A stretch of 44,453 bases of DNA from Gammaproteobacteria bacterium (GTDB lineage: Bacteria; Pseudomonadota; Gammaproteobacteria; Pseudomonadales; Azotimanducaceae): NCBI GenBank assembly GCA_012961165.1, contig DTZW01000035.1, positions 1-44,453 of the forward strand, given 5' to 3'. The notes under the pieces were generated by a model. It did no database searches. It was not told the DNA's origin and saw only the letters and a list, made by a program, of their open reading frames with translations. The translations under genes were made by a program, and so were the position numbers. Below are positions 1 to 44,453 of this stretch, in pieces (the stretch's first letter is position 1; every line of letters begins with the position of its first letter).

Positions 1-156
1 ATGTTGCTACAAGCGCGCGCAATTGAAAATCACGGTTATGTCGTAGGCGTCAACCGCGTCGGTACTGATGGCAATGGTGTTGAGTACAGCGGTGATAGTG
101 TCATGGTACGATGCCGACCAATACCGCTTGCGGAGAACCAGAAATGTCACGAATTA
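1..156 (+). pseudogene. C-terminal fragment of a carbon-nitrogen hydrolase (omega-amidase/YafV-like), truncated by the window edge and apparently disrupted after about 38 codons
   Basis: LLQARAIENHGYVVGVNRVGTDGNGVEYSGDS matches the conserved C-terminal region of YafV-type nitrilase-superfamily proteins; similarity stops abruptly after SGDSVMV. An alternative frame (ADQYRLRRTRNVTN*) ends at 154-156. Confidence 0.5.
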
Positions 157-184
157 ATTTTGGCGCTTTACGCCGACCCCAGGA

Positions 185-613
185 TTACATTTTATTGTAA
201 TCCACCGAGAACCAGGTCTCCGGTGCTATTGCAACAACGATGCTTCCCTCACCACTACCTGCCGAGTTCTCCGCATAAGCCTGGCCCTGCTCTTCACCCA
301 AATAACGAACGGCCATCGCCAGCAACTCTTCCTGAGTTGAAGGCCGTGTGGTGAATGGCCCCTCAACCGAAACATACTGGTAGGGCGCAGTTTCTGTTTG
401 AGCACACAGGCTGATACGTGAGGCTTTCGTCAGAAGCTTAGCCTTAATCGAGTCTGTGTCAGTGATCACCCAAACCTCACCGCCAGGCTGGTAGTCGTAC
501 CAGATAGGCACTGTCAGAGGCCCTTTAGTGGCACGGGGAATACTAATGATCCCAACATGCAATGCGGACAGGAAGAGTTCACGTTCACTGGAAGACATGG
601 TTAAGGACATCAC
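185..613 (-). CDS. Pyridoxamine 5'-phosphate oxidase (PPOX) family / FMN-binding split-barrel protein
   Basis: 142-aa ORF with RATKGPLTVPIWYDYQPGGEVWVITDTDSIKAKLLTKASRISLCAQTETAPYQYVSVEGP, typical of PPOX-class F420/FMN split barrels. Confidence 0.75.
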   Translation of the reverse strand: MMSLTMSSSERELFLSALHVGIISIPRATKGPLTVPIWYDYQPGGEVWVITDTDSIKAKLLTKASRISLCAQTETAPYQYVSVEGPFTTRPSTQEELLAMAVRYLGEEQGQAYAENSAGSGEGSIVVAIAPETWFSVDYNKM

Positions 614-679
614 TGATCTCGATTAGGGGTTTCCCTAAGCGTATCGACTTTTTTGCCCAGTGTCCCTACTCTAAGAGGC

Positions 680-2455
680 ATGAACCTTATTCAAAACCCC
701 TACAACAGAAACCCCCAATCACTTGCCGGGGACTGGCACTACATCATCGACCCCTACGAAACAGGGTTTTACGACCTGCTTGGAGACGAAAACCCATTCG
801 GCTACTTTAGAAACCTGACGCCTGATGACCACTGGGCGTCTGAATACAGCTTCAAACAAAGCCCCACCATGAAGGTACCCGGGGACTGGAACACACAGGA
901 ACCCACTCTCTTGTGGTATGAAGGTACACTCTGGTACTTCCGGGAACTGCCGGATGCGGAAGTTGATGGCGGCAGAACATTCCTTCGTTTTTGCGCCGCT
1001 AACTATCACAGCATCGTGTGGGTCAATGCCATCGAGGTGATGCGGCATACCGGCGGCTTTACACCGTTCGAAACAGAAATTGGCCGTCACCTTAAACCCA
1101 CGGGTAACTTTGTTGTCGCAAAGATCAACGACGAGCGGCTCAAAGATGGCGTACCAACCCGCAATACCGACTGGTGGAACTACGGCGGCATCACCAGGGA
1201 TGTACTGCTGATAAAGACGCCACAAAGTTTCATCCGGGACTATTTTTGCCAACTTGATCCTGAGGACGATAGCCAGATCAAAGGCTTCGTTGAACTTGAT
1301 AATGGTGCGAACAAAGACGTTAACCTCTCGATACCCGGGCTTGGCATTGAACATTTGATCACTACCGACAGCCATGGCTTTGGCCAATTCACCATCAAGG
1401 CAGAGCCAGACCGATGGTCTCCGGAAAATGCAGCGCTTTATGAGGTCAGGTTCTCGATTGATGGCGACAGCATTGAGGACAGGATTGGTTTCAGGATGAT
1501 CGAAACGAGTGGCGAAGACATCCTGCTTAATGGCGAAGCCGTTTTTCTGCGCGGCATATCAATCCACGAAGAAATCATCGGCGAAGCCAGCAGAGTCAAC
1601 TCAGAAGCTGACGCCCGGCAGTTGATGGAAGAAGTCAAAGCGCTTGGCTGCAACTACGCCCGACTGGCGCACTATCCGCATAATGATCATATGTGCAGGA
1701 TCGCTGATGAAATGGGTATCCTGCTCTGGTGTGAAATCCCGGTTTACTGGGCCATCAACTGGCAAAGCGAAGAGGTACTTCACAACGCGCGTAACCAACT
1801 ATGCGAGATGATTGTTCGTGACAGAAATCGCGCGAGTATTATTTTATGGTCTGTTGCGAATGAGACTCCCGTGTCTGAGGATCGAACCGAATTCCTGAAG
1901 TCCTTGATCACCACTGCCAAGTCGCTTGACCCCACCCGCCTGACCACCGCTGCCATGTTTATGCGGCCGGATAAGGTTGAGGAGAATGGCAAGGTCATCC
2001 GAACCTATACGCTTGATGATCCACTCGCCGATCACCTTGATGTACTTGGTTGCAACCAATACCTGGGCTGGTACTACACTAAGGTCTCCGATATTGCCTC
2101 ATCTCGCTGGCATTCGGACAAGAACAAGCCGCTCATCATGAGTGAGTTCGGTGCCGGCGCGCCAAAAGGAAAGCGAGGCGGCCCACATGATCGCTGGACC
2201 GAGGACTACCAGGTCACTGTCTACGAGGCACAGTTTGCCATGATGGACGACATTCCCTTCCTGAGGGGGCTCTCACCCTGGATATTGAAAGATTTCCGAA
2301 CGCCAAAACGGCCACTGGCCGGGGTACAGGACTACTTCAACCGCAAAGGCATCATCTCGGATCAGGGCGAAAGAAAGCTCGCCTGGGACACTGTGCACGC
2401 CTACTACAAAAAACGATCTTCCGATCAACTTGATCCGCCCGCACCAAACGCGTAA
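680..2455 (+). CDS. Glycoside hydrolase family 2 protein (beta-glucuronidase/beta-galactosidase-like)
   Basis: Long ORF (653-2455; start probably ATG 680). Contains GH2 motifs FLRGISIHEE, LWCEIPVYW, IILWSVANETP (acid/base) and IMSEFGAG (nucleophile). No obvious signal peptide. Confidence 0.9.
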   Translation: MNLIQNPYNRNPQSLAGDWHYIIDPYETGFYDLLGDENPFGYFRNLTPDDHWASEYSFKQSPTMKVPGDWNTQEPTLLWYEGTLWYFRELPDAEVDGGRTFLRFCAANYHSIVWVNAIEVMRHTGGFTPFETEIGRHLKPTGNFVVAKINDERLKDGVPTRNTDWWNYGGITRDVLLIKTPQSFIRDYFCQLDPEDDSQIKGFVELDNGANKDVNLSIPGLGIEHLITTDSHGFGQFTIKAEPDRWSPENAALYEVRFSIDGDSIEDRIGFRMIETSGEDILLNGEAVFLRGISIHEEIIGEASRVNSEADARQLMEEVKALGCNYARLAHYPHNDHMCRIADEMGILLWCEIPVYWAINWQSEEVLHNARNQLCEMIVRDRNRASIILWSVANETPVSEDRTEFLKSLITTAKSLDPTRLTTAAMFMRPDKVEENGKVIRTYTLDDPLADHLDVLGCNQYLGWYYTKVSDIASSRWHSDKNKPLIMSEFGAGAPKGKRGGPHDRWTEDYQVTVYEAQFAMMDDIPFLRGLSPWILKDFRTPKRPLAGVQDYFNRKGIISDQGERKLAWDTVHAYYKKRSSDQLDPPAPNA

Positions 2456-2477
2456 TTTCGTATGATAGACGTCATGT

Positions 2478-2524
2478 GTACTTAGCTATTATGGGTACTT
2501 AGCCATTATGTCTAAGCCAATATG
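2478..2524. repeat. Short degenerate tandem repeat GTACTTAGCYATTATG (2 copies plus a diverged third)
   Basis: 2478-2493, 2495-2510, and TCTAAGCCAATATG at 2511-2524, between GH2 and Rieske genes. Confidence 0.6.
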
Positions 2525-2541
2525 TGTAAAAGGAGTGCGTC

Positions 2542-3732
2542 ATAGAGCAGCAGGAACACATTCGTATCATCAAAGGCCTCATGCATTACCTGGACACCGA
2601 TACCAACGTCGATGCAGGTGGCCAGGTACGCAACCCTGTCAGCAGTTACCTTTGCCCTGACATGGCCTTGAAAGAATGGGAAAACTTTTTCCAGGACTAC
2701 CCCCATGTACTCGGTATGAGTGCGGACCTTGCCAAACCGGGTAGCTTCCTCACCAACAATGATTTAAAAAAACCTATCCTCTGCACGCGTGCCAAAAACG
2801 GTGAGTTTCATGCCTTCCTCAATGTCTGCAGGCATCGTGGCACTATCCTTGAAAATGAACCACGGGGACAAAAGAACCTGTTCAGCTGCCCGTTTCATGG
2901 CTGGGGATACGCTAATAATGGCAACCTGATAACAGTACCGAAGGAAGATCATTTTGGCCCGGTTGATAAAAGCTGCAATGGCCTGGTGAAACTACCCTGT
3001 ACCGAAAAATACGGTCTTTTGTGGGTCAACCCAAACCCAGAGGGTGAGATTGACGTTGATGGCATTCTTGGTGACCTGGCACCAGAACTCGAATCCTGGC
3101 ATCTCGACCGTTACATCGCGAGTTCCGAAACAACCTATGATCACTCGATGAACTGGAAGCTAGCCATTGACACTTTCGGTGAAACCTATCACTTCAACGC
3201 GCTACACAAGAACACGCTTGCCAACGATTTTTATGGCAATGCACAGATGTACGATACCTATGGGCGAAACCATCGCATGATGCTCTGCCTCAGGAATATC
3301 GACACGCTGCGCAACCAGCCAGAAAAGGACTGGGACGTGTTACTTGCGGCACTACCTGTCTACTACATCTTCCCGAATATCCAGCTTATATTGAGCCAAG
3401 GTGGTCCGACGTTGGTCAGGGTGTACCCGGACGGCGATAACCCACACCAAAGCTTTTCGAAGATCAATTTCTATCTATCACCTGACCTGGCAGAGATCGG
3501 CAAGGATGAGCAACGGCGAGCGCGATACGAAACCATGCAGGAGCGCATGCAGGGGTTCGCAAAGGTTATCCAGATGGAAGATTATGTTGCAGCGGCCAGT
3601 ACGCATCAGGGGATGCTTTCAGGTGCCCAGGAGTACCTGATATTCGGCCGCAACGAACCGGCACTTCATCATTATCACAACACCTACCGCGCAGCGCTTG
3701 GCATGCCGCCGCTGGAACAAATCAGTCATTGA
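2542..3732 (+). CDS. Rieske [2Fe-2S] aromatic ring-hydroxylating oxygenase, alpha subunit
   Basis: Rieske motif CRHRG-x15-CPFHGW and mononuclear-iron motif DTFGETYHFNALHKNT. ORF track starts at ATG 2581, but homologous-looking coding extends upstream to an ATA codon at 2542 behind AGGAG (see finding). Confidence 0.9.
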   Translation: MEQQEHIRIIKGLMHYLDTDTNVDAGGQVRNPVSSYLCPDMALKEWENFFQDYPHVLGMSADLAKPGSFLTNNDLKKPILCTRAKNGEFHAFLNVCRHRGTILENEPRGQKNLFSCPFHGWGYANNGNLITVPKEDHFGPVDKSCNGLVKLPCTEKYGLLWVNPNPEGEIDVDGILGDLAPELESWHLDRYIASSETTYDHSMNWKLAIDTFGETYHFNALHKNTLANDFYGNAQMYDTYGRNHRMMLCLRNIDTLRNQPEKDWDVLLAALPVYYIFPNIQLILSQGGPTLVRVYPDGDNPHQSFSKINFYLSPDLAEIGKDEQRRARYETMQERMQGFAKVIQMEDYVAAASTHQGMLSGAQEYLIFGRNEPALHHYHNTYRAALGMPPLEQISH

Positions 3733-3947
3733 TGTCAATAAAAGCGCCAAACTAAAAACACCCCGGCGCCCAAGGCCATACGCGTAACAGCCTCGTGACA
3801 ATCTTTGCGATCAGCGTTGCCGCTAACGATGTTGCAAATTCAAGCGGCAACCTCCCGGTAACCTGCAGAGCGGCAACGTATTGCAGGACTATTCACCTGA
3901 CCTCTAGACCATGAGACACTATCACCCTGAACCATCAGGAGGGTCCC

Positions 3948-5243
3948 ATGTCCGAATCATTAGAATTCAACCTGTTTGAAGATGAGACACGAGAATGCCC
4001 ATTCAAGTATTTCGAGGCCATTCGCCATCTCGACAAACCTGTCTACTTCATGCCTGAACTTGGCGCCTACTACATCAGTCGATACGAAGATGTCAGGTTT
4101 ATCAAGAAACACCCCGAAATTTTCAGTAACGATATCTACAAACACGGCTCCCAGCGGGGCGGGACTTCCCGCAATATCGCTGAAGAATTCAGAAATGATA
4201 ACGGCTGGGCAAGAGTGTCCACCTTGCAGAGAACGGACCCACCGGTACATACAAAGTACCGGCGCCTGATCAACGACGCATTTTCGGTTGCACGCATCCG
4301 CAATATGACCAACTACATCGAAACTGTCGTCAATGATCTGATTGACAAGTTCATCGATAAGGGCAAGTGCGACTTCATGTGGGATCTCTCTGTGCCTCTG
4401 CCGTGCACGGTCATTGCGGACCAGTTGGGCGTACCACGCGAAAAAATCTGGCAGCTGAAGCAATGGTCAGATGCGATGCTCGCGCCTGGTGGTGGATTTA
4501 CGAATGAAGCCCAGGCGCTTGAGTGCGCGAAACAGGTTGTAGAAGCACAACAATTCTTCGCCGAGGTATTGGGCGAAAGAAAACACGAGCCCAAAGACGA
4601 CATTATTTCAGACCTCGCTCATGCGAAAGTGAAAGATGACCCGGGTGGTCCAGAGCGGGAACTCGACATGTTCGAACTCCAGGACCTGCTGGACCAGTTA
4701 CTGACCGGGGGAAACGAAACCACCACTAACGCCATTGGTTCGGGTCTCATGCTGCTGCTGCAACGTCCAGAATTAATGGATCGCATGCGCTCAGACCAAA
4801 AGCTCATTCGTAATTTCATTGAAGAGTCTCTTCGATATGAAACGCCCGTGCTGCACCTCTGGAGAGTTGCCGTAGAGGATACGGAGCTTGGCGGCATAGC
4901 CATTCCAAAGGGTTCAAGTATCGCAGTCGGATATGCCTCTGCGAATCGAGACGAGGCTGTTTTTGATGATTCAGAAGCATTCGATATCGAACGCAAAAAA
5001 GCCGGCGCACACCTTGCCTTTGGTTCAGGGCCACACCATTGTCCCGGTGCTGCCCTGGCTCGCCAGGAGATGTACTCCGCATTCACCATCTTTTTACATC
5101 GGCTGGATAACATCAGGACCGTCGACACGAACGAACCATTCAAGCACGTGCCCAGCAGTTTCCTTCGCGGACTTTCAAACCTGCACCTTGAATTCGACGT
5201 AAGACAACGAGATCGCTATTTCCCGAATGCATCAGTTTATTAA
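3948..5243 (+). CDS. Cytochrome P450
   Basis: 431 aa; I-helix GGNETTT, ExxR (EESLRYETP), heme loop FGSGPHHCPGAALARQE. Confidence 0.95.
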   Translation: MSESLEFNLFEDETRECPFKYFEAIRHLDKPVYFMPELGAYYISRYEDVRFIKKHPEIFSNDIYKHGSQRGGTSRNIAEEFRNDNGWARVSTLQRTDPPVHTKYRRLINDAFSVARIRNMTNYIETVVNDLIDKFIDKGKCDFMWDLSVPLPCTVIADQLGVPREKIWQLKQWSDAMLAPGGGFTNEAQALECAKQVVEAQQFFAEVLGERKHEPKDDIISDLAHAKVKDDPGGPERELDMFELQDLLDQLLTGGNETTTNAIGSGLMLLLQRPELMDRMRSDQKLIRNFIEESLRYETPVLHLWRVAVEDTELGGIAIPKGSSIAVGYASANRDEAVFDDSEAFDIERKKAGAHLAFGSGPHHCPGAALARQEMYSAFTIFLHRLDNIRTVDTNEPFKHVPSSFLRGLSNLHLEFDVRQRDRYFPNASVY

Positions 5244-5281
5244 CATCTCACCCGCGCCGCGCATTAACAAAAGGAATTCCA

Positions 5282-6187
5282 GTGGCTGACTATCGAGAAT
5301 CTGCGGTGCCCGACCAAACCGGTAAGACAGTTTTCATTACCGGGGCAAATACAGGGATAGGCTACGACACAGCTCGCGTACTGGCCCAGCGTGGTGCGAG
5401 AGTTTTGCTTGGATGTCGCTCTGGAGATAAGGCCAGTGAGGCGATAGCGAAAATAAAATCGATTAAAAGTGACGCCGACATCACCTGGGTTCCTCTCGAT
5501 CTTGCGAGCCTCTCCAGCGTTAAGGAAGCCGCCGAGCAGGTTAACCGGGAACCAAGACTGGATGCCCTGATCAATAATGCAGGTGTCATGATGCCGCCTA
5601 AGGAAGTCACATCGGATGGTTTCGAACTGCAGTTCGGTGTCAACCATCTAGGTCACTTCGCGTTGACAGGACATCTGATCAATAAACTGAAAGACCAACC
5701 GGGCGCTCGTATCGTCAACGTCAGCAGCCTGGCGCATCGCCAGGGAAGTATTCAGTTTGATGACGTTCATGCAGACAAAAGCTACAACCGTATGCAACGA
5801 TACGGCATGAGTAAGTTTGCCAACATTCTGTTTACCTATGAGCTACAACGGATGTTAGAAGCAGCTAGTTCACCCGCCATTTCTGTCGCCTGTCACCCCG
5901 GCGGGTCGAATACCGAACTTGGTCGGCATATACCACCTCTGTTTTCACTCCTGTTCATACCACTACGCCTGATCATGAACAGCTCAGCAGAGGGTGCCCT
6001 TCCGACGCTGATGGCCACCACCGACACCCACGTAGAGGGAGGAGATTATTTTGGACCCAAAAAGTGGGGTGAAATGGCTCACTCTGCCCACAAGGTTGAT
6101 ACGATTCCATCATCAAAAGACGAAGCCATGGCGAGACGACTGTGGGAACTTTCCGCAGAGCTCACCGGCGTGCAGTACACACTATAA
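5282..6187 (+). CDS. Short-chain dehydrogenase/reductase (retinol dehydrogenase-like)
   Basis: GTG start; TGANTGIG cofactor motif, NNAGVM, YGMSKFAN active site. Confidence 0.92.
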   Translation: MADYRESAVPDQTGKTVFITGANTGIGYDTARVLAQRGARVLLGCRSGDKASEAIAKIKSIKSDADITWVPLDLASLSSVKEAAEQVNREPRLDALINNAGVMMPPKEVTSDGFELQFGVNHLGHFALTGHLINKLKDQPGARIVNVSSLAHRQGSIQFDDVHADKSYNRMQRYGMSKFANILFTYELQRMLEAASSPAISVACHPGGSNTELGRHIPPLFSLLFIPLRLIMNSSAEGALPTLMATTDTHVEGGDYFGPKKWGEMAHSAHKVDTIPSSKDEAMARRLWELSAELTGVQYTL

Positions 6188-6196
6188 GGAGTAACC

Positions 6197-7162
6197 ATGA
6201 GTAAACCATTTAGATTTGGCGTTCAGTCATTCAACGCAGAGTCGGCTGAAGACTGGGCTGGCCAGGTTCAGCGGGCAGAAGAGCTGAACTATTCCGCCTT
6301 TCACCTCGCGGACCATATAATTGGATCAGGCCCAGCGCTGGAAAAAGCCAATCATCCCGAGCAGAATCTGGCGGCCATTCCCGCCATGGCCTATGCCGCA
6401 GCAGTCACCAGTAAAATCAATATTGGCTGCCGGGTGTTCTGTGTGGACTATCACCTGCCAATCGTACTGATCAAGTCAGCCATGACGATAGACAAACTAT
6501 CAAATGGCCGTCTTGAATTCGGGCTGGGCGCAGGCTGGATCACTGAAGAGTATGAAGCTCTTGGTATAACCAAAGACGAACCCAAGGTCAGAATCGACCG
6601 GCTTGCCGATGTTATCGAAGGTGTTAAAGCATTTTGTCGCGACGGCCAGGCCGACCTTTCTAACGACACGATTAAATGGCAAAGATTTTCGGGGGACCCC
6701 AAGCCCATATCCACGCCACCCATCATGATAGGCGGAGGCTCACCGCGGATTCTGCGCCTTGCCGGTCGTGAAGCCGATATCGTTTCCCTTAACTTCAACA
6801 ATCGTTCAGGGATGATCGGACCAGATGGCGTAAGCATGTCTACTGAACAAGAAACACAGAAGAAGGTCAGGTGGATCAGGGAAGGTGCGGCAGATCGTTT
6901 CGATGACCTGGAGATTGAGATCGGCGCCTACTTTACCTTTGTCATGGATGACCCTTCACCTGTGCTCGGCCCTTTCGCGCAAGGGTTTGGCCTAACCGAG
7001 GAGCAGATGCGAGTTCATCCTCACGCACTGTTCGGGTCTGTGGATACAATTTGTGAGGAACTGGAGCGACGCCGTGAGCTACACGGAATCTCTTACATCA
7101 CTATCGGCAAGGACAATATGGAAGCTTTTGCACCTGTCGTAGATCGACTGAACGGAAAATAG
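6197..7162 (+). CDS. LLM-class (luciferase-like) flavin/F420-dependent oxidoreductase
   Basis: GVQSFNAESAEDWAGQVQRAEELNYSAFHLADH and SNGRLEFGLGAGWITEEYEALG typical of LLM-class TIM barrels. Confidence 0.9.
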   Translation: MSKPFRFGVQSFNAESAEDWAGQVQRAEELNYSAFHLADHIIGSGPALEKANHPEQNLAAIPAMAYAAAVTSKINIGCRVFCVDYHLPIVLIKSAMTIDKLSNGRLEFGLGAGWITEEYEALGITKDEPKVRIDRLADVIEGVKAFCRDGQADLSNDTIKWQRFSGDPKPISTPPIMIGGGSPRILRLAGREADIVSLNFNNRSGMIGPDGVSMSTEQETQKKVRWIREGAADRFDDLEIEIGAYFTFVMDDPSPVLGPFAQGFGLTEEQMRVHPHALFGSVDTICEELERRRELHGISYITIGKDNMEAFAPVVDRLNGK

Positions 7163-7240
7163 CCTCGCAGACACTGCACCATTTGTGTTTGTACGCCTAT
7201 CGTGACTACAATCGAGCCTTAAACATGCCCCGGAGAAATT

Positions 7241-8317
7241 ATGAAAGCAGCCGTATTTCAAGAAGCCAATAAGCCACTTACCATAGAAGACGTAGATATT
7301 ATTGACCCGAGGGCAGGCGAGGTGCTTGTCAGGACCAGCTGTTCCGGGGTTTGCCATTCAGACCTGCATTTTGTGGACGGGTCCTGGCAGCTACCGATGT
7401 CCTGTGTACTGGGCCATGAAGCAGCCGGTGTGGTTGAAGCAATCGGTGAAGGCGTCACCTATGTGAAGCCTGGTGATCGAGTAATCATGAGCTTCAGGCC
7501 GTTCTGTGGAAAATGTTATTACTGCCTGGGCGGCCGGCCCAACCTGTGCAATGACCCGGAAATTGGTGCTGCTTCTGCGAGCAGGCTGACATGGAACGGC
7601 AGCCCAATTCTGCAGTTCGCGTCAGTTGGCAGCTTTGCAGAAATGATGGTGACTTCGGAAAATGGCCTTGTAAAGATCCCGGAAGAAATGCCCATGGCCG
7701 AAGCTTCGCTCATCGGATGCGGGGTGATGACCGGTGTTGGAGCCGCGCTGTATACCGCCAAGGTGCCAGGTGGTTCAACCGTCGCTGTCATTGGCTGTGG
7801 TGGAATTGGACTCAATATTATTCAGGGTTGCCGTATCTCTGGTGCCGCGAACATTATTGCCATCGACATTATGGATTCCAAGCTTGAAATGGCAACGCAG
7901 TTTGGTGCCACGCATACCATTAATTCAAAAGAAGTTGACCTGGATGAAGCCATCAAGGAAATAACCAAAGGTGAAGGTGTTGAGTACGCTTTTGAGGCAA
8001 TCGGTGTACCGGCTGCCGCGACTCAGGCTTTTAACATTACACGCGCCGGCGGAACCACGGTCGTGGTTGGTATGCACCCACTCGGTTCAGAAATCTCGAT
8101 ACCCGGTCCAGCATTCCTGCAGGAGAAGAAACTGATCGGCTGCATGTATGGCTCTACTCGCTTCCGCGAGCACATGCCAAAGCTGATTGACCTGTTCCTG
8201 CAGGATCGTCTTGACCTCACCAGCCTCGTTTCTCGACGACTAAAACTCGAAGACGTTAATGAGGCATTCAGAAGCATGAAAGCCGGTGAAGTCGCTCGTT
8301 CGGTTATCGAATTTTAG
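7241..8317 (+). CDS. Zinc-dependent alcohol dehydrogenase (MDR superfamily)
   Basis: CSGVCHSDLHF, GHEAAGVVEAIGEGV, structural Zn motif CGKCYYCLGGRPNLC, GCGGIGLNIIQG. Confidence 0.93.
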   Translation: MKAAVFQEANKPLTIEDVDIIDPRAGEVLVRTSCSGVCHSDLHFVDGSWQLPMSCVLGHEAAGVVEAIGEGVTYVKPGDRVIMSFRPFCGKCYYCLGGRPNLCNDPEIGAASASRLTWNGSPILQFASVGSFAEMMVTSENGLVKIPEEMPMAEASLIGCGVMTGVGAALYTAKVPGGSTVAVIGCGGIGLNIIQGCRISGAANIIAIDIMDSKLEMATQFGATHTINSKEVDLDEAIKEITKGEGVEYAFEAIGVPAAATQAFNITRAGGTTVVVGMHPLGSEISIPGPAFLQEKKLIGCMYGSTRFREHMPKLIDLFLQDRLDLTSLVSRRLKLEDVNEAFRSMKAGEVARSVIEF

Positions 8318-8319
8318 AG

Positions 8320-8841
8320 ATGACACAGGACAGGTTACACGCCGCTGCGGATAAGCTCGAGATCACTGACCTTTCATCAAACTACATGCGGGGCCTGGAT
8401 CGCCTGGATGGAGAACTGGAACGTTCAGTGTTCTGGGACGATGCGTTTTGCAGCTATGGCATTTACGAGGGCGGACCCGATGGTTTTATTGAATATTGCC
8501 AGACCGGTCTTGCCACTCACCTGTCCAACCATCATTTCATTGGCCAGGTGAACATCGAGTTACAGGGTGAAGAAGCGTTTGGTGAGGTTTACTACCAGGC
8601 GTTTCACCGTGTGAAAAACGAAGCAGGCGAACAACGCGACCTGTTTATCAGTGGACGTTATGTTGATCGGTATGAACGCCGAGATGGTATCTGGAAAATC
8701 GCATACCGGAGCGAACTGGTCGACTGGGTTCGCGAAGAGGCCGCAGCAGATGCATGGTTTAGTGGGTCGAAGATGATAATCGGGGCGCGCAAGCCAAATG
8801 ACCCGCTGTACGACAGGGCTACAATGAGGAAAGCATCCTGA
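8320..8841 (+). CDS. SnoaL-like / NTF2-fold nuclear transport factor 2 family protein
   Basis: 173 aa; ITDLSSNYMRGLDRLDGELERSVFWDDAFCSYG and GRYVDRYERRDGIWKIAYRSELVDW, typical of the SnoaL-like (RHO-beta/scytalone dehydratase-like) fold. ORF begins 2 nt after the ADH stop. Confidence 0.85.
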   Translation: MTQDRLHAAADKLEITDLSSNYMRGLDRLDGELERSVFWDDAFCSYGIYEGGPDGFIEYCQTGLATHLSNHHFIGQVNIELQGEEAFGEVYYQAFHRVKNEAGEQRDLFISGRYVDRYERRDGIWKIAYRSELVDWVREEAAADAWFSGSKMIIGARKPNDPLYDRATMRKAS

Positions 8842-8842
8842 T

Positions 8843-9256
8843 ATGAAATCGGGCATCGACGCATCTCTCAGACAGAAGTACCTGGATACAGACTACATCA
8901 TCTCAGACGACCCGCCCCTGCTCATGAAAATCGGTGAGCAGAGCGATGATCTCAGGGTGTTGCTCGGCAGCATGGGCGTTGAATCAGCAGCGTTTATCAC
9001 TGCATGGAACCCCCGTAGTGAACAGCTCACCGATGATGAGAATGATGATCGCCAGGGCATGCTGTTAACCGATATCGAAAAAATACGACTGAACTACCTG
9101 GTCGGCTATGGTCAGCTCGATGACTGGCAAGAGTATAGTTATCTTGTGCTGGGTATCGACAAAGATCAGGCAACTGCGATGGCAACGCGCTTTGAGCAGA
9201 ATGGCTATGTCTGGATCGGACCCGCTGGTATTCCGGAACTCATCACTACGGTTTAG
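8843..9256 (+). CDS. DUF3293 domain-containing protein
   Basis: AAFITAWNPRSEQLTDDENDDRQ...SYLVLGIDKDQATAMATRFEQNGYVWI pattern of DUF3293. Confidence 0.75.
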   Translation: MKSGIDASLRQKYLDTDYIISDDPPLLMKIGEQSDDLRVLLGSMGVESAAFITAWNPRSEQLTDDENDDRQGMLLTDIEKIRLNYLVGYGQLDDWQEYSYLVLGIDKDQATAMATRFEQNGYVWIGPAGIPELITTV

Positions 9257-9293
9257 ACCCCCGGCGCAAGCTACCTGAAAGCTGCAAACCGGA

Positions 9294-10040
9294 TCATCCC
9301 CGGCCAATAAACGGCATTTTCGTGGCCATAATGGTCATGAACTGCACATTGGTTTCGAGCGGGAACTCCGCCATCTGCACGATCGAATCAGCCACATGTT
9401 GAACATCCATGGTTGGCTCCGGTCTGCTAGTACCATCGGCTTGAGGCACGCCTTCAGCCATCCTCGCAGTAAGATCCGTTAAGGCATTACCGATATCAAT
9501 CTGACTGCAAACAATATTATAGGGGCGCCCATCCAGTGAAGTTGATCGGGTTAGCCCGGTCACTCCATGTTTACTAGCTGTATACGGTGCAGATAGCGGC
9601 CGTGGCACATGTGCAGAAATGGAACCGTTGTTAATAATCCTGCCACCCATTGGCGTTTGTTCTTTCATCATTCCAAAAGCCGCCTGGGTGCAAAGGAAGG
9701 TGCCGGTCAGGTTTACATTGATAACTCTTTGCCATTCCTCGAATGGGATTTCTTCAAAGGGTCTTGGCGGCGACCCTCCTCCGGCATTGTTAAACAAGAC
9801 ATCCAATCTTGCGAACTGATCTTTGAGGGTCTTAAACAGGTGCGCGACTGATTCCGGATCAGCTACATCAGATTCAACAATGAGTGTTTCATTGCTACAG
9901 GCTGATGCAACTTGCTCGAGTCTGCCCCGGCGCCTTCCTGCCAGCACCACGGAGTAACCTTTTGCTGAAAATGCAATGGCGCTAGCCTTTCCGATACCAG
10001 AACCCGCGCCGGTGACCAGCACTATTTTGTGTTGTTCCAA
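9294..10040 (-). CDS. Short-chain dehydrogenase/reductase
   Basis: TGAGSGIGKA, NNAGGG, YTASKHG motifs. Confidence 0.92.
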   Translation of the reverse strand: MEQHKIVLVTGAGSGIGKASAIAFSAKGYSVVLAGRRRGRLEQVASACSNETLIVESDVADPESVAHLFKTLKDQFARLDVLFNNAGGGSPPRPFEEIPFEEWQRVINVNLTGTFLCTQAAFGMMKEQTPMGGRIINNGSISAHVPRPLSAPYTASKHGVTGLTRSTSLDGRPYNIVCSQIDIGNALTDLTARMAEGVPQADGTSRPEPTMDVQHVADSIVQMAEFPLETNVQFMTIMATKMPFIGRG

Positions 10041-10114
10041 AGGTCAACGCCTCTCGATTGAAAGAACAAAATATTACAGGAAATTTACACGAAACCCGTG
10101 GTAACGTTTTAGGT

Positions 10115-10918
10115 ATGCCGAGATTCGCCGCAAACCTGACAACGATGTACCAGGAACTACCTTTTCCAGATCGCTTTGTGGCGGCCAGGGACTGCGGTTT
10201 TACTGCCGTGGAAATACTGTCCCCCTACCAGTACGACATCAGCGAGGTATCTGATTGGCTGGTTCAATCCGGCCTCGAAGCCATTCTGATCAATATTCCA
10301 CCCGGTGACGCTGGAGAAGTCGGCACCGCTGCTGTACCGGGACGGCAAGCGTTTTTTCAATCCTCATTCCAGAGTGCCCTGGACTATGCGACAGGCATGG
10401 GTGCCTCGATGATTCATGTACTGGCAGGCAGGGGTACCGACGAAACACCCCTTTCTGAAGGTCTTTTTGTCGACAACCTTCGGTGGGCCGCCGACCTCGC
10501 CGCACTTAAAGGTGTAAAGTTGCTTCTTGAACCACTAAACACACAGGATGTTCCGGGCTACCTGCACACCAGAACCGACCATACGGCTGAACTGATTCAC
10601 ACGCTAGACCGAGACAACATCAAAATGCAGTTCGACTTCTACCATATGCAGATTATGGAAGGGAATCTAGCGGCGGGTCTATGCCGTCATCTCGACATTA
10701 TCGGTCACGTTCAGTTCTCTAGCCTACCGGGAAGAAATGAACCCCAGTACGGGGAAGTGAACATACACCTTCTTGCGGATTACCTGGATGAGCTGGGTTA
10801 CGCGGGCTGGGTTGGCTGCGAATATGCGGCAAAGGCTGGAACAATCGAGGGACTCGGCTGGGGAAAAAGATATGGCCTGGGGAAAGGCGAAACAACCGGG
10901 CAAAATCCCGCAGGCTAG
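10115..10918 (+). CDS. Hydroxypyruvate isomerase-like TIM-barrel sugar isomerase/epimerase
   Basis: MPRFAANLTTMYQELPFPDRFVAARDCGFTAVEILSPY and KLLLEPLNTQDVPGYLHT, QFDFYHMQIMEG motifs of the Hyi/xylose isomerase-like TIM barrel. Track start is TTG 10058; ATG 10115 more likely. Confidence 0.85.
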   Translation: MPRFAANLTTMYQELPFPDRFVAARDCGFTAVEILSPYQYDISEVSDWLVQSGLEAILINIPPGDAGEVGTAAVPGRQAFFQSSFQSALDYATGMGASMIHVLAGRGTDETPLSEGLFVDNLRWAADLAALKGVKLLLEPLNTQDVPGYLHTRTDHTAELIHTLDRDNIKMQFDFYHMQIMEGNLAAGLCRHLDIIGHVQFSSLPGRNEPQYGEVNIHLLADYLDELGYAGWVGCEYAAKAGTIEGLGWGKRYGLGKGETTGQNPAG

Positions 10919-10924
10919 GTCGCT

Positions 10925-10987
10925 CGGGATGACGCAGCTACTGCGCGTCCCGAAAAACAATGCTTCCGGGGAAAATGCTTCCCGGAA
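10925..10987. other. Two consecutive inverted repeats between convergent genes (no T-tract)
   Basis: CGGGA-TGA-CGCAG-cta-CTGCG-CG-TCCCG at 10925-10952 and TTCCGGG-N10-CCCGGAA at 10964-10987. Confidence 0.5.
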
Positions 10988-11000
10988 ATATATAATCAAG

Positions 11001-11954
11001 TCAAAGTGAGAGCTCCATATAGATATCCGCACGAGAATACACTGAAGGATCCGGAAACGGTTTTTCGGCAAACCCGAGTTTCCTGTAGAGACTAATGGCC
11101 GGCGTAAGCTTGCGGTTACTTTCCAGGACCAGCGCCTGGAAGCCTCTATCCCTCGCTCGGCCAATAATTGATTCGCCCAACAACAAACCTACCTGCTTTC
11201 CCCTCGACTGTTCTGAGACTGCCATTTTAGCGAGCTCCGCTCTTTCATCATCCAGGCGAATCAATGCACAGGTACCAATGACCTGCTCGCGACCCCGTGA
11301 CACTGCAAACAGAATCTCACCCCCCTGATCGATGATTTTTCCGGCAGGGTCATCCAACACCTGGCGATCTGCATCTTCCAACCTGAAGTAATGCTCAATC
11401 CAGGCGGTATTCAGCGATCGAAACGCGGCGGCATGGTCGGGGTTAAAGGCTCGTATCTCCACTTCTTCGTTATCTTTGCCCTGCTGGTCCCTAAACCGGC
11501 TGACAAAATCCTGTCTGGCAAAACTCTTTTCCAGGGCAGTTAACTGGCCGATGAAATCTCCCCCGCATTCATCTACTGCTGTTTGGAGCGCCTGCCTTAT
11601 GTCTCTCCATGTAGGCTCAAGCCCGTGGTACCGCTCACGCCCAGAGCTAGTAAGTGCTAACACACGCTTACGCTTGTCGTTTCTGTCGCGGTAAGGGGCA
11701 ACGAGGCGTACCTCGATTAATTCATTGGCAATCTTGTTGATGCCCGGATGAGACACGCCCAGACCTTTCGCCAGGCCGGTGATTGAAGTTGGCCCCTTCT
11801 TGTACAGATAGGAAAACACAGGAAACCATCGCGGTTCAAAACCCGGCTGAACCTCTTCATAGATCCTGCTCCCACCCTGCATCAGCGCATCGGCGAGTCG
11901 CTTCAGGCGACCGCCCAGCGCCAACGCGCCGAGTTCTTCCAATAGGTCATCCAT
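11001..11954 (-). CDS. MarR-type HTH fused to GNAT N-acetyltransferase (bifunctional regulator/acetyltransferase)
   Basis: N-terminal wHTH (GPTSITGLAKGLGVSHPGINKIANELIEVRLVAPYRDRNDKRKRVLALTSSGRE) and C-terminal GNAT (AVSEQSRGKQVGLLLGESIIGRARDRGFQALVLESNRKLTPAISLYRKLGF). Confidence 0.9.
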   Translation of the reverse strand: MDDLLEELGALALGGRLKRLADALMQGGSRIYEEVQPGFEPRWFPVFSYLYKKGPTSITGLAKGLGVSHPGINKIANELIEVRLVAPYRDRNDKRKRVLALTSSGRERYHGLEPTWRDIRQALQTAVDECGGDFIGQLTALEKSFARQDFVSRFRDQQGKDNEEVEIRAFNPDHAAAFRSLNTAWIEHYFRLEDADRQVLDDPAGKIIDQGGEILFAVSRGREQVIGTCALIRLDDERAELAKMAVSEQSRGKQVGLLLGESIIGRARDRGFQALVLESNRKLTPAISLYRKLGFAEKPFPDPSVYSRADIYMELSL

Positions 11955-11970
11955 GGCAATATTTTAATAA

Positions 11971-12006
11971 GTAACTCATTACGTAATATATTACATTATA
12001 TGTTAC
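11971..12006. promoter_or_regulatory. 36-bp imperfect palindrome upstream of the MarR-GNAT gene, candidate operator
   Basis: GTAACTCATTACGTAATATATTACATTATATGTTAC: perfect 12-bp core GTAATATATTAC (11983-11994) and symmetric outer GTAAC/GTTAC arms; 14 of 18 base pairs symmetric by eye. Confidence 0.6.
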
Positions 12007-12107
12007 ATAAAAAGATGATTGCAATACCTGACACCAGCACCATTCGGGTTTGTGCTATCCACGGCATCAGGGTACTGTAACTGTCTGAATATCAAGGACT
12101 TCACACC

Positions 12108-12950
12108 ATGATTATCCGTCCACTCACGGGGCTCATTGGAGCAGAGATCACTGGCCTGGACATGAAAAACCTGGATGAAGGGTCCTTCCAGGCGCTGGAT
12201 AATGCTTTTGCGCAGCATCTTGTTCTGTGCATTCGGGACCAATCTCTTACACCATCAGACTTGGTCGGCATCACTGATCGACTGGGTGGCCCTGGCGAGA
12301 CCCCCTACCTGACAGGCCTTGAGGAGTACCCGGATGTTGTGCCAGTTGTAAAGGAAGCCGACGAGAACTCACCACATACCTTTGGCGCCGGCTGGCACAC
12401 AGACTTCACTTTCCAGGTGAGACCACCTGCAAGGACCCTGCTTTACGCCGTAGATACCCCGGTTGCCGGGGGAGACACGCTGTACGCCAACATGTATGCG
12501 GCCTATGACGCACTCTCTGATGGTATGAAAGCAGCACTTAAATCGTTAAATGCTGTTCATAGTGCCACCCGATCCTATGGGCCCCAGGCGACACTCAAAA
12601 ACCATCTGGAACATATGACGATCACCAACGATGACCAGGAACCCGATACCCAGATACACCCGGTCATTTGCATGCACCCGGTGACCAAACGCCCTGCGCT
12701 TTGGATCAACCCAACCTATACCATCCGATTTGAAAACATGACGCAGGCAGAAAGTAAGCCCCTGCTCGATTATCTGAACCAGCTGATTGTCAGTCCCCAG
12801 TTCTGCTGTCGCGTAAGATGGCAACCCGGCACTCTGACTTTGTGGGATAACCGGTGCACGCAACATTGTGCTACTTCCGATTACCGGGGATATCGCCGGG
12901 AAATGTGGAGGACGACTGTCGCAGGTGAAACGCCAATCGCCTTCGCATAA
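12108..12950 (+). CDS. TauD/TfdA family Fe(II)/2-oxoglutarate-dependent dioxygenase
   Basis: 280 aa; IGAEITGLDMKN, WHTDFTFQVRPPARTLLYAVDTPVAGGDTLYANMYAAYDALSD, distal His in WDNRCTQHCA. Confidence 0.93.
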   Translation: MIIRPLTGLIGAEITGLDMKNLDEGSFQALDNAFAQHLVLCIRDQSLTPSDLVGITDRLGGPGETPYLTGLEEYPDVVPVVKEADENSPHTFGAGWHTDFTFQVRPPARTLLYAVDTPVAGGDTLYANMYAAYDALSDGMKAALKSLNAVHSATRSYGPQATLKNHLEHMTITNDDQEPDTQIHPVICMHPVTKRPALWINPTYTIRFENMTQAESKPLLDYLNQLIVSPQFCCRVRWQPGTLTLWDNRCTQHCATSDYRGYRREMWRTTVAGETPIAFA

Positions 12951-13038
12951 GATTGGCAACCATAAGAATCGACACCGAATTGTCAGATTCCTCTGCACAG
13001 AACGATGAGACACCACAACAAACACCTAGGATAGAGCT

Positions 13039-13839
13039 ATGAGAAGTAATCACGTTTTACAAGCCTGGCGCGCCAACCAACAGACCATCGGCGCATGGAT
13101 GTCCATCGACTCCAGCTACACAGCAGAGATCATGGCCCATGCGGGTTTCGATTGGCTCTGCCTGGATATGCAACATGGTCTGCTGGATTATATCGACGTT
13201 AAACACATGCTGACCGCTATCTCTACTTCTAACGCCATTCCATTTGTACGAGTCCCCTGGAACGAACCATACGAGATTATGAAGGTGCTGGATGCAGGCG
13301 CTTATGGAGTGATTATCCCGCTCGTTAACAATCGCGAGGAAGCAGAGCGAGCCGTTGCCGCCTGCAGATATCCACCGGACGGTATGCGCTCTTACGGACC
13401 CAATCGTGTAACATTTTATGCCGGTAAAGGTTATGCCCGGGCCGCTAATACCGAGATTGCGTGCATCGTGATGATTGAAACCGCCGAAGCACTAGAGAAC
13501 CTGGATGACATCATGTCAACGCCGGGCGTTGATGCGGTCTATATTGGACCGAGCGATCTGGCCTACGCCCTGGGCCTGCATCCTGCCGGTGACAACAACG
13601 ATCCCAAGCATGTCGCAACCGTCACCCATATTCTTGAAACCGCAAAGAAGCACGGCATCGCTGCGGGAATTCAAACAGGCTCGCTGGAATATACAAAGCG
13701 CTACCTGGACCAGGGGTTTCATATGGTTACCCTCGGATCTGACAGGGCCTTTATGGAACGACTCGCAAGACAGGAACTGCAGGCTGCAAGGGAAGGAACC
13801 GGGGCTGAGAAGATCGAGCCGGACGGGAATTTTTATTAA
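13039..13839 (+). CDS. HpcH/HpaI family aldolase
   Basis: GAWMSIDSSYTAEIMAHAGFDWLCLDMQHGLLDY, GAYGVIIPLVNN, MIETAEALENLDDIMSTPGVDAVYIGPSDLAYALG. Confidence 0.93.
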   Translation: MRSNHVLQAWRANQQTIGAWMSIDSSYTAEIMAHAGFDWLCLDMQHGLLDYIDVKHMLTAISTSNAIPFVRVPWNEPYEIMKVLDAGAYGVIIPLVNNREEAERAVAACRYPPDGMRSYGPNRVTFYAGKGYARAANTEIACIVMIETAEALENLDDIMSTPGVDAVYIGPSDLAYALGLHPAGDNNDPKHVATVTHILETAKKHGIAAGIQTGSLEYTKRYLDQGFHMVTLGSDRAFMERLARQELQAAREGTGAEKIEPDGNFY

Positions 13840-14074
13840 CGGTCGTGTACCGGCATTGGTATCCCGCTTACCTGATTAGGGCCCAAACGGGCGTTATAAA
13901 GTAACGCTGACAGCCCCTCCTATTCGTTCGCCAGCAACTCGTCACCTCGACTAGCGCATCTAGCGTAGCATCCAAAAAGCTTGAGCTTCGCGAGCAGGAG
14001 GTTTCTCCACTACGGTCGAAACGACGGGCGGTGGTCGAAACAACGGGGGCTTTTTTATTGTGGCACGGGTCCGA

Positions 14075-14257
14075 CTACTTTTTCTTCTTGGGATTTTTAC
14101 GTTTGCGGCGCTGATTACGGGCGTCTTTAAACTTGTCTTTGCTCGCCGCCTTGAATGCACCCTGGACTTTTTTTAGCCTGGCTTCTTTTCTAGCAAGCAC
14201 ATGAGGGTTGCTGGCCTCCGAAAAAGAAACCACTTCACCGGCTTTTTCATCTGTCAT
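14075..14257 (-). CDS. Small, very basic hypothetical protein (Lys/Arg-rich C-terminus)
   Basis: 60-63 aa ORF ending KDKFKDARNQRRKRKNPKKKK. ATG at 14257 preferred over TTG at 14266. Confidence 0.5.
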   Translation of the reverse strand: MTDEKAGEVVSFSEASNPHVLARKEARLKKVQGAFKAASKDKFKDARNQRRKRKNPKKKK

Positions 14258-14258
14258 T

Positions 14259-14327
14259 TTTTGCAATCCATAATCATTTTAGGACAAATTTTTATCACCT
14301 TTTACAACCCATAATCATTTTAGGACA
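14259..14327. repeat. Two direct repeats (28 nt, 2 mismatches; 19 nt perfect core CCATAATCATTTTAGGACA), 41 bp apart
   Basis: Copies at 14259-14286 and 14300-14327; between divergently oriented small ORF (-) and desaturase (+). Confidence 0.85.
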
Positions 14328-14411
14328 GGTGTTTAGAACCCTGCTTTGAGTCGTGTTTAACCGTTAGAAATCCAACAACCCTATGCTACACTTCGCTCGA
14401 ATTTACCTGGC

Positions 14412-15245
14412 ATGAACACAGTGTTTAGATATCGCGCAGACCGACTTCCAATCTTTCTTATTTTGTCACTGACGTTGTTAGACTTACTAGTCTATTTTAC
14501 GGCAGACAATATTTGGCTGCTGCTGTCTTATTTTATTCTAACAATTATTCCTAAAGGGTGTATCTGCGCCTGGAACCATCATCACCAACACACCAAGACA
14601 TTCCATTGGACGCCGCTTAACAGGATTTTGGAACTCAGCTACGGACTGCACACCGGCGTGACAACGAACCAATGGTTACTGCATCACGTCTTAGGTCACC
14701 ATCACAACTACCTTGATCAGGGCATCGACGAAAGTCGCTGGCAAAGAGCAGATGGATCAAAAATGGGCGAACTGGAATATACCTTCGTAGTTGCAGCGAC
14801 AGCCTACCTACGAGCCTGGAAAGTAGGAAAGAAACATCCAAGGCATTTACGCACTCATTTAATCTACACCGGCCTGACAGTCGCCATTACAATACTGTTA
14901 GTCGTTGCCAACCCCATGCAGGGCTTTATGGTTTTCGTTCTTCCGATGCTTGCCGGACTGATGATCACGGCGTGGGCTACCTACGATCATCATGCGGGTC
15001 TGGTCTCGAAGGACGAGTTCAGCGCCTCTTACAACACAATGAACCCGGTCTACAATTTCGTCACAGGCAACCTTGGTTACCACACGGCGCATCATCACAA
15101 ACAGGGTGTTCACTGGTCCGAACTTCCTGCTTTACACCAGAAAATAGAACACCTGATACCAGCAGGCCTTTTCCGCACTTCCATGTGGGATCTGCTTAGC
15201 TACGTGCCAGGCCTTCGGGGATTTATCAGAATAAACTCAACCTAG
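14412..15245 (+). CDS. Membrane fatty acid desaturase-family protein
   Basis: Three His clusters (WNHHHQHT, HHVLGHHHNY, GYHTAHHHKQG) among hydrophobic segments. Confidence 0.9.
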   Translation: MNTVFRYRADRLPIFLILSLTLLDLLVYFTADNIWLLLSYFILTIIPKGCICAWNHHHQHTKTFHWTPLNRILELSYGLHTGVTTNQWLLHHVLGHHHNYLDQGIDESRWQRADGSKMGELEYTFVVAATAYLRAWKVGKKHPRHLRTHLIYTGLTVAITILLVVANPMQGFMVFVLPMLAGLMITAWATYDHHAGLVSKDEFSASYNTMNPVYNFVTGNLGYHTAHHHKQGVHWSELPALHQKIEHLIPAGLFRTSMWDLLSYVPGLRGFIRINST

Positions 15246-15256
15246 CTGGCTGCCCT

Positions 15257-15448
15257 TCAGGTTTCAGCAAAGACACTGATTTCAGGCTGGCCTTGCTGCA
15301 CTGCTAACACGCACACCATCATCGGACAACAGCAAACCTGGCAATCCTCGATATACTCCTGGTCTGCTGAAGGGTCTACCACCAGTTCGATCATTTCACC
15401 GCAATGTGGACAATAGGTCTTGTGAGTATCAAGGTACATGCCAGTCAT
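15257..15448 (-). CDS. CPXCG-motif cysteine-rich small protein
   Basis: YCPHCGEMIELVVDPSADQEYIEDCQVCCCPM. Confidence 0.85.
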   Translation of the reverse strand: MTGMYLDTHKTYCPHCGEMIELVVDPSADQEYIEDCQVCCCPMMVCVLAVQQGQPEISVFAET

Positions 15449-15498
15449 TATACCGGCGTATCAGTAAACACAACCTATAGGGCCAATGGAGCAAGTCA

Positions 15499-15903
15499 AT
15501 GAGTCAATTACGATCTGATGCCAACCACTGCTTCGTCTGTGGGCCCGGCAATCCAATCGGACTGAAGCTGGAATTCAGGCTTGAGGATGATATTTGCCAC
15601 AGCGAATTTACGCCTGGCGCGGATCATTGCGGCTACGACAGCGTGACACATGGCGGCATCGTGTTTAGTGCTCTCGATGACGTCATGGCGAACTGGCTCT
15701 TCCTTAAGGGTTTCAAGGCATTCACTGCCAAATGCGATATCCGATATCGAGACGCGCTCCCGATTGGCACCAATGTCCGCCTTGAAGGGCACTGCATGAA
15801 ACAAAAAGCGCGATTAACCCAGATGAAAGGCTTGATGATTCGGAACGACACCAACGAGGTCGTCGCCGAGACCGAAGCCGCTTTTATGATGATTCCTGAT
15901 TAG
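15499..15903 (+). CDS. PaaI-family hotdog-fold thioesterase
   Basis: HCFVCGPGNPIGLKLEF and VTHGGIVFSALDDVMANWL. Confidence 0.88.
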   Translation: MSQLRSDANHCFVCGPGNPIGLKLEFRLEDDICHSEFTPGADHCGYDSVTHGGIVFSALDDVMANWLFLKGFKAFTAKCDIRYRDALPIGTNVRLEGHCMKQKARLTQMKGLMIRNDTNEVVAETEAAFMMIPD

Positions 15904-16943
15904 TCCGGCGTAGCAATCGCCTCGGACATCAACCCCACTGACACAGCATATTTATCAGCGCAGTTGTAATTCAGGATTGCACGATAGTTCCCCCCGACAA
16001 GATATCCCGAGCTAGCACCTGCTTCAGGCGATATCAGGGCGTAAGGCTGGTCAGCTAACTGAACGCCAGGAACCACACCCAGGTCCTTCCAGCTGGGAAT
16101 CGACATTTTACGAGAATGGCGCTTAAGCGCCCGACAGCCCGGATCAACATTCAGCGGCTTCAAACTGGCAAAATCCACTGTGTTAAACGACACCGGACCG
16201 CCCCAGCCTGCTCCCCTTTTCCAGCCAGCCTTATTCAGGTAGTTAGCGATTGAGGCAAAGACATCCGCCTTATTGGACCAGATGTCCTTTCGACCGTCTC
16301 CGTCGTGATCGACGGCAAACCGCAGGAAACTGCTGGGCATGAACTGGCTTTGCCCCATTGCGCCAGCCCAGGCGCCTACAAATGCCTCAGGCGCAACATG
16401 TTGCTCATCAAGAATCTGCAGTGCCTTGAGGAGTTCTGCGGTAAAAAACGCAGCCCTGCGCTGATCATGCCCCAGGGTTGCGAGAGACCGAATGATGCTG
16501 TATTTCCCCTGATAGCGCCCAAAACTTGTCTCTAAACCCCAAAAGGCAACGATGTACTCCGGATCCACACCGTATAAGCCAGCTATCTCATCAAGCAATG
16601 GCTGATGCAACTTAAACAGCTTGCGACCTTCCTGTTTCCTGAAGTTCGTCACTCGCGCGGTAAGGTACTCGTCAAAGGTCTGCACAAATTCAGGCTGTTT
16701 ACGATCGTAGCCTATGACCCGTTCGTCCCGCGTCAGCCCCCTGAATGCCGCTATCCCGTTGCCGATAGCTGCCGATCGCACTTTTGCCAGGTAATCATCA
16801 AAACTCTCAGCCCCATCTGCAGCTCCATTTGCAGCTCTATTTGCAGCCCAGCCCTGGCTAATCATTAATGCCACAACCGCTGCTAACGAAACACAAAATA
16901 CGCGCGCGAGGCGATGCTGCATCAAACCCATGATAGACTTCAT
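15900..16943 (-). CDS. Lytic murein transglycosylase (MltB-like, SLT_2)
   Basis: YIVAFWGLETSFGRYQGKYSIIRSLATLGHD, AGAMGQSQFMPSSF, DGDGRKDIW; N-terminal signal-like segment. Confidence 0.92.
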   Translation of the reverse strand: MKSIMGLMQHRLARVFCVSLAAVVALMISQGWAANRAANGAADGAESFDDYLAKVRSAAIGNGIAAFRGLTRDERVIGYDRKQPEFVQTFDEYLTARVTNFRKQEGRKLFKLHQPLLDEIAGLYGVDPEYIVAFWGLETSFGRYQGKYSIIRSLATLGHDQRRAAFFTAELLKALQILDEQHVAPEAFVGAWAGAMGQSQFMPSSFLRFAVDHDGDGRKDIWSNKADVFASIANYLNKAGWKRGAGWGGPVSFNTVDFASLKPLNVDPGCRALKRHSRKMSIPSWKDLGVVPGVQLADQPYALISPEAGASSGYLVGGNYRAILNYNCADKYAVSVGLMSEAIATPD

Positions 16944-16961
16944 TTTTTTTCTTCCTCACTC

Positions 16962-17414
16962 ATGCCAACTGCCTCAAACACACCGGCCAGCCTGTGGCGA
17001 CGACTGGCGGCCATTCTCTACGACGCATTCCTCGTGGTTGCCCTCTGGTTCGTCACAACGACGCTTATAGTCGCATTTCTTAACGACGGGAAAATAATAG
17101 CAGGACCTTCTTTCCAGCTATTCCTTTACCTGGAAGCTGGCGCTTTTTACGCCTACTTTTGGCACATCAGAGGACAGACGCTTGGCATGCAGGTCTGGAA
17201 AATCCGCACCATCAACGATACAGGACAAATATTAACGCTGGGTGAATGTGCTGTGAGGTTTTTCTTCGCTACTTTCTCGACGATGTTCCTTGGGCTCGGG
17301 TTTATCTGGATCTTATTTGATCGAGAAAACCTGGCCTGGCACGACCGCGCTTCAGGAACACGCGTCATATTTCTGGGGGACGACCCCTACCAGAAAAACT
17401 CCAGCAAAGACTAA
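16962..17414 (+). CDS. RDD family membrane protein
   Basis: ASLWRRLAAILYDAFLV...GQTLGMQVWKIRTIN...FDRENLAWHDRASGTRVI. Track start 16914; ATG 16962 is the homologous-looking start. Confidence 0.88.
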   Translation: MPTASNTPASLWRRLAAILYDAFLVVALWFVTTTLIVAFLNDGKIIAGPSFQLFLYLEAGAFYAYFWHIRGQTLGMQVWKIRTINDTGQILTLGECAVRFFFATFSTMFLGLGFIWILFDRENLAWHDRASGTRVIFLGDDPYQKNSSKD

Positions 17415-17419
17415 CGCCA

Positions 17420-18523
17420 CTAACGGAACAGCGTCGCTAGCTTATTAAGCTTCTCGCCCATCCACTCAAGCCTGTACATTAAAAACGTCGTGCCAAGGGC
17501 TATGCCATGAATCCACCAGAGACCCAGATCCAGCGGTATGTTCCCCTTCTCCAGCGCAGTCCGCGCGCCTGACAAGGCAAGGATATAGACGAAGCAAAGA
17601 ATCATCGCCGGGACCAGGCGCGTAAAACGTCCCTGCCGCGGGTTTACCCGGGCGAGCGGTATCGCCAGCAGCGCGATGACAGGAATCAATAGAACAACCC
17701 CTACGCGCCAATGAAGTTCCGACACAGCATTGGCATCTGTTGCACCAAACAATTCTGATGTTGGTATCGCTGTGCGGCGCTTTTTGCCCTGAATGAACGC
17801 ACCACTCACTACCAGCTGACCATATTCTTCGTATTCGATGGACTGGTAATTCTTTTCTCCGGGTTTACCTTGATATCGCCGACCGTTGTTCAACACCAGG
17901 AACCGCCGTCCTGCGCCATCGACCTGAGTCTTGCCGCTGTCAGCGATGACCGTCACCGCTTGTCTAGGCTCATTGCCGGCCGCTTCTTTGTAGTCGTTAA
18001 TAAATACTCGCGCCAATTCTCCTTCGTCCGATATGCCTTCCGTATAGGTTACCCGTTTGCCTGAAGCCAGCGTCTGGAAGCGACCTGGAATAAGCGTGTC
18101 GAATTCCGTGAGGCTATTCTGGTCACCAAAGAGTGTTTCGAGCCGTTGCTCACCCATGGGTTTAAGCCACAAAGAGATCATCGCCGTCATAATCATGACG
18201 GCCAGAGCCGTTAGCAGGGTCATCTGAATCAGCCGCCAGGTACTCATTCCACAAGCCTGGAGAACAATCATTTCACTGTCGACATGCATCCGGCCATGCA
18301 CCAGCATAATAGACAGGAAGAAGCTGACCGGAATGATGAGCTCAAGAAAACCCGGCAGTCTATAGACCATGACAGCAAACAGGATTTCGCGGGACATTAG
18401 ACCAGCGGCAGCATTCTCTAAATAACCACTGAATCGCCAACCCATAGAAATAACCAACACAATGCCCGCAACAGCAAACATCGTGATAAATATTTCACGG
18501 GCAAAATAGCGGAAAAGAATCAC
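17420..18523 (-). CDS. lptF: LPS export ABC transporter permease LptF
   Basis: MILFRYFAREIFITMFAVAGIVLVISMGWRFSGYLENAAAG, divergent from pepA as in gammaproteobacteria. Confidence 0.92.
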   Translation of the reverse strand: MILFRYFAREIFITMFAVAGIVLVISMGWRFSGYLENAAAGLMSREILFAVMVYRLPGFLELIIPVSFFLSIMLVHGRMHVDSEMIVLQACGMSTWRLIQMTLLTALAVMIMTAMISLWLKPMGEQRLETLFGDQNSLTEFDTLIPGRFQTLASGKRVTYTEGISDEGELARVFINDYKEAAGNEPRQAVTVIADSGKTQVDGAGRRFLVLNNGRRYQGKPGEKNYQSIEYEEYGQLVVSGAFIQGKKRRTAIPTSELFGATDANAVSELHWRVGVVLLIPVIALLAIPLARVNPRQGRFTRLVPAMILCFVYILALSGARTALEKGNIPLDLGLWWIHGIALGTTFLMYRLEWMGEKLNKLATLFR

Positions 18524-18596
18524 TTTAAGTGACCGGACATTCCATAACCGTTATATTAAGGCAGTAGTTCACGCGAAAAAATCCTCAGGAGTCACT

Positions 18597-20090
18597 ATGA
18601 AGTATGGCACACGCACGGGTAATGCTGCGAAAGCCAGAACCCAATGCGTCATCGTTGGCGTATACGAAAACGGCCAGTTATCACCTTCGGCCAGGGTTCT
18701 GGATAAAGCAAGCAAAGGCTATCTGAGAAAAATCCTGAAACGTGATGACATCAGCGGTAAAACCAATCAAACACTGCTACTCCATGATGTGCCGAATGTC
18801 GGCGCCACACGAGTACTTCTGGTAGGGCTCGGCAACGAAAAATCCATGGACAGCGCGAAGTATGCAGACATAGCAAGAACTGTCATCGGCAAGATAAAGG
18901 CCACCTCAACTCGAACCAACTTATGCTGCCTGCTTGAAGTGGATGTCCCTGGCCGAAGCATCGATTGGAAAACACAAAAAATTGTCGAATCCTTCGAGGC
19001 CGGGCTTTATTCATTTACAAAAATGAAGGGTAAGCCACCAGTAAACACGGATTCCATCGAGTCGGTGGATCTACTCCTCGACGACAGATCCGAACTTGAA
19101 ACAGTGCAAAGCGCAATCGCAGTGGGTAGCGCGCTGACCGCGGGTATCAGCTCAGCGAAGACACTGGGCAATCTTCCCGGAAACATCTGTACTCCCACCT
19201 ATCTGGCGGATCAGGCAAAGCAACTTGCCAAAGATTATTCATCGATCACAACGAAAGTTATCGAAGAAAAAGAGATAGAGAAGCTGGGTATGGGCGCATT
19301 CATGTCTGTTACCCGGGGCAGCGTGCAACCCGGTAAGCTGATCGTCATTACCCATAAGGGTGGCAAGGCAAAAGAAGCACCCCATGTGCTGGTTGGTAAA
19401 GGCATTACATTCGACACTGGTGGTATTTCACTGAAACCAGGCGCCGCTATGCACGAGATGATCTGGGATATGTGCGGCGCAGCCAGCGTGTTTGGGACGA
19501 TGGTCGCGATCGCTGAACAGGGACTGGCAATGAATGTTGTTGGCGTCATCGCAGCGGCAGAGAATATGCCGTCAGGAGATGCTTCAAGGCCAGGTGACAT
19601 CGTAAAAACAATGTCCGGACAAACAGTAGAAATCCTGAACACTGACGCCGAAGGTCGGCTTGTGCTGTGCGACGCACTCACCTACATAGACCAGTTCAAT
19701 CCCAAGACCGTCATTGATGTCGCGACGCTGACTGGCGCCTGTGTCATCGCCCTCGGCAGCCATGCCTCAGCAATGTACGCCAATGATGATGGTGTCGCGG
19801 CAGATCTCACCAAGGCCGGCGAAGACTCACTCGATCGGGTGTGGCGAATGCCGCTGTGGGAGGACTACCAGGCGCAGATCAACAGCGCATTTGCTGACAT
19901 GGCGAATATTGGTGGCCGCGAGGCCGGAAGCATTACCGCGGCCTGTTTCCTTGCCCGCTTTACCAAAAAGTATCGCTGGGCGCATCTTGATGTCGCAGGC
20001 TCAGCATTCAAGGGATCCGGCCCGTCAAAAGGCTCAACCGGCAGACCCGTCAGTTTGCTGTTTGAATACCTGAACAACCTTGCTGCCTGA
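18597..20090 (+). CDS. pepA: Leucyl aminopeptidase PepA (M17)
   Basis: VGKGITFDTGGISLKPG, NTDAEGRLVLCDALTY. Confidence 0.97.
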   Translation: MKYGTRTGNAAKARTQCVIVGVYENGQLSPSARVLDKASKGYLRKILKRDDISGKTNQTLLLHDVPNVGATRVLLVGLGNEKSMDSAKYADIARTVIGKIKATSTRTNLCCLLEVDVPGRSIDWKTQKIVESFEAGLYSFTKMKGKPPVNTDSIESVDLLLDDRSELETVQSAIAVGSALTAGISSAKTLGNLPGNICTPTYLADQAKQLAKDYSSITTKVIEEKEIEKLGMGAFMSVTRGSVQPGKLIVITHKGGKAKEAPHVLVGKGITFDTGGISLKPGAAMHEMIWDMCGAASVFGTMVAIAEQGLAMNVVGVIAAAENMPSGDASRPGDIVKTMSGQTVEILNTDAEGRLVLCDALTYIDQFNPKTVIDVATLTGACVIALGSHASAMYANDDGVAADLTKAGEDSLDRVWRMPLWEDYQAQINSAFADMANIGGREAGSITAACFLARFTKKYRWAHLDVAGSAFKGSGPSKGSTGRPVSLLFEYLNNLAA

Positions 20091-20122
20091 ACCCGACACG
20101 CTGAAACCAGGAAAGGCGACTT

Positions 20123-20533
20123 TTGACCAGAATCGATTTTTACCAGACATCCGGCGACGAACATGCTTTTGCTTGCCGCCTGATTGACATGGTCTACAGG
20201 AAGGGCCGCCAAATTTATGTGCACACTTCGACTGAAGAACAGGCCAAGACCCTGAACGAGCAACTGTGGACCTTTAAGGAAGATAGTTTCGTGCCGCATT
20301 CGCTGCATTCTGAGGCAATGGACGTTCCCATCAAGATTGGCTTCGATCATGAGCCTGAAGAACACCAGGATGTGCTGATCAACCTTTCCGGGCAGATTCC
20401 GCATTTCTTTTCCAGGTTCGACCGGGTTGCAGAGATCGTCCCCGTCGACCAAAATAGTCGAAAATCCGCTCGTGAGAACTACGCCTACTACAAAGAACGC
20501 GGCTATGTTCTGAACTATCACGAGATTAGTTGA
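20123..20533 (+). CDS. holC: DNA polymerase III chi subunit
   Basis: TTG start; RIDFYQTSGDEHAFACRLIDMVYRKGRQIYVHTSTEEQAKTLNEQLWTFKEDSFVPHS. Confidence 0.93.
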   Translation: MTRIDFYQTSGDEHAFACRLIDMVYRKGRQIYVHTSTEEQAKTLNEQLWTFKEDSFVPHSLHSEAMDVPIKIGFDHEPEEHQDVLINLSGQIPHFFSRFDRVAEIVPVDQNSRKSARENYAYYKERGYVLNYHEIS

Positions 20534-20561
20534 CACAGGAAAAAAGGCCGCCCTGCGAAAT

Positions 20562-20915
20562 ATGGACGACGACGAAAACAATTCTGGCGTTACCCAGATT
20601 CCATTGATTCACGACCTGGTGTTCGACCCATCGCGGCCTCTTAAACCATCAGGCAAGCGTCCGCGGTCATCTCAAAGCCCATCCAAAAAGACCGGCCCGT
20701 ATCCTCCCGGATATGATCCGGACACAGTTGATCTATTCAAAGACATTGTTGGCCCGGCTGAGTTCGCGAGTGAGGATGCCCGGGACACCCAGGAACCAGA
20801 TGTCGCGCAGAAAACCGGCAACCCAACAACCAGGCTTGGCGAGAACCTTCGAGCAGAACTCAGTGATGAGCTGAACACAATTCTGAAACACCTGAAAGAC
20901 CACCCCGAGAGCTGA
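20562..20915 (+). CDS. Hypothetical protein located between holC and purU/valS
   Basis: 117 aa; GVTQIPLIHDLVFDPSRPLKP at N-term, LRAELSDELNTILKHLKDH helical C-term; positioned within a same-strand run. Confidence 0.7.
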   Translation: MDDDENNSGVTQIPLIHDLVFDPSRPLKPSGKRPRSSQSPSKKTGPYPPGYDPDTVDLFKDIVGPAEFASEDARDTQEPDVAQKTGNPTTRLGENLRAELSDELNTILKHLKDHPES

Positions 20916-20917
20916 AC

Positions 20918-21757
20918 ATGGACCACATCATCACCCTATCCTGCCCAGACAAATCCGGCCTGGTACTGGCCGTGTCGAGCTGGCTGGTAGCCAATTCATG
21001 TAACATCCTGGACAGCAATCAGTTTCAAGACGGGTCCAACAATACATTTTTCATGAGGGTTCACTTCGAGGGAGAAGCAACGCTCAAAGCGCTCGAGCAT
21101 TCCTTCGAACCCGTCGCTGCCGGGAACCAGATGAGCTGGCAAATCTGGCCATGCTCGCAGAAACCCAAAGTCCTTGTCATGGTTTCAAAACAGGAGCACT
21201 GCCTGACTGACTTATTGTTTCGTGAGCAAAATGGCGAGCTCCCGATAGAAATCGCCCTGGTGGCCTCCAATCACCTTGAAACCAAACCAATCGCCGTTGC
21301 GCAAAACATAGACTTTAGGCACCTTCCGATCGACCCTGACTCAAAAACAGCACAAGAGAAGTTACTACTTGAGGAGATTGAGCGCAGGGAAATCAATGTC
21401 GTTGTGCTCGCTCGATATATGCAGATATTGTCGCCTGGGTTCTGCAATGCGATGGCGGGCAAGATCATCAACATTCATCATTCCTTTCTGCCTGGATTCA
21501 AGGGCGCAAAACCTTACCACCAGGCGTTTGAACATGGCGTCAAACTCATCGGCGCTACTGCCCACTATGTCACCGCCGAACTGGACGAAGGCCCTATCAT
21601 CGAACAGGGCATCGAACGGGTCGGCCATCGAAGCACTGTCGCTGATCTGGTCAACGTTGGCAGAGATATCGAAAGAATAGTCCTCTCCAAAGCGGTCAAA
21701 TATCATGCGGAGCATCGTGTACTGCTGAACGGCCACCGGACAGTGGTATTTCACTAA
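20918..21757 (+). CDS. purU: Formyltetrahydrofolate deformylase
   Basis: N-terminal ACT domain (DKSGLVLAVSSWLVANSCNILDSNQF) and IINIHHSFLPGFKGAKPYHQAFEHGVKLIGATAHYVTAELDEGPIIEQ. Confidence 0.96.
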   Translation: MDHIITLSCPDKSGLVLAVSSWLVANSCNILDSNQFQDGSNNTFFMRVHFEGEATLKALEHSFEPVAAGNQMSWQIWPCSQKPKVLVMVSKQEHCLTDLLFREQNGELPIEIALVASNHLETKPIAVAQNIDFRHLPIDPDSKTAQEKLLLEEIERREINVVVLARYMQILSPGFCNAMAGKIINIHHSFLPGFKGAKPYHQAFEHGVKLIGATAHYVTAELDEGPIIEQGIERVGHRSTVADLVNVGRDIERIVLSKAVKYHAEHRVLLNGHRTVVFH

Positions 21758-21802
21758 CACCAGCGCCTTCCAGACAGGCCTCCAAAAAACTCACACCCCG
21801 TG

Positions 21803-21808
21803 TATAAT
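21803..21808 (+). promoter_or_regulatory. Candidate -10 element (TATAAT) upstream of valS
   Basis: Perfect TATAAT in CGTGTATAATCGCG within the 133-nt purU-valS gap; no strong -35 visible. Confidence 0.45.
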
Positions 21809-21890
21809 CGCGCTTTCCCTGATTATCGAAAGCTTCCCAGCTTTTCCGATCCACAGGTTTCGACAACTTTTTTAGCGACACCATTAGATC

Positions 21891-24656
21891 ATGAGCAAGT
21901 ATTCACCTCAGGACATCGAACAATCCTGGTACCAGAAATGGGAAGAGAACAATTACTTCGCCCCCTCGGGTCACGGTGAATCGTATAGCATCGCGATTCC
22001 ACCCCCCAACGTAACGGGCAACCTGCACATGGGACATGCCTTCCAGCATAGCCTTGTGGATTCACTGATTCGTTACCAGCGTATGAGCGGCAAGAACGCG
22101 CTTTGGCAAATGGGTACAGACCATGCCGGTATCGCAACCCAGATGCTGGTGACCGAACAACTTGCAGCCCAGGGTATCAAACCACTCGATATAGGCCGGG
22201 AAGCGTTCATCGACAAAGTCTGGGAGTGGAAGGAACAGTCCGGTGGAACCATATCCAATCAACTGAGACGCCTTGGTGCCTCTCTTCACTGGGAAACAGA
22301 ACGATTCACCCTTGATGAAGGTTTGTCGGAAGCCGTTCTTGAGGTGTTCGTACGCCTTCACGAAGAAGGCCTGATCTACCGAGGCAAACGCCTGGTGAAC
22401 TGGGATCCTGTTCTAAAGACATCGATCTCCGATCTTGAAGTTGAAAGCGAGGAAGAACAGGGCCATCTCTGGCACTTCCGCTATCCTCTTGCCGACGAAC
22501 CGGGAGAGTTCCTGGTCGTCGCAACGACACGACCGGAAACCATGTTGGGTGATACTGCTGTCGCTGTCAGCCCGATTGATGATCGCTACAAGGCTCTGGT
22601 GGGGAAAGAAATTATCCTTCCTCTAACTGGCCGACGAATTCCAATCATCGCTGATCAGTACGTCGATATGGCATTCGGCACCGGGTGCGTCAAGATCACA
22701 CCGGCCCATGACTTCAATGATTATGATGTCGGTCATCGTCACGACCTGCCGATCATTAACATTCTTAACGAAGATGCCAGCCTCAACGATGAGGTGCCTG
22801 AAAAGTATCGGGGAATGGACCGTTTCGAAGCTCGTAAGGCCGTTATCGCGGACCTCGACGCACTTGGTCTGCTGGAAAAGATAGAAGATCACACCATGGC
22901 CATCCCGCGCGGCGAAAGGTCCGGCGTCGTTGTTGAGCCTTTCCTGTCCGATCAGTGGTTTGTCGATATCAAGTCGCTCGCCGAACCGGCCATCAAAGCG
23001 GTCGAGGACGGCAAAATTGAGTTCATTCCGAAAAATGCAGAGAACATCTACTTCTCATGGATGAGAAACATCGAAGACTGGTGTATCTCCAGGCAGCTCT
23101 GGTGGGGACATCGAATTCCCGCCTGGTATGACGCCGATGGCAACATCTATGTAGGGCGCAGTGAACAGGAAGCACGGGATAAACATAATCTGGCTGCAAG
23201 CGTGGAACTTATGCAGGATCCCGATGTTTTGGATACCTGGTTCTCGTCTGCCCTTTGGACTTTCTCTACCCTGGGCTGGCCCGAACAGACCCAGGAACTG
23301 GAAACGTTTCACTCTACCGACATTATGGTGACAGGACACGACATCATCAGCCTGTGGGTTTCCCGCATGATCATGATGTCGATGAAATTCACCGGTGAAG
23401 TACCGTTCAAGAGGGTCTACATCCACGGCCTGGTGACCGATGCCACTGGCCAGAAGATGTCCAAGTCGAAGGGCAACGGCCTGGACCCGATGGATATCAT
23501 CAACGGTATCAGCCTGGATGAACTCGTTGCCAAACGAACCGATAACCTGATGCAGCCGAAAATGGCCAAGCGCATAGACAAAGCCACCCGAAAGGAATAC
23601 CCGGAGGGCATCACGGCTTACGGGACTGATCCACTTCGGTTTACTTTCTACTCGATTGCTACCCGCACCCGCACCATTCGTTTTGATATGAAAAGGGTCG
23701 AGGGATATCGAAACTTTTGCAACAAACTGTGGAACGCGGCTATTTTTGTATCCGGAAATATCAACGATAACGAATCACGACTGGGCAGCACAGACGTTGA
23801 ACTGTCAACGATCGATCATTGGATCATTTCAGAATTCCAGAAGACTGCAGCGGCGGTGAACCTGGCCATGGAAACCTATCGCTTTGACCTGGCTGCGAAA
23901 GAAATTTACGAGTTTGTCTGGGACGAGTTCTGCGACTGGTATCTAGAACTGACCAAGCCGATATTAAATAGTGACGATGCTACCCAGGCACAGAAACTGG
24001 GTACCCAGCAGACACTCGCGCGAATACTAGAGTCTGTATTACGGCTGGCTCACCCGTTCTTGCCATTTCTGACGGAAGAACTCTGGCAGAAAGTGCCCTC
24101 AACAGTTCGTCTTTCTGGCGACACCATCATGCTGCAACCGTTCCCTGTTGCGGATGAAAAGCTTATAAGTGATGCGGCCAGCAAAGACGTCGACTGGTTG
24201 AAAACGGTCGTCACCGGCGTACGCAACATTCGCGGCGAGATGGATATCTCGCCAGCTAGGCAAGTGCCCATCCTGTTTTCGAATGGCAGTATCGAAGACC
24301 AGGAACGCCTGGACAAATTTAGCCGTGAACTTACGTTCCTGGCCAGGCCGGAGTCACTCACCTGGCTTGGTGACAACGCAGAGAAACCCATGTCAGCGAC
24401 CGCACTGGTTGGTGAAATGGAACTGCTGGTGCCCATGGCAGGATTGATCAACAAGGAAGCAGAACTGGCCCGACTGGACAAGGAAATCGATCGCAAACAG
24501 AAAGATCGCGCGAAAACAGAAGGCAAGATTAACAATCCAAGCTTCGTTGAGAAGGCGCCTGAAGAAGTTGTTCAGAAAGAGAGAGACAAACTTCAGGACC
24601 TGGATTCCGCACTGGAAAAGCTAAACGAACAGCGAGTGAGCATTGACGAAATTTAG
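21891..24656 (+). CDS. valS: Valyl-tRNA synthetase
   Basis: [15 protein letters not shown] and KMSKSKGN signatures, C-terminal coiled coil. Confidence 0.98.
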
Positions 24657-24741
24657 TCCGCGGTTCGAGTTCGATCTCACCAAGACTGACAAGGGATTCC
24701 AGGCTGAAGATATAGCTGAGCGCCAGGCTATAGCTGGCTGA

Positions 24742-25716
24742 TTAGTGGTCCACCGTTAATATCACTTTACCCGTCGTTGTGTCCGAGCCGACAAGATCAT
24801 GTGCATCCGCAATCCCTGTGATCGGAAATACGGCTTCGATGATCGGCTTAATTTCCTGATTCACAATTTTCGGCCAGACTTTTTCTTCCAGCTGAGCCAT
24901 CACGACTGCTTTTTCTGTCACTGGTCGCGTACGCAAAGTAGACCCAATAATCCTCGCTCGCTTCATCATCATCTGCGCAAGATCGAGTTCCGCCTTGATA
25001 CCGCCCATCAGGCCAATTAAAACCAACCGCCCTCCAAGGCCGAGCAAGCTGAGGTTGTCAGACAGGTAACCCGCACCCACCGGATCCAGGATGACATCAA
25101 CCCCGCTTTCGCCGGCAAACGTCTTCGCGGTCTCAAGGAAGGATCCATCATGACGGTTGAATCCGCCACTGGCGCCAAGTTCGATACAGGCGCGCAGCTT
25201 ATCTTTGGACCCAACCGTGACAAAACTGCTGGCACCAAATGCCTTACATAATTGAATGGCGGTCGTCCCAACACCGCTGGCCCCGGCATGAATGATGGTT
25301 TTATCACCGGCCTTCAGCCCTGCTTCTATGAACAGGTTCAACCAGGCCGTCGCAAATACTTCAGGCAATGCAGCGCCCTGCTCATCAGACAGGCCATCGG
25401 GAATTGGCAGCACGCTGCCCTCATGGGCAGAGGCGTACTGACTATAGCCGCCACCAGCCAGCAGAGCGCAAACCTTGTCACCGGCCTTGAATCGAGTGCA
25501 GCCTGCACCCACCTCGACAATTTCGCCTGCACATTCCAGACCCATGATTTCACTCGCACCCGGAGGTGGCGGGTAGAAGCCCTTTCGCTGCATCAGGTCA
25601 GCCCTGTTGATCGCGGTTGCAGAAATCCTGATCAGTACTTCATGATCACCGATTTTCGGATGATCAACTTCACCCCAGGAAAGGGAATGGTCTTCGTTAA
25701 CAATGACAGCTTTCAT
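24742..25716 (-). CDS. NAD(P)H-quinone oxidoreductase (zinc-less MDR, PIG3/QOR-like)
   Basis: MKAVIVNEDHSLSWGEVDHP, IHAGASGVGTTAIQLCKAFGA. Confidence 0.93.
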   Translation of the reverse strand: MKAVIVNEDHSLSWGEVDHPKIGDHEVLIRISATAINRADLMQRKGFYPPPPGASEIMGLECAGEIVEVGAGCTRFKAGDKVCALLAGGGYSQYASAHEGSVLPIPDGLSDEQGAALPEVFATAWLNLFIEAGLKAGDKTIIHAGASGVGTTAIQLCKAFGASSFVTVGSKDKLRACIELGASGGFNRHDGSFLETAKTFAGESGVDVILDPVGAGYLSDNLSLLGLGGRLVLIGLMGGIKAELDLAQMMMKRARIIGSTLRTRPVTEKAVVMAQLEEKVWPKIVNQEIKPIIEAVFPITGIADAHDLVGSDTTTGKVILTVDH

Positions 25717-25727
25717 AAGGTCAGCAT

Positions 25728-25955
25728 CTAGTAATGGGGTGGCTTTTCGTCCTCTGCTGAACCGCCATCAGGAATCGATGACTCCAGTTTCCTGAATTGG
25801 CTCAACAAATGTTTGAGTTGATCTTCAAGCGCCATAATCTGTCTCTGTTGTTCCGACACGGCGTCATCAAGTTTTTGTAATGTGTCTTCCTGGAATGCCT
25901 GGCGTTCTTCCAGGAGAATAATTTTTTCTTCAAGGTATTCCGGCGACTCAGGCAT
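25728..25955 (-). CDS. slyX: SlyX family protein
   Basis: 75 aa coiled coil EEKIILLEERQAFQEDTLQKLDDAVSEQQRQIMALEDQLKHLLSQFR...PPHY. Confidence 0.88.
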   Translation of the reverse strand: MPESPEYLEEKIILLEERQAFQEDTLQKLDDAVSEQQRQIMALEDQLKHLLSQFRKLESSIPDGGSAEDEKPPHY

Positions 25956-26734
25956 CAGTAGCGCAATCTGACTTTGACACCCTGCTCATGCAGCCACTGC
26001 TTTAAACCGGACACCGTATAGTCGCCATAGTGGACCATAGAGGCAACGAGCGCTGCGTCCGCTTTACCTTCGGTAAGGACCTCAAGCAAGTGCTCCGGTT
26101 TCCCGGCCCCACCGGAGGCAATGACCGGAATTGAAACCGCTTCAGAGATCATTCGCGTCAGGTTAATCTCATAACCTTCCCGGGTTCCATCTGCATCGAT
26201 CGAATTAACAACCAGTTCACCCGCACCTAGTTCTTCACCCTTGAGCGCCCATTCCAGCGCATCGACACCCATGGGGGTACGTCCGCCATTGATAATGACT
26301 TCGTAGCCACTCGGGAACTCCCTTGAAGTTTCGACCCTTAAAATATCCATCGAGAGCACTGTGTTTTGAGTACCAAACGCATGGGCACACTCTGCAATCA
26401 ATTCAGGGCGCTTGACCGCAGCAGAGTTCACATTGATTTTTTCTGCGCCGGCCCAGAGCAATTTGTTGGCATCTTCAACCGTTCGCACTCCGCCACCGAC
26501 CGAGAAAGGAATGTAAACCTGTTTCGCCACCTGTTCCACAACATCCAGCATGATGTTCCTGGCATCGCTGGAAGCTGTAATGTCATAGAACACCAGTTCG
26601 TCCAGGCCATCCTCGTAGTATTCCCGGGCCTTTGACACAGGATCACCAATGTCTTTCGTATCAACAAACTTGACGCTCTTGGCCAGCTTGCCATCTCGCA
26701 CATCCAGACAGGCAATGATTCTCTTACTTAGCAT
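25955..26734 (-). CDS. hisF: Imidazole glycerol phosphate synthase cyclase subunit HisF
   Basis: [59 protein letters not shown]. Start at ATG 26734. Confidence 0.93.
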
Positions 26735-27348
26735 GTTGCATCCCAATGTTTAAATGCACCAAGCAGCTTTAGACCCAGCGCACCACTTTTCTCCAGGTGG
26801 AACTGAGTGGCAAACAGGTTTTCCCTGGCGATCACAGAACAGAATGTCTTGTCGCCGTATTCTGTGGTTCCTACCATATGATTACTGTTGACTGGCCGAG
26901 CAAAATAGCTATGGACGAAATAGAACTCATCCCCTGACTGAATATTTTCCAACATCGGGTGTGGTCGATTGATCGTCAATTCATTCCAGCCGATATGTGG
27001 CACCTTAAGGGATCTATCGGAGAACTCGAATCTTTCGGACGCTCCTTCCACTAGCCCAAGGCAGGTTTTGTCGCCTTCCTCGGTATGCTCAAGCACAATC
27101 TGCAAACCCAGACAGATGCCCAGCAACGGTTTCCCTGTTGCATAGAAAGATTTTATTGCCTCATCAAGCCCCCGGTCGCAAAGGGTATCCACGGCACTCT
27201 TCGCCGAACCTACACCCGGGAAAATCAACTTGTCTGCAGCCGCAACGACAGCCGGATCAGCCGATATCTCGGCGTCCATACCGACATACTGACAGGCACG
27301 CTGAACACTGCGTACATTCCCTGCATCATAATCCACGATGACCAGCAT
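26728..27348 (-). CDS. hisH: Imidazole glycerol phosphate synthase glutaminase subunit HisH
   Basis: [42 protein letters not shown]. Confidence 0.94.
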
Positions 27349-27706
27349 AGAGACTCCACTAAAAGAGCGCGCATTATACCCTCACGGTTTTAGCATTACA
27401 GTGCTGGATGAAGCTTAAGCATACATTTTGATTGAGGTTTTTCAGGCGCGACATTACAGCGTATCGCTCTATCAAGAGCTCGCAGTTCATTGATTCTACG
27501 GATCAGGATTCCTCGGACCTGGTAATGATGTCGTACGTGACGAGAAAAGGCGTGCTACCAAAGCTGCCATCAGTTGTTCAATGTATTCTGGTGCCATAAA
27601 ACCAGGTTGCTTGGGGTGTCACCACCAGGTTTCTAAGCGTATCGCCCAAGCCCAACCAATGGCAGTTCTCGTTCTGCCCAGATCGAAAGAATGCGCTAGA
27701 GGTGGT

Positions 27707-27725
27707 GACTTGATAACATCAAGTC
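27707..27725. promoter_or_regulatory. Perfect inverted repeat GACTTGAT-AAC-ATCAAGTC, candidate operator or 5'-UTR hairpin of the DUF3604 operon
   Basis: 8-bp perfect arms, 3-nt spacer, 22 nt upstream of ATG 27748. Confidence 0.5.
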
Positions 27726-27747
27726 TTCGTAAAATGGAAGAAGCAAT

Positions 27748-29625
27748 ATGCGGTTACCAACACTGGTGATGGTTCTATTCCTGCTTGGCGGTTGTCAGGA
27801 AGCATCTGAATCGAACAGTTCCCCCACCGCCCAGGATTCTGGTACACCAATTCTGGCAGTGCCGGCACCCGCTGGCCCGCGGGGAGAAAAGCACGCCCTG
27901 TTTGGTGACTTGCACGTGCACACCATGTACTCATTTGACGCTTTTGTGATGGGCACATTGGCATCGCCTGACGCTGCCTATGACTTTGCCAAAGGCGGAG
28001 TATTAACACATCCGGGCGGATTCGACATGCAATTAGATGTGCCCCTGGACTTCTACGCCGTCACGGATCACGCTTTCTACCTGGGCGCGTTACGTAGTAT
28101 GACGGTTAAGGGCAATGCGCTGTACGAACATGAACTTGCTGAGGGCGTTCGCAATCTGTCTAATGAAAAATCCCGGGGGGCTGCGTTCGCCACGATGCTT
28201 GCGTTTCTTGGCTCAGAACGCCGTGCAGAACTCATTGACCCGGTGTCTTCAACCAGTGCGTGGGATGATATTAAGGCTGCCGCGAATCGCCACAATGATC
28301 CCGGTAAATTCACAGCTTTTCTGGGATATGAATACACCTCATCAGGCGATGCGTTTGAAAATCTACACAGGAACGTCATCTTTAAAGGGGATACTGCGCC
28401 GGACTTGCCATTTTCAAGACTGGACTCCAGGAACCCTGAAGAGTTGTGGCGATGGATGGATGAGCAACGCCTCGCCGGATACGAGTCGCTGGCGATGCCC
28501 CACAATTCAAATGGTTCCAATGGCTGGATGTTTAGTCTGACGGATTTTGATGGCAAACCACTCGATAGTGACTACGCAGATCTGCGTATGCGCAATGAGC
28601 GCCTGGTAGAAAATTCGCAAGTTAAAGGCACTTCAGACACTCACCCTGCTTTGTCACCCAATGATGAGTGGGCGGACTTTGAAATAATGAAAGTCAGAAT
28701 CGCCTCGAACCTGGCAAGCCAACCACAGGGCAGTTACGTGCGCGAAGCGCTACGAAACGGCATCGAATTTCAGGCGAAGAAGGGTTTCAATCCATTTAAG
28801 TTCGGCGTGATTGGCTCAAGCGACACACACAATGCATCTTATGCGGGCGCGGAAGATAACTACTGGAGCAAGATTGGCAGGCTCGATGATGAACCCGTTG
28901 AACGCGGCTCAGTTCCGCTGGCACAACCCGCAGAAGATGGTTCAGTGTACCTTAAGACCTACCGAAACCAGTGGAGCGCCGGTAGCCTGGCTGGTGTCTG
29001 GGCAGAGGAAAACACTCGTACAGCTATCTACGACGCATTGCATCGCAAGGAGACGTTTTCAACTTCCGGTACCAGAATTCAGGTTCGATTCTTCGCCGGC
29101 TATGACCTGCCAGCACCAGATGCCAGTGACTTAATTGATAAAGCCTACGCTGGCGGTGTCCCTATGGGCGGTGAACTTGTGGCAGAGGCAGGCCAATCAC
29201 CGAGCTTTTTGGTATGGGCGTTACAGGACCCCAATAAGTCCGCGCTGCAACGAGTGCAAATTATTAAAGCCTCCGTCCGTGACGGGAACTCCTCTGAGAA
29301 GGTTTTTGATGTCGCCTGCTCCGACGGAGCAAAGGTAAATCCTCAGACGCACCGCTGTCCCGATAACGGTGCCAGAGTAAATCTCACAGATTGCACCGTC
29401 AGCACGGGGGTTGGTGATCCCGAAATGCTTGTACGCTGGGTGGACCCGGAGTTTGACGAATCCGAGCACGCAATGTACTACGTACGGGCGCTGGAGAATC
29501 CAGTTTGTCGATGGTCAACGTGGGATGCGCTGCGGTCCGGCGTTGAACCGAATCCTGCCCTGTCTGCGACTATCCAGGAGCGGGCCTGGACTTCTCCGAT
29601 TTGGTTCAGCCCAGCCTCAGAGTAG
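27748..29625 (+). CDS. DUF3604 domain-containing lipoprotein (PHP-like metal-dependent fold)
   Basis: Lipobox LFLLGGC; FGDLHVHTMYSFDAFVMG, FYAVTDHAFYLG, FTAFLGYEYTS, FGVIGSSDTHNA. Confidence 0.9.
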   Translation: MRLPTLVMVLFLLGGCQEASESNSSPTAQDSGTPILAVPAPAGPRGEKHALFGDLHVHTMYSFDAFVMGTLASPDAAYDFAKGGVLTHPGGFDMQLDVPLDFYAVTDHAFYLGALRSMTVKGNALYEHELAEGVRNLSNEKSRGAAFATMLAFLGSERRAELIDPVSSTSAWDDIKAAANRHNDPGKFTAFLGYEYTSSGDAFENLHRNVIFKGDTAPDLPFSRLDSRNPEELWRWMDEQRLAGYESLAMPHNSNGSNGWMFSLTDFDGKPLDSDYADLRMRNERLVENSQVKGTSDTHPALSPNDEWADFEIMKVRIASNLASQPQGSYVREALRNGIEFQAKKGFNPFKFGVIGSSDTHNASYAGAEDNYWSKIGRLDDEPVERGSVPLAQPAEDGSVYLKTYRNQWSAGSLAGVWAEENTRTAIYDALHRKETFSTSGTRIQVRFFAGYDLPAPDASDLIDKAYAGGVPMGGELVAEAGQSPSFLVWALQDPNKSALQRVQIIKASVRDGNSSEKVFDVACSDGAKVNPQTHRCPDNGARVNLTDCTVSTGVGDPEMLVRWVDPEFDESEHAMYYVRALENPVCRWSTWDALRSGVEPNPALSATIQERAWTSPIWFSPASE

Positions 29626-29627
29626 GC

Positions 29628-30404
29628 ATGATGCGTTGGCTTCGTGAACCGGTTCTGTGGTTTTGTTTGATCGGAGCATTGCTGTTTACCGCCAATCATC
29701 TGCAACAGACGGATCGTATTGTTATTGATGATGCGGTGCGCGCTCGTATCTCTGCGCTATGGCAAGCACAAATGAATCAGCCGCCGACGGAACCTGAATT
29801 ACAATCATTAGTTGATGCCTGGCTCCGGCAAGAGGTGTTGTACCGTGAAGCAGTGCGGCAGGGACTGATGGAGGATGACGATATTGTGCGCCGCAGACTT
29901 GTACAGAAGCTGGGCTTTCTACATCAGTTTTCCGAAGACACACCTGTGAGCCAATCTGAACTCGACGCTTACTACCAGGCGAACATTAAGCGATACACGC
30001 TGCCACAGCGATACAGTTTCAAACAGATTTATCTGTCGAACCCTTTATTGGTTGCATCTGTTCACTCCAGTCTGTTGGCCGGTGAGGACTGGCAAGACCT
30101 GGGCGGTGCCACGCTATTACCGCGGACTTACTTGTCCAAAAATGCGCGTGAAATAACTGTTTTATTGGGGGCCGAGTTCGCATCGCAATTGTCAGAGCTA
30201 GTAGCCGCGAGTTGGACAGGGCCTTATAAAAGCAGTTATGGACACCATCTGGTTTATCTCGAGGAACGCATCGCACCCGAGGCAACGCCACTTTCCTACA
30301 TTACGACAAAAGTTCGCGCAGATCTGATCAGGCAGAAATCCGAAAAGGCCGCCGATGCTCTCTATAGGCAACTACTGAAGCGCTATGACGTGGTCCATCG
30401 TTAG
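29628..30404 (+). CDS. Membrane-anchored parvulin-type peptidyl-prolyl cis-trans isomerase
   Basis: N-terminal TM; LVDAWLRQEVLYREAVRQGLMEDDDIVRRRLVQKLGFL, YSFKQIYLS, GPYKSSYGHHLVYLEER. Confidence 0.85.
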   Translation: MMRWLREPVLWFCLIGALLFTANHLQQTDRIVIDDAVRARISALWQAQMNQPPTEPELQSLVDAWLRQEVLYREAVRQGLMEDDDIVRRRLVQKLGFLHQFSEDTPVSQSELDAYYQANIKRYTLPQRYSFKQIYLSNPLLVASVHSSLLAGEDWQDLGGATLLPRTYLSKNAREITVLLGAEFASQLSELVAASWTGPYKSSYGHHLVYLEERIAPEATPLSYITTKVRADLIRQKSEKAADALYRQLLKRYDVVHR

Positions 30405-31400
30405 ATGAGATGGCTCGTTTTACTGGTGTGCGTGTCCTCCTGCCGGTTGTTTGCTCATGAAGTTCAGCCTGCTGTATTGCAGTTGACCCAGGCTGGCAAT
30501 GGTGTCGATTGGGAAGTCCTGTTTAAACAGCCATACAAACAATCACGGATAGGAGGTGGCTCGTCCTCTTTAAGAGCATTCGATCTGGCCGTGATCACCA
30601 ATTGTGTTGCATCCAAGGGGCGCCAGCGCACTAGCGGTGTGATGCTCGAGCAGAGGTTTACTCTGGAATGCATCGATGCGCCGCTGTCAGTGATGAGTAT
30701 CAAAGGTATTGAGCAGACATTGGTCGACGTTATCGTTACCGTGAACTACAGGCAAGCGGCCACAACCCGTTACCTGTTGAATGCACGCCAGCCAACCATC
30801 GAGTTTTCATCTGACACCGCCGTCCCGATTTTCCTCTTACTTGGAATTGAGCATTTACTACTCGGTTTTGATCATGTGTTGTTTGTGCTGGTGCTTTTGT
30901 ATCTCGTGCCTGGTTGGAAAACCCTGCTTGGCGTGGTGACAGCATTCACCGTTGCGCATTCGCTGACGCTTGGTTTGTCAGCATTTCAGTTGATCACCAT
31001 ACCTCAGGCGCCGGTTGAGGCACTAGTCGCTCTTAGTATTGTACTGCTGGCGCGAGAAGCGTTATCTTCAAAGCGCACGCTGATACGCGCCCAACCGTGG
31101 TTAGCAGCATTTGCATTCGGCCTGCTGCATGGCCTGGGGTTTGCGGGCGCATTGTCAGCAATTGGATTACCGGATGAAAATGCAGTTGGCGCATTGTTCC
31201 TGTTTAACGTTGGCATCGAGCTTGGACAGCTGACGATCCTCGGTCTGGTGTTTGCTTTGGTTTTCGTTGGCGCCCGATTTGGCCTAAAAGTGACGTTGCA
31301 TTCATGGCAGCCCATGGGGTTAATGCAAGTTCCCTTGTATCTGGTGGGTGGGATATCTACGTATTGGTTTGTTGAGCGATGTGTGCAGATAGTGGGTTAG
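30405..31400 (+). CDS. HupE/UreJ family membrane protein
   Basis: Signal peptide; FLLLGIEHLLLGFDHVLFVLVLLYL, TAFTVAHSLTLGLSA, FGLLHGLGFAGAL. Confidence 0.9.
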   Translation: MRWLVLLVCVSSCRLFAHEVQPAVLQLTQAGNGVDWEVLFKQPYKQSRIGGGSSSLRAFDLAVITNCVASKGRQRTSGVMLEQRFTLECIDAPLSVMSIKGIEQTLVDVIVTVNYRQAATTRYLLNARQPTIEFSSDTAVPIFLLLGIEHLLLGFDHVLFVLVLLYLVPGWKTLLGVVTAFTVAHSLTLGLSAFQLITIPQAPVEALVALSIVLLAREALSSKRTLIRAQPWLAAFAFGLLHGLGFAGALSAIGLPDENAVGALFLFNVGIELGQLTILGLVFALVFVGARFGLKVTLHSWQPMGLMQVPLYLVGGISTYWFVERCVQIVG

Positions 31401-31440
31401 CGGGGCATTACCCAGGTCTTCACAAACCAGTATTTCGTTT

Positions 31441-31460
31441 TGTATCACAATAGTGATACA
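31441..31460. promoter_or_regulatory. Perfect palindrome TGTATCAC-AATA-GTGATACA, candidate operator of the GntR-PurM gene
   Basis: 8-bp perfect arms ending 9 nt before ATG 31470; an extra half-site TGTATCA lies at 31464-31470. Possible -35 TTCACA at 31419-31424. Confidence 0.65.
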
Positions 31461-31469
31461 GTTTGTATC

Positions 31470-32876
31470 ATGAAAATAAGCGTTCAAACCAGCATTGCAG
31501 CACCAGTCTTCCAGCAAATTGTCGACCAGGTCCATTTCGCTATTTCTGCCGGTGAATTATTGCCTGGTGAGCGCCTTCCCAGCATCCGCGCTGTCGCAAC
31601 GGAGCTCGGCATTGCGCCGAATACAGTGGCCAAGGCTTATCGCCAACTGGAATTTCGCGGCCTGATTACCGCGCACGACCGTTCAGGTTACTCGGTTCTG
31701 GCAGCAGTACCCGACAGCCGCTATCAGGCCAGGGGTGTAAGCGCGGACAAGACGGAAGTCCATAACGCCGTGGATAAACTTGAACAGGGCCTCTTTCCAG
31801 GTGCGTTCTGCAAAGTGACCGAAGACTTCCTTTCCGGTGACCCTGCAAAGTGCAATGTTATTCATGCCGATGGTGCGGGAACAAAATCGATAGTCGCCTA
31901 CCTTTGGTACAAGGAAACCGGTGATGCTTCTGTCTTTCGCGGCATCGCACAAGACAGTATTGTCATGAACCTGGATGACCTGCTTTGTGTTGGCGTGAAC
32001 GGCAGGATCCTTATTTCCAATACTGTTAACCGCAACGCACTGAACTGCCCGGGAGAAGTTATTTCCGAGCTCATCGACGGCACTGAAGCATTTCTCGAGT
32101 CCATGAGAGAACATGGCATCAACATTTATTCGGGTGGCGGTGAGACGGCAGACGTCGGCGACCTGACAGGAACCCTGGTTGTGGATTCCTGTGCAGTGGC
32201 GGTCATGGACAAGGCAGATGTCATCACAAACGATATCACCCCGGACCTTGCGATCATCGGGCTATCTTCTATCGGCCAGGCAAATTACGAACAACATGCC
32301 AACAGCGGTATGGGCAGTAACGGCCTGACAAATGCGCGCCATGACATGCTTTCCTCCCATTACGCCGACAACTATCCTGAGGCTTTCGACGCCAACCTGG
32401 ACCCTTCACTTGTTTACTGCGGGCCATATCGACTGTCTGACTCACTGCCTGGCAGTGAGTTTTCCGTTGGCGAGGCCATCCTTTCACCCACAAGAACCTA
32501 TGCCCCAGTCATCTATCAACTAAGAGAAGCACTGGGGGATCATGTTAAAGGGGTCATTCACTGTTCCGGTGGTGCGCAGACAAAATGCCTGCGGTTCGGC
32601 ACCGGCGTACATTACATCAAGGATAGTCTCTTCGAGGTCCCGCCTCTGTTCTCCGCGATTCAGGCTGTCTCTGGAACCGGATGGGAAGAGATGTTTAAGG
32701 TTTTCAATATGGGACACCGGATGGAAGTTTACCTGCCCCGGACAAAAGCAGATGAAGCAATACGGATTGCATCCGGGCTCGGTATCGACGCAAAAGTGAT
32801 CGGACATACAAAAGTGGCGGATGGCCCCAACGCACTCACACTGACCGATACCGCCGGACGCCAGTTCCGGTACTAG
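31470..32876 (+). CDS. Fusion protein: N-terminal GntR (YtrA-like) winged HTH + AIR synthase (PurM)-related enzyme domain
   Basis: Residues 1-78: [53 protein letters not shown]; residues 83-468: [85 protein letters not shown]. One uninterrupted frame. Confidence 0.9.
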
Positions 32877-32988
32877 CCAAGATTCAGCTGGCGGTAGCCA
32901 ATCCAACTCCACAGTATTATCCTATGTCACCACCATCGCCGGCTGACCTAAAATCCGGCGTTCGATCTGCTAAGAGGAGTGTTGGCCA

Positions 32989-34242
32989 ATGGCCCAGATA
33001 GAATTTGAAGAATGCTTGCGAATTCTTGTAGAGAAGGAGGGCTCTGACCTTTATTACAGTGTCGGCGCACCCCCGTCCGCCAAGTTTCATGGCACCCTGA
33101 ATCAGATTTCCGATATTCCCATGCTGCCAGGTGAAATCGCAGTAATCGCCAACAGTGTGATGACTGAAGAGCAGCGAAATGCCTTCGAGGATAACCCTGA
33201 GTGTAACCTCGCTATTTCCCGGAGTGGCCTTGGCCGGTTTCGGGTCAACATTTTCAAACAGCGTAATGAATACTCCATGGTCATCCGGCGACTCGGTGAC
33301 AGCCTGCCAAACCACAAAGACCTGGGACTGCCTCCCGTTCTGCCAAAGCTCATCATGTCCAAGCTGGGTCTAATACTGTTTGTTGGCGGAACCGGTTCCG
33401 GTAAGTCTACATCCATGGCTGCGCTAATTGATTACCGCAACCAAAAATCCAAAGGGCACATCATCACGATTGAAGACCCTGTCGAATTCACGCATCCCCA
33501 TAAGGGTTGCATCGTCAACCAACGTGAAGTGGGTTCTGACACCAACAGTTGGCATGAAGCATTGGCCAACACACTGCGCCAGGCGCCTGACGTGATACTG
33601 ATTGGTGAGATACGGCACCAGGAAACCATGGAGCATGCCATGGCCTTTGCAGAAACAGGCCACCTTTGCCTCTCTACCCTCCACGCTAATAATTCTAACC
33701 AGGCGATGAACCGGATAATCAACTTCTTCCCTAAAGAACGTCACACCCAGCTTCTAAAGGATCTGTCACAGAATCTGCGAGGCATCATTTCCCAGCGCCT
33801 GGTTAAAACAGTCGACGGTAAACGTGCTGCGGCGATTGAAATACTGCTGGGGACCCCGCGGGCTGCTGACCTTATTGCAAAAGGCGATGTCGGTTCTCTC
33901 AAAGAGTTAATGGAGAAATCACCCGAACAGGGTATGCAGACCTTCGATATGGCCCTGTTCAAACTCTATAAATCAGGGCAAATCACACTTGAGGAAGCAT
34001 TAAAAAATGCAGACTCCAAGAACAACCTCCGATTGAGAGTCACTCTGGACGCTAAGAAACCTCAGGGAAAAGGCAAAGAAGCAACCAGCCAAGCAGCACC
34101 ACCCAAAGCAGCCACACCGCCGCGCGCCAAGTTTAACGTGGCGGGGGAGAAACCAGCCAAGGAAGAGGCACCAGCCGAAGGTATGGAAGGGTTCTCCCTA
34201 CTGTCCATCGAAGAAGAAGAAGAAGAAAACCCATCGGATTAG
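32989..34242 (+). CDS. pilU: PilT/PilU-type retraction ATPase (PilU-like) with C-terminal Ala/Lys/Pro-rich and poly-Glu extension
   Basis: FEECLRILVEKEGSDLYYSVGAPPSAKFHG, Walker A GGTGSGKST, VNQREVGSDT, LRQAPDVILIGEIR, AETGHLCLSTLHANN; tail ...GMEGFSLLSIEEEEEENPSD. Confidence 0.88.
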   Translation: MAQIEFEECLRILVEKEGSDLYYSVGAPPSAKFHGTLNQISDIPMLPGEIAVIANSVMTEEQRNAFEDNPECNLAISRSGLGRFRVNIFKQRNEYSMVIRRLGDSLPNHKDLGLPPVLPKLIMSKLGLILFVGGTGSGKSTSMAALIDYRNQKSKGHIITIEDPVEFTHPHKGCIVNQREVGSDTNSWHEALANTLRQAPDVILIGEIRHQETMEHAMAFAETGHLCLSTLHANNSNQAMNRIINFFPKERHTQLLKDLSQNLRGIISQRLVKTVDGKRAAAIEILLGTPRAADLIAKGDVGSLKELMEKSPEQGMQTFDMALFKLYKSGQITLEEALKNADSKNNLRLRVTLDAKKPQGKGKEATSQAAPPKAATPPRAKFNVAGEKPAKEEAPAEGMEGFSLLSIEEEEEENPSD

Positions 34243-35087
34243 TTCAGCTTCTCAGACAATGACTGGTAAAAGTTAGAGACGATAGGAAGGGAATAGGTCG
34301 ACTTTCGCGCGACGAAGCGGACAGGCCTGTGAAGGCCTTTTTCCCCAAGGTTGATCAGGCAGGATTCCGGCACTTTAAGCGTCTTCGCAACACCAATAGG
34401 CACCATCCCGTGACCAAACCCCGCAATAGCCATCTGCGCAACACTGAAAAATGATTCCAGGGAAACTTCCCGCTTAATTCGGAGCTTCCCGACCTCATCC
34501 TGGAATGATCTCCAGGCACCCGAATAGTCCTCGATTGTTATGACACCCAACTCGCCGCGGCTGGGAAACGTTATGGGTTCCAGACCAGACGGGATAATGA
34601 CCATTGGCTCCATGGTAAGGACTTCAGATTGAAGATCGGTATCCAGCGTGTCGGACCCGGTACAGACGCCAACCATGAATTCACCGGAACGAATCCGGTC
34701 AAGCACAACCGGTGTCCGGTGAGTGTGGAACACAAAGCTCACTTCAGGCATATCGGTTCTAACCTGGTAAAACACTTCCGGGCCCCAGGACGACAAAATG
34801 GCATCCGATACCCCAATGACCAATTCACCCTTACCGCTCGCCACTTCATGGATAAATAAATCCCTCAATTCCGACAGAACCGGAGAGATCTTGTCGACCA
34901 GGTGCTGGCCGTGTTGGGTAAGCTCGACTCGCCGGCCCTTCTTCTGGATCAGCTTCCGATTGTAGTAACGCTCAAGCGTAGAGATTCGCTTACTCACCGC
35001 AGACTGCGTGATGCGAAGCTCGGTACTTGCTTCCATCATGGTGCCGGTACGTGCAAGCGTCAGTAGGGTTTCCAGGTTCTCAATCAT
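34239..35087 (-). CDS. LysR family transcriptional regulator
   Basis: MIENLETLLTLARTGTMMEASTELRITQSAVSKRISTLERYYNRKLIQKKGRRVELT. Track start 35171; ATG 35087 aligns with LysR N-termini. Confidence 0.92.
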   Translation of the reverse strand: MIENLETLLTLARTGTMMEASTELRITQSAVSKRISTLERYYNRKLIQKKGRRVELTQHGQHLVDKISPVLSELRDLFIHEVASGKGELVIGVSDAILSSWGPEVFYQVRTDMPEVSFVFHTHRTPVVLDRIRSGEFMVGVCTGSDTLDTDLQSEVLTMEPMVIIPSGLEPITFPSRGELGVITIEDYSGAWRSFQDEVGKLRIKREVSLESFFSVAQMAIAGFGHGMVPIGVAKTLKVPESCLINLGEKGLHRPVRFVARKSTYSLPIVSNFYQSLSEKLN

Positions 35088-35198
35088 GTATTCAATCCAG
35101 GGACACTCATTCCACAGATTCATTAATTCCAAAGTTGCATGCATTGTATTCCAACGATTCTCTTTTCTCATCTATAAAGAACACGCAGACTGCGCCTA

Positions 35199-35930
35199 AT
35201 GACTTACTTACTACTTGTTCTTGCAACTCTTGCGACCAGTATCATCTCAGGCGTCCTCAGTATGGCGGGTGGAATGATCCTGATGGGCGTGTTCGGCTTC
35301 TTCCTGTCAGTACCTGCAGCTATGGTGCTTCACGGGGTCGCGCAGACTTTTTCCAACGGCTCACGGGTCTGGCTCTATAGGCGCCATATAAAATGGCGGG
35401 TGCTGGGCTACTACTCTATCGGCGCATTCGCAGTTCTTGGCCTTTTTGCAACACTGACATTTGTACCCAGCATTGGACTGGTTTTTATCCTGATTGGCTG
35501 CTTCCCTTTTCTCGCACTTATTTTGCCAACGTCCATCAATCTGGATATGGAGCGGGGTCCTGTGTCTTTCTTTTCAGGCGTCATCGTCACAACCGCGCAG
35601 ATGTTGGCCGGAGCATCAGGACCGGTACTGGATATCTTTTATGTAAAAAGCGAGATGTCGAAGGAAGCCATTCTGGGTACCAAAGCAGTCACCCAGACTC
35701 TGGGGCATATCCTGAAGTTGATTTATTACGCGATCATCATGACCATCGCCAGCGATCTGATTCCTGTCTGGGTAATTCCCGCTGTAGTCGCTGCTGCAAT
35801 ACTTGGTAATTACTGTGCAAGCCTGCTCGTCACCCGCATGAGTGACCACCAGTTTAAAAAGATTGGCCGCTACGTCATCAGGTTCATCTGTGTCATCTAC
35901 ATCGGCAAAGGTGTTGCAGAACTGATTTAG
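35199..35930 (+). CDS. TauE/SafE family (sulfite/anion exporter) membrane protein
   Basis: ATSIISGVLSMAGGMILMGVFGFFLSVPAAMVLHGVAQTFSNGSRVWLYRRHIKW, multiple TM. Confidence 0.88.
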   Translation: MTYLLLVLATLATSIISGVLSMAGGMILMGVFGFFLSVPAAMVLHGVAQTFSNGSRVWLYRRHIKWRVLGYYSIGAFAVLGLFATLTFVPSIGLVFILIGCFPFLALILPTSINLDMERGPVSFFSGVIVTTAQMLAGASGPVLDIFYVKSEMSKEAILGTKAVTQTLGHILKLIYYAIIMTIASDLIPVWVIPAVVAAAILGNYCASLLVTRMSDHQFKKIGRYVIRFICVIYIGKGVAELI

Positions 35931-38900
35931 GCAGACTCGCCAGCACTGTCAGCAACAGGTTTAATGACAAAGAGCAAATCCCCCTCGTTAACCTGTTGGC
36001 CGGTAGTAATGTTGATTCTGGTTATCTCGTATCGACCATCACCGGCGTACAATTCACCATCATCCCCGGAGAATGTATTGAGATTGACCGGCGTGAACAT
36101 CTTCATCGCTTCAAGCTGGCACAAAACATCGTCCGTCCCCACCACATCACCAACGTTGACATACTCAGGCTCTGATGGTGAAGGTGTTCTGTAGAAAACA
36201 CCCGTCGATGGTGACAGCACCTTTAACTCATCGCTGTCATCGATCTTCAGCATTTCGATACTCAGGCCGGAACCAACGGAGCCCGACGCTTCCTCAATTT
36301 CCTTGATCAGGTCTTCCGCATCAATTCGATCAAGATACGCAGGCAGGTAGCCAGTATCGTATTCGCCGCCCAGAAAGACATCATCCCTCAGGATTCTCTT
36401 TATCAGTGAGATGTTCGTACAAATACCGTTGATCACTACCCGATCAAGATACTCAGCCATTTTGTTAACAGCATCGTTTCGGTTTTTGCCATGACAAATG
36501 ATCTGGATGATCAGAGAATCATAGAAAGGCGAAACCACCTTGCCGTCACCCGCCATAGAGATAAGCTGGATGTGGTCCTCCTCAGGCAGCACACATTTTG
36601 TGATTTCACCTGGCGTCGGGACAAACGAGACACTACCATCAGCGTCTAATACTGCTTTTTCGGCATTGACCCGCACTTCCAGGCCATAGCCCTTCCCGAG
36701 GAATTTCATCTTCTCGATTGAATCACCGGACGCGATCTGGAATTGCTTCTCAACGATATCAACACCCGTCACCACTTCTGTCACCGGATGCTCAACCTGA
36801 AGCCGGGTATTCATCTCCATGAAATAGATCGCATCGCTTGGAACATCGTATATAAACTCAACGGTTCCTGCGCCGGTGTAGTTCACCGCATCGGCAATCT
36901 TCTCGGCATAGGATAGTACTTTCTCTCTCCATTTCTTTGGCAGCATGGTAGAACCGGATTCTTCCATCAGCTTCTGGTTGTTTCTCTGCACGCTGCAATC
37001 TCGAATGCCAATCACTCGCGTGTTTCCATGCGTGTCTCGTAGCAACTGGGCTTCGATATGACGGAGGTTGGTGACAAACTTTTCAATATAGAGGTCACCA
37101 TTGCCAAAGGCAGCTTTTGCTTCGGTGGTCACCTGGTGAAACAGTTGGTGCAGTTGCTCCGGCTTGCGAACGACCTGGATGCCTTTACCACCGCCACCGT
37201 GAACAGCCTTCAGCAGTACCGGGTAGCCGATCTGTTCAGAAATCTCGGCTGCCTTTTCACTGGAGTCGACAATACCGTGGCTGCCGGGTACCACTGGCAC
37301 ATCAATGCTCATCGTTGTGTTGATGGCGTTGGATTTGTTGCCCATGGTTTCCATAGACATGACACTTGGCCCAATAAAATTAACGCCATGCTTACGAACA
37401 AGGTCTGCAAAGTTCGGGTCTTCAGAAAGAAAACCAATGCCCGGATGCAGGGAGTCGACCCTCTCAGCATCAGCAATGCTGATAACCGACCTGGCATTCA
37501 GGTAACTTTCATCGGAGGTATTACCACCAATGCAGACCAGCGAATGTTTAGGGTCGTCACTCACCATGTCAGCCGGCACAGATTCCATATCCGGGTCTGA
37601 CTGGATCAGGACCACCTCATGACCGAGCGCCTTGGCTCTTGAGACCAGCTTGACGGCTGTACATCCCCTTGCATGAATAAGGACTCTTTTAACGGGTCGA
37701 ATCAGCTCTTCTTCTTTGGGGATATTAAGCTCGACCAGTGGACGCTGGGCTTCCAGGACGCCCGACATGACTCGGTCAACAACCTGCTCCACAGTTTCAC
37801 TGGGCACAGGAATGGTCGGGTCAATTTTCCTTAACTCAACATCGTGATCTTCAGAGAACGGATGCTTCACCAGTCCAGCCATAGAACCTTCGTTAAGCGA
37901 CAGGTAGTTACTTAACAGACACTGGTAGGGCAAATTGCGCTCTACGACAGCCTGACCGGCAAATGGCATTCTTGCGCCGCTCAGGTAGTAGGTTTGTACC
38001 AGCGGGTGGGTAACAAAACTTGCCTGGGCACCACCGGTACAATGTCCGAACCCGAACATGATGATGGGCAGATCATTGTCCCGGATAAATCGGGTAATAC
38101 GGTCGTTAATAGCAGCCATGGTAAAGAGCGCGGCGGCTCCTTCTTTGGTCTGCATGCCGCCCGATGAAATAAAGCATATAACCGGAAGCCGCTGCTTCGC
38201 GCACTCAACCAGCAATTGGCAAAATCGGACGCAGTCCGAGTTATCAATACTGCCTGCCTGGAACGCCACATTAGACAGAACCAGCCCTGCACGGTAACAA
38301 CCCTTCTCGGTTTTAAAATCACCGGTACCTGTAATCAGGCCATGAGGTCGAACGCCCGCCTTAAGGGCCTGCTCAATTGAAGGCCTGAACGTCGGGAAGG
38401 AGCATGGGTTAGCTGACATCAACGAGCCACCTATCTCTTCAAAATGCTCTACGTACTTCTCAATGATCGTCTCAAAGCTGGTGCGCTTGGATCTGTTTTC
38501 CTGGTTCAGGAACTCGTTGAACAGAAGGTCGCGATAGGCGATGGTCAGTCTGTTCCAGAAATCTTTTCTTCGCCCAATTCGAACTGGCTCAATCTTCCCT
38601 TCAAATTTTCTGCCAGTTCGGCGTGATGAGTAATATTCAGGCAGGACCTTTTCAAAGAAGAAACTGACCACGACAAACAAAGTATCGGACTTGTCTTTGT
38701 GAACGACCCGAATCCATTCCTCGACTGATTTCAGAAAATTCATACAACCTGAATGACCGGCAAGCTCTTCCATCCAGCCAGAGAAAGACTGCTGAACATC
38801 TGCCGCGGTGAAACCTTTAAACGCTTTGAGCTTCAGCACATCCTGGATAGATTTATCCAACAGACCAGCCACAAAATCCCGTTGCATGCGTTTGGATTCG

Positions 38901-40837
38901 TTTGCTTCCCTCGCCATCGAGACCAGGTCCGCGATCATATTATCGTACACAAAGTCGAACAGGATCAGGTTTCTGCAAGTGCCAATAAACTCTTCACGAA
39001 TGTCTTCATCCAGAATGACGTCCAGAATATCCACATCGGCACCTGGCTCTGTGTCGCTTGTGTCTGATTTTCGCTCAACATGGGAACCCAATGCATCTTC
39101 AAGAAGTCGGCGATTTAGCGGCGTGACTGACGCGCCCTCACCGGCGACCAGCTCAGTGCTGGCTGCAGAAAGATTGACACCCGCCAGTCTTTCCTCATCG
39201 TACAGAGATTCGCCTTCCAGGATAATGTTCAGCTCTGATAATAGCTGGGCCAGCAGGAAGACCTCGTTCTTCTCTTCAATATAGGAAACATCGAACAGCT
39301 TTTTACCTTCGAAACTGAATCGGGCCTTGAGGTCACGCCTAAATGGGTCGGTGGCCTCGGAGAGAGTTTTTAGCAACCCCTTGACGTCTTTGACATCCCC
39401 GGTCGCCAGGAAGTAGCTGCTGGTCTGCGTGTCACCGAGATGCTGGATTAATGCGCTGAGGTTATCCTCTGCGCTCGACTTCCACCTGTTATAGAGGTGA
39501 AGGCCAGACATCAGGCAAATTTCCTTTTTCGCCGAGTCAAAGTTTGCCTGTGGCTCACCAAAAATGAACTGGGCAATTCGACCGCGCTCAGCACCAGTTT
39601 CCTCGCGTTTATCCTGGAAGTTTTTCCAGGCTTTGTTAAGCGAATCTTCGTACAGGACTTTATCCGGATCCTGAAGCCAGCCCAGGAAGGCAGTGCGGCG
39701 CTCACGATGGATACGCTGCGAGAGTTCCCCCTCGGGGACCTCCGCGTCAACCAGACGCCCGTACTGGGTAACGGTTGTACTCTGGATTCTCCGGCGCAGG
39801 CCCAGGTACCTCAAGTATCGAAAAGCCACACCAAACACGTTTGGATATTCGGTGGGGGAGGTTCGGAGCTTCAATGTCGAACTGGCATGCACCGCCGCCA
39901 TTGTCGGGCTCAGGTTGAAGTAGCGGTTGATATTGCGATGGTAATGATCCAGCACTTCGGGATGCTCAGAAACAAACTTCTTGGTGCCCTCCTCGATAGA
40001 GGTGATACCTGAAACTATTGCATTTCGCAGGTTTTCAATTTTCCCAATTTCACCTGGATCGTAATCAACGATGCCGTCAATGTTCCCCTGCTTGTACAGC
40101 TCATAAGAAGACACGCCAACAAATTTGGCGCATTCCTGCCACGACAGGTTGTATCGCCTAACTAGGCTGGCAAGGCTCTTGGGGTGAATGGTGTTGAACA
40201 CCCCGGTTCGCAGTGACAATAGGAGGTTGCTGGACGCTAAGGGAATCGCGCCACCGGAATATCCCTGACCAATGATGATACCGAGTGTCGGGACGTCGAC
40301 ATTACAAAGTTCAGCAATCAACCCTGATATTGCGTGCGCCTGGTTGTTTCCATTGGCCTCTTCATACGGATCCGCGCCAGGCGTATCCATAAAAGTCACA
40401 ATGGGCATTGAACGAACACCAAATTCGCTCGCGAGTTTTGCTGCAGCGTTATGGTGCTCCGGCCCCCAGACGCCGGTTACATGAGCCCGGTTTTGTGTAA
40501 TCAGGCCAATTCGGCGTGGTGTCCCGTTGAAATCAAACTCGAGTTCAGCGGCATACATTGGACCATTCTCAACTTCGTTGAATATGGGCACGTCCAAAGC
40601 CCTGACAATTTCCTTTGAACCAGGACGAGTCGACTCTTCGGTTGGCGCGACAGTTGCCTCGATATAGGCATCTACCTCCATATTACGAAGGCTATCCAGC
40701 TCTTTCTCGATTTGTTGTTCTGCCAGCAAGCCCCGCATAACTGATGCCGGTTCTTTACGGGGAAACAACGAGAAGTCCTTCGCCAGACTTTCGGCATTCA
40801 AATACAACTGATCAACGGAGGTGGGTTCTTGTCCCAT
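35927..40837 (-). CDS. Single-chain multidomain acyl-CoA carboxylase: CT-alpha (AccA-like) / central helical region / CT-beta (AccD-like) / biotin carboxylase / BCCP
   Basis: 1636 aa. CT-alpha: PIVTFMDTPGADP, GQGYSGGAIPL. CT-beta: PVICFISSGGMQTKEG, GHCTGGAQASF. BC: KAVHGGGGKGIQVV, SVQRNNQKLMEE, YFMEMNTRLQVEHPVTE. BCCP: LEAMKMF (biotinyl Lys about residue 1579). Confidence 0.93.
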   Translation of the reverse strand: MGQEPTSVDQLYLNAESLAKDFSLFPRKEPASVMRGLLAEQQIEKELDSLRNMEVDAYIEATVAPTEESTRPGSKEIVRALDVPIFNEVENGPMYAAELEFDFNGTPRRIGLITQNRAHVTGVWGPEHHNAAAKLASEFGVRSMPIVTFMDTPGADPYEEANGNNQAHAISGLIAELCNVDVPTLGIIIGQGYSGGAIPLASSNLLLSLRTGVFNTIHPKSLASLVRRYNLSWQECAKFVGVSSYELYKQGNIDGIVDYDPGEIGKIENLRNAIVSGITSIEEGTKKFVSEHPEVLDHYHRNINRYFNLSPTMAAVHASSTLKLRTSPTEYPNVFGVAFRYLRYLGLRRRIQSTTVTQYGRLVDAEVPEGELSQRIHRERRTAFLGWLQDPDKVLYEDSLNKAWKNFQDKREETGAERGRIAQFIFGEPQANFDSAKKEICLMSGLHLYNRWKSSAEDNLSALIQHLGDTQTSSYFLATGDVKDVKGLLKTLSEATDPFRRDLKARFSFEGKKLFDVSYIEEKNEVFLLAQLLSELNIILEGESLYDEERLAGVNLSAASTELVAGEGASVTPLNRRLLEDALGSHVERKSDTSDTEPGADVDILDVILDEDIREEFIGTCRNLILFDFVYDNMIADLVSMAREANESKRMQRDFVAGLLDKSIQDVLKLKAFKGFTAADVQQSFSGWMEELAGHSGCMNFLKSVEEWIRVVHKDKSDTLFVVVSFFFEKVLPEYYSSRRTGRKFEGKIEPVRIGRRKDFWNRLTIAYRDLLFNEFLNQENRSKRTSFETIIEKYVEHFEEIGGSLMSANPCSFPTFRPSIEQALKAGVRPHGLITGTGDFKTEKGCYRAGLVLSNVAFQAGSIDNSDCVRFCQLLVECAKQRLPVICFISSGGMQTKEGAAALFTMAAINDRITRFIRDNDLPIIMFGFGHCTGGAQASFVTHPLVQTYYLSGARMPFAGQAVVERNLPYQCLLSNYLSLNEGSMAGLVKHPFSEDHDVELRKIDPTIPVPSETVEQVVDRVMSGVLEAQRPLVELNIPKEEELIRPVKRVLIHARGCTAVKLVSRAKALGHEVVLIQSDPDMESVPADMVSDDPKHSLVCIGGNTSDESYLNARSVISIADAERVDSLHPGIGFLSEDPNFADLVRKHGVNFIGPSVMSMETMGNKSNAINTTMSIDVPVVPGSHGIVDSSEKAAEISEQIGYPVLLKAVHGGGGKGIQVVRKPEQLHQLFHQVTTEAKAAFGNGDLYIEKFVTNLRHIEAQLLRDTHGNTRVIGIRDCSVQRNNQKLMEESGSTMLPKKWREKVLSYAEKIADAVNYTGAGTVEFIYDVPSDAIYFMEMNTRLQVEHPVTEVVTGVDIVEKQFQIASGDSIEKMKFLGKGYGLEVRVNAEKAVLDADGSVSFVPTPGEITKCVLPEEDHIQLISMAGDGKVVSPFYDSLIIQIICHGKNRNDAVNKMAEYLDRVVINGICTNISLIKRILRDDVFLGGEYDTGYLPAYLDRIDAEDLIKEIEEASGSVGSGLSIEMLKIDDSDELKVLSPSTGVFYRTPSPSEPEYVNVGDVVGTDDVLCQLEAMKMFTPVNLNTFSGDDGELYAGDGRYEITRINITTGQQVNEGDLLFVIKPVADSAGESA

Positions 40838-40988
40838 ACTGCAAATATTCCAAAAAAAGACGGGAAAACTAGCTCAATGCCGGAAAGCTAGCCTACTTCA
40901 AAGCGTCAGTTCTTTCAACGAAATCGCTGTTGAATTAAGACCTAACTTTATGATTTTTGTCGGTTTTTCAGCTTTTCGTGCTCATCCG

Positions 40989-42497
40989 TCAGGTCTCTGT
41001 CAGGGGTATTTTACCAATCTTGCCCTGCCATTCCCGAGGGCCAGTGATATGGACGGACTCACCACGACTATCTACCGCCACAGTCACCGGCATATCTTCT
41101 ACTTCAAACTCATGCATAGCCTCCATACCGAGGTCTTCAAACGCCACTACCCGCGCGCTGCGAATGGCTTTGGAAACAAGGAATGCCGCGCCACCTACCG
41201 CCATCAGGTAGACCGCTTCATGCTTCCTGATGGCATCAATCGCTATCGGGCCGCGTTCCGCCTTACCGATCATCCCGAGGATGCCGGTATCCTCCAGCAT
41301 CATTTCTGTAAAGCCGTCCATCCTGGTGGCCGTCGTCGGCCCCGCGGGCCCAACGACCTCATCTCCAACCGGATCAACAGGCCCAACGTAATAAATAAAT
41401 CGCCCTTTCAGGTCTACGCCATCCGGCAGGCCCTCGTCTCTGATTCTTTTGTGCGCCGCATCTCGTCCAGTTAGCATCTTGCCTGACAGCAGAACCGTTT
41501 CCCCTGGCTGCCATTCCTTCATTTCATCCTTTGTGACCGTATCGAGATTCACCCTTCTGGCACCAGGGCCGGCTTCCCAGGTAATCGACGGCCAGTCATC
41601 AATATTCGGCACCTCAAGCTCGGCTGGACCAGTACCATCGAGGGTGAAATGTGCATGCCTTGTGGCTGCACAGTTCGGAATCATCGCCACAGGCAGGTTG
41701 GCAGCATGCGTTGGATAATCGAGGATCTTCACATCCAGCACTGTCGTCAGGCCACCCAGACCCTGGGCACCAATGCCGAGAGAGTTCACCTTGTCGAAGA
41801 TCTCCAGGCGCAGTTCCTCAACTCGGTTGGCAGGCCCTTTCTTCTGCAGATCCTGGATATCAATAGGATCCATTAGGGCTCGCTTGGCCAGCAACATCGC
41901 TTTCTCTGCCGTCCCTCCAATACCTATACCCAGCATTCCAGGCGGGCACCAGCCGGCGCCCATCGTAGGCACTGTTTTGATAACCCAATCGACGATACTG
42001 TCTGAGGGATTCAACATGACAAACTTCGCTTTCGCCTCTGACCCACCACCTTTCGCTGCGACACGCACTTCAACCTTATCGCCGGGCACAATTTCTGTGT
42101 GAATGACCGCAGGAGTATTGTCTTTGGTGTTTGTTCTCCTTCCCGCTGGATCTGACAGTACCGAAGCCCGCAACACATTTTCAGGCAGCTTGTAGGCGCG
42201 CCTTACACCCTCATTAATCATGTCTTCCAACGAGAGATCCGATTCAAACCTGACATCCATCCCGACAGACAGGAACACATTGACGATTCCCGTGTCCTGG
42301 CAAATTGGCCGATGACCTTCTGCACACATCCTTGAGTTGATCAGGATCTGCGCCATGGCATCGCGAGCAGCTGGAGATTCTTCCCTCTCATACGCCTCGG
42401 CAACCCCCCGAATGAAATCCGGCGGATGGTAATAGGAAATGTACTGCAGCGAGTCCTGAATGCTTTGGATCAGGTCCTCTTTGGTTATGACCGTCAT
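40989..42497 (-). CDS. Class I fumarate hydratase (iron-sulfur)
   Basis: RPICQDTGIVNVFLSVG, AKGGGSEAKAKFVMLNPSDS, GAGWCPPGMLGIGIGGTAEKA, YYVGPVDPVGDEVVGPAGPTTATRMD. Confidence 0.95.
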   Translation of the reverse strand: MTVITKEDLIQSIQDSLQYISYYHPPDFIRGVAEAYEREESPAARDAMAQILINSRMCAEGHRPICQDTGIVNVFLSVGMDVRFESDLSLEDMINEGVRRAYKLPENVLRASVLSDPAGRRTNTKDNTPAVIHTEIVPGDKVEVRVAAKGGGSEAKAKFVMLNPSDSIVDWVIKTVPTMGAGWCPPGMLGIGIGGTAEKAMLLAKRALMDPIDIQDLQKKGPANRVEELRLEIFDKVNSLGIGAQGLGGLTTVLDVKILDYPTHAANLPVAMIPNCAATRHAHFTLDGTGPAELEVPNIDDWPSITWEAGPGARRVNLDTVTKDEMKEWQPGETVLLSGKMLTGRDAAHKRIRDEGLPDGVDLKGRFIYYVGPVDPVGDEVVGPAGPTTATRMDGFTEMMLEDTGILGMIGKAERGPIAIDAIRKHEAVYLMAVGGAAFLVSKAIRSARVVAFEDLGMEAMHEFEVEDMPVTVAVDSRGESVHITGPREWQGKIGKIPLTET

Positions 42498-42530
42498 AAG
42501 ATTGTCCCTCTTATAAAAAATCAGGCTCAG

Positions 42531-43016
42531 CTAGTCACCGTACATGTAACGTATCAGGGATTCGGCTACACAAACCGGCTTGTCATTACCTTCTACTTCT
42601 ATAGTCACCTGACGTTTTACCTGGATGGTATTTGCGCCTTTCAATTCCGCAGACATTAGCGTGTGACGGGCCCGAACTTTCGAGTTAACAGGAACGGGCG
42701 CAGGGAATCGAACTTTATCCAGGCCGTAGTTTACTCCCATGAAAACACCTTCGAGGGCCTCTGGACGAAGCGGTGCGATGGATCCGCCTAAATGCACAAT
42801 GAGCGACAGGGTCAGGAAACCATGCGCAATCGTGACCTTGTAAGGTGACAACTGCGCAGACTTTTCAGGGTCGATATGAATAAACTGGTGATCCAGTGTC
42901 GCGTCAGCAAACAGGTTGATCCTGTCCTGGTCGATTACTAACCATTCACCGACACCTTCTTCCTGGCCCTCAATGCTCTTGTAGATTTCCAGAGCCTTAG
43001 CTGCTTTTTCTGACAT
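42531..43016 (-). CDS. MaoC family dehydratase (hotdog fold)
   Basis: EWLVIDQDRINLFADATLDHQFIHIDPEKSAQLSPYKVTIAHGFLTLSL. Confidence 0.93.
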   Translation of the reverse strand: MSEKAAKALEIYKSIEGQEEGVGEWLVIDQDRINLFADATLDHQFIHIDPEKSAQLSPYKVTIAHGFLTLSLIVHLGGSIAPLRPEALEGVFMGVNYGLDKVRFPAPVPVNSKVRARHTLMSAELKGANTIQVKRQVTIEVEGNDKPVCVAESLIRYMYGD

Positions 43017-43154
43017 GATTTGTTCACCTTAATTATTGAAATGTGGTTATTAAAAAGTTGCTATTGAAAAAAAATGCAGGATATCACATCCGTTTCAGAG
43101 GTTTCCTAGTTACGCCAAACCCATTAGCATGTACTAACACAGTCGATATAAACC

Positions 43155-44282
43155 ATGAACCCAGCCCCGAAGATCACCCTAACTATTGCATCTGCCGCCA
43201 TCTTCTTCGGTTGTTGGGTTCTGTTGATTCCCGCCCGGCAGGTACCAGCATATCTTCCCCCTGCCGTTATCCCGGCTCAACAAAAGGGGCCTGTTTTCGA
43301 CGCCCATTGGGTCTCCAACAACGAAACCAATGAAGCACATAGCGCCAGCATTGCCATCACCGACGGGAAGCCTGTAGCGGTCTGGTACGGCGGCACCGAA
43401 GAGGGACATCGTGACGTCGCCATTTTCAGCTCAAGCTTCGATGGCAAGTGGGCTACCCCGCGGGTAATTGCGGACCGAAATTCAACCGAACAGGCGTTGG
43501 GCCGGTATATCCGCAAAGTCGGCAACCCCACCCTCTATTCATGGCCCGACGGTCGGCTCGGCTTGTACTATGTCTCAGTTTCGATTGGCGGCTGGGCAGC
43601 CAGTTCCATCAACTACATGGAATCATTCGATCAGGGCATGCAATGGACCAGCCCAATCCGCCTGGTCACTTCGCCTTTCCTGAACATCAGCACACTGGTC
43701 CGCACGAAAGGGTTACCCCTGTCAGATGGAGGAGTGCAGCTACCCGTTTACCATGAGTTTCTGGGTAAGTTTTCAGAAACCCTGACACTCTCGAGCGACC
43801 TCACAGTCATGGACAAAGTCCGGATCTCACGAGGGAAACATTCACTACAGCCGGCTATCACCAACCTGGATGAATCTTCAGCCATTGGCCTTTTGAGATA
43901 TTCCGGAGATCCACCTGGCAGGGTATTGAGCGTATTTTCACAAGACGCTGGCGCTCACTGGTCGACGCCAGTCAGGACAGAACTTCCCAACCCCGATTCG
44001 GCTGTTTCAATCATCAACCCTGGAAACGGGTATCTGCTCCTTGCCTTAAATGACCTTGAAGATGGGCGCCACCGGCTGAGTCTTGCCATGGGCTCAGCGG
44101 ATGAGTGGACAATCGTGAAAGTGCTTGAGGAAGAAACCGCAACCAACCTTGACCACGAATATGAATTCTCGTATCCCTCCATGACAATCGGCCCAGATGG
44201 GTTCATTCATCTGGTTTATACCTGGAACCAGAAGCGTATCAAACACTTACGGTTCAACCGGGAATGGCTTGAGCGACCATAG
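43155..44282 (+). CDS. Sialidase/BNR-repeat family protein (exo-alpha-sialidase-like), N-terminal membrane anchor/signal
   Basis: TM-like N-terminus; EAHSASIAITDGKPVAVWYGGTEEGHRDVAIFSSSFDGKW, SFDQGMQWTSP, FSQDAGAHWSTPV (Asp-box-like). Confidence 0.85.
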   Translation: MNPAPKITLTIASAAIFFGCWVLLIPARQVPAYLPPAVIPAQQKGPVFDAHWVSNNETNEAHSASIAITDGKPVAVWYGGTEEGHRDVAIFSSSFDGKWATPRVIADRNSTEQALGRYIRKVGNPTLYSWPDGRLGLYYVSVSIGGWAASSINYMESFDQGMQWTSPIRLVTSPFLNISTLVRTKGLPLSDGGVQLPVYHEFLGKFSETLTLSSDLTVMDKVRISRGKHSLQPAITNLDESSAIGLLRYSGDPPGRVLSVFSQDAGAHWSTPVRTELPNPDSAVSIINPGNGYLLLALNDLEDGRHRLSLAMGSADEWTIVKVLEEETATNLDHEYEFSYPSMTIGPDGFIHLVYTWNQKRIKHLRFNREWLERP

Positions 44283-44317
44283 GCGGGCAAATTCAGGTCC
44301 CTGATGTCTCTATCCAA

Positions 44318-44453
44318 GCAGGGCTGAGGGCTCTCTATACCAGCGGGCTGAGGGCTCTTTATAGCTGAGGGCTCTTTATCAAAACAGCGCTGAAGGCTCT
44401 ATACCAGCGGGCTGAGGGCTCTCTATCAAAACAGCGCTGAAGGCTCTATACCA
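44318..44453. repeat. Minisatellite-type tandem array (20-27 nt units, core GCTGARGGCTCT), higher-order period 47 bp, truncated by window end
   Basis: At least 6 units by eye; 30-nt block TATCAAAACAGCGCTGAAGGCTCTATACCA identical at 44377-44406 and 44424-44453. Confidence 0.85.

Follow-up and report, generated by a model that had tools for sequence, protein, structure and literature searches.

Can an enzyme of purine synthesis also regulate its own gene? Enzymes that double as regulators include BirA, PutA and the enzyme-derived MocR regulators, but de novo purine synthesis has no such case that is known to us. The question is raised by a gene within the 44,453-nucleotide stretch of DNA analyzed here (the window), in which a GntR/YtrA-type winged helix continues in frame into a divergent AIR synthase (PurM). 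PurM catalyzes step five of purine synthesis, and here what is apparently the only such enzyme bears its own regulator domain. For uncultured marine bacteria of a large group, the locus offers a first candidate for how purM is controlled. Features of the gene and its upstream region are collected in Table 1.

Table 1 Features of the fused gene and its upstream region, in window coordinates.
Feature	Position	Strand	Basis
Possible promoter TTCACA-18-TATCAC, -10 overlapping the left operator arm	31419..31448	+	inference
Candidate operator TGTATCAC-AATA-GTGATACA, perfect 8-bp arms, motif conserved upstream of fused genes	31441..31460	.	
Extra half-site TGTATCA reaching into the start codon; shared with one near relative but not a general feature	31464..31470	+	
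Fused gene, GntR/YtrA-type winged helix plus divergent AIR synthase (PurM), 468 aa	31470..32876	+	
GntR winged-helix DNA-binding domain, residues 15-76, recognition motif LPSIR...NTV intact	31512..31697	+	Pfam, alignments
Divergent PurM half, residues 81-468, end-to-end alignment with 3mdo/3kiz	31710..32873	+	
AIRS N-terminal domain, residues 126-245, motifs DGAGTK, NLDD and GGETAD	31845..32204	+	
AIRS_C domain, residues 279-448	32304..32813	+	Pfam, alignments

The fused gene and its enzyme half

Translation gives a reading frame from ATG 31470 to TAG 32876 without an internal stop. Since a longer frame starting at TTG 31440 would traverse the conserved operator described below, we regard ATG 31470 as the right start. 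The original prediction, made from the letters of the sequence, described a complete winged helix fused in frame to a full-length PurM, and all three Pfam domains were indeed found above their curated cut-offs: GntR (PF00392) with 8.9e-14 and 51.3 bits (cut-off 27), AIRS (PF00586) with 33.7 bits (cut-off 24) and AIRS_C (PF02769) with 27.9 bits (cut-off 23.1). The protein accordingly belongs to the GntR family as well as to the AIR synthases. Because the same full-length frame recurs in independent assemblies of many species, the fusion is not a frameshift artefact. These assemblies, together with pairwise dN/dS values of 0.01-0.17 for the DNA-binding domain and 0.03-0.12 for the PurM half, rule out a fusion created by sequencing error. 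Both halves are under purifying selection. Two of the outcomes named beforehand as fatal to the prediction, a sequencing error and a domain missed by the HMM search, were thus not encountered. A structure predicted from 20 homologues has a mean pLDDT of 84.9 and a pTM of 0.77; it is confident across most of both halves, with low confidence mainly at the domain junction (residues 80-105).

The closest solved structures of the enzyme half are 3mdo (residues 81-464) and 3kiz (residues 83-468), both Bacteroidota proteins described as 'putative phosphoribosylformylglycinamidine cyclo-ligase'. The enzyme half resembles them over the full length, with ~50% identity, TM-scores of 0.95-0.97 and common motifs. 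Superposition of the predicted structure on 3mdo gives a TM-score of 0.97; next come authentic AIR synthetases, among them those of Pyrococcus and E. coli. The suggestion that this half is of a Bacteroidetes-like type therefore holds for the solved structures, but the nearest homologues outside the family of the window are of the Verrucomicrobiota type, with up to 65% identity.

Against the canonical purM equivalog, NCBIfam TIGR00878, the fused protein reaches 87.6 bits, well under the cut-off of 236.35. By sequence it is a divergent PurM form, like the stand-alone proteins of the five genomes examined for them. Within the family of the window, the 57 genomes with a divergent PurM yield weak TIGR00878 matches alone (best E about 1e-9 to 1e-27), and the other 150 contain a match over the cut-off in 138 cases, a weaker or partial one in 4 and none in 8. 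The original prediction had proposed a search for a canonical purM elsewhere in the genome. None exceeds the TIGR00878 cut-off, ruling out a second, canonical PurM in the window's genome, and none of the 207 family genomes carries both forms. Apart from the fused protein, the window's genome gave two AIRS-domain hits, namely ThiL and an oxidoreductase/SelD-type fusion. Outside the family, all five examined genomes with the stand-alone form likewise have no PurM over the TIGR00878 cut-off, and 1 of 14 controls fails too. PurL is present in 57 of 58 relatives and PurN over its cut-off in 52 of 58, so the steps preceding PurM exist. Since the divergent form never stands beside a canonical PurM and PurL and PurN are kept, the fused protein is very likely a working AIR synthase, and very likely the only one of the cell.

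The proposed catalytic residues of E. coli PurM are Asp94, His247, Thr249 and Arg259 (PMC5919458). In an alignment the first three correspond to D170, H364 and S366 of the fused protein. Arg259 has no exact counterpart; the nearly invariant K372 lies nearby and may stand in for it. The catalytic motifs are conserved in fused and stand-alone divergent PurM alike.

Two family genomes, G577 and G578 (each a single contig, ~98% complete), contain neither a PurM match at E <= 1e-8 nor a divergent PurM; they are possibly purine auxotrophs or possess an AIR synthase of an unrecognized type. In the window's genome, a pyridine nucleotide-disulfide oxidoreductase fused to a SelD-type AIRS protein is encoded at L002 839-2995.

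Distribution and history of the fusion

How widespread the fusion is had been set as a check, and we found it in 45 genomes of one marine Pseudomonadales family, that of the window, at 55-97% identity. Divergent PurM occurs in 57 of the 207 genomes of this family; the match spans the winged helix in 45, and the remaining 12 are stand-alone or fragments. Nearly all genomes compared are metagenome-assembled, and the named carriers are MAGs of marine Gammaproteobacteria/Pseudomonadales, including a K189A-clade genome. Among 369 genomes sampled from the class, no full-length fusion was detected outside the family. Among 338 genomes from the phylum of a Verrucomicrobiota locus there were 22 divergent PurM proteins, and among 345 from the phylum of a Bacteroidota locus there were 75, in both cases with no match running through the winged helix (0/97 for the samples of these two other phyla). 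The structural homologs 3mdo and 3kiz are stand-alone as well. Since the genome sets are samples and a loose first screen can miss cases, rare fusions elsewhere are possible. A search of an open-access library found no paper describing a PurM/winged-helix architecture, and the fusion appears to be undescribed so far.

In a phylogenetic tree, all fused PurM halves fall on one side of a branch with support of 97/90, and the fused and stand-alone members of the family group together with support of 92/95 (not starred). The simplest account is that a stand-alone divergent PurM was acquired, the canonical gene was then lost, and a YtrA-type domain was gained once together with its operator. Biotin protein ligases exist in forms with and without a DNA-binding domain (PMC4016012, PMC6978683), and divergent PurM is similar to them in this respect. 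Genome G557 has two fused copies (L199 and L200), one curtailed near a contig end, and may be a strain mixture.

A candidate operator and the DNA-binding domain

The palindrome upstream of the fused gene ends nine bases before the ATG. For each of 45 distinct fused genes we scored the best TGTATCA-N6-TGATACA match in the 200 nt upstream; it has at most four mismatches in 41 genes and at most two in 38. In a base-shuffled control, only 9 of 10,800 upstream regions reached two mismatches or fewer. When 34 distinct sites are compared, TGTA and TACA hardly vary, whereas the centre is unconstrained. The distance from operator to ATG ranges from 9 to 83 nt and the flanking sequences differ among the fused genes, so the conservation reflects more than shared regional ancestry. 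A consensus promoter scan of the upstream region gave no result above chance.

YtrA regulators recognize long palindromes in which GT and AC lie at a distance from the centre (Suvorova et al., PMC4494728). The candidate operator has the same architecture, and with its winged helix the fused gene is YtrA-like on both counts. Moreover, a YtrA-like GntR regulator in another family genome (L202 2533-2997), standing upstream of ABC-transporter genes, has two sites that are each one mismatch from the consensus. The nearly identical site at a separate YtrA-like regulator suggests the origin of the fused domain, and the YtrA-like assignment made in the original prediction fits both this regulator and the operator architecture. 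The two-helix C-terminal part of YtrA proteins comprises about 50 aa, and these proteins mostly control ABC-transporter operons (PMC4494728). The fused protein differs in having a 390-aa PurM at this position, and its apparent target is its own gene. Lacking the two-helix part, it does not count as a YtrA protein.

The 4 of 45 fused genes that have no operator are exactly those with a decayed DNA-binding domain. In these genes (L071-L074 in G007, G012, G002 and G015; assemblies of 1.1-2.7 Mb) the LPSIR and NTV residues are gone, and the three that were scanned fall below the PF00392 cut-off or give no match. As judged from these sequences, the clade apparently lost the regulatory half and kept PurM. 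We also examined nine stand-alone divergent purM genes from the window's family, and none has the operator upstream. All nine come from one genus, whose fused genes do have the operator, and in the two stand-alone cases with listed flanks the gene lies, as the fused ones do, at a hisF-hisH / PilT-like locus. Operator absence rests on two clades and hence on few independent events; the co-occurrence of operator and domain is a correlation across few clades that is consistent with putative binding. One family thus offers natural comparative controls: no domain and no operator, intact domain with operator, and decayed domain with the operator gone. Together with the YtrA-like regulator bearing nearly the same site, they allow a direct test of the general question of how an enzyme can turn into a transcription factor.

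Proposed mechanism and rival readings

Taking the observed fusion, its conservation, the replacement of canonical PurM and the co-occurrence of the operator with an intact domain as a basis, we infer a model that places catalysis, DNA binding, repression and possibly ligand dependence in one polypeptide. With a probability of roughly 0.78, the sole AIR synthase autoregulates its own promoter and represents a BirA/PutA-like trigger enzyme assembled from new parts. The fused protein would catalyze FGAM + ATP -> AIR as the only PurM of the cell. Because canonical PurM forms homodimers (PMC5919458), one particle could carry two winged helices, which would let the dimer bind the 20-bp palindrome beside its own start codon. 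The PurM dimer would then take the place of the short C-terminal dimerization segment of YtrA regulators. Binding at this position, probably over the putative promoter, would most likely repress the gene's own transcription; because the distance from operator to ATG varies and the promoter is not firmly placed, the sign is not fixed. In the manner of BirA and PutA, purM expression would then follow enzyme level and possibly also substrate/ATP occupancy.

Since a matching DNA target lies beside its own gene, the enzyme very probably regulates its own synthesis. An autoregulated enzyme was one of the possibilities raised in the original prediction, and it gains support from the operator's co-occurrence with an intact domain. 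Combining an enzyme and a probably sequence-specific DNA-binding domain with its target site, the single polypeptide would count as a trigger enzyme. By analogy, a dependence of DNA binding on FGAM, ATP or AIR is plausible. The full version, in which bound FGAM and/or ATP (or AIR) changes how the YtrA-type domain binds DNA, so that flux at the purine/thiamine branch point is read and purM transcription adjusted without a separate purine repressor, has in our estimate slightly less than an even chance.

In a narrower form of autoregulation, the protein would simply repress itself without ligand input and the fusion would merely hold PurM abundance constant. We consider this a tentative possibility, clearly short of even odds. 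No good site was found at purL or purN in 16 loci of fused genomes, and a pattern search with one mismatch detected no shared second target. In the window's genome, the sole other site with at most one mismatch in the pattern search sits inside a coding sequence. The lack of a conserved site at purL or purN and of a shared second target argues against a purine-wide regulon. Self-control is favored by this apparent lack of other targets, and a single self-target with no other conserved operator found is in agreement with plain autorepression. The precedents argue against it, as BirA and PutA are enzymes that also repress their pathway operons (PMC6978683). The fused protein is similar to BirA, a group II biotin protein ligase, and to PutA as a metabolic enzyme that would double as a DNA-binding repressor. 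It differs from them in that enzyme and pathway are unrelated and in that the bio and put operons are repressed there, whereas its own gene is the sole apparent target here.

The palindrome might instead form an RNA hairpin (terminator or attenuator) or belong to a divergent hisH promoter, which we think very unlikely. A terminator-like stem is called at 31440-31461, but the palindrome has no Rfam match, and an RNA element was rejected on this ground. The same motif also occurs at the promoter of the YtrA-like regulator, and genes with no domain or a decayed one do not have it. A role at hisH would fit several other genera, where hisH and the fused gene are direct divergent neighbours; in the window, hisH (26728-27348, - strand) and the fused gene are separated by three genes (27748-31400), possibly a lineage-specific insertion. 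Both these three intervening genes and the fact that the site remains with the fused gene where other genes part it from hisH weaken the reading as an operator for hisH.

It is also highly improbable that the PurM half of the proposed autoregulator is a ligand sensor alone, like the aminotransferase half of MocR, with AIR made by another enzyme. MocR/GabR regulators do provide a precedent, since in them, too, a GntR winged helix is joined to an enzyme fold (PMC6917764, PMC8739950). Theirs is a C-terminal PLP aminotransferase fold, whereas the fused protein has PurM, which sets it apart from MocR proteins and is apparently the sole catalyst of its step: no other PurM candidate was found in the window's genome, no family genome has both forms, and conservation of the catalytic motifs extends across fused and stand-alone forms. 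Described MocR/GabR operators include direct repeats (PMC4494728). A vestigial winged helix, or one with a role in folding or oligomerization only, is hard to credit. Decay of the domain in one small-genome clade speaks for it, but elsewhere the recognition residues are conserved and under purifying selection, and retention of the operator coincides exactly with an intact domain.

Directly downstream of the fused gene, the window encodes a PilT/PilU-family pilus ATPase (32989-34242). Such an ATPase adjoins fused or stand-alone PurM in many family genomes, and co-transcription is possible. Elsewhere in the window, an ORF at 11001-11954 resembles, by eye, a MarR-type regulator fused to a GNAT acetyltransferase.
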